Assembly: GCA_030148505.1 (NCBI GenBank)
Contig: JASBTI010000001.1
Location: 23,320 to 87,319, forward strand
Source of the DNA: Rhodanobacter sp.
Lineage (GTDB): Bacteria > Pseudomonadota > Gammaproteobacteria > Xanthomonadales > Rhodanobacteraceae
Direction: 5' to 3'
DNA: 64,000 nucleotides
Under the pieces are notes generated by a model that saw nothing but the letters and a program-made list of their open reading frames with translations, made no database searches and had not been told where the DNA came from. The translations under genes and the position numbers were made by a program. How positions within the stretch are numbered: the first letter of the stretch is position 1; every line of letters begins with the position of its first letter. Below, in pieces: positions 1-64,000 of this stretch.

Positions 1-532
1 CACCCCGCGTGACCAGAAGTCGGTCAGGGCCGCCGCGGAAACCTTCGTCGCCAACCCGGCCCTCGACGTCACCGCAGCCATCACCAAGCTCGCCGTGGGC
101 GAGGCCCTGGCCTCGACCCTGGCCAAGGGCGGCGTGCCCACCCCGGTACAACAGGTGTTGGTAACCACACCGGGCTGCCGGATCGGCGCGATCACCGAAG
201 CCGAGCGCGCCACCGTTCGCCTGCGCTCGCCGGTCGGCGCAAAATACGACACCGCGATCAACCGCGAATCCGCCGCCGAAATGCTCGCCCAGCGTGCCGA
301 CGACAAGGCCGCCGAAGCCGCCGATGCAGAGGCTACCGCATCGGGCCAGGGCGACGCCGCCGAGTCCGCTTCAAAATGGGGCGGCGCCGTGCAGGATGCC
401 TTGTTCGGGACCAAGCGCCGTCAAGGCATGATCGAGACGATGGGCAAGCAGATGATGCGTACCGTCGGCAGCCAGATCGGCAGGAAGATCCTGCGAGGTG
501 TGCTCGGCGGCATCTTCGGTGGCAAGCGCTGA
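1..532 (+). CDS. HerA-like helicase/ATPase (DUF853), C-terminal part
   Basis: The gene enters from the left edge; the frame is open from base 2 and stops at 532, so only about 176 C-terminal residues are present. The visible start of the fragment (TPRDQKSVRAAAETF), followed by a segment with GEALASTL and PVQQVLV, matches the end of DUF853/YjgR proteins, HerA-type P-loop ATPases thought to translocate DNA. The Walker motifs lie outside the window. The tail is Ala/Glu-rich, then basic, ending in a Gly/Arg-rich segment (LRGVLGGIFGGKR) usual in this family. The next gene begins 17 bases later on the same strand. The family call is firm; the cellular role is not known. Confidence 0.8.
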   Translation, partial: TPRDQKSVRAAAETFVANPALDVTAAITKLAVGEALASTLAKGGVPTPVQQVLVTTPGCRIGAITEAERATVRLRSPVGAKYDTAINRESAAEMLAQRADDKAAEAADAEATASGQGDAAESASKWGGAVQDALFGTKRRQGMIETMGKQMMRTVGSQIGRKILRGVLGGIFGGKR

Positions 533-549
533 GTAGGAAGTCCACTGCC

Positions 550-1794
550 ATGGCCAAGATCGACCTCATCGACACACGCTCCCCCTTCGCCCAGCGATGG
601 CCTGCGGCGCTGCGCTACCCTTTGCGCGACGCCGCCCTGCCCGCGCTGGTGGCATTCACGCTGGCGCACTACCTGTCCCTGCTGCCGGTTGCCGGCTGGT
701 TGATCGAGCTGGTGATCTGGGCGGCTACCTACCTGTACGCGCTGGAGTGCCTGCGGCATACCGCCGACGGTTTTGCCAAACCGCCGGAGTTCGCCGAACC
801 CGGCCACGGTGGCTGGGCGCTGGTGGCGATCTTGCTGTGGTCGACGGTGCTGACCTTGCTGGTCAAGCTCAATGGTGTCGGCGGTACCTGGGGCATTACC
901 GTGGCGATGGCCGTCAGCCTGCCCGCCATCGCCATGTCGCTGGCGCTAGACGGCGATGTGCTGCACGCGCTCAACCCGCTGACCTGGATCAGGATCATGT
1001 CCCGCTTCGGCCTGCCTTACGGGTTATTGATCGGCCTGCAGCTGGTGATTGCCATGCTCGTGGGCATGTCCCAGATCACCTTCGGTGCGATCTTGCCGCG
1101 GGTGGTCTCGCTGCCCCTGTTCTACTTCGTGGCTACCTATGCCACGGTATTCAACTTTCATCTCATGGGCTTGATGATCCACCAACGCCACGAACATTTC
1201 GGACTGCAGCCGAAAGCGCACCAGCTGGTGCGTGACATCCTTCAGGACGCCGACCAGCAACTGCTTGATGAGGTGGAAGAGCTCGCCTCCGATGATCCCT
1301 CAGGCGCACTCGATCTGCTGACGCCGCGGTTGCGCGAGCGCCTTGCGCCGGACAGTTTGCACCTGGCTTACCGCCGCCTGTTGCAGCAACAAGGTCAGCG
1401 CGAGGCGCTGCTGGTTCACGGTCAGATTTGGATCGCTACGCTGATTGCCCGGGGGGATTCGCGGCGCGCACTCGGCATGCTCAAGGAGTGCAGCGATATC
1501 GATCCCGACTTCATTCCCGACGACCCGCGCACCTGTGGCGAGCTCGCCGATCTGGCTGCGCGCCTCGGCATCCACAACACCACCTTGAGACTTTGCCGAG
1601 GCTACCTCGATCGCTGGCCGCGCGACCGTCAGGTGCCACACTACGGCTTGCTGGCATCACGACTTCTCCTCGAACACACCGATCAACACGGCGAAGCATT
1701 GCAGTTGCTCGAGCAGCTCGCCATCGACTGGCCCGATCACCCGCTGCACACTCAGATCGATGCCCAGCGGCAACGCCTGGTCGACCTCGCATGA
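550..1794 (+). CDS. Multi-pass membrane protein with soluble helical C-terminal half
   Basis: This is a 414-residue protein. The start ATG at 550 is chosen because the frame upstream of it lies inside the preceding gene. The first 210 residues carry about five or six hydrophobic segments (near residues 25-60, 85-105, 110-130, 145-170 and 180-205). The remaining 200 residues are hydrophilic and rich in Leu/Ala/Arg helices with a TPR-like rhythm, including [15 protein letters not shown] and LARDRQ-like pairs. I do not recognise a named family; a DUF4013-like membrane domain is possible. Its stop codon overlaps the start of greB in an ATGA arrangement, so the two are probably co-translated. Confidence 0.7.
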
Positions 1795-2288
1795 GTCGCT
1801 GGCGTCCACCTTCACCCAGCTCTACCGCGATCATCACCCGCGAGGGATTCGAGCGCCTGAAAGCCGAGCTCGACCACCTCTGGCATAGCTTGCGACCCGA
1901 GGTGGTCAGGGCAATCACCGCGGCCGCCGCCGAAGGTGACCGCTCGGAAAACGCCGAGTACATCTACCGCAAGAAACAGCTTGCCGAAATCGACCGGCGC
2001 GCGCGCTACCTGAGCAAGCGCATCCCCGCATTGAAGGTCGCCGAAGGCGAGCCGGGAGATCGCGGCAAGGTGTTCTTCGGTGCGCGCATCGCGCTGGAAA
2101 ATGTCGAGACCGGAGAATGCCTGCACTATCGCATCGTCGGCCCCGACGAGACCGACGCCAGGCAGGGCTGGATCAGCATCGATTCACCGATGGCCAAGGC
2201 CGTGCTGAAGAAGCGTGTGGACGACGAGTTTGGCGTCGAACTGCCCAGTGGGCCGGCACAATTCGCCGTCATCTCGGTGGACTACTGA
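1791..2288 (+). CDS. greB: Transcription elongation factor GreB
   Basis: The product has 165 residues, the usual GreB length. GreB enters the secondary channel of RNA polymerase and stimulates cleavage of backtracked transcripts. The N-terminal coiled coil holds the acidic tip with [16 protein letters not shown] and the EIDRRARYL segment typical of GreB rather than GreA, followed by the C-terminal FKBP-like domain ending in FAVISVDY. The N-terminus has a short Pro/Ser-rich extension before [10 protein letters not shown]. The ATG overlaps the upstream stop by four bases, so translation is likely coupled to the membrane protein gene. Confidence 0.93.
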
Positions 2289-2582
2289 ACGATATCACCA
2301 ACGGACTGGTACAGGCCGGCGTTATTGGCCGCGATGACCTTGGTCTCCCGCTTCCGCAGCCCCGGTTCGGCAGCAGAGCCCTCGCCCGTCGCGAACGGCC
2401 GCACAAACAACAGCGCCGTAGTCGCCCCATCTTTTTCGAACCGGATGACAGGCATCGGACATACCGCCAGCGTCGCCGGATCCTGGTGGCACCATGTAGG
2501 CGACAGGGTGACGACGCACCACGCTTACTCCTCCCGGGAAAAGCGTTTGATGCTTCATCGCTTAGCCACGGCACCGACGTCG

Positions 2583-3077
2583 TCACACCGTCGCCAGCTG
2601 AAGCGAGACCAGCTTGCTGCCATCACCGAGCCACTGCGTACCTACCTGACGAAATCCAAACGTGTCATGGAATCGCCGTGACGGTTCGTTCGCAGGCAGC
2701 AGGTTGTACTCGCAGGTGATACCCCTCACACCCATGCGCCGCGCGCAAGCGAAAATATCCCGGTACAGCGATGTCCCCAGTTTCAGACCCCGATGCTGCG
2801 CGCCGACGACAATGCGATCGATATAGATGAAGGAATCATAACGCGAGGAAAACCACGCGAAGTTGGCATTGAGGTAGGCGCAGCCATCGCGCATCGCCAA
2901 CAAGAATCCCGTCACCTGCCCGTCCACCGTGGCCACTTTGTGATACACGGACAGCACGTCAAGTTGGCGCAGGCGTGTTCGATCCATCGGGCTGGTGTGT
3001 GCCACCTCGCTGGCATTGAGTGCCACGATGGCGTCGAAATCCGCGTCGGTCGCGTTTCGAACGGTTATGCCTGTCAT
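2583..3077 (-). CDS. GNAT-family N-acetyltransferase
   Basis: The product is a 164-residue GNAT-fold protein that would use acetyl-CoA to acylate an unidentified amine. The start at 3077 (MTGITVRNAT) is preferred over longer in-frame starts because the fold begins with the beta strand ITVRNATDADFDAIVALN. The segment IDRIVVGAQHRGLKLGTSLYRD is motif A, with a Q/R-x-x-G-x-G/A-like loop (QHRGLKLG), and the C-terminal FGFRQVGTQW strand is typical. It converges with greB; the 294 bases between them hold no convincing gene. The substrate cannot be read from sequence. Confidence 0.8.
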   Translation of the reverse strand: MTGITVRNATDADFDAIVALNASEVAHTSPMDRTRLRQLDVLSVYHKVATVDGQVTGFLLAMRDGCAYLNANFAWFSSRYDSFIYIDRIVVGAQHRGLKLGTSLYRDIFACARRMGVRGITCEYNLLPANEPSRRFHDTFGFRQVGTQWLGDGSKLVSLQLATV

Positions 3078-3183
3078 TGACGGGTCCACGAAAGTGAGCC
3101 TGGACGCATTCTTCCGCCCGGCCCGCGGGACGCCAGAGCAATGGGGTCGCCGGATACATCGAGACACGTCCAGGCCACATGGA

Positions 3184-5121
3184 TCAAAGTTCGCGCACTA
3201 CCCGAAAGCCGACCCGCCCGCTGCGAACATTGCTGTCGGCACCTTGACGCCAGGCCGAGCGCACCTGCTCCGGTGAGCTGCCCCAGGAACCGCCACGTAT
3301 TACATGGGCTTTGCAACCGGGGTTGATCCAGGCCGTACCGTTGTTCGGTGCCCGAATGTAATTGTCATGCCAGCAGTCTTCCACCCATTCGGAGACATTG
3401 CCGTCCATGTCGTAAAGGCCGAAGGGATTCGGCGCGAAACTCATCACCGGCGCCGGGCCCCAGTAGCCGTCGCTGTAGCGCCGAAAAGCGTGACTCCAGT
3501 GGCGGCCAGTCCTGGACCGGTCACCGGAGCCAGTGACGTTTTCCACCAGACGCGTCGGCACACCATCGCCCCACCAGTAGCGGGTCGTGGTGCCAGCACG
3601 CAAGGCGTATTCAAACTCCGCCTCGCTGGGCAGTCGGTAGACCTTGCCCGTGCGCTGGCTCAACCACTTCGCATAGGCTTCGGCGTCATTCCACGAGACG
3701 TTGACCACCGGCAGCTTGTCGCCCGCCTTGTGTCCGGCATAGTCGTCCGCCCAGGTCGCGCTGGAGTCGTCGCGCATTGCGCCGGCGCGTTCGTCATAGA
3801 CGCTGGCACCACCCAATTTCACCGAGTCGGGAACGTAGCCGCTGGCCCGCACGAATTCACGAAACTGGCCGACCGTGATGGCGCTGCGCGCCATCGCGAA
3901 ACCTTTGTCGATGCGGACCTCATGCTGGGGCAGCTCGGCATCCGTATTGTCGCTGATACCTGACTTTGCGCCCATTTCGAAAGTACCCGTGGGCACCACG
4001 ACCATCGCCGGGGTCTTGCCTGGCAAATCGACATAGCGGTCGGTAAACACCTGCCCGGGCTTGTAGCTGGCGTACAAGCGGGCGTTGGTCAGCTGCTGCT
4101 CGAATTCGGCCAGGCCGCTGAGGCCTGGATTGATCGTTTCGGCCTGTTTGGCCAGCGTGGTCGCCATGGCCACATTGCCCGCATCCAGTGCCGAACGAGC
4201 TTGTGACAATACCCCTTGCGCATTCTGCTGGCGCATGTCCTCGACACGTTTGGTCACGTCACGCATCTGTTGCGATCCTGGCCGAATCGCCTGCGCCTCG
4301 GCGAGCGCCCGGTCGGCCTCGGCAAATTTGTTTTGCGCCACGGCGGCCAGCGCCCGATCGAGCACCGCTCGCTGCACCTGGAAAATACCTTGCTCGGCCA
4401 CTGCATTTTGCGGGTCGAGGTGCTGTACCTCCCGATACAGATCGAGCGCACTGGCGCCGGCAGGGCGGTCTGCCTTGCCTTGCTGCAACAAGCCCGCAGC
4501 CTGGGCCAGCATCGGCCGTACCTTGGCCAGGGTCTTCAGGTTCGTCTCCAGCTGCTTCACATCTTCGGCCGCATTGGGCAGCGTTCGCAGCGAACCGAGC
4601 AAACCCTCGGCGGCATCGGTATCGCCCATCGCAATGTCCTGATCAATCTGCGCCACCAGCCTGGCGCGCACATCGAACAGGCCCTGCGCCGCCGCCCGGC
4701 TATCCGGCTGCTCACTCAGGGCCTGCGCGAAAAGTGCTGCGGCGCTGTCCTTGTCGCCAATCAGCTGTCCGGCATGCAAGGCCTTTCTGGCACGCACCAA
4801 CAGCGCCCGCACCGCCGGCGTGTCTGCGGTGAGCTGACGGGGCAGGCTCGCGTTATTGTGGCTGTGTGCCAGGATCACCGTCGTCGGCGCCAGCGTCAGC
4901 GGCGGCCCGGCGTTGAGCTCGGACATTGCCGGCACGTGCTCAGGCAGCAGCCGGCTGCCGGGCATGGTCGAGCCGACCGACAATGAGGGCCGGGAGGGCC
5001 TGACGGGATTGACATGAAACAGCCGCGGGAAAAAGTGATAGCTCAGGGCAAAACCCAGCACGAGGATTCCCAACGCGCCACCAAGTGCGCGCTGGCGGCG
5101 CAGGTTTGCATTGCTCGGCAT
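3184..5121 (-). CDS. Membrane-anchored SUMF1/FGE-like domain protein with helical repeats
   Basis: The protein has 645 residues. An N-terminal signal-anchor (about residues 13-32, GALGILVLGFALSYHFF) is followed by a periplasmic TPR-like helical stretch (about 120-350) and a C-terminal formylglycine-generating-enzyme-like domain (about 370-645; VPTGTFEMGA, PVVNVSWNDAEAYAKWL, YRLPSEAEFEYALRAG, GNVSEWVED, RGGSWGSS). The reactive cysteines of true FGE, normally just after the GGS motif, are absent (GGSWGSSPEQVRSAW), so sulfatase maturation is unlikely. A binding or structural role is more likely, as in many bacterial SUMF1-domain proteins. It is transcribed divergently from rnd, with 99 bases between. 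There is a GAGGA ribosome site 9 bases before the ATG. Confidence 0.82.
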   Translation of the reverse strand: MPSNANLRRQRALGGALGILVLGFALSYHFFPRLFHVNPVRPSRPSLSVGSTMPGSRLLPEHVPAMSELNAGPPLTLAPTTVILAHSHNNASLPRQLTADTPAVRALLVRARKALHAGQLIGDKDSAAALFAQALSEQPDSRAAAQGLFDVRARLVAQIDQDIAMGDTDAAEGLLGSLRTLPNAAEDVKQLETNLKTLAKVRPMLAQAAGLLQQGKADRPAGASALDLYREVQHLDPQNAVAEQGIFQVQRAVLDRALAAVAQNKFAEADRALAEAQAIRPGSQQMRDVTKRVEDMRQQNAQGVLSQARSALDAGNVAMATTLAKQAETINPGLSGLAEFEQQLTNARLYASYKPGQVFTDRYVDLPGKTPAMVVVPTGTFEMGAKSGISDNTDAELPQHEVRIDKGFAMARSAITVGQFREFVRASGYVPDSVKLGGASVYDERAGAMRDDSSATWADDYAGHKAGDKLPVVNVSWNDAEAYAKWLSQRTGKVYRLPSEAEFEYALRAGTTTRYWWGDGVPTRLVENVTGSGDRSRTGRHWSHAFRRYSDGYWGPAPVMSFAPNPFGLYDMDGNVSEWVEDCWHDNYIRAPNNGTAWINPGCKAHVIRGGSWGSSPEQVRSAWRQGADSNVRSGRVGFRVVREL

Positions 5122-5220
5122 GGATGGGCGTCCTCGGGATGGCCTGTTATCGTGGGCTGCTCACCATAGGCAGAAACTGCCCACAGGGCAATCTGCATTC
5201 TGCACTTCGAAGGAATCCCG

Positions 5221-6336
5221 ATGCCACTGCCTGACTCGGCTGCTGCCGACTGGATCGATCGACGCGACGCCTTGCAAGACTGGCTGGAAAGCCTCCCCAA
5301 CGATGCCGCCATCGGACTGGACACCGAATTCATGCGGCGCAACACCTTCTACCCCCAGCTGGCGCTGCTGCAACTGGGCTGGAACGGACACCATGCCCTG
5401 GTCGATCCGCTGGCCTTCGAGATCGGCGATGCCCTGCAACCCGTGCTCGGAGCGGGACCGGCGATCACCATCATGCACAGTGCCAGCGAAGACCTGGAAA
5501 CCCTGTCACCGCAGCTACCCGATGGCCCCCGGCAACTGTTCGACACCCAGATCGCCGCGGCCTTCGTCGGCATGGGTCTGGGCATCAGCTATCGCGCCCT
5601 GGTCGCCGAGCTGACCGGCGCGGAACTGGACAAGGGCGAGACCCGTTCGGACTGGCTGCAACGCCCGCTGACGGACTCGCAGCGCAGCTACGCCGCGCTC
5701 GACGTGATCTACCTGAAAACCATCCACGAACAACTTGCCGAACGCCTGCAACGACGTGACCGCGCCGCCTGGCACGCCGAAGACTGCGAGCGTCTGAAGC
5801 GACGCGCCAGTCATCGCGACGGCGATCCGCAACCGCAACGCGGGATGCGCGCAGCAGCGGAATGGTCGCGTGAACAACAGGCACGCTTGCGTCGGCTGCT
5901 GCGCTGGCGCGACAGCAGCGCCCGGCGCCTCGACGTACCGCGACCGTGGTTGATCGACGATGCCCTGGCGCTGAGCCTTGCCCAGCATCCGCCGACCACC
6001 TTGAGCGAGCTGGAACAGCGCAGTCGCGGCCAGCGAGCACTGCGTTCGACCCCACGCCAGGAACTGTTCGAGCACCTGGCCCCCGCCATCAGCGATGAAG
6101 AGATGGCCACCACCGCAAGCATTCCCGGCCATCCGCAAGGTGATACGAAAAAGGCCCTCGGCGCCATGAAGCAATACGTCGACAAACGCGCCGCCGAACT
6201 CGACCTGCCCCCCGGCCTGCTCTGCCCGCGCAAGGCACTGGAAGCCTACGTCGTCACCGCCGAATGGCCCGACCTGCTCGCGGGCTGGCGTCACGAGGTA
6301 TTGCATGACGGCCTCAGCCAGTTGCTGCCGGGCTGA
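5221..6336 (+). CDS. rnd: Ribonuclease D
   Basis: The product has 371 residues, the normal length for RNase D, a 3'-5' exoribonuclease that trims tRNA precursors and structured RNAs. The DEDDy residues are visible: Asp34-Glu36 in GLDTEF, Asp91 in HSASEDLETL, and Tyr157-Asp161 in YAALDVIYL. An HRDC domain follows (about residues 210-290; RLRRLLRWRDSSARRLDVPR), and the C-terminal helical repeat ends near LPGGLLCPRK-like sequence. An AAGGAA ribosome site sits 6 bases before the ATG. The tRNA-Ala gene lies 88 bases downstream on the same strand. Confidence 0.95.
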   Translation: MPLPDSAAADWIDRRDALQDWLESLPNDAAIGLDTEFMRRNTFYPQLALLQLGWNGHHALVDPLAFEIGDALQPVLGAGPAITIMHSASEDLETLSPQLPDGPRQLFDTQIAAAFVGMGLGISYRALVAELTGAELDKGETRSDWLQRPLTDSQRSYAALDVIYLKTIHEQLAERLQRRDRAAWHAEDCERLKRRASHRDGDPQPQRGMRAAAEWSREQQARLRRLLRWRDSSARRLDVPRPWLIDDALALSLAQHPPTTLSELEQRSRGQRALRSTPRQELFEHLAPAISDEEMATTASIPGHPQGDTKKALGAMKQYVDKRAAELDLPPGLLCPRKALEAYVVTAEWPDLLAGWRHEVLHDGLSQLLPG

Positions 6337-6424
6337 ATCGGCAACCGCCTGCCCTATCTGCTGCCCTTGGCCCAGACGGTGCTTGGCGAACGTGGGGCTC
6401 GCTGATACCATGCGCCGCTAGTGT

Positions 6425-6500
<76 letters not shown>

Positions 6501-6517
6501 AAATCAAGTATTTACAG

Positions 6518-6549
6518 AAAGACCGAGGACGCAACTCCCCGGTCTTTTT
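6518..6549 (+). terminator. Rho-independent terminator after tRNA-Ala
   Basis: AAGACCG at 6519-6525 pairs with CGGTCTT at 6540-6546 and is followed by TTT, making a hairpin plus T-run 18 bases after the tRNA. It probably ends the tRNA transcript. Confidence 0.75.
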
Positions 6550-6732
6550 GCTATCTGTGTCCCCGATTTGTCCCATGGGGTTGCTTGGTATCACGACGCG
6601 TTACCGGTGGATGGTCTCTGAAATGTTCCGGGGACCATTCCCATGAACAATGGGCTGTTTCGCAAACGGTCTTGGACTTGCCCCGATCTGTAGACACTTC
6701 GGACCTATGATTTAAGCATAGGAGGAAGTGTG

Positions 6733-6850
6733 ATGAGCAGGCAGCGATATACCCCGGAATTCAAAGACGCAGCCGTTCGACAGGTGTTTGAGCGCGGCTA
6801 TTCGGTGCCCAGGTTTCCGCGCGGCTCGGCATGTCGGTTTACAGCCGCAC
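6733..6850 (+). pseudogene. Decayed IS3-type transposase OrfA, N-terminal fragment
   Basis: An ATG preceded by AGGAGGAAG opens MSRQRYTPEFKDAAVRQVFE, the start of an IS3-group OrfA helix-turn-helix protein. About 25 codons in, the frame breaks near 6807-6810. The next frame continues the expected sequence QVSARLGMSVYS, so one base has been lost or gained. Similarity then ends abruptly near 6845 inside the 3' end of the minus-strand small membrane protein gene. No OrfB or right end is present. A TGTAGACACTTCGG motif at about 6687 might be the old left end. Confidence 0.75.
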
Positions 6851-7042
6851 GAAATACGGAATCGCCATCAACAGGACGCCAATACTGACCAGCAGCACGG
6901 TGCCGCTCACGAAATACGGAAACACCATCAATCCGACACCGCAACTCAGCGGAACCAGAGCACCCTGCTTTTTGCCATACATGAAAAAACCGAATCCGAT
7001 TGTGCCGAACAGAAAGCCCCACAGAAGATTGGACATGTTCAC
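6839..7042 (-). CDS. Small two- or three-helix membrane protein
   Basis: The product has 67 residues and is almost wholly hydrophobic, with segments near residues 5-22 (LLWGFLFGTIGFGFFMYG), 28-46 (LVPLSCGVGLMVFPYFV) and 48-65. A positively charged loop GKKQ lies between the first two. I know small conserved proteins of this type in Xanthomonadales but no function. The stop codon (6839-6841) lies in DNA that also reads as the transposase remnant, so the insertion sequence ended exactly at or just inside this gene. The ending PYFVRL looks natural, so the gene is probably intact. The alternative start at codon 3 is equally possible. Confidence 0.65.
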   Translation of the reverse strand: MNMSNLLWGFLFGTIGFGFFMYGKKQGALVPLSCGVGLMVFPYFVSGTVLLVSIGVLLMAIPYFVRL

Positions 7043-7106
7043 GGCAGGTTTCCTCGATCAGATCCGGATTGCATTCATCCTACGCCAACACGGCCTTGGA
7101 ATCGCC

Positions 7107-7130
7107 GCCAACTTCGCCGGCCAAGTTGGC
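7107..7130. repeat. Perfect inverted repeat upstream of the M14 peptidase
   Basis: GCCAACTT (7107-7114) and AAGTTGGC (7123-7130) form an 8-base perfect dyad around an 8-base GC-rich spacer. It lies between the divergent small membrane protein and peptidase genes, so it could be an operator or an mRNA hairpin. No regulator is encoded nearby. Confidence 0.5.
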
Positions 7131-7255
7131 AGCGTCGGCGACCCGCCAGCCGAAGTGGAAAGTTCACGCCCCAACCGATGGCCTACACCCGACAACCCGG
7201 GATCTGGCAAAGTGCGGCATTGCACCGCCACTCAGGCTCGGGGAATCCATAGATC

Positions 7256-10021
7256 ATGCGTGTGTCCACCCAAATTTTTCTTGCGTCTGTTCTGGCGCTT
7301 GTCGCCCTCAGCACCTCGGCGGCGACCGACCCGAACGGCTCGATCACCTATGCCCGCGATCCCGCGCAACCGATCGACCAGGCGTATACCGCGCAAATCC
7401 GCGAGTTCACCACCGAGCCGTCGTTCAACTCACCGCTGACCGATTACCTGCCCGCTTCGTCTTCCGTGCCCACGCCCGAAAAAGTACTGGGACATATCGC
7501 CGGCGCGCCGAACTACCTGCCGTACTCGGCCGACGTCTACCGCTACTTTCGCGCGCTGGCGGCGGCCAGTCCACGGGTGAAAGTGTTTTCCATCGGCAAG
7601 ACCGAGGAAGGCCGCGAGATGATCGCGGTAGCGGTCGCCGACGAAAACCTGCTAGCCAACCTCGATGCCAACAAGGCACGGCTGGCCCAGCTAGCCGATC
7701 CGCGCACTATCCACATGGACGACGCCACCGCCGACCGGCTGATCGCGCAGTCCACGCCGGTCTATTACATCACCGGCACCATCCACTCCACCGAAACCGG
7801 CGCGCCGACGGCGCTGATGGAACTGGCCTACCGGCTGGCGGTGGACAACGCCCCCTATATCAAGCAGATCCGTTCGCACGTGATCACCCTGATCACGCCG
7901 ATCGTCGAAGTCGATGGCCGCGACCGCATGGTGGATCTGTACAACTGGCACCGCGCGCACCTGGGACAACACTACCCGCCACTGATGTACTGGGGTCACT
8001 ACGTGGCGCACGACAACAACCGCGACGCGATGACGATGACCCTGGACCTCACGCGCAATGTGGCCAATACCTATATCGGCTGGCATGCGCAGGTGCTGCA
8101 CGACCTGCACGAATCGGTACCGTTCTTTTACGACAATACGGTTGGCGACGGCCCGTACAACGCGTGGATCGATCCGATCCTGACCGGCGAGTGGCAACAG
8201 CTTGGCTGGGACAACGTGCAGGAGATGACCAAGTTCGGCATGCCCGGCGTGTTCACCCATGGCGACTTCGACACCTGGAGCCCGGGCTACCTGATGTTCA
8301 TCGCCGCCATGCACAACGGCATCAGCCGGCTATACGAAACCTTTGGCAATGGGGGCGCCGACACCGAGAAGCGCATCCTCGACCCGAGCGAATACCAGCG
8401 CACCTGGTACAAGCCGAATCCGCCGCTACCCCAAGTCACCTGGTCGCAGCGCGACAACAACAACTACGAACAGACCGGCCTGCTGACCGCGCTGCACTAT
8501 TTTTCCGACCACAGCCAGCTGTTTCTGAAAAACTTCTACCTGAAGAGCAAGCGCTCGATCGAGAAGCCGCAAAACGCCGGCCCCGCCGCCTACGTGTTTC
8601 CCGCCAGCGACCCGCGCCGCGGCTCGCGGGCGCAACTGCTGCGGATACTGCAGCGGCAACATGTTGAGATCAGCCGCAGCACCGCGCCAATCACGGTCAG
8701 CCTGCCGCAACCGGGAGAGGACAAGGGTGGGCATGACGCCGCACCCCCGCACCACAGCCGCACCTTCGCCGCCGGCAGTTACGTGGTGCGCATGGATCAA
8801 CCGTATTCACGCATCGCAGATACCTTGCTGGACCGCCAATACTGGGCGCCGAACGATCCGCAGAAACATCCTTACGACGATACCGGCTGGTCGATGGGCG
8901 ACCTGTTCGACGTGAAGCTGGTGCGGGTGACCGACACCCGCATCCTCAAGGCGCCGATGAGCCTGCTCACCCAGCCGGTCGCGGTGCCGCAAGGGCTCGC
9001 CGCTGTCGACCTGCCCCTGGCGCCGTTCCCGCGTATCGCCCTGATGCACACCTGGCTGAACACGCAGACCGAGGGCTGGTGGCGCATGGCCTTGGACCAG
9101 CTGCACGTACCGTACGACTACATCAGCACCCAGGACGTGGCAAGCCTTGCCGACCTGCGCGGCAAGTACGACGTGATCCTGTTCGCCCCGATCGGCGGCG
9201 TCAGCGACCAGCAGATCATCGATGGACTGCCGATGTGGGGTAAGCCGCTGCCGTGGAAGACCACCCGACTCACCCCGAACATCGGCCGCATCGACAGCAC
9301 CGATGACATCCGGCCCGGCCTCGGCGCCAGCGGCGTGGCTCATCTGAAGCGCTTCGTGCTGGAGGGCGGCCTGCTGATCGCCGCCGAAGATACCGCGAAA
9401 TTCGCCATCGACATCGGCATGGCGCCCGGCGTCCTCGTTACCCCGACTCACCAGCTCAAGGTGGCCGGCAGCGTGTTGCAGGCCAGGTTCGTCGATCGCA
9501 ACAGCCCGATCGCGGCGGGCTACGGCAGCGACGACCTGCCCTTGTACAGTAAGGCGGGCCAGTCCTTCATGGTCTCCAACCTGATCACCGGCGATCGGGG
9601 ACTGCCCAACGCAACGGACTTTCAGCGCCCGACCGGACGCGGTGGCCCGCACGACATGGACATCCCGCAAGCACGTCCGCGGCTGCTGCCGCCGGCCTTG
9701 CCCAAGGCCGAGCCGTGGCAGGCACTGCCGTTGAACGCCGAGCAGACCCGCAACAACCCCTGGGTGATCCCGGCCGACCAACGGCCACGGGTGATCCTGC
9801 GCTTCGCTGCGGCAAACCATCTGCTGCTGGCCGGCTTGCTCGACCATGGCGATGAGATGGCCAAACGCGCCGCCGTGGTCGACGCCCGCTACGGCAAGGG
9901 TCACGTGCTGCTGTTCGCCAGCAACCCGATCTGGCGTGGCGAGACCATCGGCAGCTACCCGCTGGTGCTCAACGCCATCACCCATTTCAACGCGCTGGAC
10001 TCAGGCACGACGACGCACTGA
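7256..10021 (+). CDS. Secreted M14-family zinc metallocarboxypeptidase
   Basis: A 921-residue exported peptidase. A signal peptide (residues 1-22, IFLASVLALVALSTSAA) is followed by an M14 catalytic domain with the zinc motif HSTE (His177, Glu180) and a third ligand in HDLHES (His282 or His285). The DNNRD segment near 252-257 resembles the M14 Asn-Arg substrate-carboxylate site. The long C-terminal half (about 450-921) contains a Rossmann-like segment (YDVILFAPIGG, GGLLIAAEDTAKFA, and near the end GHVLLFASNPIWRGET), as in large bacterial M14 proteins with a glutamine-amidotransferase-like accessory domain. It probably digests peptides in the periplasm or outside the cell. It converges with the slipin gene. 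Confidence 0.88.
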   Translation: MRVSTQIFLASVLALVALSTSAATDPNGSITYARDPAQPIDQAYTAQIREFTTEPSFNSPLTDYLPASSSVPTPEKVLGHIAGAPNYLPYSADVYRYFRALAAASPRVKVFSIGKTEEGREMIAVAVADENLLANLDANKARLAQLADPRTIHMDDATADRLIAQSTPVYYITGTIHSTETGAPTALMELAYRLAVDNAPYIKQIRSHVITLITPIVEVDGRDRMVDLYNWHRAHLGQHYPPLMYWGHYVAHDNNRDAMTMTLDLTRNVANTYIGWHAQVLHDLHESVPFFYDNTVGDGPYNAWIDPILTGEWQQLGWDNVQEMTKFGMPGVFTHGDFDTWSPGYLMFIAAMHNGISRLYETFGNGGADTEKRILDPSEYQRTWYKPNPPLPQVTWSQRDNNNYEQTGLLTALHYFSDHSQLFLKNFYLKSKRSIEKPQNAGPAAYVFPASDPRRGSRAQLLRILQRQHVEISRSTAPITVSLPQPGEDKGGHDAAPPHHSRTFAAGSYVVRMDQPYSRIADTLLDRQYWAPNDPQKHPYDDTGWSMGDLFDVKLVRVTDTRILKAPMSLLTQPVAVPQGLAAVDLPLAPFPRIALMHTWLNTQTEGWWRMALDQLHVPYDYISTQDVASLADLRGKYDVILFAPIGGVSDQQIIDGLPMWGKPLPWKTTRLTPNIGRIDSTDDIRPGLGASGVAHLKRFVLEGGLLIAAEDTAKFAIDIGMAPGVLVTPTHQLKVAGSVLQARFVDRNSPIAAGYGSDDLPLYSKAGQSFMVSNLITGDRGLPNATDFQRPTGRGGPHDMDIPQARPRLLPPALPKAEPWQALPLNAEQTRNNPWVIPADQRPRVILRFAAANHLLLAGLLDHGDEMAKRAAVVDARYGKGHVLLFASNPIWRGETIGSYPLVLNAITHFNALDSGTTTH

Positions 10022-10059
10022 TACGGGCACCGAGCAAGGCCCGACACGCTGCGCCGTAG

Positions 10060-10076
10060 GGCGGGCACTGCCCGCC
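10060..10076. repeat. GC palindrome between convergent genes
   Basis: GGCGGGC-ACT-GCCCGCC is a perfect 7-base stem with a 3-base loop between the M14 gene and the convergent slipin gene. There is no T-run. It resembles short dispersed GC palindromes (REP-like) common in Xanthomonadales, and might also act as a two-way terminator. Confidence 0.5.
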
Positions 10077-10123
10077 GCCAGGTCCGTATCGGCGACGCGC
10101 GGCTTGGACAATCCAGGTTGAGG

Positions 10124-10885
10124 TCAACTCGACTTGCGCGGCAACATGTCCATCAGCGGTGTGATCAAGTCCAGCGGCAGCGGGAACACGATGGTCGAGG
10201 ATTTGCCGTTGCTGGACATGTCCGCCAGCGTTTGCAGATAGCGCAACTGCAACGCCTGCGGTTGCTGCGATAGCATCGCGGCGGCATCGCGCAGTTTCTC
10301 GGCAGCCTGCATTTCGCCTTCGGCATGAATCACCTTGGCGCGTCGCTCACGTTCGGCCTCGGCCTGGCGGGCGATCGCGCGCACCATGGTGTCGTTGAGG
10401 TCGACATCCTTGATCTCGACGTTGGCGATCTTGATGCCCCACGGGTCGGTTGCCTCGTCGAGAATGCCCTGCAAGGTGCGATTGATCGACTCGCGCTGCG
10501 AAAGAATTTCGTCCAGCTCGTGCTGACCCAGCACCGAACGCAAACGGGTCTGTGCCAGCTGGCTGGTGGCCTGGTAGTAATCGGCAACCTGCAACACCGA
10601 TTTTTCCGGCTCGAGCACGCGGAAGTACACCACCGCATTGACCCGTACCGAGACATTGTCACGCGAAATCACGTCCTGCGGTGGCACGTCCATCACGCTG
10701 ATGCGCAGGTCCACCCGGACCATCCGCTGCACCATCGGAATCATCAGCACCAGGCCCGGCCCCTTGGTACCGGTATAACGACCCAGCGTCAGCATCACGC
10801 CACGCTGGTACTCCGGCAGCACCTTGATCGAGGAGATCAACAACATCACCCCGAGTATCACCAACACACCGACAAATCCGAACAT
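10124..10885 (-). CDS. Slipin/stomatin-like SPFH-domain protein
   Basis: The product has 253 residues. A single N-terminal membrane segment (residues 1-20, [18 protein letters not shown]) is followed by an SPFH/Band-7 domain (about 22-190; [39 protein letters not shown]) and a coiled-coil tail ([24 protein letters not shown]). Slipins form membrane-associated oligomers and in prokaryotes are typically paired with NfeD proteases, exactly as here (NfeD gene 107 bases upstream, same strand). An AGGAGAG ribosome site precedes the ATG. The biochemical role is probably organisation of membrane microdomains or control of the protease partner. Confidence 0.9.
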
Positions 10886-10992
10886 GACACTCTCCTGTTA
10901 AGTCCACTGCCTCCACCTCGATGCCGGCGTGGGTGAAGATCTCATCACATCCGGCGCGCGTGCCTGCCGCCATGGCCAGCGGCTGGGGTAAC

Positions 10993-12384
10993 TCAATCTG
11001 GTGCCACCCACAGTAACAACCCCTGCCGCCGCACGATGCGTGCACGCGCACCGCTGGGCAATGCCGTCTCGCTGCGAATCCGCCAGCGCTCGCCGTGCAC
11101 GATCGCCCACGCTTCACCGCCGGCAGCCACCGGCTCCAGCAGTTCAGCCGTTTCGCTCAACATGGCCTCGTCGCCGGTGGCCTGACGCGCCCGTCGCGCG
11201 CGCAACGCCAACCACACGATCAGCAGCAGCACTCCGGCCGCACACGTCGCGATACCGGCGATCACGCCGAGATTGACCGCATAACCCGGTACCCCGGTAT
11301 TCATCAGCATCACCGATCCCAGTACGAATGAAATCACCCCGCCAATACCCAGGACCCCCACCGTCGGATTGATCACTTCGGCCACCAGCAGACCCACGCC
11401 CAGCGCCATCAGCGCCAGCCCCGCATAATTCACCGGCAGCAACTGCAACGCATACAGGCCGATCAACAGGCAGATGCCGCCGGCAATGCCCGGCAACAGT
11501 ACACCGGGATGGGTCGCTTCCAGGAACAGACCGACCACCCCGACCAGCAGCAGCAGGTAGGCGATGGTGGGGGTGGTGATGATTGCCAGAAAACGCGCCC
11601 GCGCATTCGGCACATAGTCGCGTACCGTCATGCCCTTCAGCTGCAAGGTTACCGTGTGGTCACCTACCTCGACCTTGCGACCACTGGCCTTGATCAGCAG
11701 GTCGGAAATGTCGTTCGCGATAAAATCGATCACATGCTGCTGTGCCGCTTCGCTCGCCGTCAGCGTGGCGGCGCCACGCACGGCCTGCTCCGCCCATGCT
11801 GCATTGCGACCGCGTAGCTGGGCCAATGAGCGGATATAGGCAATCGCGTCATTCAACACCTTGTGCGACTCGGCATCACCCTCGTCGCCGGAAACCGGAC
11901 TAGCTGAACTGGGCGCTGCCGGCGGAGCCTTCGCACCCCTGGGCAACGGCATCGGCGTACTGCCGCCAAGACTCACCGGCGTGGCCGCACCTAGATGTGT
12001 GGCCGGTGCCATCGCCGCAATCTGCGCCGCATACAGGATGTAGGTACCGGCCGAGGCCGCTCGGGCCCCGCCCGGTGCCACATAGACCAGCACTGGTACC
12101 GGAATGGCCAGCATGCGGCTGATGATCTGTCGCATCGCGCTGGAAAGTCCGCCCGGGGTATCCAGTCGCAACACGACCGCCACCGCGCCGTCGGCGACCG
12201 CGCGTTTCGTGGCATCGTCGAAATATTCCGCGGCCGCAGGACCGATCGGTCCATCCAGCGCAACTTGGGCTACCATCCCCGGCGCTGCGGGCTGAGCCGG
12301 GGCAACAGCGGATGATGCGGCCGGCAGCGCTGCCATCAGCGCCAGCAGCATCACGCACCCAACCCACCACAAGCCACGCGCCAT
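10993..12384 (-). CDS. nfeD: NfeD-family membrane serine protease (long form)
   Basis: The protein has 463 residues. A signal peptide (1-25) is followed by a ClpP-like serine-protease domain with the nucleophile Ser111 in ASAGTYIL after GGARA. Three or four membrane helices follow (about 255-390), then a C-terminal OB-fold NfeD domain (about 405-463, ending RRQGLLLWVAPD). Archaeal relatives cleave a hydrophobic segment of the partner stomatin. The slipin gene follows on the same strand, so the two probably form one operon. A Pro/Ala/Ser-rich insertion (about 140-170) lies between the nucleophile and the expected lysine. Confidence 0.9.
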   Translation of the reverse strand: MARGLWWVGCVMLLALMAALPAASSAVAPAQPAAPGMVAQVALDGPIGPAAAEYFDDATKRAVADGAVAVVLRLDTPGGLSSAMRQIISRMLAIPVPVLVYVAPGGARAASAGTYILYAAQIAAMAPATHLGAATPVSLGGSTPMPLPRGAKAPPAAPSSASPVSGDEGDAESHKVLNDAIAYIRSLAQLRGRNAAWAEQAVRGAATLTASEAAQQHVIDFIANDISDLLIKASGRKVEVGDHTVTLQLKGMTVRDYVPNARARFLAIITTPTIAYLLLLVGVVGLFLEATHPGVLLPGIAGGICLLIGLYALQLLPVNYAGLALMALGVGLLVAEVINPTVGVLGIGGVISFVLGSVMLMNTGVPGYAVNLGVIAGIATCAAGVLLLIVWLALRARRARQATGDEAMLSETAELLEPVAAGGEAWAIVHGERWRIRSETALPSGARARIVRRQGLLLWVAPD

Positions 12385-12524
12385 GTCGGCAACCTCCCCC
12401 GATGACAGACATCATCGATGCCGCCACTGTAGCGCGGTTGCGATATCGATGCTGGCCCTGCGACATCGGTAGGTGCAACCGTCGGCGCGAATGTTGCTAC
12501 GCACCGACCAGAAAGCCTGATCTA

Positions 12525-14204
12525 CTACTGCTTCATCATCGCCTGGCGAGGTGCTTTGAACGGGCTATCGGCATACCAGTGCGGCCAGACGCCGTCCTGA
12601 CTCAAATGCTGGCCCAACTCATACAACGCCTGGGTGTCTTCCAGAATACCGGCGTAGTCCCAGTGCGGATTGAACACGTCGTTGGGCGTGTGGTAGCGGT
12701 GTGCGGTGTAGTCATTCGCGGCTTTCTCGCCCGCGGCGCGGCCACCCTTGAGCAGGTCCAGACCCGAGCTGGCCAGCATCGCCGGCACCCCGACCTTGGC
12801 GAAGTTGAAATGGTCGGAACGGAAATAGAAGCCATTTTCCGGCGTGGCTTCGGGCGAGATCACCCGCCCCTGCAACTTCAATACCTGGGCCAGCATGTCT
12901 TCCAGTTGCGACTGTCCCTTGCCGATCACCGTCATGTCGTGGGCGCGACCGATGATCGGCAACGCATCGACGGCAATGTCGGCCACGGTCTTGTCCAGCG
13001 CAAACACCGGCTTGGCGACGTAATACTGCGAACCAAGCAGGCCGGACTCCTCCAGCGTCGGCATGAAGAACAACACGCTGCGCTGCGGTGGCTTTTTCTG
13101 ATGGGCAAACGCATCGGCGATTTCCAGCAACATGCTCAGGCCGGTGCCGTTGTCGATCGCGCCGCTGTAGACCTTGTGCCCTTTCAGCGAGGAGTCGGTA
13201 CCCAGATGGTCCCAGTGCGCGGTGTAGATCACCGCCTGATCCGGCTTGCTGCTGCCCTTGACCATCGCCAGCACGTTTTTCGACTGAATGTGGCCGATTT
13301 TGTTGTGCAAGGTCAACGACGCGGTGGCATCGAGGGCTACCGGCTTGAACCCGGGTTTCGCCGCAGCCTTCGCCAAGGTGTCGAAATTCATCCCCGCCGC
13401 GGCAAACAAGCGCTGCGCCGCCGCATGAGTCAGCCACCCGGCTACCGGCAGGCGCGGCGCCGGATCGATACGCGACGGCAGGCTCAGCTGCGGGCCGCTG
13501 CCGCTGTTCTGCAACACGCTGAACGGATAACCGGCCGCCGCGTCGCTGGTATGCACGATGAAACACGCCGCGGCGCCTTTCAGCGCCGCCTCGGCATATT
13601 TGTAGGTCCAGCGGCCGTAGTAGGTCATGGTGCGGCCATTGAACAGCTTCGGGTCGGAGGTAGCGAAACCCGGGTCGTTGACCAGCACGATCACCGTCTT
13701 GTCCTTCACATCGACGCCTTTGTAATCGTTCCAGTGCCAGGCGGGGGCATCCACACCGTAGCCCAGGAACACCACCGGCGAATGCGTCAGCTCGACCGTA
13801 GCTTTCGCCTGCAGGGTCTGCGCCATCATGTCGGTGCGGTAAGCGAACTTCACCTGCTTGCCGTGCGAGGCAATCTTCAACGCCACATCGGTGTTCAGCA
13901 GCAAGGTGGAGTCGGCCGGCACGATCTGGTACCAGGAGCCATGATTGCCGGGCTGCAGCCCCATCCGCTTGAACTCTTTCACCAGCCAGTCCGTGGTGCG
14001 CTGCGCGCCTATCGTGCCGGGCTTGCGACCGCCAAACGCATCAGAGCTGAGGGTTTTGTCAAACCTTGCGAAATCCTTGGCGTTGATCTGCGGCGCCAGG
14101 GCGCCCCCGGACGCCGACTTGGATGCGACAACGGCAGCCGTCGCATGGAGCGGACTGACAGCAACCCCCAGCGCAACGAAAAGAAGGGATGTCATGGCAC
14201 GCAT
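12525..14204 (-). CDS. Exported M28-family zinc aminopeptidase with PA domain
   Basis: The start at 14204 is chosen because it gives a clean signal peptide (MRAMTSLLFVALGVAVSPLHATA) with GGAAG-like GGAAG/GGAAGCC spacing upstream; the longer frame to 14288 adds a hydrophilic leader. The mature protein (559 residues total) has a protease-associated insert, then the M28 core with zinc ligands in AHWDHLG, AIDNGTG, EESGLLGS and the distal His near HRYHTPND. Such enzymes remove N-terminal residues from peptides in the periplasm or medium. It lies 245 bases downstream of the diguanylate cyclase gene on the same strand, so it could be at the end of the borosin transcript, but this is unproven. Confidence 0.88.
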   Translation of the reverse strand: MRAMTSLLFVALGVAVSPLHATAAVVASKSASGGALAPQINAKDFARFDKTLSSDAFGGRKPGTIGAQRTTDWLVKEFKRMGLQPGNHGSWYQIVPADSTLLLNTDVALKIASHGKQVKFAYRTDMMAQTLQAKATVELTHSPVVFLGYGVDAPAWHWNDYKGVDVKDKTVIVLVNDPGFATSDPKLFNGRTMTYYGRWTYKYAEAALKGAAACFIVHTSDAAAGYPFSVLQNSGSGPQLSLPSRIDPAPRLPVAGWLTHAAAQRLFAAAGMNFDTLAKAAAKPGFKPVALDATASLTLHNKIGHIQSKNVLAMVKGSSKPDQAVIYTAHWDHLGTDSSLKGHKVYSGAIDNGTGLSMLLEIADAFAHQKKPPQRSVLFFMPTLEESGLLGSQYYVAKPVFALDKTVADIAVDALPIIGRAHDMTVIGKGQSQLEDMLAQVLKLQGRVISPEATPENGFYFRSDHFNFAKVGVPAMLASSGLDLLKGGRAAGEKAANDYTAHRYHTPNDVFNPHWDYAGILEDTQALYELGQHLSQDGVWPHWYADSPFKAPRQAMMKQ

Positions 14205-14448
14205 CGAACCGGCTTCCACGTTATAAACAAGCACTCTTTTTACCGTCACCGGGCACGGCTGTCCATGAAAAACTAACGTAGCAAGCATCTTCGAACAGGA
14301 GCCAACGGGAATCTTGTCCTGCTACAGGTTGTCAAGAAACCCCGCACGCCTGGCGATTCGCCGTCACTTACCTCGATCACGCCCTGGACGTCGTATCCAA
14401 ACGGGCCTTGTGTATTGGGATGACAAAGTCCCGATCGACAGCGGAAAC

Positions 14449-16251
14449 CTACATTTCCGTACGTGACTTTCTTGGCTGTGCGGATGACACACCGCCCGCG
14501 CAATCGAACACCACCACACGATTGCGCCCGGCTTTTTTGGCCTGGTATAGCGCGTCATCCGCATGAATAAGCAACTGGCGCAGCTCATAGCCTGAGCATG
14601 CCGTGGTGGCCACGCCAAAACTCGCGGTGACTGAAACACCGCCATCGTCCTCGCCGGGCGGTTCGGCTATCGCCAGGCGAAGTTGTTCGGCGCGCTCGCC
14701 AACCCGGTGCAGGCTGCATTCCGGCAATAAAATACCGAATTCCTCACCACCCAGCCGGCCGAAGATATCGGTCGAGCGCAAATGTGTCTGACATGCCACA
14801 ACGGCCCGTTTCAATACTTCGTCGCCGGTCGCATGCCCATGGGTGTCGTTGACCTTCTTGAAATAATCCAGGTCGATCAGGATCAGGCAGGCCTCCTGCG
14901 ATGACTTCTCGCTATACCGCAGCACTCGCTCCGCCTCATCGAGAAAATGTTGGCGATTGAACAAACCCGTCAAGCTATCGCGGCGCGCCATGCGCATGAA
15001 GCTCAGCTGGGAACGCTTGAACCGGTAGGCCACATAGGCGATGAACGCCAGGATCACAAGCAAGAGGATGATATACAGCCGACCAGTTTCTACGGCTTTC
15101 TTGCCTAGCGCCTGCTGCAACTGCAGGATACGGTTTTGCTTGTTCAACGTCTCGATCTGCAGCTGGTTGGCGAGCACCTGTTGCTTCACCGTCTGGAACG
15201 CCAGCGCCTTCGCGCTGACGTCATTCAGATAACCCTTGTCGGCGGCCATGTATTTTTCGTGGTAGGCGAGAGCAGATGCGAAATGGCCCTGTTTTTTCGC
15301 CGCCATATACAGCACCTGATAAGCCACCATCGTGGCTTCGGAATAGGGCCGCTTGATACTGCTTTCGAGGATACGCCGCGCATAATCTTCAGCGAGTTTG
15401 CCCTCATCGGAACGCCAGTATGCGAGTGCCAATGTCGAGTTGAAGTCAGCCTCCAGCGGCGGATAGTGTTTCCGCTCAGCCATCGCGTAGTATTTTTGCA
15501 ATAGCCTAATAGCTTTGGCTGGTTGGCCGCGTTGAAGATAAACGTTAGCCACAAATGACTTGAAGATATCAGCCATCAGAACGTTTCCAGCCTTCCCACA
15601 GGCAGCGATACCAAGAGCCAGCTGTCTGTCGTCACCTTCAAGCTTTCCACTCCGAAACAGCGCTTGGAGTTTGTAGTTCCATCCGATGCAGTCACGCAGA
15701 TGAGTATCACTTTCGCGAAGCAATTGATCTGCATAGTTCACGGCCAGATCGTATTGACCGGCTTCAAGGTAAAGTTGCGACGCCACACCTAGCGCTTGAA
15801 TTCGCACATTTTTGTCGGTGATTTGGGGCAGTTTGTCCAGCAACGGCCCCATTCGTGTGAATGCTTCCTCGTAACGGGATTCAGTCACCAAGAGGTCGAT
15901 CAAGGTGGCATTGGCCCGAAACGCCAGGCGCGGATCCACCGATTGATTGCTGATCGCCTCCAGCTGAGGAATGGCGGTCTTGAAGTCCCCCCGGAAAGCG
16001 ACCTTCCGCGCCATCAGGTAACGAAGATGCCATTCTTGTTGCAGCGACATTCTTGACCTGGTTGCATCGAGACGCCGCATCAGTGCTTCAAATTCCACGT
16101 GCCGGGTGGGACTGACGCGGTCCGCCTGCCTGAGCAGTTGCGCGGGGTCGTCCGTTATATGAGCATCCGTGGCAGCGGGACAGGTCTGCGACAGCACCAG
16201 CAAGGTCAACCCTGCAAAAAGAACCCAGCGCCTTCGTCGCGAGCCCAACAT
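14449..16251 (-). CDS. Membrane diguanylate cyclase with periplasmic TPR-like sensor (GGDEF)
   Basis: The product has 600 residues. A signal peptide (1-27) leads into about 350 residues of TPR-like helices (for example AGQYDLAVNYADQLL, RGQPAKAIRLLQKYY), a coiled coil, one membrane helix (about 393-411, LYIILLLVILAFIAYVAY) and a GGDEF domain with active site GGEEF and the product-inhibition motif RSTD five residues before it. It therefore should make cyclic-di-GMP and be feedback-regulated. Its ATG lies three bases after the stop of the 107-aa borosin-like precursor, without a good ribosome site of its own, so translation is probably coupled to the precursor. The periplasmic repeats could bind peptide. 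Confidence 0.9.
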   Translation of the reverse strand: MLGSRRRRWVLFAGLTLLVLSQTCPAATDAHITDDPAQLLRQADRVSPTRHVEFEALMRRLDATRSRMSLQQEWHLRYLMARKVAFRGDFKTAIPQLEAISNQSVDPRLAFRANATLIDLLVTESRYEEAFTRMGPLLDKLPQITDKNVRIQALGVASQLYLEAGQYDLAVNYADQLLRESDTHLRDCIGWNYKLQALFRSGKLEGDDRQLALGIAACGKAGNVLMADIFKSFVANVYLQRGQPAKAIRLLQKYYAMAERKHYPPLEADFNSTLALAYWRSDEGKLAEDYARRILESSIKRPYSEATMVAYQVLYMAAKKQGHFASALAYHEKYMAADKGYLNDVSAKALAFQTVKQQVLANQLQIETLNKQNRILQLQQALGKKAVETGRLYIILLLVILAFIAYVAYRFKRSQLSFMRMARRDSLTGLFNRQHFLDEAERVLRYSEKSSQEACLILIDLDYFKKVNDTHGHATGDEVLKRAVVACQTHLRSTDIFGRLGGEEFGILLPECSLHRVGERAEQLRLAIAEPPGEDDGGVSVTASFGVATTACSGYELRQLLIHADDALYQAKKAGRNRVVVFDCAGGVSSAQPRKSRTEM

Positions 16252-16254
16252 CAG

Positions 16255-16578
16255 CTAGGTCAGGGACGTCAGCGCATGCAATATTCGAGGGGAAACCGCC
16301 GTCTGCTGGCTTTGCGTGGAGGAATCCTCCTTAACACCGGCTTCCTCAGTCTCGTCCTCAGTCTCGTCCTCATCTTCCTTGCCCGGATTTATATAGCAGC
16401 AGAACGGATCCTGCCCCAATAAAGCGCCCAGTGCTTGCCGATCCTTGCCGAGGATAGCGCTGCTAAGCACCGGAGTGGCCTGCGCTGTTGCCAACGCAAC
16501 TGCCAGTTCATCCCGCGACGCATTCCGTAAAGTCGCATCACGGCCAACACGATCCAGAAAATCGATGACATCGAACAT
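16255..16578 (-). CDS. Putative split-borosin precursor peptide
   Basis: The product has 107 residues with an AGGGGG ribosome site. Residues 1-56 look like a compact helical leader (FLDRVGRDATLRNA, ELAVALATAQ, AILGKDRQALGALLG). As I remember it, SonA, the Shewanella oneidensis split-borosin substrate, aligns without gaps and shares Phe7, Gly12, Asp14, Ala15, Leu17, Asp46, Leu50, Leu53, Gly55 and Tyr62. The putative core is FCCYIN (59-64), at the place where SonA is N-methylated (63 and 65). A very acidic tail (67-85) and a Ser/Gln/Thr-rich end follow. The matching methyltransferase is 263 bases upstream on the same strand. Precursor identity rests on recalled similarity plus context. Chemistry is inferred. 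Confidence 0.78.
   Translation of the reverse strand: MFDVIDFLDRVGRDATLRNASRDELAVALATAQATPVLSSAILGKDRQALGALLGQDPFCCYINPGKEDEDETEDETEEAGVKEDSSTQSQQTAVSPRILHALTSLT
16344..16372. repeat. 12-base tandem repeat in the acidic tail of the precursor
   Basis: CCTCAGTCTCGT occurs twice in tandem (16344-16355, 16356-16367) with a partial third copy (CCTCA). On the minus strand it encodes alternating Glu/Asp/Thr, so slippage would change tail length in steps of four residues without frameshift. Confidence 0.8.
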
Positions 16579-16841
16579 TTTGCCCCCTGGCGACTGTTTG
16601 CCAATTCACCCAAAACACTCCTTTCCGGTATGGCCTTCTGGCCACGACCTCCTGAGCAATCACGCCCCAAAACGACGGAAGAGGCGTGTCGGCGATGTCG
16701 CGATATTCCACCGTGCTCTGCATTGCTCCGTCATCGATAATAAACGAACATCCACTCAAAGCGCGACATTTATCACTTGCAACCAGCGGCGAAAGGGCCG
16801 GAAATCATCGCTCAGATCGGTTCAGACGGGCCTTCCAGGGT
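16579..16841 (-). promoter_or_regulatory. Leader region between borosin methyltransferase and precursor
   Basis: This 263-base gap holds no convincing gene. The only promoter-like element I see is a TATTAT -10-like hexamer at 16737-16742 (minus strand) with no good -35 at 16-18 bases. A separate promoter for the precursor is therefore possible but weakly supported. Short open frames here overlap the precursor in other frames and look accidental. Confidence 0.3.
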
Positions 16842-17651
16842 TTAACCATCGATGACGTCTGCACTATCCAGGGCCGACAACCGCGCCCTCATCGTAGAAT
16901 CCACCTCAGGCAATCGCGCCGGAGGAATCACGATAGTGTCCTCCATACCGATATCCGCCTGGGGCAGCGCGCTCAACGCCAGGCGTTTGACCTGCGGCTG
17001 TCGGGTCGGCAGCGTCGCCGTGCGGTAGATGATGAGCTGATGATCCAGCGGATAATCCCGCGCCAGCACCTCGACCAGGATCTGGCGATAACCAGCGCCG
17101 GTGGCAAACCGTTTCAGCGACTGATCGCCGACCACGCCCACTTGCCACAGCACCAGATAGGCGCTCGGATCGATGCGCCGCTGGTAGAACAGCAGCTGGC
17201 TGGCCTCGAAATGCTGGCAGCCAAACTTTCCCGGGTCGATGCCGAGATCCGCGTACAGGCAATCCTCGGCGGAAATGCCAGGCTCCATGTGTGCCGCGTA
17301 GCCTTCACTGCGTGCCACTTCAATAGCCTTGTGCGGCACCCAGGCAAACACGCCAGGATGACCGTAGAAGGCGCCACACACCCGCTTGCCTGCACGGACT
17401 TCGGTCAGCATGGCCTCGACCATTTCCCGATAGGTCTGCATCCGCGATTTGCCCTCGCGGTAGTGCGGCTGCAGGCTACGCACGTCGGCGTGCATCTTGG
17501 CCAGCCACAACTCGACGATGCCGTCCGAAGCGGCGGCGAACACCACGTCCGACTGCTCGATGTGGCTTCGCGCCAGCGGCCCGAGATGTGAACCCAGGGT
17601 CATGCCGATACCTACGCAGACCAGGCTTCCGGTATGTGCACCGGAACTCAT
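16842..17651 (-). CDS. Borosin-type peptide backbone alpha-N-methyltransferase (split form)
   Basis: This is a 269-residue tetrapyrrole-methylase-fold enzyme expected to use S-adenosylmethionine to methylate backbone amides of a peptide. The SAM loop is SLVCVGIGMT. The diagnostic block of the fungal borosin enzyme OphMA is present: GKSRMQTYREM, GAFYGHPGVF, KAIEVARSEGY, PGISAEDCLYADLGIDP and LVLWQVGVVG. OphMA catalytic residues Tyr66, Arg72, Tyr76 and Tyr98 correspond with identical spacing to Tyr64, Arg70, Tyr74 and Tyr96. Unlike OphMA there is no C-terminal clasp or core peptide, as in split bacterial systems such as SonM/SonA. Corrin or porphyrin methylation is unlikely. The partner substrate is encoded downstream on the same strand. 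Confidence 0.92.
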   Translation of the reverse strand: MSSGAHTGSLVCVGIGMTLGSHLGPLARSHIEQSDVVFAAASDGIVELWLAKMHADVRSLQPHYREGKSRMQTYREMVEAMLTEVRAGKRVCGAFYGHPGVFAWVPHKAIEVARSEGYAAHMEPGISAEDCLYADLGIDPGKFGCQHFEASQLLFYQRRIDPSAYLVLWQVGVVGDQSLKRFATGAGYRQILVEVLARDYPLDHQLIIYRTATLPTRQPQVKRLALSALPQADIGMEDTIVIPPARLPEVDSTMRARLSALDSADVIDG

Positions 17652-17810
17652 GCTCTACCCGCCCTCGCCCCATATCTCACGGGGAAATTTCCATTCCGAA
17701 TCGCGCCAGTCGCACGAGCGAGCCACGCTGCCACTTGCTCAGCCGCTGACCGGGGCTGACTCATGACAGGCATGTTCCCCAGGCACGAACAACCACGGCC
17801 ACGCTGGCAA

Positions 17811-18656
17811 TCAACCGCCGGCACTGCGTGACGTCGCCGGCAGCTTCTGCCCCACCAACCGCGCCCGGATCGCGCGCAGCTTGGCCTTGATCTTCGCTTC
17901 GTTGGCCGGACCTACCCGCAGCAGCATTTTCTGACCCGCCGAAAGCGATTCCAGCGACGGATCGGCGTAGGTATAAAGCACCTTGGGCTGGAGCAAGGCC
18001 GGCGGCTGACTCGGATCGGGCGTCGCCAGCAGGTTGTCGATTACCGCGATCAGGCGATCGTTGAAGTAGCCCTTGGGATAGCCGAGTTGCTTATACGCCT
18101 GCTGGAACAACGGATAGTGGCTGACGTACCAGTCGGTCAACTGGGTAGTATCGGCGGCCTCCAGCGCATGTATATAGGGGGCATAGCGCGCCGCGTTCTT
18201 GGTGCTGATGACCGTCTTGCCATCCACCGAGGTGACCAGAAAGGCACCTTTCGGGCCATGCAGCGGCAAAACGCGACGCCCCACCATGCGCCGCGGGAGA
18301 GCATCGATCGTGGCTACGGCGCGGGGAATGATCTGGGTGGGCACCAGCAGGCTGCGCAGCGCGCTGTCGCCCGTCAACGCCATCAGTGCCGAGGTCACGT
18401 TCGCATCGCTTCCATCCAGTGACGGCAACGGGCTGCTTCCCGCAGATGCCGGAGCCGATTCGGCCCGGGTAATCGGGTGCTGTATGGCGGCAGCATGCGC
18501 TGCTTCGGTAGCCGATGCCGACGGGGCCGGAGACGGCACCGACGTCGACACATTCTCATGAGTGGCCTTGCGCGCTAGAAACACGCCGGCGACAACGACT
18601 GCCACCACCACGATCACTGCCACGATCCAGCTGCCCACCGACGATTGCCTGCTCAT
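17811..18656 (-). CDS. DUF3014 membrane-anchored protein
   Basis: The start at 18656 (MSRQSSVGSWIV) is chosen for its GAGGAGAAAGGGC ribosome site; a longer frame to 18713 lacks one. The 281-residue product has one membrane helix (about residues 9-28, IVAVIVVVAVVVAGVFL), a Pro/Ser/Ala linker, and a DUF3014 domain (about 85-265; ALRSLLVPTQIIPRAVATID, YPLFQQAYKQLGYP, YTYADPSLESL). It is probably anchored in the inner membrane facing the periplasm. The function is unknown. The SLC13 permease gene lies 116 bases upstream on the same strand, and the borosin methyltransferase begins 159 bases downstream. Confidence 0.85.
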   Translation of the reverse strand: MSRQSSVGSWIVAVIVVVAVVVAGVFLARKATHENVSTSVPSPAPSASATEAAHAAAIQHPITRAESAPASAGSSPLPSLDGSDANVTSALMALTGDSALRSLLVPTQIIPRAVATIDALPRRMVGRRVLPLHGPKGAFLVTSVDGKTVISTKNAARYAPYIHALEAADTTQLTDWYVSHYPLFQQAYKQLGYPKGYFNDRLIAVIDNLLATPDPSQPPALLQPKVLYTYADPSLESLSAGQKMLLRVGPANEAKIKAKLRAIRARLVGQKLPATSRSAGG

Positions 18657-18772
18657 GCCCTTTCTCCTCTGATCCTGTACGGCGTTCGACTTTCCGGTCA
18701 CCCATTCGTTCACTTCATCATGACATCGGTGATCTCGCTACTCGCGTCATCGCACCGTCTGCACGCCAGCCG

Positions 18773-20545
18773 TCAATGAACGGTCTGAAAGGGCCAGAAA
18801 TGCGGGATCAACCACATCGAAAGGGCGCAGAACAAGGCAATCAACGGGATGCCGACTTTCATGAAGTCAGTGAAACGATAGCCGCCAGCGTAGTAAACCA
18901 TCGTATTGGTGGGATATCCCACCGGGGTAGCGAAGGATGTCGCCGCCGCAAACGCCACGGCCACCACGAACGGGCGCGGGTCAACATGCATCGCATGGCC
19001 TACCGATGCGGCAATGCCGACCATCAAGACGACGGAGGGATTGTGCCCCATCAGCTCGGTCAGCAGCGCCGTCAGCAGATAGACCATCAACAGCGCCGCC
19101 AGCGGCCCGTGACTGCCAACCAGGGCCATGCCGGCATCGACGACGACAACCGACAAGCCGCTTTTTTCAATTGCCATACCCAAGGGCAAAATGGCACCGA
19201 GCAGGATGATGATCTTCCAGTCCATGCCTTCGTACACGTCCTTGCGGCCGAAGCAGCCGGCCAACGCCATCGCGGCGACACCACAGATCGCGGCAATCGG
19301 GATGGGCAGCCAGTGCAAGCCCGAAATCACCACGACCGCCGCCATGATTGCTACCGCGGCAATTGCCTTGCGGGGCGTCTTGGGGGCGTCCTCGCGCTCG
19401 CTGAGCACAATGAACGATTCGTCCCCGCGCAGATTGGCCATGGCATCCTCGTCCACCAGCACCATCAACACATCGCCGACTGCCAGCGCCACCTCGCTGA
19501 GCTTTTCGCGCAACAGCTGCCCCCGTCGGTGAATCGCCAGCGCCACCGCGTCGTAGCGCCAGCCCAGGCCGGTTTCGACGAAGCGTTTGCCCTCGACCGC
19601 ACTGGCCGGTGCCACCATGATTTCGACCAGTACCCGCGGACGGTCGGCGTGATGCGCGTAAGGCGTATCGGTGGCGTTGCGAAGGTGCGTCTGCCGGCGA
19701 AATTCCTCGATTTTTTCCCAGTCGCCGCGGATCAGCAATACATCGCCTGCAGCCATCTGCTGGGAGCGTGGTGACCACATGCGCCGCTCACCACGCAACA
19801 ACTCAAGCGGGTAGACGCCGAAGCGTTCCCCGAGGGTGGCATCGGCGATGCTTTTGCCCAGCAGTGACGACTGTTCGGTAATTTCCAGCTCGGCAACGTA
19901 CTTGCCGATATCCGCCTTGACCGGAGCCTCGGTATTGACCTCGCGGGGCAACAACCAACGGCCGACCAGCATCAGATAGACGATACCAACCACGGCCAGC
20001 ACAGCACCCATCTCGGTAAATTCAAACACGCCGAAACCCGACAGTCCCTCCTTGCGCGCCAGGGTATCGGCAAGCAGGTTGGATGAGGTGCCGATCAGCG
20101 TAGTGACGCCACCCATTTGCGCGGCAAACGCCATCGGCATCAACACGCGGGCTGGCGAGGTACCGGTACGCTGGCAGACCTTGAGCGCCAAGGGCAGAAA
20201 GGTGGCAACCAGTGCGATGTTCTTGATGAAGGCGCCGAGTGGCGCGATCACCACCATCAATGCCAACGTGAGCAACCATGGCCGACGTATGCGCATCAGC
20301 AACTGACTGAGCGGTTCCAGCGCGCCGGAGCGCTCGATGCCCATGCTCAGCGCAAACATCGCGGCCACGGTCACTGTGGCTTCGTTGCTGAAACCGCTGA
20401 GCGCCTCGACCGGGGTGACGATGCCAAGAATCACCAAAGCGGCCAACGCCATCAGTGCCACCAAATCGATGCGCACTTTCTCGCTGGCGAACAACCCCAT
20501 CGCCACCACGATCACCGCCACGACCGCCCATGCCTGCCAGCTCAT
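18773..20545 (-). CDS. SLC13-family permease with two RCK_C domains
   Basis: A 590-residue inner-membrane transporter of the divalent anion:sodium symporter type. Two membrane bundles (about 1-195 and 400-590) flank two cytosolic TrkA-C/RCK_C regulatory domains (about 205-290 and 295-375; LLIRGDWEKIEEF, DVLMVLVDEDAMANL). SLC13-type re-entrant motifs are seen as GTSSNLLAD and GYPTNTMVYY. Proteins of this architecture include YfbS-like transporters for sulfate or other dianions; the substrate cannot be assigned. The N-terminus MSWQAWAVVAVIVVAMGLF is a natural first helix, although the ribosome site is poor. Confidence 0.88.
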   Translation of the reverse strand: MSWQAWAVVAVIVVAMGLFASEKVRIDLVALMALAALVILGIVTPVEALSGFSNEATVTVAAMFALSMGIERSGALEPLSQLLMRIRRPWLLTLALMVVIAPLGAFIKNIALVATFLPLALKVCQRTGTSPARVLMPMAFAAQMGGVTTLIGTSSNLLADTLARKEGLSGFGVFEFTEMGAVLAVVGIVYLMLVGRWLLPREVNTEAPVKADIGKYVAELEITEQSSLLGKSIADATLGERFGVYPLELLRGERRMWSPRSQQMAAGDVLLIRGDWEKIEEFRRQTHLRNATDTPYAHHADRPRVLVEIMVAPASAVEGKRFVETGLGWRYDAVALAIHRRGQLLREKLSEVALAVGDVLMVLVDEDAMANLRGDESFIVLSEREDAPKTPRKAIAAVAIMAAVVVISGLHWLPIPIAAICGVAAMALAGCFGRKDVYEGMDWKIIILLGAILPLGMAIEKSGLSVVVVDAGMALVGSHGPLAALLMVYLLTALLTELMGHNPSVVLMVGIAASVGHAMHVDPRPFVVAVAFAAATSFATPVGYPTNTMVYYAGGYRFTDFMKVGIPLIALFCALSMWLIPHFWPFQTVH

Positions 20546-20940
20546 GCAGCAGATCCGCCGCAGGCTTTCGCTGCCTGATCAGCCGTTGACATTCGAAATT
20601 TAGCTTGCCGCACGCAGGCCTCCCTGATCGATCGTGGGTGGGTGGACTGGACATGCTACGCGACAACGCGCGTCGACGCTGCCATAAGTCCGTTCTGGCG
20701 GCCTCACCGGCGTCTTTCCCCTCATGAGGTTTCCGCGTTGACTGCGCTGCCGACTGGTTCGCAGCAGACTCCGTGACACCGGACATCTGCTAACTCTGCG
20801 TGGCGCCCGGTCTGGCGGCATGGCGATCGACGGAGGCAACACCGTCATGGCCACGTGAAAATCGTCTCGCCTTGTCCATGGGGCCGATGCATCGGTTACG
20901 TCACAATGACGGATGCACTGCCACCCTCGGGAGAACGCCG
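20546..20940. other. Intergenic region between divergent permease and SDR genes
   Basis: This stretch of 395 bases has no supported gene. It must carry the divergent promoters. A TTGACA hexamer occurs at 20585-20590, but no matching -10 follows at the right distance. A GGGAGAA ribosome site at its right end serves the SDR gene. Confidence 0.5.
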
Positions 20941-21741
20941 ATGTTGCCACCACCTGCCATCACCCTCCACGACGCCCAGCCCTTGCGACACCGGGTCGTA
21001 TTGATCACCGGGGGCGCCCAAGGCATCGGTCGCGGCATCGCTCAGGCGGTGCTTGGTGCCGGCGGCAGCGTAATGATCGGCGACCTGGATACGCAGGCCG
21101 GTCGTGCCTGTCTGGCGGAGTGGAAGGTGGGGCAACGCGCCAGATTTCGCCGACTGGATGTCTCTCGCGAAGCCAGCGTCCGTCGCTGGGTCAAGATCGC
21201 GGTGGATCACTTCGGTCACATTGACGGACTGGTGAACAATGCCGGTATCGCCGATCCGCACCGAGGGCCGCTTATCGAACTGAGTCTGGCCGACTGGAAC
21301 CGGTATCTTGCCACCAACCTCACCGGTGCGTTCCTGTGCAGCAAGCATGCCCTGCCCTTCCTGGTCCAAACCAATGGGGCCATCGTCAACATCGCCTCCA
21401 CCCGTGCGTTGCAATCGGAGCCGGACACCGAGGGCTACGCCGCCAGCAAAGGGGGCTTGCTGGCGCTCAGCCATGCCCTCGCCATCAGTGTCGGCCCCGC
21501 GGTACGCGTCAACGCGATCCTTCCCGGATGGATTGCGACCGATGACTGGCGCAAGGCCGAAGCCCGCAAGCTACCGAAACTTGAACCCGAGGATCACTCC
21601 CAGCATCCGGCGGGTCGCGTCGGCACACCGCGGGACGTCGGCGCCCTCGCGGTTTACCTACTGTCTGCCCAATCGAGCTTTGTCACCGGTCAGTCTTTCG
21701 TGCTAGACGGCGGCATGACGGTGAAAATGCAGTACCTCTGA
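20941..21741 (+). CDS. Short-chain dehydrogenase/reductase (SDR)
   Basis: A 266-residue classical SDR that would oxidise or reduce an alcohol/carbonyl substrate with NAD(P). Seen directly: cofactor loop TGGAQGIG, Asp after the second strand (GDLD, favouring NAD), NNAG, the catalytic Ser in NIASTRA and YAASKGG with Tyr and Lys, and the C-terminal FVLDGGMTVKM. The start at 20941 follows GGGAGAACGCCG; the upstream frame lacks features. The gene stands alone between two long intergenic spaces, so its pathway is not indicated. Confidence 0.9.
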   Translation: MLPPPAITLHDAQPLRHRVVLITGGAQGIGRGIAQAVLGAGGSVMIGDLDTQAGRACLAEWKVGQRARFRRLDVSREASVRRWVKIAVDHFGHIDGLVNNAGIADPHRGPLIELSLADWNRYLATNLTGAFLCSKHALPFLVQTNGAIVNIASTRALQSEPDTEGYAASKGGLLALSHALAISVGPAVRVNAILPGWIATDDWRKAEARKLPKLEPEDHSQHPAGRVGTPRDVGALAVYLLSAQSSFVTGQSFVLDGGMTVKMQYL

Positions 21742-22104
21742 TAGCGGCATTTCACCCGGCCAATACCGGCGGGAGCGAGGTTACCGGCCACGTCCCGTGG
21801 CGGCGGGGATAAACAGCCCGTAGAGCTGTTCCAGCAGCGGGCGGGACAAATTCACGATCGCGCACACAATTGCGACCTATGAAATCGAAAGTTCTTTCGA
21901 AATCGCCTCGTTGAAAGATTGGCGAAAGATCCTGCCATCGATGCTCAACAAGCCTTCGTGGGGAGCCGTAATAGCGGATGCTGCGGTACGGAGGCGGCAA
22001 GCCGACAGGCATTGCGTACTGGCCCGCCTTTGCGGACTGCTGCGGGGATGAATGCCTGTCTGGCCCGAAAGATCCACCAACCGTCTTTCAAAAAGGGGCA
22101 CTAC
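21742..22104. other. Intergenic region with a short dyad
   Basis: There are 363 bases between the SDR and secreted protein genes. TCGAAAG (21885-21891) and CTTTCGA (21894-21900) form a 7-base dyad with a 2-base gap, which may be an operator or chance. No gene is supported. The right end carries AAGGGG before the secreted protein's ATG. Confidence 0.45.
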
Positions 22105-23703
22105 ATGTCAGGAATCAAGCCAAACGGTCTCAGCCTTGCGCTGTGCGCCGCGCTGGGGCTCGTCGTTGCGAGCGCCGCTCAGTCGAACGGCACCACCGGA
22201 CCACAAGTCACCAACGCGATACATCACGACACCTTGCACTCCTTGCGCGGCACCATGCCCAAGCCCGATGAATTCTCCAAAAGCGGACGCCAACACCCGG
22301 CCAGACCGTTGCCGTGGCTGGATGGCCCGGGCAGTCCGCCCGATGGTGCGCTACAGAGCAGCCCCACCGGCAGCTTCGCCCCGGCACTTGGCTCGGGCTT
22401 TGATGGCGTGGGGCAAGGCTTCAGCGGCCCGCAAGGTACCTTTACTGTCAACAGCGCACCGCCCGATACCAATGGCGCCGTCGGTGCGACCCAATACGTT
22501 CAGGTTGTAAACAGCGCCTTCGCGGTGTTCGACAAGGCCACCAAGGCGGTGACCTATGGCCCAGTCGCCACCAATACCTTGTGGACTGGCTTCGGAGGTC
22601 CTTGCGAAGCGGACAACGACGGCGACGCGACGGTGGTTTACGACAAAGCCGCCGGTCGCTGGATCATCTCGCAGTTTGCGGTCACGGCGGCGCCGTATTT
22701 TGAGTGCGTGGCGGTCTCCGCGACCAGCGACGCAACCGGTGCCTACTATCGGTATGCATTTTCCTACGGCAGCACCTTCCCCGACTACCCGAAGATGGGC
22801 GTATGGCCCGATGGTTATTACGAAACGTTCAATATGTTCAACGGCAATACCTTCGCCGGCGCGAAACTCTGCGCGTACGATCGTAATGCCATGTTGACTG
22901 GCGCGGCCGCGACACAACAATGCTTCCAGCTTTCCAGCAGTTATGGCGGCGTGTTGCCGGCGGATCTCGACGGCGCGACTGCACCACCGAGCGGCTCGCC
23001 TAACTACATGCTCAACTACACTGCGAACGCCCTGAACATGTGGCGTTTTCACGTCGACTGGGCTAATAGCGCGAACACCACATTGACCGGTCCGATCAAC
23101 ATCCCGGTCGCCTCGTTCTCGGCAGCCTGCGGCGGCGGCACCTGCATTCCGCAGGCAGGCACCCATCAGCAACTCGACTCGCTGGCCGATCGCCTCATGT
23201 TCCGCCTGGCTTACCGCAATTTTGGCAGCTACGAGTCATTGGTGGTCAGCCATTCGGTGAAGGTAGGCACCTCGCGCAAGAACCCCTATACCGGCGTACG
23301 CTGGTATGAAATTCGCAACCCGGGCACCACCCCGACGGTTTACCAGCAATCCACCTTTTCGCCGGACAGCGACTACCGCTGGATGGGCTCGGTGGCAATG
23401 GACAAGCAAGGCAACATGGCCTTGGGTTACAGCGTATCAAGCAGCACTATTCATCCGGCGATACGCTATACCGGGCGTCTGGCCGGTGACCCCCTGGACA
23501 CGATGGAAGCGGAAAGCAGCATCGTCGAAGGGCTCGGTTCGCAAAGCGGCAACAACCTGTCGCGCTGGGGCGACTACAGTGCAATGACGGTAGACCCGGT
23601 CGACGACTGCACGTTCTGGTATACGAGCGAATATCTGCAAAATACGGGGTCGTTCAACTGGAATACACGTATTGCCTCGTTCAAGTTTCCCGGCTGTCAG
23701 TAA
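22105..23703 (+). CDS. Secreted protein of unknown function
   Basis: A 532-residue protein with a signal peptide (about residues 1-25, GLSLALCAALGLVVASAAQS). The mature part starts with a low-complexity Pro/Ser/Gly stretch, then a motif PPDTNGAVGATQYVQVVN, and many Gly/Tyr/Trp-rich strands (KAAGRWIISQFAV, YRWMGSVAMDKQGNMALGYS) suggesting a beta-propeller or similar beta-rich fold. Several Cys residues could form disulfides. It is probably exported beyond the inner membrane. I recognise the DTNGAVG-type domain as recurrent in secreted proteins but cannot name an activity. An 11-base-stem hairpin follows 37 bases after the stop. Confidence 0.75.
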   Translation: MSGIKPNGLSLALCAALGLVVASAAQSNGTTGPQVTNAIHHDTLHSLRGTMPKPDEFSKSGRQHPARPLPWLDGPGSPPDGALQSSPTGSFAPALGSGFDGVGQGFSGPQGTFTVNSAPPDTNGAVGATQYVQVVNSAFAVFDKATKAVTYGPVATNTLWTGFGGPCEADNDGDATVVYDKAAGRWIISQFAVTAAPYFECVAVSATSDATGAYYRYAFSYGSTFPDYPKMGVWPDGYYETFNMFNGNTFAGAKLCAYDRNAMLTGAAATQQCFQLSSSYGGVLPADLDGATAPPSGSPNYMLNYTANALNMWRFHVDWANSANTTLTGPINIPVASFSAACGGGTCIPQAGTHQQLDSLADRLMFRLAYRNFGSYESLVVSHSVKVGTSRKNPYTGVRWYEIRNPGTTPTVYQQSTFSPDSDYRWMGSVAMDKQGNMALGYSVSSSTIHPAIRYTGRLAGDPLDTMEAESSIVEGLGSQSGNNLSRWGDYSAMTVDPVDDCTFWYTSEYLQNTGSFNWNTRIASFKFPGCQ

Positions 23704-23740
23704 GTGGTTTGCGTGAAGCCGTACAGGATATGAGGAAAGC

Positions 23741-23766
23741 GTCGGGCCGCGATTTCGCGGCCCGAC
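23741..23766 (+). terminator. Strong hairpin after the secreted protein gene
   Basis: GTCGGGCCGCG (23741-23751), ATTT loop, CGCGGCCCGAC (23756-23766): a perfect 11-base stem with a 4-base loop. There is no T-run, but position and strength fit a transcription terminator or mRNA 3'-end stabiliser. Confidence 0.65.
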
Positions 23767-23836
23767 ACCGTTGATCGATGCCTGCACTAAACCCCGCCTT
23801 GACCTCGACTCCACGAGCAGCTCGCCACCGTTTGCG

Positions 23837-24306
23837 ATGACCGCCGGATTTGCCATGGCTGCGGCCGAAGCGGTAGGCATCTCGTTGTCGGCCAGTCATT
23901 GCGGTAGCGGCTGTACCTGGGGCGATATCCTCGCCGAATCCCTGTTGATCGTATTGCCGCTGGCATGGTTCGGCAGCGAACTGATAACCAGTTGGGTACT
24001 CGACCATATCTTCGTCTTTGTGCTGGGCATCGCGTTCCAGTATTTCGCCATCCGTCCGATGAGCGACAAATCGCCGATGCAGGCGCTGGTCGCTGCGCTG
24101 AAGGCGCACACGCTTTCATTTACCGCATGGCAGATCGGCATGTACGGCTGGATGGCCATCGCCACCTTCCCGATTTTCGGCCACACTCTGGACAAGACCG
24201 GCCCGGTATTCTGGCTGATGATGCAGATCGCCATGCTGGCGGGCTTCGTCACAACGTGGCCGGCAATGCGTGGTTGATCCGGACCGGCATCAAAGAACCC
24301 ATGTAG
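23837..24306 (+). pseudogene. DUF4396 membrane protein with a C-terminal frameshift
   Basis: The frame from ATG 23837 encodes a DUF4396 protein with several membrane helices: SASHCGSGCTWGDILAES, LIVLPLAWFGSELI, FVFVLGIAFQYFAI, then FWLMMQIAMLAGFVTTWP. At about 24263 one base is missing (CCGGCAAT where CCGGTCAAT-like sequence is expected), so the frame ends early as PAMRG at 24277. The +1 frame supplies the family's usual ending NAWLIRTGIKEPM and stops at 24306. The start is uncertain; an in-frame TTG at 23771 is also possible. Most of the protein survives, so it may still work or be a sequencing error. Function unknown. Confidence 0.75.
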
Positions 24307-24351
24307 CGGCGCGACCTCAGCGCAGGAGACGACAGCGCAACTGCCAGTCTT

Positions 24352-26859
24352 TCAATGGCGACGCTTGTCGCGTTCAGCTCTCGACTCATACAAGCGCTTG
24401 TCCGCCTCGCCTAGCAGCTCATCCAGCGAACCACCCGCGTGTCGAACGGCGGAGCCGGTAGTAAAGGCGATAGGGGCGGTCCCACGGTCTTTCTGAAGAC
24501 GTTCAACCGTCTTGTTGGTTGCTGCGAGGCCGGCACCCTTGAGCAAGATCGCGAACTCGTCGCCGCCGAGGCGGACCACAGCATCGCTCGGCCGCACATG
24601 GCGCTCTAAAAATCGACTCATGGCAACCAGCACCTCATCACCCCGTTGGTGCCCATAGGTATCGTTGATCTGCTTGAATCGGTCCAGGTCGATCACGATG
24701 CATCCCCATGCATCGGCTTCCTGCATATCTGCAGCCAGCTCGTCCAGGTACCGTCGGTTGAAACAACCCGTCAAAGTGTCCCGGATGCTCCAGTCCCGCA
24801 GTTGTTCAATATGCTGCTGACGTTCGGTGATGTCCTGGGCATGCCCGAGTACGTAAGCCTCCCCGCCTTCCTCGTCCAGGACGTTGTCGTACTGCCACGT
24901 ACGCTCGCTCCCGCCCGCAGCGATCAGCCGCATCGTGCCTGCGTCCTCCCCCTTTTTCCGGATTCGGGCGAGATAGCGCGGGAAGCGGTCGCGGGCTTCC
25001 GGGCCCATGAACTCGTCCAGCCGCCTGCCGAGCAAGTCGGCCAGTCCATAGCCAAGCGACTTCGCCGCTGCAGGATTTACGGACAGGATGATGCCGTCCA
25101 GATCGTGGGTGCAGATCAGGCCCAGGCTATGCTCGAACAACTTGCGAAAGCGGCGATCGCTGGCTTCCAGCGACTGCACCACCCGTCGACGTATGGTGAT
25201 GTCCTGGAAGGCACCAATCATGCGACGGGGACGACCCTCCTCGAACTCCACCGTGCCAATCGCCCGCCCCCAGAAGGCCCGCCCCTTGGCGGTGATCATC
25301 GGCAGCTCCAAATCCCAGCCACTGCCGTCATCCATCGCCTTTTGCACCGCTGCCGCCACGACCTCGCGGGCTTCAGGCGCATAGAAATTGATGGCTTCCT
25401 CGAGGCTGGGCTCATAGCCGGCGGGAACCTCATGGATGCGGCAGGTTTCGTTGGACCAGACAACGCGATTGGTCAGCAGATCCACTTCCCAACCCCCAAC
25501 GCCCGCCAGTTTCCCGGTTTGCTCAAGAAACGCTTCACTGGCCCGAAGCCGACTTTCGGCAAGCAAGCGGCTGGTGACATCCTCGATCACCGCCATGCTT
25601 CTCAGCGGCCTTCCCTCCGCATCGCGTTCGAGTCGGGCAGAAAGCTCCACGTCGATGATTTCGCCGCTCTTGCAAACCATCTGATAGGCAATCCGATGGC
25701 AGTACCCGGTCGCCCGAAAGTCCTTAAGCACGGAACTGGCGTGAGCTTTGGATTCTTCCGTCAAAAAGTCGGTGGAAAGTCGCCCCATTACCTCTTCGCG
25801 CTGATAACCAAGTCGGTCAAGCCAGCGATCGCTGACGGACAGCAGGCGGCCCTCCGGATCGATCGAATGCAGCATCGCCGGTGTGCTTTCGTACAACGCG
25901 CGAGTACGAGCCTCGCTGGCCGCCAAGGCCAGCTCTGCCAGCTTGCGTGCGGTAATGTCGACACGGACTCCGAATATCGATTGTGGCCTGCCCTGGCAGT
26001 CCCTGGCGCTAATCCGTGCGCGATCCAACACCCAAAGCCAGTGCCCGTCAGCATGGCGGATACGTACCTCGGCCCGATAAAGGGCACTCTCATCCTGCAG
26101 GTGCTGGTCAAACAGACCCTGCAAATGCATCAATTCATCCGGATGCACATCCAGTAACCACGGTGGAAGTCCCCCAGGCTCCGCAAGATCCTTGTCACCG
26201 ACGCGCTCGGGATGACCAACGAGCTCATGCCAGTGTTTATTGGCGTGGATTTCCCCAGTATCCAACCGCCACTCAAGAGTGGCAGCCCGGGTTGCCTCAA
26301 GAATGTGCGTCAGCATCCCGCCCAGTTGCGCTTCACGGTACAGAGCCTCGGACCGCTCACGCGCGAGTACGCGCTGCTCCAGCGCCTCACTGGCAGCGCG
26401 AGCCAGTTGCTTCAATATGAGGCGCTGATGATCGGTCAGGGCACGAGGTTCGCGGTCGATCACGCACAACGTCCCCATCCGTAACCCGTCACTTAGCGTG
26501 ATCGGCGCACCCGCATAGAAACGTATGCCGGGGTTTCCAACGACCAGCGGATTGTCGATGAAGCGCTGATCCAGCTGCGTGTCCGGCACCTCGAGAATCT
26601 CATCACCGAGGATCGCATGGGCACAAAACGCGGCGTCGCGTGGCGTTTGCGTGGCCTCCTCGAGCCCGTGGTTGGATTTGAACCACTGCCGATCGGCATC
26701 GACCAGACTTACCAGTGCGATCGGCACACCAACCACCAAGGCCGCGGCCCGGGTCAACGCATCGAACAGTGGTTCTGCAGCCGAGTCCAGTACTGACAAA
26801 GCTTGCAATCGCGCGAGGCGTTCATTTTCGTTGGCAGGTTTTTGCGCTGGAGTCATCAT
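24352..26859 (-). CDS. Multi-sensor diguanylate cyclase (GAF-PAS repeats-GGDEF)
   Basis: An 835-residue soluble signalling protein without membrane helices. An N-terminal GAF domain (about 15-165; VVGVPIALVSLVDADRQWFKS, RFYAGAPITL) is followed by four PAS/PAC units (about 190-315, 318-440, 445-560 and 565-680) and a GGDEF domain (about 690-835). The active site GGDEF is intact and RPSD, an inhibitory I-site, sits five residues upstream, so it should synthesise cyclic-di-GMP. A pair of consecutive ATGs follows CAGGAACCTAG. It is divergent from the Old Yellow Enzyme gene. The sensed ligand is unknown. Confidence 0.92.
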   Translation of the reverse strand: MMTPAQKPANENERLARLQALSVLDSAAEPLFDALTRAAALVVGVPIALVSLVDADRQWFKSNHGLEEATQTPRDAAFCAHAILGDEILEVPDTQLDQRFIDNPLVVGNPGIRFYAGAPITLSDGLRMGTLCVIDREPRALTDHQRLILKQLARAASEALEQRVLARERSEALYREAQLGGMLTHILEATRAATLEWRLDTGEIHANKHWHELVGHPERVGDKDLAEPGGLPPWLLDVHPDELMHLQGLFDQHLQDESALYRAEVRIRHADGHWLWVLDRARISARDCQGRPQSIFGVRVDITARKLAELALAASEARTRALYESTPAMLHSIDPEGRLLSVSDRWLDRLGYQREEVMGRLSTDFLTEESKAHASSVLKDFRATGYCHRIAYQMVCKSGEIIDVELSARLERDAEGRPLRSMAVIEDVTSRLLAESRLRASEAFLEQTGKLAGVGGWEVDLLTNRVVWSNETCRIHEVPAGYEPSLEEAINFYAPEAREVVAAAVQKAMDDGSGWDLELPMITAKGRAFWGRAIGTVEFEEGRPRRMIGAFQDITIRRRVVQSLEASDRRFRKLFEHSLGLICTHDLDGIILSVNPAAAKSLGYGLADLLGRRLDEFMGPEARDRFPRYLARIRKKGEDAGTMRLIAAGGSERTWQYDNVLDEEGGEAYVLGHAQDITERQQHIEQLRDWSIRDTLTGCFNRRYLDELAADMQEADAWGCIVIDLDRFKQINDTYGHQRGDEVLVAMSRFLERHVRPSDAVVRLGGDEFAILLKGAGLAATNKTVERLQKDRGTAPIAFTTGSAVRHAGGSLDELLGEADKRLYESRAERDKRRH

Positions 26860-27204
26860 CTAGGTTCCTGTATCGACGAGTGGCTCAGGACGTGAGGAGA
26901 TGCTGAACGAGGTAGCGGCACGCTGAAGCCTGATAACCTCGGCAAGCAAGGCTCGCCGCGCGCGACCCACTTGACCATGACAGACGCCACGCACCCAGCC
27001 CAATAGTTACCTGTCCTCATTGGATGAACGTAAGGACTGCCAAGCGCTGGTCGAGTTCAAGTGGATCAGGAGTGCTAACGACCTTGAGCATTGACGCCGG
27101 CGCCACCATACGAATAGTACATAACTGGATTGCCCTGTAGATGATCGGCAACAGAGCACTGTCGCACCCGTTTCCCTCCCCCACTCATCCCCGAGGACTC
27201 TTAA
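26860..27204. promoter_or_regulatory. Divergent intergenic region before the Old Yellow Enzyme gene
   Basis: This is 345 bases without a gene. A possible rightward promoter is TTGACG at 27091-27096 with TAGTAC at 27115-27120 (18-base spacer), which is weak. GAGGACTC at 27193-27200 is the ribosome site for the oxidoreductase. No regulator gene is adjacent. Confidence 0.3.
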
Positions 27205-28308
27205 ATGAAACACGGCGCCACCGAGCCAATGGACGACACCATCTTGTTCCAGCCCATCCAGGTGGGCGAACTGCAGCTTCCCAATCGTATAGTGATGGCG
27301 CCCCTCACTCGCAACCGCGCCAGTGCCGGCAACGTGCCCACGACGATGAATGCTACCTACTATGCTCAGCGCGCCGATGCCGGACTGTTGATCGCTGAAG
27401 CCACCCAGATCTGTCCCGAGGGCCAGGGCTACATCGCTACCCCCGGCATTCACTCTGCCGAGCAGGTTGCCGGCTGGAAGCTGGTAACCGATGCCGTGCA
27501 TGCCCGGGGCGGGCGTATCGTGCTGCAGTTGTGGCATGTCGGGCGGATTTCCCACACCTCACTGCAGCCCGGCGGCAAGGCACCCGTCGCGCCATCGGCA
27601 ATCCGCGCGAATGCTAAGACCTTCGTCGCTGAAGGCTTTGTCGATGTCTCCGAGCCTCGGGCCCTCACGTTGGCGGAAATTCCCGGCTTGATCGAAAGCT
27701 ACCGGCAGGCAGCGGCCAATGCTCGCGCAGCAGGCTTCGATGGTGTGGAGATTCATGCGGCCAACGGCTACCTTCTCGACCAGTTTTTGCGTGACAGCAC
27801 CAATCAACGCGAAGACGCCTACGGCGGCAGTATCTCCAATCGCAGTCGACTGCTGGTCGAGGTCAGCCAGGCGGTAGCCGATGAGGTCGGTGCCGGGCGC
27901 ACCGGCGTTCGCCTTTCACCACTGACCTCGTTCGGTGATATCGCCGACAGTCGGCCACAGGCGTTGTTCAACCATGTGGTCGAACGTCTGGCCGATCTGA
28001 ACCTGGCGTATCTGCATATCATTGAAGGCGAAACCGGCGGTGACCGTCAGCCCCAGCCCTTCGATTACGCCGCGATGCGCAAACCATTCCGTGGAGCGTG
28101 GATCCTCAATAACGGCTACGACCGCAGCATGGCCATCGAGGCAATTCGCCAGGGAAAAGCGGACCTGATCGCGTTCGGCCGACCGTTCATCGCCAATCCC
28201 GACCTGACCCGCCGACTGCGGGAGGACGCCGAGCTCAATGAAGGTGATCCGGATACCTTCTACGGCGGTGGCGAACACGGCTATACGGACTACCCGGTAA
28301 TGGGCTGA
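27205..28308 (+). CDS. Old Yellow Enzyme-family alkene reductase
   Basis: A 367-residue FMN enzyme of the NemA/Old Yellow Enzyme type, which reduces activated C=C bonds or nitro groups with NAD(P)H. Seen: the FMN-binding start NRIVMAPLTRNRA, substrate-anchoring His-Asn in EIHAANGYLLDQFLRD, RLSPLTSFGDI, and the phosphate-binding end LIAFGRPFIANPDL. Length is typical. The ATG at 27205 has a GAGGA site; a second in-frame ATG lies eight codons later. A weak hairpin follows the stop. It probably handles electrophile or xenobiotic stress; the next gene, a glutathione-degrading ChaC-like protein, is compatible with that. Confidence 0.92.
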   Translation: MKHGATEPMDDTILFQPIQVGELQLPNRIVMAPLTRNRASAGNVPTTMNATYYAQRADAGLLIAEATQICPEGQGYIATPGIHSAEQVAGWKLVTDAVHARGGRIVLQLWHVGRISHTSLQPGGKAPVAPSAIRANAKTFVAEGFVDVSEPRALTLAEIPGLIESYRQAAANARAAGFDGVEIHAANGYLLDQFLRDSTNQREDAYGGSISNRSRLLVEVSQAVADEVGAGRTGVRLSPLTSFGDIADSRPQALFNHVVERLADLNLAYLHIIEGETGGDRQPQPFDYAAMRKPFRGAWILNNGYDRSMAIEAIRQGKADLIAFGRPFIANPDLTRRLREDAELNEGDPDTFYGGGEHGYTDYPVMG

Positions 28309-28314
28309 AGGAAG

Positions 28315-28342
28315 GCGGGCCGAGGCTTGAGCTTCAGCCCGC
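28315..28342 (+). terminator. Terminator-like hairpin after the alkene reductase
   Basis: GCGGGC (28315-28320) pairs with GCCCGC (28337-28342) around a 16-base loop that can itself fold. It begins six bases after the stop codon. No T-run, so confidence is limited. Confidence 0.35.
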
Positions 28343-28521
28343 TGGCATTACGGACACTTGTTGCCCGCATGGAGCACCATGATGCTTCTTCGCCCTCGGG
28401 GAAAAACCGGCAACCACTGCGTGAGCGACTGCACGGATTGCAGGGCGCGGTTCCCCTTACTGTCAGCATGTCGGCAACCACCTCGCGCGCCTGACACCGT
28501 CTTCATTACCTACTTGGAACC

Positions 28522-29103
28522 ATGTCTACCAATACCGTTGCCACCAACCAGCAGATGGATTACTTCGACGGCCACGAGCGTATCTGGGTATTTGGCTACG
28601 GTTCGCTGATCTACAAGGCCGATTTCCCCTTCATTGAACGTCGGCCGGCACATATCCGGCACTGGACGCGACGGTTTTGGCAGGGCTCACATGATCATCG
28701 CGGGACTGCCGATGCGCCTGGCCGGGTTGTCACCCTGATTCCCGAATACGATGCGGTCTGCACCGGCATGGCCTACCTGATTGTTCCGCAAGTACTGAGT
28801 CATCTGGATATACGCGAAAAAAACGGCTACCTGCGCGTTGTCACCGACATGCACCTGCACGACGGCAGCGTAGCGGAAGGTCTGGTCTACATCGCCACCG
28901 AAGACAACGCGGCCTTTCTCGGACCGGCTACCGAAGCCGATATCGCGCGACAGATTGCCGCCTCGACCGGTCCCAGCGGTCCCAACCGGGACTACCTGGT
29001 GCGTCTTGCCGAAGCCCTCCGAGAGCTTCGCGCAGACGACGCCCATGTCTATGCCATAGAACGGCATCTACAGGAACTGCTGCAGCAGGAGCGGGCCGCC
29101 TGA
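28522..29103 (+). CDS. ChaC-like gamma-glutamylcyclotransferase
   Basis: The product has 193 residues. The substrate loop FGYGSLIYKADFPF and the HIRHWTRRFWQGSHDHRGT segment identify the ChaC branch of gamma-glutamylcyclotransferases, which cleave glutathione to 5-oxoproline and Cys-Gly in the cytosol. A conserved acid in LDIREKNGY is the likely catalytic glutamate. The C-terminus (ALRELRADDAHVYAIERHL) is helical as usual. The ATG follows TTGGAACC. It sits 213 bases after the alkene reductase gene; co-transcription is uncertain. Confidence 0.88.
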   Translation: MSTNTVATNQQMDYFDGHERIWVFGYGSLIYKADFPFIERRPAHIRHWTRRFWQGSHDHRGTADAPGRVVTLIPEYDAVCTGMAYLIVPQVLSHLDIREKNGYLRVVTDMHLHDGSVAEGLVYIATEDNAAFLGPATEADIARQIAASTGPSGPNRDYLVRLAEALRELRADDAHVYAIERHLQELLQQERAA

Positions 29104-29200
29104 CTGGATCGTACGCACCTCGCCACTGACCGGTACGGGGTACGGCAGGCTGTTTTTCATCAACCTGCCGCGGTGGGATGAGTAAACAACCGGACCGGAC

Positions 29201-29392
29201 TCAGTGACGATATTTGTCTTCTTCCTTGCGCTCGGCGTCCCGCGCCTTGCCCACTTCCTTCTGAACCTTGCCGGCATTTTTTTCCACGTTGCCGGCGGCC
29301 TCTTTCACCTTGTTGCCGGTGACCTTGCCCGCCACTTCCTTGGTGGCGCCCTTGACCTGGTGCTTGGTACCTTCGACCCGATTGTGATCCAT
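29201..29392 (-). CDS. CsbD-family stress protein
   Basis: A 63-residue, Lys/Glu-rich, Cys-free protein of the CsbD family (general-stress, sigma-B-dependent in Bacillus; role unknown). The family core is clear: NRVEGTKHQVKGATKEVAGK followed by VTGNKVKEAAGNVEKNAGK, two copies of a short helix repeat. The start at 29392 has GGAGA before it; an upstream extension in the same frame lacks family similarity. It is likely induced by stress or stationary phase, but no promoter could be assigned. Confidence 0.88.
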   Translation of the reverse strand: MDHNRVEGTKHQVKGATKEVAGKVTGNKVKEAAGNVEKNAGKVQKEVGKARDAERKEEDKYRH

Positions 29393-29740
29393 GGTGTATC
29401 TCCGCGATATCCGCGACATTGCGGACGTGGCGAGATATATCCCCGCGACTGTGGATACTTCGTGACCTCGCTGTTGGCTTGTCGTTTTCCTGCCAGCGCG
29501 GTTCAGTATCGCCAACTGGATGCCAGACCCGTCGTGGCAATTCCGCTGTCATCCCGATCTGCCAGAATGCCTCGTCACACGCACTCGCTTCCTGACAACC
29601 CGTTTCCAAAAGCCAGGGCATCGCGCATATTGGATGCGTACCGGCTTGCTTTCACGCCAGGCTGCCCCCATGTAGTGCGGCTATGCAGGGCAAATGCATG
29701 ATGCATACACCCATCCTCGAATCCACCACGCCCCGAGTTG
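29393..29740. other. Intergenic region between csbD-like gene and proB
   Basis: This region of 348 bases separates divergent genes. I see no supported gene, repeat or RNA. It must hold the promoters for both the CsbD-like gene and proB. The ribosome site just before proB is weak (CCGAG). Confidence 0.45.
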
Positions 29741-30904
29741 ATGACGATACTAAAGACCTTCACCGAACAATCCGTCCCACCGTGGAAACGTGCCGTGCTG
29801 AAAGTTGGCAGTAGCCTGCTTGCTGCCGATGGCGGTGGACTGAGTACCCGTTATGCCTTGGGCTTGGCCCAGTTCATGACGGCCTGCCATGCATCCGGCC
29901 GGGAAATCATCCTGGTTTCCTCCGGTGCCGTGGCTGCCGGCCGTCTGTTGATGCAAGACCATGCCGATCAGCGCGTGGCATCCAGTGCCCGTCGCCAGGC
30001 CATGGCCGCACTGGGTCAGACCCAGACCATTGCACTATGGCAAAGGCTTTTTGATCGTCCGCTGGCGCAGGTCTTGCTGACCCACGACGACCTGCGCAAT
30101 CGCCGCCGCTATCTGAATGCCCGCGCCACCCTGCGCGAACTGCTCAACCATCAAATTCTCCCCGTCGTCAACGAAAACGATACCGTGGCGGTGGACGAGC
30201 TTACGCTTGGCGACAATGACAACCTGGCCGCCATCGTCGCGGCACAGATGGACGCCGACCTGTTATTGATTGCCACCGATATCGATGGCCTCTACACCGC
30301 CGATCCACGCAGCGTCAGCGATGCCGCACCCATCGATGTGGTCGAGGAAATGACTGCCGAGATCATGTCCATGGCCGGCGACTCGGCCAGTTCGGTCGGT
30401 ACCGGCGGCATGCGCAGCAAGCTGGTGGCTGCCGAGAAAGCCGCCGCGGCCGGTATCGAGACCGTGCTTTTCAACGGCCGCGACGGCGAGGTCGTGCGGC
30501 TGCTCTCACGCGACCTTTTGCGTGGGACACGCGTACGCACCTCAGCCACCCGATTGCAGGCACGCAAGTACTGGCTGCTGCATGTGCCGCCGGTGCCCGG
30601 CCATATCCTGATCGATGACGGTGCCGTCAAGGCACTGAATGACGAAGGTGCTTCGCTGCTGCCCAAAGGGGTTATCGCCGCCGAGGGAGACTTTCATCGC
30701 GGCGACATGGTCGAAATCATTGCCGGCGCCAAAGGACAGCGATTCTCGATGGCACGCGGCATTACTCAGTACAGCGCTGCCGAAATCAACCAGATCGCCG
30801 GCTCACACACACGGGAAGTCGAGGCGATGCTCGGATACAGCTACGGCGAAGCCGTAGTGCATCGCGATGACCTCGTCACCCTGGACACAGGATTATCCGC
30901 ATGA
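29741..30904 (+). CDS. proB: Glutamate 5-kinase
   Basis: The product has 387 residues and performs the first step of proline synthesis, ATP-dependent phosphorylation of glutamate. The kinase domain (about 15-260) shows [38 protein letters not shown] and [11 protein letters not shown]-terminal PUA domain (about 280-365; [23 protein letters not shown]) follows. The ATG at 29741 is taken; an adjacent in-frame TTG is also present. The stop overlaps the proA start in ATGA, giving translational coupling. ProB is normally feedback-inhibited by proline. Confidence 0.96.
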
Positions 30905-32187
30905 CCACCTCTGTACGCGAAAACGCCCTGAAGTGCCGCGACGCCGCGACGCAAATCGCCGAGCTCTCCGCAGCGGCGAAAAACGCCTTGCTGCATGCCA
31001 TGGCTGATGCCCTGGAGGCGGGCACGGCCGACTTGCTTGCCGCCAATGCCAAGGATATGCAGGGCGCCCGCGAGAAAGGTATTTCCGAGGCGATGCTCGA
31101 CCGCCTAGCACTGGATGAGTCGCGCGTGGCCGGGATCGCCAAGGCCTTGCGCGAAATCGCTGCCCTGCCTGACCCGGTAGGACAGGTCACCCGGCGCATT
31201 CAGTCGGACAAGGGCTTCAGTATCGAGCACGTACGGGTGCCGCTGGGCGTGGTGGCGATGATTTACGAGGCCCGCCCCAATGTCACCGCCGACGCGGCGG
31301 CGTTGTGCATCAAGGCCGGCAACGGGGTGATCCTGCGCGGCGGCTCCGAGGCGGTGAACTCCAACCAGGCGATCGCCCGCTGCCTGCGCGGCGCACTACG
31401 CGAGGCCGGCTTGTCGGAGCATGCGCTGATGCTGCTGGATGACCTCAGCCGCGAGGCCATGCTCGAACTGATGCAGCTGTCGGATATTGTCGACCTGATC
31501 ATTCCACGCGGCGGCGAAGGGCTTATCCGCTTCGTCACCGAAAATGCCAGGGTGCCGGTGATCAAGCACTATAAGGGCGTATGCCATCTCTACGTCGATG
31601 CCGATGCCGACCTCGATGTCGCACTGGATATCTTGATCGACGGCAAGACCACCCGTCCGTCGGCCTGCAATTCGCTGGAAAGCTTGCTGGTCCACCGCGA
31701 CATCGCCGACAGCTTCCTGCCGCGTGCGGCGGCGGCGCTGGTCGAGCGCGGGGTCGAGTTGCTCGGCGACGACGCTTCGCGTCAACGCGTGCCAGAGATG
31801 GCCGCCGCCACCGACGACGACTACGCCACCGAGTTCCTGTCACTGAAGCTCAGCATCGCCGTGGTCGACGACGTCGATGGCGCCATAGCGCACATCCGTC
31901 GCTACGGTTCGGATCACACCGAAGTCATCGCCACCCGGGACGAGGCGATCGCCAACCGCTTTGTGCACGCGCTACGGTCGGCGGTGGTGATGGTCAACAC
32001 CTCCTCGCGATTCAGCGACGGCGGCGAGCTAGGTCTTGGCGCGGAAATCGGCATCTCCACCACCCGACTGCATGCCTACGGCCCGATGGGGGCCGAATCG
32101 CTGACCATCGAACGGTTTGTCTTGCGCGGGAATGGACAGGTGCGCCATGGTCGAGACAGCTCCGCCCCCAGCTCGACCGAGGCCTGA
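30901..32187 (+). CDS. proA: Gamma-glutamyl phosphate reductase
   Basis: The product has 428 residues and uses NADPH to reduce gamma-glutamyl phosphate to the semialdehyde, the second step of proline synthesis. The aldehyde-dehydrogenase fold is clear: [28 protein letters not shown], catalytic Cys in [10 protein letters not shown], and [19 protein letters not shown] short C-terminal extension after the conserved [10 protein letters not shown] is usual. ProA overlaps proB by four bases. Two perfect hairpins follow the stop. Confidence 0.96.
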
Positions 32188-32215
32188 CCGCATCCAGCAC
32201 GCTGCGGCGAGCGGA

Positions 32216-32257
32216 GGCACCATTTAACATGGTGCCGCGATGCCCATTGGGCATCGC
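32216..32257. terminator. Two back-to-back perfect hairpins (probable bidirectional terminator)
   Basis: First: GGCACCAT-TTAAC-ATGGTGCC (32216-32236). Immediately after: GCGATGCCC-ATT-GGGCATCGC (32237-32257). Both stems are perfect (8 and 9 pairs). They lie between the convergent proA and chemoreceptor genes. There are no T-runs. Confidence 0.6.
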
Positions 32258-32296
32258 GCGTATTCCAGCAAGAGCCCCGCAGCGGTCTTCGCCTGA

Positions 32297-34027
32297 TCAG
32301 ATAGCGGCCAGCTCCGTTGCAGTCATCGGCTCCATGCGTTCACGGGTAACGTTCTCTGCGGTGCGCCGTCGCTGAGGCCTTTCCAACGCACGATGCGACG
32401 GTGCCGGGGCTGGCAGACCCGTGCAGCTTTGGCTGGCGTCGTCTTGCTTCACAGGGACATATTCGCCGCCCTGATCGGACCCGTCCGCCATACGGAAAAA
32501 GCCGACATGCCGCAGCAGCAACTGCGCCTGCTCCTGCATGGCGTGGCTGGCAGCGGCCGCCTCTTCCACTAACGCGGCATTCTTCTGCGTCACCTCATCC
32601 ATCTGGATGACGGCAGTGTTGACCTGCTCGATTCCGGCCGACTGTTCCCGACTGGCTGCCGCAATCTCGGCGACGATCTCCGTCACCTCCGCCACGCTTC
32701 CCACAATACCCTCCAAGGTATGACCTGACTGGCTCACCAGCTCGGTTCCGGCCACCACCTTCTCCATCGAATCGCCGATCAGACCCTTGACCTCCCGCGC
32801 GGCAGTGGCCGCGCGTTGCGCCAGATGGCGTACTTCACCTGCCACTACGGCAAAACCCCGCCCCTGTTCCCCCGCCCGAGCCGCCTCTACCGCGGCATTG
32901 AGGGCCAGCAAGTTGGTCTGGAAGGCAATTTCATCGATCAAGCCCACGATGTCCGCGATCTTCCGGCTCGAGGAATTTATCTCGTCCATGGCTCGGGCCG
33001 CCTGCGCCGCCACTTCGCCGCCCCGGGTCGCCTGGTCGCGCGACTCCTGCGCCAGTTGGCTGGCCTGCGCCACATTGCCTGCATTCTGCTTGACCGTCGC
33101 CGTCATCTCCTCCATGGACGCCGCCGTTTCCTCCAGACTGCAGGCCTGCTCCTGGGTGCGCTCAGCGAGGTCATTGTTGCCCTGCGCAATCTGTTTCGCA
33201 GCAGCTCCTACCGAGGCGGAACTCGAGCGTACCCCCTGCACGATACCGGTCAGCTTGCCGTCCATGTGCCGGAGTGACTCCAGCAACCGACCCAGCTCGT
33301 CCCTACTCTCGATTTCGATCGTATTGCCAAGTCTTCCTTCGGCAATATTGTCGGCAACGCGCAAGGCGGTCCGAAGCGAGCGTGTGATGGAACGGATCAA
33401 CAGGAAACCGAACAGCAGGCTGAGGGTCACCCCGCCCCCCATCGCCACATAGGCGACAAGCGCGTTGCGCCTTACCTGCTGTTCGTCGTGCGTATAGATT
33501 TCCCGCGCGAGATCCCTTTCCAGTTTGAAGATCATGATGACATCCTGTCTCGCCGCGGCGTAGTGGTCTTCGACGTCGCGATCGAGCAACTTTACCGCCC
33601 GCTTGAAGTCACGCACAGCCAATGCCTGCAACACCTCTCCCATCGCCATATCCATGGCGTTCCGGTCCGCCTCGAAACGTTTTACCAGCGCGCGCTCCCG
33701 CTCCGACAGTTTTGCGCTCCGGAACGTCGCCAGCAACGGCGTGAGTTCAGCCTGCTCCTCATGTACCACGGCGATGGCGGCATCCGCTTTCTGGGGACTT
33801 CCTGCATGGGCTGCGCGTAAAGCCACCGCCCGCTCGCCACCCAGTAGTTCGAACGCCATCGCCAGCGCGTTGGAAGGAACCAATTTGTTGCTATAGATAT
33901 CGTGCAGTGATTGATTGCTGTATCGCAGGTCCCTTATTCCCAGCAGACTTACTGCTATCAGCATGGCACTGATGACACCGAGCGTGATCAATAATCTGGC
34001 TTTGATGGAAAGCTGTAACAACACCAT
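32297..34027 (-). CDS. Methyl-accepting chemotaxis protein (first paralog)
   Basis: A 576-residue chemoreceptor. The start at 34027 ([17 protein letters not shown]) is chosen because it follows AAGGGACG and matches the start of the neighbouring paralog. Order: membrane helix 1 (about 10-30), four-helix-bundle periplasmic sensor (about 35-185, [19 protein letters not shown]), helix 2 (about 190-212), HAMP, then the cytoplasmic signalling coil with the conserved tip [20 protein letters not shown]. The tail ends MTATELAAI and lacks a CheR-docking NWETF-type pentapeptide. The sensed chemical is unknown. Confidence 0.94.
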
Positions 34028-34641
34028 GGTTCGTCCCTTATTCATGATTGAAAGTGTTCCTGTTCCCTCGCCGTATGCCAAACTGACAACCGGCCCCACA
34101 TCGCGTGTCACGGCGCCCGCGCACGGGCCGGAGGCAGCACTTGCCTCGACCCGATAGCTGCGCATTTTCCTACGATCGCAATCAACCACATCGACCGCAT
34201 GGGCAGGAAGATTGAACACGTCTCGCCATATTCGTGACGTAGGCCGCAAAATTCATGACGCAGCGGCTCAACCACCGCCCTATGGGCGCTACTTCGTGAA
34301 GATCGTTCCGATCTTCGCGGGATGGTCGGCCAGAAAGCCCCGCGCGCGCGGCCCACACCCGGCACCCGACACACATGCTGGCTCGCGGACTTTTCTTCCA
34401 CTGCCTGATCGTTCAGGCAAACGTCACACCGAGGCCCCTGCGCCCTTCTCCGATAGCCTCGGCAACTGTCAGGCAATCGCCGACTTGCCGAAGCCCATCG
34501 TCAACCAGCGAGCATTTTGGGTGGCGGTGACGACCGGGACGGCCCCGACTCATCGGCAGGGGCGTTGGAGGAGTGAGGAGCGCGGCTGCGGCGTGCTACA
34601 CGGGACAACCACGCACTCTCTTGTCCACCCTCAAATTCAGC
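34028..34641. other. Intergenic region between the two chemoreceptor genes
   Basis: This stretch of 614 bases holds no supported gene. It contains an inverted repeat at 34295-34319 (GAAGATCG-TTC-CGATCTTC, stem extended to 11 pairs with one G-U) without a T-run, which could end the upstream receptor transcript or be a binding site. No FliA-type promoter could be confidently read. Confidence 0.45.
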
Positions 34642-36336
34642 CTAACCGTCTACCAACTCGACCTTCACCGGTAGGGCAGCCTGAGCTTGCATGAGTTTGC
34701 TGGCTGATAGCTCGGCGGCACGCATGAGACGGGCCGGAGGGGAATCCGCTTCTAGGCTATCCATATCTTTCCCGTCAGATTCTGCGGCGTCGGTGACGAC
34801 CGTGAAAAACGCCACCTGACGCTGAAGTACTTCCGCCTGCTCCTGCATCGCCCTACTTGCCGCCGAAGCTTCCTCCACCAAGGCGGCATTTTGCTGGGTT
34901 ACTTCGTCCATCTGCATGACCGCCGTGTTGACCTGATCAATGCCGGACGACTGCTCCCGGCTGGCCGCTGCTATTTCCGCCACGATATCGGTAACCCTCC
35001 TTACGCTGCCGACAATGTCCTGGAGCGTACGGCCCGACTGCCCGACCAATTCGGTACCTGCGGTTACCTTTTCCACCGAGTCCGCAATGAGAATCTTGAT
35101 TTCCTTCGCAGCCCCTGCGGCACGCTGTGCCAGATTGCGGACCTCACTCGCCACCACGGCGAAACCCCGGCCCTGCTCGCCAGCCCGGGCGGCTTCGACG
35201 GCGGCATTCAGAGCCAACAGGTTGGTCTGAAAGGCGATTTCGTCGATCAGACTGACAATGTCGGCGATCTTTCGGCTAGAGCCGTTCACCTCGCCCATCG
35301 CCAATACCGCCCGGCTCGCCACCTCGCCGCCGCGCTCGGCCTGCTCCCGCGCGCTGCGGGCGAGCCGATCTGCCTGCGAGGCATTATCCGCGTTCTGCTT
35401 TACCGTCGCCGTCATCTCCTCCATCGACGAGGCCGTTTCCTCCAGGCTGGACGCCTGCTCCTGGGTTCGCTGGCTCAAGTCATCGTTACCCTGAGCTATC
35501 TGTCTGGCCGCGGTACCTACCGAGGCTGAGCTGCTACGCACTTCACGCACAATTCCGGCCAGCTTGGCGTCCATGCGACGCAGCGACTGCAGCAACTGCC
35601 CCAATTCGTCATGGGTGGTTATTTCAACATGATTTTCAAGCCGGCCCTCGGCAATGTTGTCGGCTACGCGCATCGCCACGCCTAATGAACGGGTAATGGA
35701 GCGGATAAGGAGGATACTGAGCAGCACGCTTAGGCCCAGACCAAAAGCCATTGCTAAATAGGCAATTTCCGCGCTGGTTTTAGCGTATTGCTCGTCTTGC
35801 GTGTAGGTGTGCTGCGCTATGGCAGATTGCATGGTGAGCAAGCTGGCAACATCCCGTTTGGAAGCGGCGTAATCGGCATCCACCTGGCCATCAAGAATCT
35901 TAACGGCATCCTTGTAGTTGTGTTCACCTAACGCCCTGACTGCCGAGTCCATTTCCTTACCCATGCGCTCGCGATCGGTATCGAAACGCTTTTCCAATGG
36001 GCGCTCGCGTGCTGATAGGACCGCTGCATGGAAAGTCTTCAACAAGGCTTCCTGCGCGGCTTCATGATCGTGTACGGAAGCGACGGCCGCATCGGCCTTC
36101 TGCGCACTGCCTGCGTGTGCCGCTCCGATCGCGGCGGCCCGCTCGCTACCCACCTCGGTAAAGGCCATCGACAAGGCGTTCGAGGGCACTAGCTTGTTGG
36201 CATAAATATCTTGCAATGACCCATTGCTGCGCTGCAAATCATTGACCCCGAGCAGGCCAACCACCACCAGCATCGAGCTTACGATACCCAGTGTAATCAT
36301 CAATCGCATTTTTATTGAAAGATGTAGAATAGACAT
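34642..36336 (-). CDS. Methyl-accepting chemotaxis protein (second paralog)
   Basis: A 564-residue receptor closely similar to its neighbour, including [30 protein letters not shown] and the tip [20 protein letters not shown]. It has two membrane helices (about 8-28 and 188-210), a four-helix-bundle sensor, HAMP and signalling domain. The sensor regions differ more than the signalling regions, suggesting different ligands after duplication. The C-terminus [17 protein letters not shown] lacks a recognised docking pentapeptide. Coordinates end at the first ATG. Confidence 0.94.
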
Positions 36337-36872
36337 GATAAATCCTCGTCAAATAATTGGGAATACCGAGCAATACCCGGCGATGAATTTCCGCTTTTCC
36401 TTTACTGTCTCGAAGCGGGTGAAGTACCGTGAGCGGCGAGCGGCATAATTGGCCTGTAATACAAAAGCCCCATCAGGAAATCCTCGGACGGCCGGAGATA
36501 CCCGCTGTTTAAATCACCACCCTCACTTCTACCTGCCTCACCTGTAGTCGGCACGATGTGCATTTAATTTAGTTCTACTTTTCGCGCGCTGTGTGACCCG
36601 TCACTCATAAAATGTTGTTCACCGCCCCACCTGGCCCGGTTTCGTAAATTCTTGCGACGAAGGGATCTGGAGGAGCCCTCTCGCCACTTCGGGAGATTTA
36701 TCCTCACGATTTGCAAGACGCATTATCGATATCGAGGGACACGGCGGGCAGCAGCGATTCGTCGGAGGCTCCTAACTCAGGACTGCAGACACCACTTCGA
36801 GCACCAGCTGCCGACACGGTTGCGGTAATCTTGAGGGTGGAGGGCATTTATGCCGATTTCAGAACTGACGAA
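36337..36872. other. Intergenic region before the alpha/beta hydrolase
   Basis: This 536-base region is more AT-rich than its surroundings (36340-36640). It may hold receptor and hydrolase promoters, but I cannot name a convincing pair of hexamers. A frame open from a TTG at 36711 runs into the hydrolase, but the extra 54 residues look unlike a domain. Confidence 0.4.
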
Positions 36873-37697
36873 ATGATCGGCAGTAGCGATAACGACGCCG
36901 AGACGCTTTTCATGATCCACGGCATGTGGGGCGGTCCAGGGTATTGGGACAACTTTCGTGGCATTTTCGAGTCTCTGGGCTACCGCTGCCTGGCGACCAC
37001 CCTGCCCTACCACGGTCACGCTCCCACAGACGACGCCGACCCGCGGCTTGGCCGGACCAGCATCCGCGATTACGCTGACGCGCTGGAAAACGAAATCGCC
37101 ACGCTCGCCAAACAACCGATCCTGATCGGACATTCAATGGGTGGACTGCTGGCCCAGGTACTCGCGGCACGCGGTCGCGCCAGAGCTGCGGTATTGCTTG
37201 CGCCAGCGTCGCCCGCAGGAATATTTGCCCTGACTCCGTCGGTCTTGCGAAGCTTTTTGCCGGTGATGACACACTGGGGCTTCTGGCGAAAGCCAATGCG
37301 CCAGCCCTTTTCCACGGCCGTGTATTCCATGCTGCACCTGCTACCGCCCGCACAACAACGTCGCACCTACGAGCGTTTTGTGCAGGAGTCAGGGCGTGCG
37401 GCTTGCGAGATCGGGTTGTGGCCGCTCGATCCTCACCGCACGACCCGTGTCGACGCCGCAGCCGTTGGATGCCCGCTGCTGGTGATTGTCGGCGCTGAAG
37501 ATCGCATCACCCCCGCCAAAGTCGTGCAGAAGGTCGCCCGGAAGTATGCCGAACGAGCCACGTTCAAGATATTCGCAAATCATGCCCACTGGCTTGTGGA
37601 AGAACCCGGGTGGCAGGACATCGCCCTTGGCATCGCTGACTGGCTGAAGCACTTGCCAGCGGAAGCCGAGGCGAGCCGGGAAGTACGTCCCGTCTAG
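36873..37697 (+). CDS. Alpha/beta-hydrolase
   Basis: Taking the ATG at 36873 gives 274 residues starting close to the first strand (ETLFMIHGMWGGPGYW), usual for the family. The catalytic Ser is in GHSMGG, with an acid in VIVGAEDRITP and the His in FANHAHWLVEE, so the triad is complete. The oxyanion-hole HGMWGG motif is also present. Substrate unknown; family members are esterases, lipases or haloperoxidase-like. An in-frame TTG at 36711 would add 54 residues without recognisable domain. It stands alone between a receptor and a diguanylate cyclase gene. Confidence 0.82.
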   Translation: MIGSSDNDAETLFMIHGMWGGPGYWDNFRGIFESLGYRCLATTLPYHGHAPTDDADPRLGRTSIRDYADALENEIATLAKQPILIGHSMGGLLAQVLAARGRARAAVLLAPASPAGIFALTPSVLRSFLPVMTHWGFWRKPMRQPFSTAVYSMLHLLPPAQQRRTYERFVQESGRAACEIGLWPLDPHRTTRVDAAAVGCPLLVIVGAEDRITPAKVVQKVARKYAERATFKIFANHAHWLVEEPGWQDIALGIADWLKHLPAEAEASREVRPV

Positions 37698-37926
37698 GGA
37701 TGTGACGATCGCTGCTTCCGCTGCTAGAGTAAGTTCTTGACAACCATCCGCTGGTTGCAAGAGGTGGCCTGTTGTCGCGCCCGGCGAAAGGCACCCTTCT
37801 GGACGAAATTTAGTGCAAGCGTGCAATACGTGAGAGACGAGTCTGCGGATATACCGGACTCACCACGTCGGGAAGGACACAGCGGTCTCTTCAACAATGA
37901 CTTCATGAACCAGGCAAAGGGAATGC

Positions 37927-39369
37927 ATGATGGGGTTTACCAGCCAACCCATGGCGGAAGAAGGGGAGCATACGTCAGGCTCGCGTCCTCTCTCCGGTGA
38001 GCACCATACCGGGATGGAGAGCAACTTCTGCACGCCGTTGATCAAGGTAATGGATCTCCTGCTCGACGCAGTCTGCGTGGTCGATGCCGATGGCCGTTTT
38101 GTTTTCGCCAGCGCCGCGTGTGAGAGGATTTTTGGCTATACCCCCGCCGAGATGGCTGGCCGGCGGATGATTGAACTGGTCCACCCGGAGGACCGCGCGA
38201 GGACCCAGCAAGCAGCCCGAGAAATCATGGCCGGAGAACCCAAGTTGCATTTCGAGAATCGCTACATCCGCAAAGATGGCAGCGTCGCCCACATCACCTG
38301 GTCAGCGCGCTGGTCGGAGGCCGACCAGGTGCGGCTGGCCGTAGCACGCGATGTAACCGAACTTCGACGCGCCGGGTCGATGCAATCTGCGCTGCATGCG
38401 ATTTCGGAGGCCGCGCACGCGACCGAAGATCTACTCGCGATGTTTCGACGTATTCATCAGATCATCGGCGAAATGCTCCCCGCGACCAATTTCTTTGTGG
38501 CGCTGTATGACCGGGAAAAGGATGAGCTGAGCTTTCCCTACTACATAGATGAGCACGATACGACACCCGCCACCTGCAAGCTCGATTCAGGAACCTTGAG
38601 CGCCGAAGTCATTCGCAGCGGTGAGGCCTTGCTGCTCACACCGGCCAATAGAAGTTCGCTACCTGCTCACGTAACCGCGGTCCACGGCATGGACTCACTG
38701 GACTGGCTTGGCGTTCCACTTTCCACCCAAAACGGGGTCATCGGAGCACTGGTGGTGCAGAGCTATTCGGGCAAGGTCCGTTACCGACCGGGCGACAAAG
38801 TGTTGTTACAGTTCGTTTCGATCCAGGTTGCCGCCGCGATCGAACGCAAACAGGCCGAGACCAGATTGCGGTATATGGCACGCCACGACGCGCTGACCGG
38901 GCTGCCCAGTCGCGAATGGTTCTACGAATGCATGCAACAGGCGTTGGTCCGCGCGCAGCAAGAAAACGCACGCATGGCCTTACTCTACATCGATCTGGAT
39001 CGGTTCAAGCAGGTCAATGATCGACACGGCCACGCCACCGGCGATCTGCTATTGCAACAGGTCGCTGTCCGCATCCGACAGTGCACCCGCGAATCGGACA
39101 CCATTGGTCGTATCGGTGGCGATGAATTCGTCGTCTTACTCGGCTCGTTCACCATGTTCGAGCACGCCGCAACGGTCGCCGAGAAGATCCGGACAAAGCT
39201 CAGTCAGCCTATGGAAATTGGTGGCCACGATATGCGGATATCTTGCAGCATTGGCGCCGTTATCTACCCGGAACATGGCCTTGTGAGCGACGAACTGATG
39301 CAACAGGCTGATGCCGCCATGTATATCGCCAAGCAGCAAGGAGGCGACCGGCTTCAGATGGGCGCTTGA
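37927..39369 (+). CDS. PAS-GAF-GGDEF diguanylate cyclase
   Basis: The product has 480 residues and no membrane helix. A PAS domain (about 40-155; LLDAVCVVDADGRFVFAS, FGYTPAEMAGRRM), a GAF domain (about 165-310; NFFVALYDREKDELSFPYY, DWLGVPLSTQNGVIGALVVQ) and a GGDEF domain (about 320-478) are visible. The active site IGGDEF is intact with the I-site RESD five residues before, so it should produce cyclic-di-GMP under feedback control. Two ATGs follow each other at 37927 and 37930. The PAS/GAF ligand is unknown. Confidence 0.92.
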   Translation: MMGFTSQPMAEEGEHTSGSRPLSGEHHTGMESNFCTPLIKVMDLLLDAVCVVDADGRFVFASAACERIFGYTPAEMAGRRMIELVHPEDRARTQQAAREIMAGEPKLHFENRYIRKDGSVAHITWSARWSEADQVRLAVARDVTELRRAGSMQSALHAISEAAHATEDLLAMFRRIHQIIGEMLPATNFFVALYDREKDELSFPYYIDEHDTTPATCKLDSGTLSAEVIRSGEALLLTPANRSSLPAHVTAVHGMDSLDWLGVPLSTQNGVIGALVVQSYSGKVRYRPGDKVLLQFVSIQVAAAIERKQAETRLRYMARHDALTGLPSREWFYECMQQALVRAQQENARMALLYIDLDRFKQVNDRHGHATGDLLLQQVAVRIRQCTRESDTIGRIGGDEFVVLLGSFTMFEHAATVAEKIRTKLSQPMEIGGHDMRISCSIGAVIYPEHGLVSDELMQQADAAMYIAKQQGGDRLQMGA

Positions 39370-39521
39370 TCGTCCCTCTCGCGCACGGCGGCTGATCCGC
39401 TTGCGTCGTGCCGCGGGATGACGGCGAATGTCGGCACGCCCCGACCCTGGTATCCCGGCCTTGGTGTTATGTTATGGCTTTTGTCGGCAAGATGCACCGC
39501 GATGCCCGCCAGTGAGGTGAC

Positions 39522-40304
39522 ATGACCACTCGGCCACATTCACACCGTTACCCGATCCGTTTTCCGGCGTCCGATCAGACGCTGTTCGAGCAGGGCGAGT
39601 CCAGTTTTACGACGAGTGAAAACGGGCGGGAAACCTGTATCCGTTTTCATGATTACGCCGCCATCTATGCTCGGCCAGGCCTATACGAACAGCTATTCTA
39701 CGATCGACTGAAATGCGCGTCACCGCGCAAATTGGTCGAATTGCTGACCGCGGTAGCTGCGGAAGCGGGAGAGGAAACCTTCCGGCTGCGCATTCTCGAT
39801 GTGGGCGCCGGTAACGGCATGGTCGGAGAGTTGCTGCTCGATCAGGGTGCCGCGCGCGTGGTCGGAGTGGATATTCTCGCCGAAGCCAAAGCGGCGGCGA
39901 TGCGCGACCGTCCCGGGGTCTACGATGCCTACTATGTCCTCGATCTGACCTGTGACCGCGACCCGCTGCTGCAAGAGCTGAAGGAGTGGCACTTCAACGC
40001 CATGACCTGCGTGGCGGCGCTCGGTTTCGGTGACATTCCGGTTGTCGCTTTTCGCACAGCCTACAACCTGGTCGCCGATGACGGCTGGATCGCGTTCAAC
40101 ATCAAGGAAAGTTTTCTTGACCAAGAGGACACCAGCGGCTTTTCGCAATTAATACAACGGCTTATCCACGACGACTATCTCCGGTTACATCATCTGCAGC
40201 GCTACCGCCACCGGCTCTCGATCGAGGGACGCCCCTTGCACTACTACGCCGTGCTCGGGCGCAAGCGTCGCGACCTTGACGAGGCGTGTCTTGCCGGACT
40301 CTGA
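39522..40304 (+). CDS. Class I SAM-dependent methyltransferase
   Basis: A 260-residue protein with the Rossmann SAM motif LDVGAGNGMVGE and an acidic loop VVGVDIL. A GTGAGGTGAC ribosome site precedes the ATG. The C-terminal region (GWIAFNIKESFLDQED, RYRHRLSIEGRPLHYYAVLGRKR) resembles Williams-Beuren-type small-molecule methyltransferases, but the substrate is not evident. Its end overlaps the ABC ATPase start by about 29 bases, so the enzyme is co-translated with a quaternary-amine-type importer. A link to methylated osmolytes is an inference only. Confidence 0.82.
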   Translation: MTTRPHSHRYPIRFPASDQTLFEQGESSFTTSENGRETCIRFHDYAAIYARPGLYEQLFYDRLKCASPRKLVELLTAVAAEAGEETFRLRILDVGAGNGMVGELLLDQGAARVVGVDILAEAKAAAMRDRPGVYDAYYVLDLTCDRDPLLQELKEWHFNAMTCVAALGFGDIPVVAFRTAYNLVADDGWIAFNIKESFLDQEDTSGFSQLIQRLIHDDYLRLHHLQRYRHRLSIEGRPLHYYAVLGRKRRDLDEACLAGL

Positions 40305-41061
40305 AGCAGCCTCCTGCCCCCCTTTTGTCCTGCGCCAGGTGCGCAAGCGCTACGGTGAATTGATTGCGCTGGACGATCTAAGTCTGGAGTTTGCCGTCGG
40401 CACTACCACCGCACTGATCGGCAGCAGTGGCTCGGGCAAATCCACGGTACTGCGGCTGTTGCTGGGCCTTGAGTGGCCGGATCAAGGACAGGTACTGGTG
40501 GACGGCCGCGTGCTGCAACCGGCACACACGCTCCCGTTGCGCCGGCGCGTCGGTTACGTGATCCAGGAGGGAGGGTTGTTCCCCCACCTCACTGCACTGG
40601 GTAATCTGGCCTTGCTTCCGCAGTATCTGGGCTGGCATGTCGAACGCATCCGCGACCGCGCCCATGAGCTTGCCGCCCTGACCCATCTGCCGCATGCCGT
40701 CCTGGCACGCTATCCGACAGAACTCTCCGGTGGCCAGCGCCAGCGCGTGGCGTTGATGCGCGCCCTGATGGCCGATCCCGATGCACTGCTGCTGGACGAG
40801 CCGTTGGGCGCACTCGACCCGGTGGTGCGACACGAACTTCAGGACGATCTAAAACGCATCTTCGAACGGCTTGGCAAGACGGTGATCCTGGTGACCCACG
40901 ACCTCGCCGAAGCGGCATGGTTTGCCGAGCGGCTGGTACTGATGCGCCGTGGGTCCCTGGTACAGGACGGCCGCATCGAGGATCTCCACGACCGCCCTGC
41001 AGACGATTTTGTCCGTCGCTTCGTGCAGGCACGGCGCCAGCTTCCGCAGGATATGCGATGA
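40276..41061 (+). CDS. ABC transporter ATPase (OpuC/ProV-type osmoprotectant uptake)
   Basis: A 261-residue ATPase. Walker A is GSSGSGKST, the signature is LSGGQRQRV, Walker B is DALLLDEP and the switch is THD. The Q-loop is QEGGLFPHLT. The TTG at 40276 starts inside the methyltransferase gene; a second TTG at 40291 is equally plausible. Sequence style (LVQDGRIEDLHDRPADDF) is that of glycine-betaine/choline importers of the OpuC/YehX group, but without the C-terminal CBS domains of OpuCA. The permease gene overlaps its stop by four bases. Confidence 0.88.
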   Translation: MTRRVLPDSEAASCPPFVLRQVRKRYGELIALDDLSLEFAVGTTTALIGSSGSGKSTVLRLLLGLEWPDQGQVLVDGRVLQPAHTLPLRRRVGYVIQEGGLFPHLTALGNLALLPQYLGWHVERIRDRAHELAALTHLPHAVLARYPTELSGGQRQRVALMRALMADPDALLLDEPLGALDPVVRHELQDDLKRIFERLGKTVILVTHDLAEAAWFAERLVLMRRGSLVQDGRIEDLHDRPADDFVRRFVQARRQLPQDMR

Positions 41062-42545
41062 ACGGCCGTTTCGCGTGGTGGCTTGTCGCTATGGCATGGC
41101 TTGCGCCGATATGGTTGCACGCTGAACCGGTGCGGATCGGCTCCAAACAATTCACCGAATCGGTGATTCTGGGCGAACTCGCGCGCGCCACCGCGCATCA
41201 GGTTGGCGTCGACGCCGTGCACAAGCGCCAGCTCGGCGGCACGCGGATTCTGTGGCGTGCATTGCGGCAAGGGGATATCGACGTCTATCCCGAATATACC
41301 GGCACCCTCACCCACGAGCTGCTGAAGCACGTTCCTGCCGACGCGGGCATCGCCACCCTGCGGGCGCAGCTGAAACCTCTGGGCATCGGCATCACCGATT
41401 CGCTGGGTTTCAACAATACCTACGCCATCGGCATGCGCGCAGATGAGGCGGCCCGTCTCGGCCTCAGTCGCATCTCCGACCTGGCCAAACATCCTGGATT
41501 GCGGTTTGGATTCTCCAACGAATTCATGGACCGGGAGGACGGCTGGCCCGGCTTGCGCCAGCGCTATGCACTGCGGCAAGCGCAGGTGCGCGGCATGGAT
41601 CACGCATTGGCCTATCGGGCACTGGCCAGTGGCGCCGTGGATGCCATCGACCTGTACAGCACCGATGCCGAAATCCCCTACTACCATCTGCGCACGCTGC
41701 TGGATGACCGGCATTACTTTCCGCGCTACGACGCGGTTTACCTGTATCGGCTGTCGCTGGAGCAGCGTGCGCCGGCCTTCGTGGGGGCGTTGCGCAGACT
41801 CGCCGGGCGCATCGATCAGCACGCCATGCAGCAGATGAACGCCGAGGTCAAACTGGACGGCCTCGCTGAAAGCAGGGTGGCGGCGACGTTTCTCGGCTTG
41901 CGCGCCACATCCGATCAGCATGGCTTGTGGTCACGCCTGCTTCAGCGCAGCATCGAGCATGTGAAGCTGGTTGTTGCGTCGCTGGGCCTGGCGATCCTCC
42001 TGGCGATTCCCCTGGGTGTGCTAGCCGCCCGGCTGCGCCGAGTCGGTCACTTGGTGATCGGCCTCACCGGCGTGCTGCAAACTGTCCCTTCGCTGGCAAT
42101 GTTCGTGTTCATGATTCCATTGTTCGGGATCGGCGCCGGGCCGGCAATTGCCGCATTGTTTCTCTACAGTTTGCTGCCGATCGTACGCAACACACATGCC
42201 GGTCTGGTCGGCATCGCTCCAGAACTGCGCGAATCCGCCGCGGCGCTGGGACTGCCGCAAGCCGTACGGCTGCGGCGGATCGAGCTGCCGCTCGCATTAC
42301 GCGCGATCCTCGCAGGTATCAAGACCGCCGCCGTCATCAACGTCGGCACCGCCACGCTGGCGGCGTTGATTGGCGCGGGGGGCTATGGCCAGCCGATCCT
42401 CACTGGCATTCGCCTTGACGACATCAGCCTGATCCTGCAGGGCGCCGTACCCGCGGCGCTGCTGGCGCTCTTGGTGCAGGGACTGTTCGAAGGTATCGAG
42501 CGTTGGCTGACACCGCGCGGCCTGCGTATTCAGGCGCGTGAATGA
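41058..42545 (+). CDS. Fused osmoprotectant-binding protein and permease
   Basis: The product has 495 residues. A signal-like segment (1-22, WWLVAMAWLAPIWLHA) is followed by an OpuCC/ProX-like periplasmic binding domain (about 23-285; IGSKQFTESVILGEL, DVYPEYTGTLTHELL, LGFNNTYAIGMR) and then a five-to-six-helix permease domain (about 295-490; VVASLGLAILLAIPLGVLAAR, QTVPSLAMFVFMIP, the EAA-like APELRESAAALGLP). The two functions, usually separate genes, are one chain, binding domain first. Aromatic box residues for a quaternary amine cannot be fixed by eye. Other possible ligands include ergothioneine-like betaines. Confidence 0.9.
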   Translation: MNGRFAWWLVAMAWLAPIWLHAEPVRIGSKQFTESVILGELARATAHQVGVDAVHKRQLGGTRILWRALRQGDIDVYPEYTGTLTHELLKHVPADAGIATLRAQLKPLGIGITDSLGFNNTYAIGMRADEAARLGLSRISDLAKHPGLRFGFSNEFMDREDGWPGLRQRYALRQAQVRGMDHALAYRALASGAVDAIDLYSTDAEIPYYHLRTLLDDRHYFPRYDAVYLYRLSLEQRAPAFVGALRRLAGRIDQHAMQQMNAEVKLDGLAESRVAATFLGLRATSDQHGLWSRLLQRSIEHVKLVVASLGLAILLAIPLGVLAARLRRVGHLVIGLTGVLQTVPSLAMFVFMIPLFGIGAGPAIAALFLYSLLPIVRNTHAGLVGIAPELRESAAALGLPQAVRLRRIELPLALRAILAGIKTAAVINVGTATLAALIGAGGYGQPILTGIRLDDISLILQGAVPAALLALLVQGLFEGIERWLTPRGLRIQARE

Positions 42546-42569
42546 ACGCAACCGATCTTTCCATGCCGT

Positions 42570-43238
42570 TCAGAGAAAGCGCGTATAAGCCTCCAGTGGC
42601 AGGCGCTGGATATCCGGCACCCGGCAGGCTACAGCAGGATGACCAACCACCAGCAACAGGAACGGCATTTCATTGCGCGGTCGATTGAGCACATCGTTGA
42701 GAAAGCCCATCGGGCTCGGCGTGTGGGTCAACGTGACCAGACCTGCCCGATGCAGCGCAGCGATCAGCATCCCGGTAGCAATACCGACGGATTCGTGGGG
42801 GTAATAGCGTTTGTGTTTGTGGCCCTCGGCGTCGAGGCCGAAGCGCTCATAGAAGATCGCGATCAACCAGGGCGCGACCTCCAGAAACGGCTTGTCAGCA
42901 TCCGTTCCCAACGGCGCCAGTGCCTGCAGCCACTCCTGCGGTGCGCGACGGTCGTAAAATTCCCGTTCCTCGGCTTCGGCGGCCTCGCGGATTTGCCGTT
43001 TGATCCTACTGTCGGCCACGGCCACGAATCGCCAAGGTTGCTGATGAGCTCCGCTCGGCGCGGTACCTGCCGCCCGCAAACAATGCTCGATAATCTCACG
43101 CGGCACCGCTGTGGGGGCGAAGTCGCGTACGCTGCGACGTCCCGACAAGTCATCGGCAAATGCCGCGGCGGCGGCGATACGTTCACCATCACTCATCGAC
43201 TCCCTGATGGACGGCGGCAACAACATGTCAGTAGGCAT
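42570..43238 (-). CDS. Nitroreductase-family flavoprotein
   Basis: A 222-residue FMN protein starting at MPTDMLLPP. Flavin-binding RRSVRDF and [12 protein letters not shown] are the defining motifs, and [13 protein letters not shown] and [12 protein letters not shown] are typical of the BluB/iodotyrosine-deiodinase-like branch. It would transfer hydride from NAD(P)H to an unidentified substrate. It is convergent with the transporter operon (24-base gap) and divergent from the HD-GYP gene. The upstream in-frame extension to 43379 looks non-coding. Confidence 0.86.
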
Positions 43239-43438
43239 CGGGTTTCTCGGGTGGCGACAAGACGGCCCATCGTAGCGTCTGTGCGGACAGTAATGCGGGG
43301 CCCGTACGGTGCCGCCGCCGGAGGCTTGGTACTCGCGAAAAATCGTCGCGCTTGGTCTCTTTGCCGTGGTACGGCGCACCCCGGGGGTTTCTCATCCGCA
43401 CGGCATGCCATACGCTCTGCGGAATTCCGGCAACCTCG

Positions 43439-44671
43439 ATGGATGTGGACGTGGCATCTGAGATTGAAGAGAAACGCATCAATGTCGCCGATCTGCAGAT
43501 CGGCATGTTTGTGTGCAAGCTCGACAGACCCTGGGAGGGTACCCCGTTCCCTCTGCAGGGCGTGCTGCTGAGCCGTGCCGAAGACATCGAGGCCATTCGC
43601 GAGTTTTGCCAGTTTGTCTATGTCGATGTGCACCGGCTGCTTGCCGACATGCCGACCCGACAGGTGCTGACCCGTACCAACCTCCCCAAAACACGCTTCA
43701 AGACAGCGATCCACTATGCCAATGGGATCGGTCCGGAGGAAGAACTGCCCCGCGCCCGCGAGGCCCTCGACAACGCTACACTCATGGTGGACCGGATCTT
43801 TGAGGACATTGCCAGCGGCCGTGACCTCTCGACTGAACATGTCGAACAGGCAGTACGCCCGCTGGTCGCGAGCGTACTGCGCAGTGCCGATGCGTTCTTC
43901 TGGGTGGAGGGGCTACGCAAACACGATAGCTACTCTTACAGCCATGCCATCAACTGTAGCGCGTTGGCAGCCGCCTTCGGTCGTCATATGGGTTTTGCCG
44001 AGGACACGATCATCAGTCTGGCGGCCGGCGGCTTGCTGATGGATATCGGCAAGACCCGACTCCCGGAATCGCTGCTGCAATACCAGGGATCCCTGTCTTC
44101 GGATGAAGTCAACGTCGTCCGCGCACATGTGCTACACGGCCTGGAAATCATCGCCAGCTCGAACATCACCGATGGCGACGTCCTGGACATCGTGCGCACC
44201 CATCATGAGCGCCACGATGGCAGTGGCTACCCTGACCGGCTGATGGGGGATTCGATACCGATAGCCGGCCGCATGTTGGGCATCATCGACGCCTATGACG
44301 CCATGGCCAGCGTCAGGCCCTACCGCCCCGCGATCTCCCGGCACCAGGCACTACGCCATATCTATGCCGCCAGCGACACCCTGTTTCAGGCAGAAATGGT
44401 CGAACAGTTTCAGGTCTGCCTCGGTGTCTACCCCACCGGCTCGCTGGTCGAGTTGAGCAGCGGCGAAATCGCGGTGGTCATGGCACAAAACCTGGTTCGA
44501 CGATTACGCCCGAAGGTGGTTATCCTCAGCACGCCAGGCAAACAGCCACTGGCTGACTTTCGCAAGGTAGACTTGATGGACCAGGAAAAGGAAAAACCCA
44601 CCATCCATATCGTGCGTAGCCTTGGCGCGGAAGACTACGACATCGATGCCAGCGAGTTCTTCCTGCAATGA
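43439..44671 (+). CDS. DUF3391 + HD-GYP domain protein with altered metal site
   Basis: The product has 410 residues. An N-terminal DUF3391 domain (about 10-140; INVADLQIGMFVCKLDRPWE) is followed by an HD-GYP domain (about 150-330). HD-GYP proteins hydrolyse cyclic-di-GMP. Here the HHERHDGSGYP segment is intact, but the HD pair reads LLMDIGKTRLP, so the metal-binding His is Met. Activity may be lost or changed. No membrane helix. The EAL gene starts four bases after its stop, so the two cyclic-di-GMP proteins are made together. Confidence 0.9.
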   Translation: MDVDVASEIEEKRINVADLQIGMFVCKLDRPWEGTPFPLQGVLLSRAEDIEAIREFCQFVYVDVHRLLADMPTRQVLTRTNLPKTRFKTAIHYANGIGPEEELPRAREALDNATLMVDRIFEDIASGRDLSTEHVEQAVRPLVASVLRSADAFFWVEGLRKHDSYSYSHAINCSALAAAFGRHMGFAEDTIISLAAGGLLMDIGKTRLPESLLQYQGSLSSDEVNVVRAHVLHGLEIIASSNITDGDVLDIVRTHHERHDGSGYPDRLMGDSIPIAGRMLGIIDAYDAMASVRPYRPAISRHQALRHIYAASDTLFQAEMVEQFQVCLGVYPTGSLVELSSGEIAVVMAQNLVRRLRPKVVILSTPGKQPLADFRKVDLMDQEKEKPTIHIVRSLGAEDYDIDASEFFLQ

Positions 44672-44675
44672 CCCG

Positions 44676-45980
44676 ATGGCATCCGCTGAAAGCCAGGGCA
44701 TGCACCGGTGCCGCGAGCAACCGGCTGTGTTGAACCGGGACGCCATATTTTCCGCCATCCTCGAACGCCTTGATCGTGACCGAGATACCGGCGGAAACCT
44801 CGCCATCGTATTTCTTCGCGTCCATGGCCTTCGTGAAATCGGCCTGCGTTGTGGACATCTCCACGGGGAGCGCAGTGGAGAGCAGCTAAAAACACTGATC
44901 GAGCAATCCCTGCGACCGCACGACCGGGTATTCCGCGCGGGCGACGAGAGCTTTGCTCTGATTCTTCCCGGCCTGCGCCATGCCAACCACGTCTTGCTTG
45001 CTGTCGCACGCCTGACCCAACTTTTTGAGCAGCCGTTGCAGGGGTCACCCGTACCATGGCGGGGACGGGCGATCATGGGCGTCGCCCTTCACCCTCAACA
45101 CGGTGCTGACCCGGATCTGCTGTGCCGTCGCGCAGAAATGGCGATGGACGAGGCACAGCGCCGCAATGAGTCTTGCGTGTTTTACCAATTGCATGAAACG
45201 CGTGTGGAACTCTTCTACGAAGAACTTCGCGAAGCCATCGAAGCAAACAAGCTTCGCATCTGGTTTCAGCCGATAAGGGATCTGCACAGCGGTGATATTG
45301 TCTGTGTCGAGTCCCTGGCGCGCTGGACCAGTCCCCGACATGGCGAGGTAGCACCGGGAGACTTCGTACCGTTTGCCGAACAGAGCGACCTGATCTCCTC
45401 GTTGACCCGGTGGAGCATAAACGCAACCCTGCACCAGGCGGCCGGCCTTCACAAGACCTATGGAGTAGCCCTGGCGATCAATTTTTCGCCGCGTGTATTT
45501 GCCAACCCCGGCATGGTGGAGCAGCTGATGGGAGCCCTGGAAATATGGAGCATCCCACCCACTGCCGTGGTGGTCGAAGTCACCGAAACTGCCCTTGTCA
45601 ACGATCTCGATATGAGCGTGAAGGTGCTTGGCCGGATGCGTGATCTCGGGGTACACGTCGCCATCGACGACTTTGGCACCGGCTACGCATCCATCGCCTA
45701 TTTGACGCAGTTCCCCGCCACCGAGTTGAAAATTGACATGTCGCTGGTCAACGATATGCGCCGCCACGCGCGAACAGCCAAGCTGGTCCAGGCGATCATC
45801 GACATGGCCCATCACATGGACATGAAAGCGATTGCCGAGGGCATCGAGGATCGGGACACTCACCAGATGTTGGTCGACATGGGCTGTGACCTGGGCCAGG
45901 GCTATCACCTGGGCAGGCCGGAACTGGCGATGGACTTCCTCACCCGCTTTGGTCCTTCGATGCCTATCCGCAGAGACTGA
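44676..45980 (+). CDS. Degenerate GGDEF-EAL phosphodiesterase
   Basis: Taking ATG 44676 gives 434 residues. An N-terminal GGDEF-like domain (about 25-165) has a broken active site, RAGDESFALILP, so it is not a cyclase and may bind GTP or be structural. The EAL domain (about 175-420) looks active: ESLARW, NFSPRVF, EVTETAL, AIDDFGTGYASI, LKIDMSLV, AIAEGIED and GQGYHLGRP cover the usual catalytic acids and lysine. It should cut cyclic-di-GMP to pGpG. It follows the HD-GYP gene by four bases. Confidence 0.93.
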   Translation: MASAESQGMHRCREQPAVLNRDAIFSAILERLDRDRDTGGNLAIVFLRVHGLREIGLRCGHLHGERSGEQLKTLIEQSLRPHDRVFRAGDESFALILPGLRHANHVLLAVARLTQLFEQPLQGSPVPWRGRAIMGVALHPQHGADPDLLCRRAEMAMDEAQRRNESCVFYQLHETRVELFYEELREAIEANKLRIWFQPIRDLHSGDIVCVESLARWTSPRHGEVAPGDFVPFAEQSDLISSLTRWSINATLHQAAGLHKTYGVALAINFSPRVFANPGMVEQLMGALEIWSIPPTAVVVEVTETALVNDLDMSVKVLGRMRDLGVHVAIDDFGTGYASIAYLTQFPATELKIDMSLVNDMRRHARTAKLVQAIIDMAHHMDMKAIAEGIEDRDTHQMLVDMGCDLGQGYHLGRPELAMDFLTRFGPSMPIRRD

Positions 45981-46206
45981 CGGCGTCCTTCCGCAGGATC
46001 GGCCCACCCGGGTAAGGATCTTCACCGTTTGTTGCCAGCCCTTCCAGCAACCTAAAAAAACCTTGTTACGATGCCCTTTCCATGCTGCCTCGGCAGCTGA
46101 CGAAGCGCATGCTCGCAAGCGCAACCGAATCCATGGCTAGTTCAAGCATGGCCTCGGCTGCGGGCTGACATATCCATTACCAGCTTATTGACCGGGGCCT
46201 ATACCG

Positions 46207-47796
46207 ATGACACCTATCCTGCGACGCATGAAGGTGCTGGCGATGACAGCATCGCTCCTCGCCGGGTTGTCGCTGGGAGCCTGCTCCTCGCTACGCACCC
46301 ATCCCATCAAACACCCCTCGACCGCGTTGCCACCCGCCACCAACACCCCCAGCGGCCGCTACATCAAATCCGAGCTGGACCGTCATCACGACGAGTCCGG
46401 CTTCCGTCTGATGACACGCAGTACGAACGCCCTGTTGAGCCGGATTTCGCTGGCTGATCATGCGAAGCACTCGATCGATCTGCAGTACTACATCTTCGAC
46501 AATGACGCTACCGGCCGACTGGTGGCGCAGCGGTTGTTGCTGGCCGCTGACCGGGGCGTACGGGTTCGCATGCTGATCGACGACATCAGTGTGCAAGGCG
46601 GCATCGACATGCTCGATGCGCTCAATGCCCACCCGAATATCCAGGTCCGCCTGTTCAATCCCTTCAATACCCGCGATCCTTCGTTCGTGTCCAAGGCCGC
46701 GCAATTCCTAATGGATGCCCAGCGGCTCAACCGACGCATGCACAACAAGTCGTTCATCGTCGACAACAACGTGGCGATTGTGGGAGGCCGCAATATCGGC
46801 GATGCCTATTTCGACGCACGCAGCGACACCAATTTTCGCGACCTCGACCTAGTCGCGATCGGGCCCGTCGTGAAGCAGGCATCGCATGCGTTCGACGAAT
46901 ACTGGAATTGCGACGCCGCTTATCCGGTAACCGCCTATCGTGGCAAGCACGCCAGCCACTACGACCTGGCTCAGCTGCGGGTGGATCTGACCCGCGAAGC
47001 GCGCAAGTTCGCGCAATCCGATTATGCCAAGGCGACCCTCGATGAGCTTCCCTACGGGCCGTCGGCCGACCGTCCCGGCGCCTGGTTCTGGGGCCATGCC
47101 ACGCTGGTCGCCGACCAGCCAGCCAAGATCGATGCCCAGAAGGACGACCCTGAACTTCGCATTGGCCCGCAGATCAAGGCGATGACCGACCAAGCAAAAC
47201 AGAGCATTTTGCTGATATCACCTTATTTCGTGCCGGGCGACAAGGACACGCGCTATTTCGCCAGTCTGGCCTCTCGCGGTGTCAACGTGAAAGTGCTGAC
47301 CAATTCCCTCGCTTCTAACGATGAGCCTGCCGTTCACGCCGGTTACTCCCGTTACCGTCACGCCCTGCTCGAAGGCGGTGTGCAGCTCTATGAGTTGCGT
47401 CCCGCCGCTGGTGCCCCTCAGCCGGCGACCAGCGGCGGAACATCTTCCGGTGTCAGCCTGCATGCCAAGGCCATCGTGGTGGACCAAAAGCTGGTGTTCA
47501 TCGGCTCGATGAACATGGATGAACGCTCGAAACTGCTGAATACCGAGATGGGCATTATCGTCGATTCACCGTCGCTGGCCCAGGCGGTCACCCGCTTTTT
47601 CGACACGGCCACCGCGCCGACAAACGCCTACCATGTCGTACTGGTCGGGAAAGGTCTGCCCCATGCCGGGCAGATGCAGTGGAACACGATCAAGGAAGGC
47701 AAGCCGGTGGTTTACTACCACGATCCCGATACCACGCTGCAACGCCGGCTGGAAGTGAAGTTGCTCAAGCTGTTGCCGATCGAGGGGCTGCTTTAG
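46207..47796 (+). CDS. Phospholipase D-family lipoprotein (cardiolipin-synthase-like)
   Basis: The product has 529 residues. The N-terminus is a lipoprotein signal peptide (LAGLSLGAC, Cys about residue 27), so the protein is probably attached to the outer or inner membrane facing the periplasm. Two HKD motifs are intact: HNKSFIVDNN with GGRNIGDAYF, and HAKAIVVDQK with GSMNMDERS. The spacing matches two-domain phospholipase D/cardiolipin synthase C-type enzymes. A C-terminal extension (VYYHDPDTTLQRRLEVKLLKLLPIEGLL) is family-typical. It would transfer or hydrolyse phospholipid phosphatidyl groups. Confidence 0.9.
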   Translation: MTPILRRMKVLAMTASLLAGLSLGACSSLRTHPIKHPSTALPPATNTPSGRYIKSELDRHHDESGFRLMTRSTNALLSRISLADHAKHSIDLQYYIFDNDATGRLVAQRLLLAADRGVRVRMLIDDISVQGGIDMLDALNAHPNIQVRLFNPFNTRDPSFVSKAAQFLMDAQRLNRRMHNKSFIVDNNVAIVGGRNIGDAYFDARSDTNFRDLDLVAIGPVVKQASHAFDEYWNCDAAYPVTAYRGKHASHYDLAQLRVDLTREARKFAQSDYAKATLDELPYGPSADRPGAWFWGHATLVADQPAKIDAQKDDPELRIGPQIKAMTDQAKQSILLISPYFVPGDKDTRYFASLASRGVNVKVLTNSLASNDEPAVHAGYSRYRHALLEGGVQLYELRPAAGAPQPATSGGTSSGVSLHAKAIVVDQKLVFIGSMNMDERSKLLNTEMGIIVDSPSLAQAVTRFFDTATAPTNAYHVVLVGKGLPHAGQMQWNTIKEGKPVVYYHDPDTTLQRRLEVKLLKLLPIEGLL

Positions 47797-47856
47797 GCGT
47801 CGGCATCGCGCGACAAGACCGTTACTGGCTCGTCCCACCATCCGGAGTGGACTCCC

Positions 47857-48249
47857 TTGAAAACGCTACTTGCTACATGGCTGCTGTTGAGCGCGCTGCT
47901 GATGCCGGCATGGGCTGCCCCAAGCGCGAGCCGGCCCCTTACCGAGCAGCAAAAAATCGCGTATCTGATCAGCTCGGTTGCGCACCTCCAAAATGCTGCC
48001 TTCATCCGCAATGGCAAATCCTACGATGCCCAACAGGCTGCCGCCCATCTGCGCCTGAAGCTACGCTTTGCCGGAGATCGCGCCACCACCGCGGAAAGCT
48101 TCATCGCCTGCTGCGCAACGCGCTCGTCGATGTCCGGTATCAAGTACACCATCCGCTTCCACGATGGTCGGATTGTCGACGCCGCAACCTACCTGCAAAG
48201 CCGGCTGGCGGCCTACGAACGGGCGCATGCCCGAAGCCACGAACCCTGA
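47857..48249 (+). CDS. DUF5329 secreted protein
   Basis: A 130-residue protein from a TTG start with GGAG upstream. It has a clear signal peptide (about 1-20, LLATWLLLSALLMPAWA). The mature part (LTEQQKIAYLISSVAHLQNAAFIRNGKSYDAQQAAAHL, in part) has the DUF5329 signature, with FIACCATRSSMSG containing a Cys-Cys pair. The family is periplasmic and uncharacterised. It follows the phospholipase gene by 60 bases on the same strand and could share its transcript. Confidence 0.85.
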   Translation: MKTLLATWLLLSALLMPAWAAPSASRPLTEQQKIAYLISSVAHLQNAAFIRNGKSYDAQQAAAHLRLKLRFAGDRATTAESFIACCATRSSMSGIKYTIRFHDGRIVDAATYLQSRLAAYERAHARSHEP

Positions 48250-48557
48250 ACAACCCAAGCTGGACCCACGCCGACAAGCCGGCGTATCGGCAGGCCGTCA
48301 TGCCTTTTTTTCAAGAAGCAGGTCTTCAACACAGCCCCTTGATCTTGTCCGAATTCCATAGCGCATTGCGCGCAAGCGGGACTATCGGGCATCGGCCGAT
48401 CCTATCAGGGCATTCAACAAACTCGAGCACAGGGGCCGTCTTGCGCCGCTTGTGCGGCGGCAATCCCATGGTGGTGTGTTCTGGTTCGAGTTACTCCGCC
48501 AACCCCGAGTAGATCCAATCACGCTACCATCGGCGCCTCCCCATCCCTTGCGCTGCC
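48250..48557. other. Intergenic region before the EamA transporter
   Basis: This 308-base region holds no supported gene. A short GGCA/TGCC hairpin followed by seven T's (48291-48313) may terminate the upstream transcript; the stem is only four pairs, so this is tentative. Confidence 0.35.
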
Positions 48558-49499
48558 ATGGATTCGACGCCCCTCTCTCCGCCATCGGCTTCGCCACTCC
48601 CACTGCGAGCTGTGCTGTTGATGGTGGGCAGCGCCTGCCTGTTTGCCTCGATGGCGGTGGTCATACGTCTGGCCTCCCGCCAGCTCCATCCCTTCGAGAT
48701 CACTTTCTTCCGCAGTGTCTTCGGTGCCCTCTTCGCTTTGCCGCTGCTTTATATACATGGTTGGTCCCTGCTGCAGACCCGCCGCCCCGGACTGTTCCTG
48801 ATACGTTGCGTGCTGGGCATGGGCGGCATGCTCGCCGGCTTTTGGGCCATCGTGAACCTGCCCTTGGCGCAAGCGGTTGCGTTGTCCTATTCATCGCCGT
48901 TGTTCGTGACCATCGGTGCAGCGCTGATTCTTCGCGAAGTAGTGCGCCTGCGGCGGTGGAGCGCCGTCCTCGTCGGCTTCATCGGGGTGCTGGTAATCGT
49001 GCGACCCGGCAGCTCCAGCTTTGTCGGCGGCAGCCTGGTGGCCTTGCTGGCTGCAGGACTGACCGGCTCGGTCACCATCAGCATCAAGTCCCTGTCGCGC
49101 AGTGAGCCGGCCGATCGCATCGTCCTGCTTACCAGCCTGATCTGGGTGCCTCTGTCGCTTCCCGCTGCATGGAGTGTGTGGCAGTGGCCACATGCCGGAA
49201 TATGGCCATGGCTGGTGCTGTCAGGCGCCTTGGGCACGGGAGGACACTACTGTTGGACACGTGCGTTGCGCATGGCCGATGCATCCCTGCTGGCACCTTT
49301 CAGCTATCTGCAACTGTTAATCGTGGCGGTGCTTGCCTGGTGGATCTTCGATGAAGACGTCGACCGTTATACCGTGCTTGGCGCCAGTATCGTGATCGCC
49401 GCCAGTCTGTATATCGCCCGCCGCGAACACAGCCTGTCGCGCCAACACCGCAAGCAGGCAGTCACCGCTCCCGCCGTACCGACGGAGCCGACAATCTGA
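48558..49499 (+). CDS. EamA/DMT-superfamily transporter
   Basis: A 313-residue inner-membrane protein with about ten helices in two EamA halves (about 15-150 and 160-295). Seen: FASMAVVIRLASRQLHPFEI, FWAIVNLPLAQAVALSYSSP, and RALRMADASLLAPFSYLQLL, all RhaT/EamA-like. Such proteins export amino acids, nucleobases or other metabolites; substrate is not readable. The ATG is preceded by no strong ribosome site. It converges with the panE-like gene. Confidence 0.88.
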   Translation: MDSTPLSPPSASPLPLRAVLLMVGSACLFASMAVVIRLASRQLHPFEITFFRSVFGALFALPLLYIHGWSLLQTRRPGLFLIRCVLGMGGMLAGFWAIVNLPLAQAVALSYSSPLFVTIGAALILREVVRLRRWSAVLVGFIGVLVIVRPGSSSFVGGSLVALLAAGLTGSVTISIKSLSRSEPADRIVLLTSLIWVPLSLPAAWSVWQWPHAGIWPWLVLSGALGTGGHYCWTRALRMADASLLAPFSYLQLLIVAVLAWWIFDEDVDRYTVLGASIVIAASLYIARREHSLSRQHRKQAVTAPAVPTEPTI

Positions 49500-49560
49500 C
49501 GCCGCCGCAGTCAGCCCGCGCAGCCACAGCTGGGAGCCGCTGTCGTCTGACTTGGCGGAT

Positions 49561-50499
49561 TCAGAGAAGGCGTCGGGTTTGATAGGCCTGCAGATGGCAC
49601 CAGGCAAGCGCCAGCATCGGCGTCTCCAGGCCCGCTGTCTGCGCCCGACGCCGCATGTCGCCGACGATATGCTCGCCCTCGATGCGCTGGCCCGCTTCGA
49701 GATCGCGCAACATGGATGCGGTGACAGTTGAACCGGACTGGGTCAGCAGAGCCAATGCCCCCTCCCGTGCCTGCTCGGGAATCGGCCAGCCGGCGACGTC
49801 GGCCACTGCCACGCACTCTGCATACAACTGCCTGATGAAATCACCGCCGTCCTCGGTCGCAGCGATCACACCGACGCTGGCACGCATCAAGCAGGTCGCG
49901 GCAGCCAGTGCGGTTAGAAAGCTGTATTTGATCCAAATGTCCTGCAGGATCTGCGCGGAGTGCTTATGCTCCACCCCAGCCTGTGCGAAGGCGGCGGCGA
50001 GGGCCTGACAACGTCCACTCTGGGGATCACCCTCCCGCTCGCCAAAAGTCACCGAGGCGGGACGGCCCATATGCACTACCTCGCCGCTGGCACGTTTGGC
50101 AGCACTGATGAAGCACAAGCCGCCGAGGACTTGCGAGGCACCAAAGCGCTGATCCAGCACCTCGTAATGCCGCAAACCATTGAGAATCGGCCATACCACG
50201 GTGTGCGGGCCTACGGCCGGTGCGATCGCCTCGATCGAGCTGTCGAGGTCGTAAGCCTTGCAACTCAACAGGACCACATCGAATGGTTCGCCAGCGGCGG
50301 CGTTGGCGAGTTGCCCTGCCGTGAGATAACGCACCGGAACCTGCGCGTCACCCAGCGGACTGCGGATCACCAGACCGTCGAGCGCCAGTTGCGCGGCCCG
50401 TGCCGGACGCACCAGAAAGGTCACATCGACCCCGGCCTGGGCCAATCGACCGCCGAAGTATCCGCCGGTACCGCCCGCGCCCAGAACCAGAATACGCAT
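49561..50499 (-). CDS. 2-Dehydropantoate 2-reductase family protein
   Basis: The start at 50499 (MRILVLGAGGTGG) has a GAGGGAGAG ribosome site; a longer frame adds a non-homologous leader. The 312-residue product has the NADP loop GAGGTGGYFGG and the C-terminal domain (KYSFLTALAAATCLMRASVG, DLEAGQRIEGEHIVGDMRRRA) of ketopantoate reductases (PanE/ApbA), which make pantoate for coenzyme A. The Lys and Asn/Glu residues of the family are plausible. A paralog acting on another 2-oxo acid is also possible, so I leave out a symbol. Confidence 0.85.
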   Translation of the reverse strand: MRILVLGAGGTGGYFGGRLAQAGVDVTFLVRPARAAQLALDGLVIRSPLGDAQVPVRYLTAGQLANAAAGEPFDVVLLSCKAYDLDSSIEAIAPAVGPHTVVWPILNGLRHYEVLDQRFGASQVLGGLCFISAAKRASGEVVHMGRPASVTFGEREGDPQSGRCQALAAAFAQAGVEHKHSAQILQDIWIKYSFLTALAAATCLMRASVGVIAATEDGGDFIRQLYAECVAVADVAGWPIPEQAREGALALLTQSGSTVTASMLRDLEAGQRIEGEHIVGDMRRRAQTAGLETPMLALAWCHLQAYQTRRLL

Positions 50500-50620
50500 A
50501 CCGCTCTCCCTCGTTGAATCACTGCAGGTCAGCAGAAGACCTCCAAGCATAGCGATGAACAGCATCCGGTAGCGCTGCGACATTCGTCGATAGACATTTG
50601 CTCCAGGCGGCCGGCACCGC

Positions 50621-51967
50621 TCAACCCGCCGCGGAGGTCTCTTGCGCAATCACGCGTTCGAGTGCGGCGAAACAGTCGGCATCGATGGCGGCGCCCACGC
50701 TGCCGCGCATGATTTCCAGGGTTCGTTCCACCGATGTTGCTTCGTGATAGGGGCGTTCGGCACTGATCGCGTCGAAGATATCCGCCACCGTGATGATGCG
50801 GGTTTCCAGTGCGATCGCCTCGCCGCTCAAGCCGCGTGGGTAACCCCCGCCGTCGAGCCGCTCATGGTGGGCCGCCGAAATCGGGGCCATCTCGCTGAAT
50901 TGTGCAATTCTCCCGAGGATCTGCTCGGTATAGCTCGCATGCTGCTGTACCGCGCGCCACTCATCCGGATCGAGCCGCGCGGGCTTGTCAAGAATCGTAT
51001 TGCTGACACCCAGCTTGCCGACGTCGTGCAGCAAAGCCGCACGCCGCAGCCAGCGACGGCGCGCGTCAGACATGCCGAGCTCCCGAGCAATCAGGTCGGC
51101 GTAGTGCCCGACACGTTCGCTGTGACCTGCGGTAAACGGGCTTTTCGCATCCACCACGGCGCCAAATGCGACGGCGATGGCGTCGAGGTAATCCTCATCC
51201 ACCTCAATCCCCCCTCCCGCCGGCGCAAGCTGATTCACCGCACGTTCGATCTGGTCACTGGCGAGCATGGCCCAAAATGCATCATCATCTGCCACCTGCT
51301 CCAACGCCTGCACCAACTCGGGATCAAACCAGCTACCCGAACGCCGACGCAATTCCTCCAACGTCGACACCCTGTCACTGGAGAACTGAAATACGTCGAA
51401 CACCTGCGCCATCAACGCAATCTGCGATGCCACAGGTATCGCCGCCCCGCGCAGGTGCTCCGGTCGTCCAGTGCCGTCGAAATGCTCATCCAGCGACTGG
51501 ATGGCCAGGGCCACCGACTCCGGGAAGCGCAATTGCCGGGCAATGCTGGCACCGCGATCACAGCGTGTCTGAATCAGTTCCTGCGCCACCGCATCGCCAT
51601 TGCGAACAATATTGAGAATCGCGCCGAGGCGGTGCCGCCAGCCGGCATAGGGACCGGTATGACTGATCACAAAGCCAAGCATCTGCGATGTTCCGCCGCT
51701 GCCCACCCGCTTGAAATCCTGCTTGAAACTGCGGTCGTCGGTGAGATAGAGCTCGCAGATACGCGCCGCATTGCTGCTGCAGCCAAGATCCTTCAGCAAC
51801 AAGGTGTAATAAAGCGCCCACAACGCCTCGTCGTCCAGTCCCAGCTGGCGGCCCACGTGCATGCCGATCCAGCAGCAGCGCACACAATGGCCTTCGGGCT
51901 GCCCCTCGGTGAGATCGAGGGCATAGCTCAATGAACCGATGAGTTCAGCAAACCTGAGTTGGGACAT
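50621..51967 (-). CDS. Two-HD protein with canonical C-terminal HD-GYP phosphodiesterase
   Basis: The product has 448 residues and no membrane helices. An N-terminal HD-like domain (about 15-200) is degenerate: the usual HD pair reads KDLGC. The C-terminal HD-GYP domain (about 260-440) is canonical, with HSERVGHYADLI, LLHDVGKLGV, and HHERLDGGGYP, so it should degrade cyclic-di-GMP. The N-terminal domain may be a sensor or dimeriser. An ATG follows GATGAGGT. It faces the serC-like gene operon upstream and the panE-like gene downstream. Confidence 0.9.
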   Translation of the reverse strand: MSQLRFAELIGSLSYALDLTEGQPEGHCVRCCWIGMHVGRQLGLDDEALWALYYTLLLKDLGCSSNAARICELYLTDDRSFKQDFKRVGSGGTSQMLGFVISHTGPYAGWRHRLGAILNIVRNGDAVAQELIQTRCDRGASIARQLRFPESVALAIQSLDEHFDGTGRPEHLRGAAIPVASQIALMAQVFDVFQFSSDRVSTLEELRRRSGSWFDPELVQALEQVADDDAFWAMLASDQIERAVNQLAPAGGGIEVDEDYLDAIAVAFGAVVDAKSPFTAGHSERVGHYADLIARELGMSDARRRWLRRAALLHDVGKLGVSNTILDKPARLDPDEWRAVQQHASYTEQILGRIAQFSEMAPISAAHHERLDGGGYPRGLSGEAIALETRIITVADIFDAISAERPYHEATSVERTLEIMRGSVGAAIDADCFAALERVIAQETSAAG

Positions 51968-52092
51968 ACCTCATCCTGCCATCCCGTGGACGCTTTCAAC
52001 CCGTTGGGGATAACGGCATCCCGCCAGAAACATGGAACGAAAAGCCTTGCAACCCGTCAGCCGATCTTCCGCGGCAGGTGCCCCGGAATCCT

Positions 52093-53187
52093 TCAACCAT
52101 GCCGTCGCGCGAAGTCATCGACATGTGTCGCCAGTTGTTCCACGGCCTTCTCGCTGACGGCGTTGTACAGGGACGCCCGCAACCCACCGATCGAGCGATG
52201 CCCTTCAAGGCCCGAAAACCCGGCGGCATCCGCTTCGGCCAGGAACAAGCTATGCAGTGCTTCGTCACGGAATCGGAATGCCACGTTCATCGAGGACCTC
52301 GCAGCGGCGGCGGCGTGCACCTCGATCAGCTGCGACTGCCGTTCCAGCGCCTGATACAGCGTTTTTGCCTTGCGTTGGTTGATTTTCTCCATCGCATCGA
52401 GGCCACCGATTTCGTCGCGCATCCAGCGACTGACCAGGTTAAGCACGTAGATGGAGAACACCGGCGGCGTGTTGTAGTTGGAGCCGTGCTCGACGTGGGT
52501 TCGATAGTCGAGCATCGGTGGCAATCCGCCCGGAATCCGCCTCAGCAGTGCGTCATCGATCAGCGCAACGGTGACCCCGGCAGGACCCAGATTTTTCTGG
52601 GCGTGCGCATACACCATGGCGTAGTCGCCGATATCAAACCGCCGCGAGAGAAAGTCCGATGACATGTCCGCTATCAACGGCACGCCGATAGCTTTCGGTG
52701 CCCCGTGGAACTGCAGCCCCTCGACGGTCTCATTGCTGACGTAGTGAAAAAAAGGTGCCTGATCGGAACGCTTCAGCTCGTCCCATGCCGGCAGGTTGCG
52801 ATAGCCTTCTGCGGCGCCGTCCCACACCGTGCGTGCCTCCACTACCGCCGCCGCCTCGCCGATCGCCTTGCGGCTCCAGTATCCGGAGGCGACGAACTCT
52901 GCCGGTGCCCTGGCGGCCGCGGCGAAATTCATCGGGATCATCGAAAACTGCAAGCTGCTCCCACCCTGCAGAAACAGGATGTGGTAACGCTCAGGCACAT
53001 TCAACAGGCTGCGTATATTGTCCTGCGCCTCCTGCAGCAATGCTTTGAACCATTCGGAACGGTGGCTCATGCCGAGAATGGACAGACCGGTATCCGGCAA
53101 TGCCGCGATCGCGCACTGGGTCTGTTCCAGCACGCAGGGTGGCAAGGCACCGGGACCACCGGAAAAATTAAGCACATTGGAAAGCAT
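52093..53187 (-). CDS. Phosphoserine aminotransferase-like enzyme (atypical SerC)
   Basis: A 364-residue PLP enzyme of the phosphoserine aminotransferase family, which makes phosphoserine or phosphohydroxythreonine from 2-oxo acid and glutamate. PLP Lys is in AHAQKNLGPAG; the phosphate-binding SHR and GHRSIGGLRASLYN are kept. The segment QGGSSLQFSMIPMNF is nearer to the Bacillus form (QGGASLQFAMVPMN, recalled) than to the usual Xanthomonad SerC. In Xanthomonads serC normally sits beside pheA/aroA, whereas here it follows an ATP-grasp gene by 21 bases. It is probably a second copy with a specialised role, hence no gene symbol. Confidence 0.85.
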   Translation of the reverse strand: MLSNVLNFSGGPGALPPCVLEQTQCAIAALPDTGLSILGMSHRSEWFKALLQEAQDNIRSLLNVPERYHILFLQGGSSLQFSMIPMNFAAAARAPAEFVASGYWSRKAIGEAAAVVEARTVWDGAAEGYRNLPAWDELKRSDQAPFFHYVSNETVEGLQFHGAPKAIGVPLIADMSSDFLSRRFDIGDYAMVYAHAQKNLGPAGVTVALIDDALLRRIPGGLPPMLDYRTHVEHGSNYNTPPVFSIYVLNLVSRWMRDEIGGLDAMEKINQRKAKTLYQALERQSQLIEVHAAAAARSSMNVAFRFRDEALHSLFLAEADAAGFSGLEGHRSIGGLRASLYNAVSEKAVEQLATHVDDFARRHG

Positions 53188-53208
53188 GACGAGGAGGTGT
53201 CCGTTCGA

Positions 53209-54465
53209 TCAGTGTTCGGTTGCGGCGCGGCGGCGGAGCATTCGGGAGAACGCCTCGAAGACCTTGCGCATCTGTCCAGCCTTGTAAGGAAACATCACCG
53301 GATCGTCCATCGCATGGATTACCAGGGCATTGGCCATCTCGAAAATCAGCAACTTTCCATCCCTGGTTTCAGCACAGTCGAAACCCACGTAATCGAGCCC
53401 GAATCGCGTCTGTACCGCCGTGATTGCCGCTCCGTGGCGAAGCGCGAAATCGTCGTCGAAAGAAGCCATGCACGCCTCCTCCTCCGCGCGTCGCGCGGGG
53501 TCTTCGCGCATTTCATCGTAGGGATAGTGAACCATCCAGTGCTGCGAAATCCCCATGTGGCAGACAAACGGCCGCCCGTCGATCAGGACCACCCGGTACT
53601 TGCGGAACAAGCCATCCATCGAAGCGTAGTCGATGAAATTGGCCACAAAGAATTCCGCCGCCCGCACACGCTGCAAATAGCCGTCCAGGTCGCTCCACCC
53701 ATCGATCTTGCAAAGATCGGCGCCCGCGTGGGAACCCAGCGGCCTGAGAATCAGAGGAAAGCGGATCTCCGGCAAGGTGACCTCCCACCGCGAGGGCTCG
53801 CCGGTCAGCTGCTGAAGGTCTGCGCGCCCAACCCTGCACGTCGCTGCCACGCAAAGGCCCGGGACATCGCGCAACGCCTCGAATGCCCCGGTACGGGACA
53901 ACCGGGGAATGCACAGCGGCGGGTTGAGCACCGGTCGCGGCCAGCCCTCCATGTACGTTGCCAGCTGTGCCAGCACCGGCCCGTGGGCATCGGCCTCGCT
54001 GATCGCCACAAACGCCAGATCATGCTCCGGTACGACCTCAGGCCATGGCAGTTCGCCACCGACATACAGCACGTCGAGGGACATGCCGGCATTCTCGAGA
54101 ATGCATTCCAGCGGCGTATTGGCCATCAGGTCACCGGGAACCTTGATCATCAGCACCCGTAGTGATCCCGGCCTACTATCGCACAGACGAAACGACTGGC
54201 GGATCTTCAGGGCCTCGGCCAGCACGGCCAGGCCTTGTTCCTTCTGGAAACGCAGTTGCAGGATCAATGCCAGATCGAGCATCGCGTAGGCGTCCCCGGC
54301 CTGGCCGCGAGCGATCAGGCCAGGCACGTGAACCGTCAGGTCGTCCTCACGGTAGGCGGCACGCAACAACTCCGCCAATCCCAGCAACGGCGGCAGCCGG
54401 GGGGTATCGTCGTGTTCGGAAGGAGTCGGGGAAATCGGGGCGGTACCAGCAAAGGAATCGGGCAT
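53209..54465 (-). CDS. ATP-grasp domain protein with N-terminal helical region
   Basis: The start at 54465 is the most likely one (about 418 residues), but the ribosome site is poor, and a frame to 54552 is open. The first 115 residues are helical (LGLAELLRAAYREDDL, DLALILQLRFQKEQGLAVLAEALKI), followed by LRVLMIKVPGDLMANTPLEC and an ATP-grasp fold (about 215-410) with FPLILRPLGSHAGADLCKI, RKYRVVLIDGRPFV and VGFDCAETRDGKLLIFEMANALVIHA. These fit a carboxylate-amine ligase. The substrate is unknown. The serC-like gene follows 21 bases later, so the two probably act in one pathway. Confidence 0.78.
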   Translation of the reverse strand: MPDSFAGTAPISPTPSEHDDTPRLPPLLGLAELLRAAYREDDLTVHVPGLIARGQAGDAYAMLDLALILQLRFQKEQGLAVLAEALKIRQSFRLCDSRPGSLRVLMIKVPGDLMANTPLECILENAGMSLDVLYVGGELPWPEVVPEHDLAFVAISEADAHGPVLAQLATYMEGWPRPVLNPPLCIPRLSRTGAFEALRDVPGLCVAATCRVGRADLQQLTGEPSRWEVTLPEIRFPLILRPLGSHAGADLCKIDGWSDLDGYLQRVRAAEFFVANFIDYASMDGLFRKYRVVLIDGRPFVCHMGISQHWMVHYPYDEMREDPARRAEEEACMASFDDDFALRHGAAITAVQTRFGLDYVGFDCAETRDGKLLIFEMANALVIHAMDDPVMFPYKAGQMRKVFEAFSRMLRRRAATEH

Positions 54466-54776
54466 GGAGATCAAGTCGGAACTACTGACGCCAGCCGGCG
54501 ACACATAGGGAAGGAAAAGACACCGTGACATGCAGCTCATCCACGATGCCACGGACTTTAGGCGCTTTCAGTACCCGCCCGCAACTGCGAGAAAGCCCAT
54601 CGGCATCCGTGGTCGGAATCCTCGACAACGAACTGGCGGCGATGATTTGAAACGGTGACAGCACGGCCTGCGCAGGCAACAGCTGGTATGACATCAAGCC
54701 GGACCATGACCTCGGCATAGCCTTGACTTTACCGCGCCAAGGTTCCACGGTCACGGCACGTCCCCGGAGCACCTAG
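54466..54776. other. Divergent promoter region of the ATP-grasp and Anbu cassette genes
   Basis: Between the divergent ATP-grasp gene and the circularly permuted ATP-grasp gene are 311 bases without a supported gene. CCCGGAG before 54777 is the ribosome site of the latter. No operator-like dyad is obvious. Confidence 0.45.
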
Positions 54777-56201
54777 ATGCGATCAGGCACGACGATTTTC
54801 GACGAAATGGGCTGGCCCAGCGGGACCCGCACGCCCTACGCGCTGATTGATGCATGGCTGAAGTCGGTTCCCGCCGAGCAACTGGCGTTGAAGCGTCGTG
54901 AAGCGGAAGTCCTGTTTCGGCGCATCGGTATCACCTTCGCGGTCTACACTGAAGGCGGCGATGCCGAACGGCTGATTCCCTTCGATCTGATCCCGCGGGT
55001 GCTGGCACAGGCCGAGTGGCAGCATCTACAACTCGGCCTGGAACAGCGGGCCAAGGCACTCAATGCCTTCCTCCACGATGTCTACCACGACCGCGAAATC
55101 ATTCGCGCCGGTCGCGTGCCTGAAAAGCTGATCCTGCACAACAGCGAGTTTCGCCCTGAAATGGCCGGTCTCGACCTGCCCGGTGGCATGTATGCGCATA
55201 TCGCCGGCATCGACATGGTACGTACCGGCCCGGACGACTACTACGTACTGGAGGACAACTGCCGCACACCTTCGGGCGTGTCCTACATGCTGGAAAACCG
55301 CGAGGTCATGCTGCGCCTGTTCCCGGACCTGTTCCGCCGCAACGCGGTGGCGCCGGTAGCTCATTATCCGGACGAATTGCTGGCCACCCTGCGTTCGCTG
55401 GCACCACCCAACTGTCCCGGCGAACCGACCATCGTGCTGCTGACGCCAGGCATCCACAACAGCGCCTATTACGAGCACGCCTTTCTCGCCGACGAAATGG
55501 GTATCGATCTGGTCGAAGGCGCCGACCTGGTGGTCAGCAAGGACATCTGTTACCAACGCACCACGGCCGGTCTCGAGCGCGTCGATGTGATCTACCGTCG
55601 GGTCGACGACGAGTATATCGATCCGCTGGTATTCCGCCCCGACTCGATGCTTGGGGTACCGGGTCTGCACTTTGCCAATCGTGCCGGCAACCTCACCCTG
55701 ACCAATGCCGTGGGCGCCGGGATCGCCGATGACAAGGCGGTGTATATCCATGTACCGGAAATGATCCGCTTCTACCTGGGCGAAGAGCCGCTGCTGAACA
55801 ACGTACCGACCCATGACTGCAGCCAGCCAGCCGAATTGCGTTACGTGCTGGAGCATCTCGATCAGCTGGTAGTCAAGGCGGTACACGGCTCCGGCGGCTA
55901 CGGCATGCTGGTTGGGCCGCACGCCAGCAAGACCGAACTGGAGGCGTTCCGGGCCCTGCTGAAAAGCCATCCGCAGGATTACATTGCGCAGCCGACACTG
56001 GCGTTATCCACCGTACCGACTTTCGTCGAGACCGGCGTTGCGCCGCGACACGTCGATCTAAGGCCGTTCGTGCTGTGCGGCGCAGACCGTATCCGCGTGG
56101 TCCCCGGCGGGCTGACGCGGGTCGCACTGAAAGAGGGTTCGCTGGTGGTCAACTCGTCCCAGGGTGGCGGCACCAAGGACACCTGGGTTCTGGAAAACTG
56201 A
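54777..56201 (+). CDS. Circularly permuted ATP-grasp protein (type 2)
   Basis: A 474-residue protein of the COG2308 family (DUF404/DUF407). Seen: AEVLFRRIGITFAVYTEGGD, RAKALNAFLHDVYHD, DYYVLEDNCRTPSGVSYMLENR, GADLVVSKD and VVKAVHGSGGYGMLVGP, with AQPTLALSTVPTF near the end. It is expected to bind ATP and to ligate a carboxylate to an amine, with no known substrate. Its stop TGA overlaps the alpha-E ATG (TGATG). The cassette of ATP-grasp, alpha-E, transglutaminase and Anbu is a recurrent bacterial neighbourhood, so it is probably a modification and proteolysis system. Confidence 0.93.
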   Translation: MRSGTTIFDEMGWPSGTRTPYALIDAWLKSVPAEQLALKRREAEVLFRRIGITFAVYTEGGDAERLIPFDLIPRVLAQAEWQHLQLGLEQRAKALNAFLHDVYHDREIIRAGRVPEKLILHNSEFRPEMAGLDLPGGMYAHIAGIDMVRTGPDDYYVLEDNCRTPSGVSYMLENREVMLRLFPDLFRRNAVAPVAHYPDELLATLRSLAPPNCPGEPTIVLLTPGIHNSAYYEHAFLADEMGIDLVEGADLVVSKDICYQRTTAGLERVDVIYRRVDDEYIDPLVFRPDSMLGVPGLHFANRAGNLTLTNAVGAGIADDKAVYIHVPEMIRFYLGEEPLLNNVPTHDCSQPAELRYVLEHLDQLVVKAVHGSGGYGMLVGPHASKTELEAFRALLKSHPQDYIAQPTLALSTVPTFVETGVAPRHVDLRPFVLCGADRIRVVPGGLTRVALKEGSLVVNSSQGGGTKDTWVLEN

Positions 56202-57142
56202 TGCTCGCACGCACCGCCGACAACCTCTTTTGGCTGGCACGCTACATGGAACGCGCCGATTACCTCGCGCGCCTGTTGCAGATCGCCGGGCACATGAGTG
56301 CGGTGCGCGTGGATACCCACCACAACAGCGAGTGGGAATCGGCGATCGTCGCCGCCGGTTGTCGCGAGACCTATTTTGAGAAACATGCGGCGGCAGACGA
56401 GGCTACGGTCATCCAGTACCTTGCGTTCGAGCGCGACAACCCCTCGTCCATCGTCAACTGCATCGAAACCGCCCGCCGCAACGCGCGGGCGGTACGCACT
56501 GCACTGACCGCCGACATGTGGGAGGCGGTCAATGCCAGCTGGCAGGAGCTATCCAGTTTTCGCGCCGAGTCGATGGACGCCGACCGGTTCGCCGAATTTC
56601 TCGATTGGGTCAAGGCGCGTGTCGGACTGTTCCACGGTGTGTATTCGAACAACATGCTGCGTCGCGACGGCTTCCATTTCACCCGCGCCGGGCAGTTCCT
56701 CGAGCGCGCCGACAACACCGCGCGCCTGCTCGACGTGAAGTATCACGTGCGCCTCACGCAGGTCAGCGATGTCGGCGGGGTAATCGACTATTACCAGTGG
56801 CTAGCCATACTTCGCGTGGTCAGTGCCCGCCGTGCCTACCGGGTGCTCTTCAAGGGCGTGGTCGAGCCGGCGCGGGTGGCTGAACTGCTGATCACCAGCA
56901 GCGTGTTTCCGCGCTCGCTGGCGTTTTGCTACCAGCAAATTACCCAACATCTCGATGCGATCGAAAGCCAGGATCCCCGTCTCGCCGCCGAGGCCAAGCG
57001 TCAAGCCAATGCGCTGTATGCGGATCTACGTTATGCCCGTGTCGAAACTATTATCAAGAACGGCTTGCATGAATACCTTACACAGCTGATCGAGCGCACG
57101 GCGGAACTGGGTGCCCAGATCGCCAGGGGACATCTGTTCTAA
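56201..57142 (+). CDS. Alpha-E domain protein (DUF403)
   Basis: A 313-residue all-helical protein of the COG2307 family. It begins MLARTADNLFWLARYMERAD, the family hallmark, with many later Arg/Glu-rich helices (VNCIETARRNARAVR, QFLERADNTARLLDVKYH, ITSSVFPRSLAFCYQQI). No catalytic motif is known; it is thought to partner the ATP-grasp protein upstream, whose stop overlaps its ATG. The transglutaminase gene follows after 33 bases. Function unproven. Confidence 0.93.
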   Translation: MLARTADNLFWLARYMERADYLARLLQIAGHMSAVRVDTHHNSEWESAIVAAGCRETYFEKHAAADEATVIQYLAFERDNPSSIVNCIETARRNARAVRTALTADMWEAVNASWQELSSFRAESMDADRFAEFLDWVKARVGLFHGVYSNNMLRRDGFHFTRAGQFLERADNTARLLDVKYHVRLTQVSDVGGVIDYYQWLAILRVVSARRAYRVLFKGVVEPARVAELLITSSVFPRSLAFCYQQITQHLDAIESQDPRLAAEAKRQANALYADLRYARVETIIKNGLHEYLTQLIERTAELGAQIARGHLF

Positions 57143-57175
57143 AGCCAGCCGCCCCATTCCAGAAGGCTTTCAGCC

Positions 57176-57991
57176 ATGCAACTGCGAATCATCCATGACA
57201 CCACCTACCGCTATGGCGAAGCCGCCAGCCTGATCATCCAGGCGCTGCGCATGTGGCCTGCTGCCACTCCCGGACAAACGGTGAAAGATTGGCACGTCGC
57301 AGTCGATGGCAAATGCCTGCAGCCCACCTGTACCGATGGCTTCGGCAACCCCGTGGCCACCCATACCATTGATCGCAGCGTGGAAACGGTGCAACTGTCG
57401 ATACGCGGTGATGTGACTACCCACGAACGGCATGGCGTACATGGCAATGCAAGTGAAGCCCTCCCGCCGATGTTCTATCTGATCGACACCGAGCTTACCG
57501 CCGGCAACCCCGACATCGTCGCGCTCGCCGAAGCTAGCGCCGGCGACAGCGACGGCCCGATCGATCGCCTGCACCGTCTTTGCAACAGTGTGCGCGACCA
57601 TGTCGACTACCTGCCCTACCAGACCGATGCTGAAACTACCGCGGCAGCGGCATTCGCGGCCGGCGCCGGCGTTTGTCAGGACCATGCCCACGTGTTGATC
57701 GCCGCAGCCCGTTCCCAGGGCTTTCCGGCTCGCTACGTCAGCGGATACCTGTTTCCGATCGCCGATGTTGCAGCAGCCAGCCATGCCTGGGCGGAGATCT
57801 TCGTGCCGGACCTTGGCTGGGTCGGCTTCGATGCCGCCAACCGCCAGAGCCCGGACGAACGTTACGTGCGCATCGCCTGCGGTCGCGACTATCGCGATGC
57901 CGCACCGGTACGCGGGGTGCGCCTGGGCGGGCTTGCCGAAACGCTGGAAGTGGCAGTGTCCATCGCCGAATCGGCACACCTCGGCCAGTAG
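57176..57991 (+). CDS. Transglutaminase-like protein of the Anbu cassette
   Basis: A 271-residue cytosolic protein of the COG1305 type. The N-terminal beta domain (RIIHDTTYRYGEAASLIIQALRM) is followed by the papain-like catalytic domain with Cys167 (AGAGVCQDHAH), His203 (ASHAWAEIFV) and Asp219 (GFDAAN), a complete triad. It could be a peptidase, transferase or amide-bond crosslinker. An AAGG ribosome site is nine bases before the ATG. It is the third gene of the cassette, and the PQQ enzyme gene intervenes before Anbu. Confidence 0.93.
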   Translation: MQLRIIHDTTYRYGEAASLIIQALRMWPAATPGQTVKDWHVAVDGKCLQPTCTDGFGNPVATHTIDRSVETVQLSIRGDVTTHERHGVHGNASEALPPMFYLIDTELTAGNPDIVALAEASAGDSDGPIDRLHRLCNSVRDHVDYLPYQTDAETTAAAAFAAGAGVCQDHAHVLIAAARSQGFPARYVSGYLFPIADVAAASHAWAEIFVPDLGWVGFDAANRQSPDERYVRIACGRDYRDAAPVRGVRLGGLAETLEVAVSIAESAHLGQ

Positions 57992-58123
57992 ACCGCGCGG
58001 GAGTCAGCGCTGCGATCCTTACTGGCACGGTGGTTGAACAAGGCGATGTCTTGACCCGCCGACGCAATCGGCGCACAAAGGCAAGCGGGCACACACAATC
58101 ATTTCTGCCGCGGGGAACACACC

Positions 58124-60220
58124 ATGCTTTTGCCATACTTCAGCAAGCGTCAGTTGTGCGTCGCTCCGGTGCTCCAACCCGGCACTACGCCGCGGCATCA
58201 CCTGTACCTCTTCCTGCTCTGCTCGCTCGTCTGGCTTCCATTGGCCAGCCATGCGGCGACAGCAGCAACCCTCTACAGCAAGACCCAGGCACAGGCCGGT
58301 GCCAAGGTGTACAGCCGGCAATGCTCGGTCTGCCACGGTTCGAAGCTGCAAGGTGGCGCCGCCCCCGCACTGACCGGCAGCAGCTTCGGCAAGGCAATCA
58401 AGGCTAGGTATCCCGACGCGGGCAAGCTCTACCGCTTCATTTCCACACAGATGCCGGTCAGCAATCCCGGCTCGCTCGGCACGACCCAATACCAACAGGT
58501 ACTGGCCTTCATGTTGGCCGAAAACGGTTATCCGATGGGTAGCCACAAGCTCGACGCCGCGCATCTGGACAATGCCACGCTGTTGCCCTACCCCGGAAAA
58601 AATACCTCGACTGCGTCCAATCTGGAGATTCAGAACATCGGCAGCACCAGCCGCACCGTGATCGGCAAACTTCCCGACGCAACGCGCGTGACTGTCACCG
58701 ACGCGATGATGAAGGCTTCGCCCACCCATCCCGACAACTGGCTCCTACACGGTCGCGACTACACCAATCAGCGTTACTCCCCGCTACGACAGATCAACGC
58801 CGACAATGTGAAATCGCTGGTTCCGGCGGCGCTGGTCCAGACGGGCGTCACCAGCAGCTTTGAAACCACGCCGATCGTGGTGAACGGGGTGATGTACGCG
58901 ACCACACCGGTCGTCGACAGCAAGATGAAGATTCTCGCCATCCGCGCGGATTCCGGCGATATCCTATGGGAATCGACCTACGACATCGGCAACTTCAAGA
59001 TCTGCTGCGGGCCGGTCAACCGAGGCGTGGCGGTGGGCTACGGCAATGTCTACGTGACCACGCTCGACGACCGGCTGATCGCCCTTGACGCCGCTACCGG
59101 CGAAGTCCACTGGAACGTAAGCGTGGCCGACGCAAGCAAGGGTTACTCCGAGACCATGGCGCCCCAGGTCTACGACGGCAAGATCATTGTCGGCAGCTCG
59201 GGCGGTGAATGGCCGATCCGCGGCTTCGTCGCCGCTTACGATGCCCACTCCGGCAAACAGACGTGGCGCTGGCACTCGACCGATCCGAAATCGTTCGAGG
59301 GTGACGCCTGGAAGCGCGGCGGCGGCATGGTCTGGACCACGCCGGCAATCGATACCCGGCGAGGCCTGGTGATCTTCTCCACCGGCAACCCCAACCCCGA
59401 TCTTTACGGCGCCAAACGCAAGGGCGACAACCTCTACACCGACTCGATCGTCGCCTTGCATGTAGCAACCGGCAAACTGGCCTGGCACTACCAGGAAGTC
59501 CCACACGACGTTTGGGACTACGACGCGGTCAGCAATGTGGTGCTGTTCGATGTAACAACGAAAAATGGCAAGACCATTCCTGCCGCCGGGGAAGCGGGCA
59601 AGACCGGCTGGTTCTACATCGTTGACCGCCGCAACGGCAAGCTGATCCGCAAATCACAGCCCTTCGTCGAGCAGTCCGCCAACATGTTCTCGCAGCCAAC
59701 CCGACAGGGCGTGAAGATGCTGCCGGGTGCCAACGGCGGCGCAGAGTGGTCGCCTCCCGCGTATTCGCCCCAGACCCATACGGTCTACATCCTGGGCATG
59801 AATCAGTTGATGACCTTTACCACGGGCAACGACCCAGGCTATCAGCCCGGCACTATGCGGCTGGGCAGCTCGTTCACCAACGTGACCAAGGACCCCGTGC
59901 AAAACGGCACCTTCACCGCCATCAACGTCGATACCGGCAATATTGCCTGGCAATATCACGCCAGGCAGCCCTTGATCGGCGGTGCTCTGGCGACGGCGGG
60001 AAATCTGGTTTTCATGGGCGAGGGTGACGGTTATTTCGATGCCTTCGAGGCCACCACCGGCAAGAAACTGTGGCGCTTCAACCTCGGCGCCGGCGTCAAT
60101 GCCCCGCCAATAAGCTATGCCGTCGACGGCACGCAGTACATCGCAGTAGCCGCTGGCGGCAACTTCCAGATGGGTTTTCCTTACGGCGACACCATCGCCA
60201 TCTTCAAACTGGTTAAATAG
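58124..60220 (+). CDS. Cytochrome c-PQQ dehydrogenase (fused quinohaemoprotein)
   Basis: The product has 698 residues. A signal peptide (about 25-45; LYLFLLCSLVWLPLASHAA) leads to a cytochrome c domain with haem site CSVCH (67-71) and probable axial Met110, then an eight-bladed PQQ propeller (about 200-698). The vicinal cysteines Cys294-Cys295 (FKICCGPV), Asn422 (STGNPNPD) and the catalytic-region Asp465-Tyr466-Asp467 (HDVWDYDAV) are seen. It is a periplasmic alcohol-type dehydrogenase that would pass electrons through its own haem. The +2 Asp is the hallmark of lanthanide-dependent enzymes such as XoxF. The substrate is unknown. Confidence 0.88.
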   Translation: MLLPYFSKRQLCVAPVLQPGTTPRHHLYLFLLCSLVWLPLASHAATAATLYSKTQAQAGAKVYSRQCSVCHGSKLQGGAAPALTGSSFGKAIKARYPDAGKLYRFISTQMPVSNPGSLGTTQYQQVLAFMLAENGYPMGSHKLDAAHLDNATLLPYPGKNTSTASNLEIQNIGSTSRTVIGKLPDATRVTVTDAMMKASPTHPDNWLLHGRDYTNQRYSPLRQINADNVKSLVPAALVQTGVTSSFETTPIVVNGVMYATTPVVDSKMKILAIRADSGDILWESTYDIGNFKICCGPVNRGVAVGYGNVYVTTLDDRLIALDAATGEVHWNVSVADASKGYSETMAPQVYDGKIIVGSSGGEWPIRGFVAAYDAHSGKQTWRWHSTDPKSFEGDAWKRGGGMVWTTPAIDTRRGLVIFSTGNPNPDLYGAKRKGDNLYTDSIVALHVATGKLAWHYQEVPHDVWDYDAVSNVVLFDVTTKNGKTIPAAGEAGKTGWFYIVDRRNGKLIRKSQPFVEQSANMFSQPTRQGVKMLPGANGGAEWSPPAYSPQTHTVYILGMNQLMTFTTGNDPGYQPGTMRLGSSFTNVTKDPVQNGTFTAINVDTGNIAWQYHARQPLIGGALATAGNLVFMGEGDGYFDAFEATTGKKLWRFNLGAGVNAPPISYAVDGTQYIAVAAGGNFQMGFPYGDTIAIFKLVK

Positions 60221-60369
60221 TCAGGCCCCGATAGCGACAGCCTCCATGGCGATGAGATGCTCCGGGTAAAGCCCCGGCAGCGCAGCCTTTCAGCGCGCAA
60301 ACTAGGCCTACTTCAATCGACGTACCCTGCATCAGGTGGCGTCGACCTGCTACCCCCAAGGAGTCTCCC

Positions 60370-61140
60370 GTGACCTATTGTGTAGGCCTGTTCCTCGACG
60401 AGGGTCTGGTAATGCTGGCTGACACCCGCACCAACGCGGGTCTCGACAACATCTCCTGCTTCGCCAAGCTGCAACCATTCCATCGCCCTGCCGATCGTAT
60501 GATCGCCGCCATGACGGCCGGTAACCTGGCCGTTTCGCAGGCCGTGATCAACCTGATCCAGGAGGGCATTGAAAATCCGGAAACCGGTGCGCTGGAAACC
60601 ATCTACAGTGTACCTACGATGTTTGGTGCTGCTGCACTGGTCAGCAAAGCGGTGCGACTGGTCTATCACACCCACGGCAAAGCCATGCTCGATCAGGATG
60701 TGCCATTCGACGTGTCGATTCTGCTGGGCGGCCAGGTCGCTGGTCGCACGATGCGCCTGTTCCAGATCTACGCCGCCGGCAACTTCATCGAAGCCACCCG
60801 GGACACCCCCTTCCTGCAGGTGGGCGAACACAAGTACGGCAAGCCGATACTCGACCGGGCGGTTACCTCGTCGACCACACTCACCGAAGGTGTGAAGCTG
60901 GCATTGATCTCGATGGACTCCACCTTGCGCTCCAACCTGAGCGTCGGGATGCCACTGGACCTGCTGGTATATCGCAATGACAGCATCGATAGTGTCGAAA
61001 CCCATCGCATCGAAGAAAACGACGCCTACTTCCGGATGATTCGCGATCACTGGTCCGTGGCATTGTCCGACGCACACCGGCAGATTCCCGCACCGGAATG
61101 GTTGCACCGACCCACGCCTGGGAAACGCCAACAAAAGTGA
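60370..61140 (+). CDS. Anbu (ancestral beta subunit, proteasome-like peptidase)
   Basis: A 256-residue N-terminal-nucleophile protein. It starts with GTG after AAGGAG; removal of Met leaves Thr1 (TYCVGLFLD), the expected nucleophile. ADTRTNAGLDNISCFAKLQPF supplies the Asp and Lys of the proteasome site. Length and the HGKAMLDQDVPFDVSILLGGQ segment fit Anbu rather than HslV. Anbu forms open lock-washer assemblies, and its role is unknown. The usual partners (ATP-grasp, alpha-E, transglutaminase) lie just upstream, separated by the PQQ dehydrogenase gene. Confidence 0.93.
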   Translation: MTYCVGLFLDEGLVMLADTRTNAGLDNISCFAKLQPFHRPADRMIAAMTAGNLAVSQAVINLIQEGIENPETGALETIYSVPTMFGAAALVSKAVRLVYHTHGKAMLDQDVPFDVSILLGGQVAGRTMRLFQIYAAGNFIEATRDTPFLQVGEHKYGKPILDRAVTSSTTLTEGVKLALISMDSTLRSNLSVGMPLDLLVYRNDSIDSVETHRIEENDAYFRMIRDHWSVALSDAHRQIPAPEWLHRPTPGKRQQK

Positions 61141-61174
61141 CAGCGGGCGGCCCAGCTGGCACGGGGGGCTCAGC

Positions 61175-61774
61175 TCAGCTCAATGGCCAACGATCGACAA
61201 TCTCATACCGGGACTGCCCGAAGAAACTGCGAATCAGCGCGAATTCACGAACCTCCCAGGCTATCGGCGGCATCGACTCCTGCATGGCACCGGTGTGATG
61301 ACCGTACAACAGCGTGATATGCGGCAGAAAATGGGATACTCCAGGCACGTAAAGGCCAACGCGGAGCTGAGCCTCCGCGATGCCGCGACGAAGTCTGGCC
61401 AAGGATTTTCCCGACGCATCATCCGCGCAGAGCACAAAAGGGTATTGACCGTCCTGACGGCTACTGAAGCGCATGGCCGTGTCCAGCACCACCTCGAAGC
61501 GTCCCATATGTACGTCGGCGGCGGCTTCAAGAAGTGCCGCTTCATACGGTCGCAGAAGTCGTTCCGCGCGACCGAGCGGACACAGTGTCATATGCAACCG
61601 ATCCGCATCGACACGCGAACCGATCAACCGGTGAGACTGACGAAAACGCTCTCCTGCCTCGATAATTTCCGTCAGCGCCTGCGTCGGGGGAATCAGCGCA
61701 AAGAAGAAACTGCTGCCCTCCCTAGGCTTGTTCTTGACCGGCGAGACAGGTCCAAAATTCAACTCGAGAGGCAT
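61175..61774 (-). CDS. 2'-5' RNA ligase/cyclic phosphodiesterase family protein
   Basis: The start at 61774 (MPLELNFGPVSP) has GGAG seven bases before; ATG 61786 is also possible. The 199-residue product has the two catalytic His-x-Thr motifs of the 2H family, HMTL and HITL (LHMTLCPLG, PHITLLYG), and FFFALIPP at the start. Such enzymes ligate or cleave 2'-5' or cyclic phosphodiester RNA ends. It converges with the Anbu gene and lies 148 bases downstream of the diguanylate cyclase gene. Confidence 0.85.
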   Translation of the reverse strand: MPLELNFGPVSPVKNKPREGSSFFFALIPPTQALTEIIEAGERFRQSHRLIGSRVDADRLHMTLCPLGRAERLLRPYEAALLEAAADVHMGRFEVVLDTAMRFSSRQDGQYPFVLCADDASGKSLARLRRGIAEAQLRVGLYVPGVSHFLPHITLLYGHHTGAMQESMPPIAWEVREFALIRSFFGQSRYEIVDRWPLS

Positions 61775-61922
61775 TCTCAACTCCATGATTTCGGGTTGGC
61801 AAGCCGGTCTAGGGACGATCGCCATCACCTTCAGGCGTGGCGACCCCATTTTACCATTGTCGATGCTATCTGCCGGCTCGTCCTGCATCTGCACGAGCTT
61901 GATACGCTCCTCGCACGCACCG

Positions 61923-63179
61923 TCAAGCCTTGCCGGCTACCGGCTTGTTCGCATACATCGCGTGATCGGCGACCGCATAAAGATGCAGCGCATTCGTGCC
62001 GTCGTGCGGGTATGACGCCACTCCGACGCTGGCCTCGACGTCGACACGATGATCGTCCAAATCAACCGCCTCCGAGCATGCCCGAGCCAGGTTGCTGGCG
62101 ATAATATCCGTCGTCGCCGTACTGCTCAGGTCCGGCACGATTACCGCAAACTCGTCGCCACCCATGCGTGCCAGCGTATCGGTAGTGCGGATAGTCTTCT
62201 GCAATCGGTTGGCCACCGCTTTCAGCAAGGTATCGCCCGCAGCATGACCGAACATGTCGTTGACTCGCTTGAAACCGTTCAAGTCGAGCACAAATACCGC
62301 GATTTGACAGGCGTTTTCCCGAGCTCGCAGCAAGGCTTCGTCAAATCGGCGAACAAACATGCGCCGATTCGGCAACCCGGTCAGCGGATCGTGCAATGCG
62401 GCATGCTCGGCCTGGCCCATTTGCTCTTCCAGCAAGGTAAAGATCATGCCGGTAGCGACGAGAAATTTGGGCAGGTTCCAAACTTCGTTGTCGAGATGTA
62501 CCTGGGGGAGCAAGATGGCCAAGGTCTCGGCCACTGGAAATACCGCCGCCCACGCCGCAAAACTCAAGGTGGTAAAGATAACTCCTACGGTCGCTCTGGG
62601 CGCGCCGCGGTAGAAAAAATATGCTACCGCGAGGTAGTGCCAGAACAACATCCAGATCAGCGCCATCTCAATCGGAGCATGCAGCACCAGCAGGGCCTGA
62701 GCAGCATAAGCCACAAAGATACAGAACAGGCGCCACCGGGGGAGAACTCTCTCGCCTTCACGCCTTCCACCTCGGAACAACCAGATGGCTGAGAGCATTC
62801 CCAGGAGTGTCAGCAGCAGATATATTCTAGTCGAATCGAGACCGTAGGCCGCACACACGAAGAACGCCGCGTCTGCCACCGTAACGAGCAGGGTCAGGAG
62901 CAGATCCCGCCACCATGCGTGCTGCATGTTGTTGCCGGCCCAAATGAAGGTTACGCTGGTCAGCAGTAACATCGACAGCGACACCGCCGAGGCTGCCTCG
63001 GCAATCCAGCCTCCGCCCAACCCGCTGCTCACCAACTGGGCGACGATGTGCACCAGAATCATTACCCAGCCCACCACCCAGTAACGCAGCCGCGTCTGAC
63101 GGGTGCGCCGAAGCAGGGAAGCAAACACCCATACCAAGCCACCCATAGCCAAAAAATCGGGGATGAGGCTGTAGTTCAA
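61923..63179 (-). CDS. Membrane diguanylate cyclase (GGDEF)
   Basis: A 418-residue protein from a TTG start with GGAGAACTGGA before it. Seven or eight membrane helices in the first 235 residues (for example LAMGGLVWVFASLL, LLLTLLVTVADAAFFVCAAYGL) form a MASE-like sensor, then a GGDEF domain (about 255-418). The active site MGGDEFAVIVP is intact and the I-site RTTD lies five residues before. It should synthesise cyclic-di-GMP in response to a membrane-associated signal. Confidence 0.92.
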   Translation of the reverse strand: MNYSLIPDFLAMGGLVWVFASLLRRTRQTRLRYWVVGWVMILVHIVAQLVSSGLGGGWIAEAASAVSLSMLLLTSVTFIWAGNNMQHAWWRDLLLTLLVTVADAAFFVCAAYGLDSTRIYLLLTLLGMLSAIWLFRGGRREGERVLPRWRLFCIFVAYAAQALLVLHAPIEMALIWMLFWHYLAVAYFFYRGAPRATVGVIFTTLSFAAWAAVFPVAETLAILLPQVHLDNEVWNLPKFLVATGMIFTLLEEQMGQAEHAALHDPLTGLPNRRMFVRRFDEALLRARENACQIAVFVLDLNGFKRVNDMFGHAAGDTLLKAVANRLQKTIRTTDTLARMGGDEFAVIVPDLSSTATTDIIASNLARACSEAVDLDDHRVDVEASVGVASYPHDGTNALHLYAVADHAMYANKPVAGKA

Positions 63180-63389
63180 TCCAGTTCTCCGATGGGCACC
63201 TAACTGCCCCAGTCCTGCACTGAAACGGCCGCCCGCCAGCTTATCGGCCTATTCGGACCTGACTTGAGTCGCAAAGGTGGACACTGCGGCCCGATGGGCG
63301 CAAGGTTTGCGCCTGCACCTATTCCCCAACAGATAAGGTCTGCGCATGAAACCGGTGACCTGCGCACGCCTCATCGGACACGGGTGTAT

Positions 63390-63875
63390 CTAATGCCTTC
63401 CGCCTCCTACGGGCGAATAACGGGCGGTCAACGTGCGCGCCACGACCAGCACGAGAATAATGCCAGCCAGACCCACCAGCATTTCCAGGGGAGCCTGCTT
63501 GTCGTACAACTTGATCAGCATCTCGCGCAAGGCAAACACGATGGTCACATCCAGGAGTGCCGACAGCCTGACGTGGCGGGTCCGTACATAACCCATGAAC
63601 GTGTTGAAAAGCTCCATCACTACGAACACGTCGAGCACATTGCCGATCAGCGCATGGAATTCGGTCTCGCCGCCGGTGTCGGTAGCGGTGACCAGGGTCA
63701 CGATCATGGCTTTGAGATTAAACAAGACATCGGCGAAGGACAGCACCAGCAACACCAGCATCACGAACACCAGGCCGATGACAATCACGTCCAGTGCGCG
63801 GTCATAAAGGGTGAATATCCAGTGCTTGAGCAGCTGTGTCCCCCGGGACGGTACCCGACCCTGAGGTTTCCCCAC
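63390..63875 (-). CDS. PsiE-family membrane protein
   Basis: A 161-residue protein from a GTG start with GAGGAGATTT before it. It has four membrane helices (about 28-48, 75-95, 105-125 and 135-152), with DVIVIGLVFVMLVLLVLSFADVLF and VFVVMELFNTFMGYVRTRHVRLSALLDVTIVFALREML in the PsiE (phosphate-starvation-inducible E) style. The family's function is unclear. It is probably an inner-membrane protein; phosphate regulation cannot be read here. Confidence 0.88.
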   Translation of the reverse strand: MGKPQGRVPSRGTQLLKHWIFTLYDRALDVIVIGLVFVMLVLLVLSFADVLFNLKAMIVTLVTATDTGGETEFHALIGNVLDVFVVMELFNTFMGYVRTRHVRLSALLDVTIVFALREMLIKLYDKQAPLEMLVGLAGIILVLVVARTLTARYSPVGGGRH

Positions 63876-63977
63876 AAATCTCCTCGATCAATCAACACCT
63901 TGCGTGCTGACTGAAGGAACAGTGCGCGCATGATGCGGTCATTCCTCACGGGTTACGAAGCCAGAGGAGATCGCACC

Positions 63978-64000
63978 ATGCACGCCACCAAAGTATTGCA
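63978..64000 (+). CDS. Start of a gene cut by the right edge
   Basis: ATG at 63978 with AGAGGAGA eight bases upstream, reading MHATKVL before the edge. Too short to identify. Confidence 0.45.

Follow-up and report, generated by a model that had tools for sequence, protein, structure and literature searches.

Three genes lie side by side on the minus strand of the window, the whole stretch of 64,000 nucleotides of Rhodanobacter sp. analysed here (GenBank assembly GCA_030148505.1, contig JASBTI010000001.1, positions 23,320 to 87,319), and this neighbourhood recurs in related bacteria: a borosin-type α-N-methyltransferase (M), a separately encoded precursor (A) and a TPR sensor with a diguanylate cyclase domain (G). 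M and A almost certainly constitute a type IV split borosin, on the evidence of sequence, gene order, active-site residues and the homology and predicted fold of the leader, and A is probably linked in function to G. That the core peptide of A is the ligand of the TPR domain of G has about even chances, and the same balance holds for the reading that we favour, a three-gene module in which M methylates the backbone of A and G senses the peptide and gives a c-di-GMP signal. An earlier note on this DNA had described a split borosin locus of two genes; the enzyme/precursor pair stands, while the third gene, a TPR-GGDEF gene only 3 bp past A, had been overlooked. The near-constant TPR-cyclase partner suggests for an orphan peptide class a concrete signalling role that can be tested, also in laboratory Shewanella, the source of the best-studied pair.

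The methyltransferase and its precursor

Both proteins named in the earlier note, an enzyme of 269 aa and a protein of 107 aa, are encoded at their places on the minus strand (Table 1) and are separated by 263 bases, and the OphMA-like sequence blocks quoted for the enzyme are found in M. A ribosome-binding-site-like AGGGGG is present just upstream of A. Type IV split borosins are defined by an α-N-methyltransferase and a precursor that are encoded separately (in passages of PMC8429565). At this locus there are separate ORFs, an enzyme of the SonM/OphMA family with the Tyr/Arg/Tyr/Tyr residues, and a precursor whose leader resembles a borosin-binding domain both by profile homology and by five predicted helices. 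Judged on these sequence features, the locus is an ordinary member of the known type IV split borosins for which backbone N-methylation is predicted.

Table 1. Features of the borosin locus and its surroundings in the window.
Feature	Positions	Strand	Basis
M28 peptidase gene, candidate accessory only	12525..14288	-	Pfam Peptidase_M28; downstream of G
G (600 aa): diguanylate cyclase with TPR sensor	14449..16251	-	Pfam GGDEF E 5e-43, TPR_12 E 4e-9
GGDEF domain (G residues 423-578), holding GGEEF and an RxxD inhibition site	14518..14985	-	Pfam; motifs in sequence
G residues 390-408: membrane helix	15028..15084	-	hydropathy 2.43
G residues 31-380: proposed peptide receptor (TPR domain, then a long helix)	15112..16161	-	AlphaFold, VIA, invariant Cys pair
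G residues 1-30: signal-peptide-like start	16162..16251	-	by eye: RRRR followed by hydrophobic residues
A: separate precursor, 107 aa	16255..16578	-	profile homology with SonA; 13 relatives (protein search)
Follower, A residues 67-107: first acidic, then a variable tail	16258..16380	-	low identity
A residues 55-66, GQDPFCCYINPG: putative core	16381..16416	-	conservation; analogy with SonA
A residues 1-54: leader, borosin-binding-domain-like five-helix bundle	16417..16578	-	predicted fold
M: borosin-type α-N-methyltransferase, 269 aa	16842..17651	-	SonM E 3.1e-76 and active-site residues

The comparison with borosin methyltransferases that had been suggested for the enzyme gave SonM as its best solved relative in a PDB search (E 3.1e-76, residues 8-258), followed over the same stretch by dbOphM and OphMA entries (E 1e-49 to 1e-44), with a precorrin methylase at E 0.049 only. 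In Pfam, M matches only the superfamily model PF00590 (TP_methylase), and the best tetrapyrrole/cobalamin-type models of NCBIfam reached 31.8 bits against a cut-off of 525 and 17.2 bits against a cut-off of 246. Assignment of M to the tetrapyrrole methylases (corrin/porphyrin, CobA/CobJ type) was rejected, since M stays below the curated cut-offs of these NCBIfam models and solved borosin enzymes are far closer; a CobA/RsmI-type methylase, which would have spoken against a borosin, is not borne out by these scores. The numbering of the SonM active-site residues, their mutants and their role are described in passages of Miller et al. 2021 (PMC8429565). In an alignment made with a 263-aa Shewanella ortholog of SonM, M residues Tyr64, Arg70, Tyr74 and Tyr96, proposed earlier as catalytic, correspond to SonM Tyr58, Arg67, Tyr71 and Tyr93, and Phe102 and Trp169 to SonM Phe99 and Trp166; the first four are nearly invariant, being kept in 135, 136, 135 and 136 of 137 distinct M enzymes, respectively. 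Their counterparts in OphMA are presumably Tyr66, Arg72, Tyr76 and Tyr98.

Backbone N-methylation of encoded peptides had been called rare in bacteria, which the distribution of M does not support: of the genomes sampled, 35 of 36 in the window's genus (own genome included) carry it, as do 45 of 60 relatives, 67 of 77 Shewanella genomes and 9 of the 369 genomes of a class-wide sample. Type IV borosin clusters are likewise called widespread in bacteria in parts of a 2024 review (PMC11285071). The closest named loci to the window's module belong to Rhodanobacter and Dyella, and the window's own draft genome (3.68 Mb) holds a second M on another contig, 69% identical and with its own A and G. In this second module (L032, G000:C34:93000-107000) the core region of A is very different, being rich in Asn and Asp. 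Two further loci deserve mention. On a contig titled Candidatus Eremiobacteraeota (L084), M and A are like those of Rhodanobacter sp. ANJX3 (L083), so that the contig is probably misbinned, and in Alteromonadaceae bacterium XY-R5 (L114) two tandem M genes precede a GGDEF gene, with no precursor recognised by the profile.

The resemblance of A to SonA, proposed earlier on the basis of at least ten gapless positions, exceeds chance at the level of sequence profiles. A SonA-free profile of the window's precursor family scored SonA at E 2.7e-5 in the first pass, and hhalign aligned the A family to SonA from residue 1 over 64 gapless columns with 22% identity (about 14 positions), a probability of 94% and E 9e-8. 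A single-sequence PDB search with A gave two chance-level matches only and did not retrieve SonA, and Foldseek compared the A model to SonA with no significant E-value (3.1 or worse); the five helices of the leader model are predicted, and its fold matches are suggestive only. Among the 13 relatives the putative core is the best conserved section of A (mean identity 0.85), followed by residues 67-82 (0.43) and 83-107 (0.15) of the follower. By the position of SonA Leu63 and Ile65, Cys61 and Ile63 might be guessed to be the methylation sites of A. Pro65 has no amide N-H available for methylation, yet it lies inside residues 59-66, where methylation had been expected.

Precursors of other loci were found by ORF listing combined with the profile, a simple leader pattern having missed most of them. 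The profile is positive within 3 kb of M in 119 of 136 loci (44, 9, 24, 2 and 40 in the genus, order-level, named, class and Shewanella sets, respectively), and in some profile-negative loci a small ORF lies between M and G (68 aa in L108). In the first family, many cores have a single Cys or a pair of them ahead of an acidic stretch. In the precursors of L053, L054, L057, L058 and L065 the region after the leader is rich in Pro (PPGPPG, Pro runs) and not acidic, and those of the Shewanella loci L187 and L188 have only ISACA or IAACA after residue 54 and hardly any follower.

The TPR cyclase gene G and its recurrence beside M

The third gene combines a TPR domain with a GGDEF domain whose active-site motif has the form GG[DE]EF (GGEEF in the window), and c-di-GMP synthesis is predicted. 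The TPR domain is predicted to be periplasmic because G has a signal-peptide-like start, a membrane helix before the cyclase and an invariant Cys pair, both residues being kept across 39 sequences. A hydropathy scan picked out the two hydrophobic segments in 120 of 159 G-like ORFs, the signal-peptide-like stretch of the window's own G falling just below the threshold; among these 159 ORFs, GGEEF occurs in 149, GGDEF in 5 and the RxxD site in 130. The AlphaFold model of the TPR domain (pLDDT 91) has Rap, MalT, NprR and AimR among its best structural matches in VIA, where a degron receptor is level with Rap. Against this, TPR superhelices look alike, and in Foldseek the eukaryotic LGN ranks first and Rap only at rank 31, with generic TPR proteins matching too.

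In 127 of 136 distinct loci, M has a GGDEF ORF no more than 3 kb away and in the same orientation. These loci come from Shewanella, Paraglaciecola and Rheinheimera as well as from the window's genus and further families of its order. This count scored the GGDEF domain and not the TPR domain, in ORFs of at least 450 aa and beside M genes with at least 2.5 kb downstream; 8 of the 144 distinct M genes had less and were left out. By set, the neighbour was found in 44 of 44 loci of the genus plus genome G049, 12 of 12 at the order level, 31 of 32 named loci, 38 of the 40 Shewanella loci examined among the M matches listed, and 2 of 8 in the class sample. Three of the nine misses (L113, L189 and L206) have a GGDEF stretch in a shorter frame, and the other six are the loci with the most divergent M (L155 to L160, 31-45% identity), one of which has a TPR hybrid kinase. 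By chance, about 0.02 GGDEF genes would be expected within 3 kb on the same strand (30 placed at random in 3.7 Mb); the loci share ancestry, and the locus counts are therefore not independent events.

The TPR domain itself follows M closely. A TPR-GGDEF homologue was matched in all 40 of the relatives' regions first examined, and of the 30 GGDEF matches in the window's genome two carry this TPR domain, each adjoining an M. Among the 60 relatives, 43 have M and the TPR domain, 2 have M alone, none has the TPR domain alone and 15 have neither; both M-only genomes still have a GGDEF gene adjoining M (L162-L164). In the class-wide sample a profile of 39 TPR domains was positive in 3 of 369 genomes, with at most five candidates scored per genome, and in each case M adjoined the hit. 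Scans for promoters and terminators over the locus gave no more sites than shuffled sequence, and no RNA family was found in 14000-19000.

A stands directly upstream, on the same strand, of 62 of the 69 TPR cyclases of the genus; six others have neither A nor M in the stretch examined and one more has no A. Many loci combine two A-G cassettes with one M. Clear A-G pairs occur without any M in the stretch examined in L213 and L220, and with a truncated M in L221; further M-less cases come from contig ends (L222 and L229, the latter with a piece of M there) or a short stretch (L231). Gene order also changes: in Rheinheimera it is A-G-GNAT-M, and in L154 A is followed by a TPR hybrid kinase, M and a TPR-GGDEF gene. 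In L156, M and A precede a gene with TPR repeats, HisKA, HATPase, two receiver domains and Hpt. In L154 and L156, both distant loci, the constant partner of the borosin genes is the TPR sensor and not the cyclase.

Other neighbours are less constant. A homologue of the M28 peptidase is present in 16 of 41 loci, in many genus loci downstream of G, and a GNAT-type acetyltransferase gene stands beside M in 43 of 136 (e.g., L035, L037, L038, L047, L052, L055, L070, L103 and L111; Pfam Acetyltransf_3 in the three tested). These frequencies rule out both as obligatory parts. The window's M28 peptidase may be a maturation protease or a mere neighbour, and the GNAT enzyme might modify the peptide or its partner.

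Co-variation, a proposed mechanism and its rivals

Over 61 A-G pairs the distance between cores correlates with TPR distance at 0.77 and with M distance at 0.50, the core-TPR correlation remaining at 0.67 with M held. The GGDEF domain of the same gene was used as a linkage-matched control; all pairs, those of the first comparison included, had passed length and motif filters. Partial correlations of the core were 0.54 with TPR and 0.19 with GGDEF in the first set (60 pairs), and 0.45 and 0.29, respectively, in Shewanella (36 pairs). The leader tells against this reading: in the first set it shows the same pattern as the core (TPR 0.70, GGDEF 0.18), and in Shewanella it follows GGDEF (0.50) more than TPR (0.18). 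Faster evolution of the TPR domain could also account for part of the core-TPR co-variation, which is no more than supportive.

From gene order and domain content, which are observed in the loci, we infer a pathway of five steps. By analogy with SonM-SonA, M would bind the helical leader of A and methylate backbone nitrogens of the core past about residue 55. Some peptidase would then free the core, and the methylated core would reach the periplasm; backbone methylation favours membrane passage and, speculatively, might spare the cell an exporter. There the methylated core would bind the predicted periplasmic TPR domain of G, and binding would alter c-di-GMP synthesis or, in the relatives with TPR hybrid kinases, the output of a phosphorelay. 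A wider proposal, to be taken as tentative, is that split borosins serve Gammaproteobacteria as peptide pheromones, every precursor having its own periplasmic TPR receptor-cyclase or receptor-kinase, and that N-methylation yields a protease-proof, membrane-crossing and exporter-free c-di-GMP signal, a Gram-negative counterpart of Rap/NprR/AimR. If G does sense the peptide, ribosomal backbone N-methylation would be joined to c-di-GMP signalling, and several natural pairs of ligand and receptor, as many as two or more in one genome, would be at hand for studying how peptide specificity evolves.

The prediction of a periplasmic TPR domain sits against the finding that no exporter or peptidase gene recurs throughout the loci examined. 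This absence favours a reading that we regard as unlikely, in which methylated A, or the M-A complex, regulates from inside the cell by direct binding to G or some other partner, without release of a peptide; so does the leader, whose co-variation with G in the first set is no weaker than that of the core. The topology predicted for G, together with the lack of a signal-peptide-like start in A, argues against it, as does the conservation of the core above all other parts of A among its 13 closest relatives.

Regulators are frequent in RiPP clusters, and the peptide could instead be secreted as an ordinary metabolite that is antimicrobial or binds metal by means of its Cys pair and acidic tail, with G regulating its production, or biofilm formation around it, through c-di-GMP without sensing the peptide. 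The one or two Cys and the acidic stretch of many first-family cores are in keeping with this, and we judge it to be just as unlikely as the intracellular regulator. G is predicted to be a sensor-cyclase and not a transcription factor, A-G pairs duplicate as units, two of them without M, and the TPR domain persists where the output domain differs, all of which speaks against this reading.

More improbable still is an old operon maintained by common descent and by selection on joint expression, in which peptide and cyclase have no functional contact. Shared ancestry of the loci and co-variation, which linkage would also produce, are what it predicts; the neighbourhood nevertheless persists while the order varies (A-G-GNAT-M in Rheinheimera, A-kinase-M-G in L154), A-G pairs have been duplicated apart from M, and the TPR domain hardly occurs outside M-bearing genomes. 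Finally, that M is an ordinary corrin methylase and A an unrelated small protein is hardly credible, as the superfamily match to PF00590 that would suit it is outweighed by the PDB values for SonM and OphMA-type enzymes, the low NCBIfam scores and the homology of A to SonA.

Relation to known systems

The locus has its closest described relative in SonM-SonA of Shewanella oneidensis MR-1, a type IV split borosin (PMC8429565) that likewise has a separate enzyme and precursor, the same active-site residues and a homologous leader. MR-1 itself was not identified among the loci examined; close SonMA orthologs of other Shewanella (L193 and L209, SonA 87-90% identical) have the same third gene directly past A, its start following immediately on the stop codon of SonA. 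The two precursors differ in length (107 aa in A, 71 in SonA) and in the core, FCCYINPG with an acidic tail here and YLVISHGNGD in SonA. In the fungal OphMA the methyltransferase domain is homologous but the core is fused to the enzyme, whereas the window's core is encoded by a separate gene (PMC8429565, same passages).

Shewanella sp. HN-41 is the source of SahM, according to parts of PMC11285071, and has two M-A pairs, either of which may be that of SahM. In its locus L111, M is 59% identical to that of the window and is accompanied by an A with the core VCLMVPAEDE, of other letters than the window's, and then by a TPR-GGDEF gene; the longest A and G frames overlap by 8 bp there, in contrast to the 3-bp gap in the window. 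The other HN-41 locus, L193, holds the SonMA-like pair with the same third gene.

As to prior descriptions, no split borosin pathway had yet been tied to a final natural product in 2021 (passages of PMC8429565), and the accessible text of that paper, the only one found for SO1478/SO1479, makes no mention of SO1480. Xu et al. 2024 (PMC11395268) name a GGDEF-sequence-containing domain in the key to figure 1 on borosin types; some borosin-GGDEF link is thus already in print, although the legend alone, through which this domain is known here, does not distinguish a fused domain from a neighbouring gene. The literature searched, whose coverage of key borosin papers is incomplete, contained, among the papers listed, no proposal of a TPR receptor for a borosin, no borosin together with a diguanylate cyclase and no borosin in the papers on c-di-GMP, and a cyclase neighbour may have been described earlier in papers outside it.

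The likeness to the RRNPPA systems of Rap, NprR and AimR consists of the TPR superhelix (VIA) and of a receptor gene placed beside a small propeptide gene in both cases. RRNPPA peptides are not known to be modified. Because its predicted topology is not that of a cytoplasmic receptor, the TPR domain of G is not assigned to RRNPPA, of which it would be at most a functional parallel. RRNPPA receptors are cytoplasmic proteins of Firmicutes (passages of PMC9765709), whereas the TPR domain of the borosin loci has a predicted periplasmic location, occurs in Gammaproteobacteria and feeds a GGDEF domain or a histidine kinase. Some RRNPPA receptors occur without a propeptide (PMC9765709, same passages) and, likewise, some TPR cyclases occur here without A. 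Such is the case in L214-L219, whose TPR cyclases belong to the family (30-36% identity over the TPR part), have neither A nor M in the stretch examined and may be listeners without a peptide of their own.
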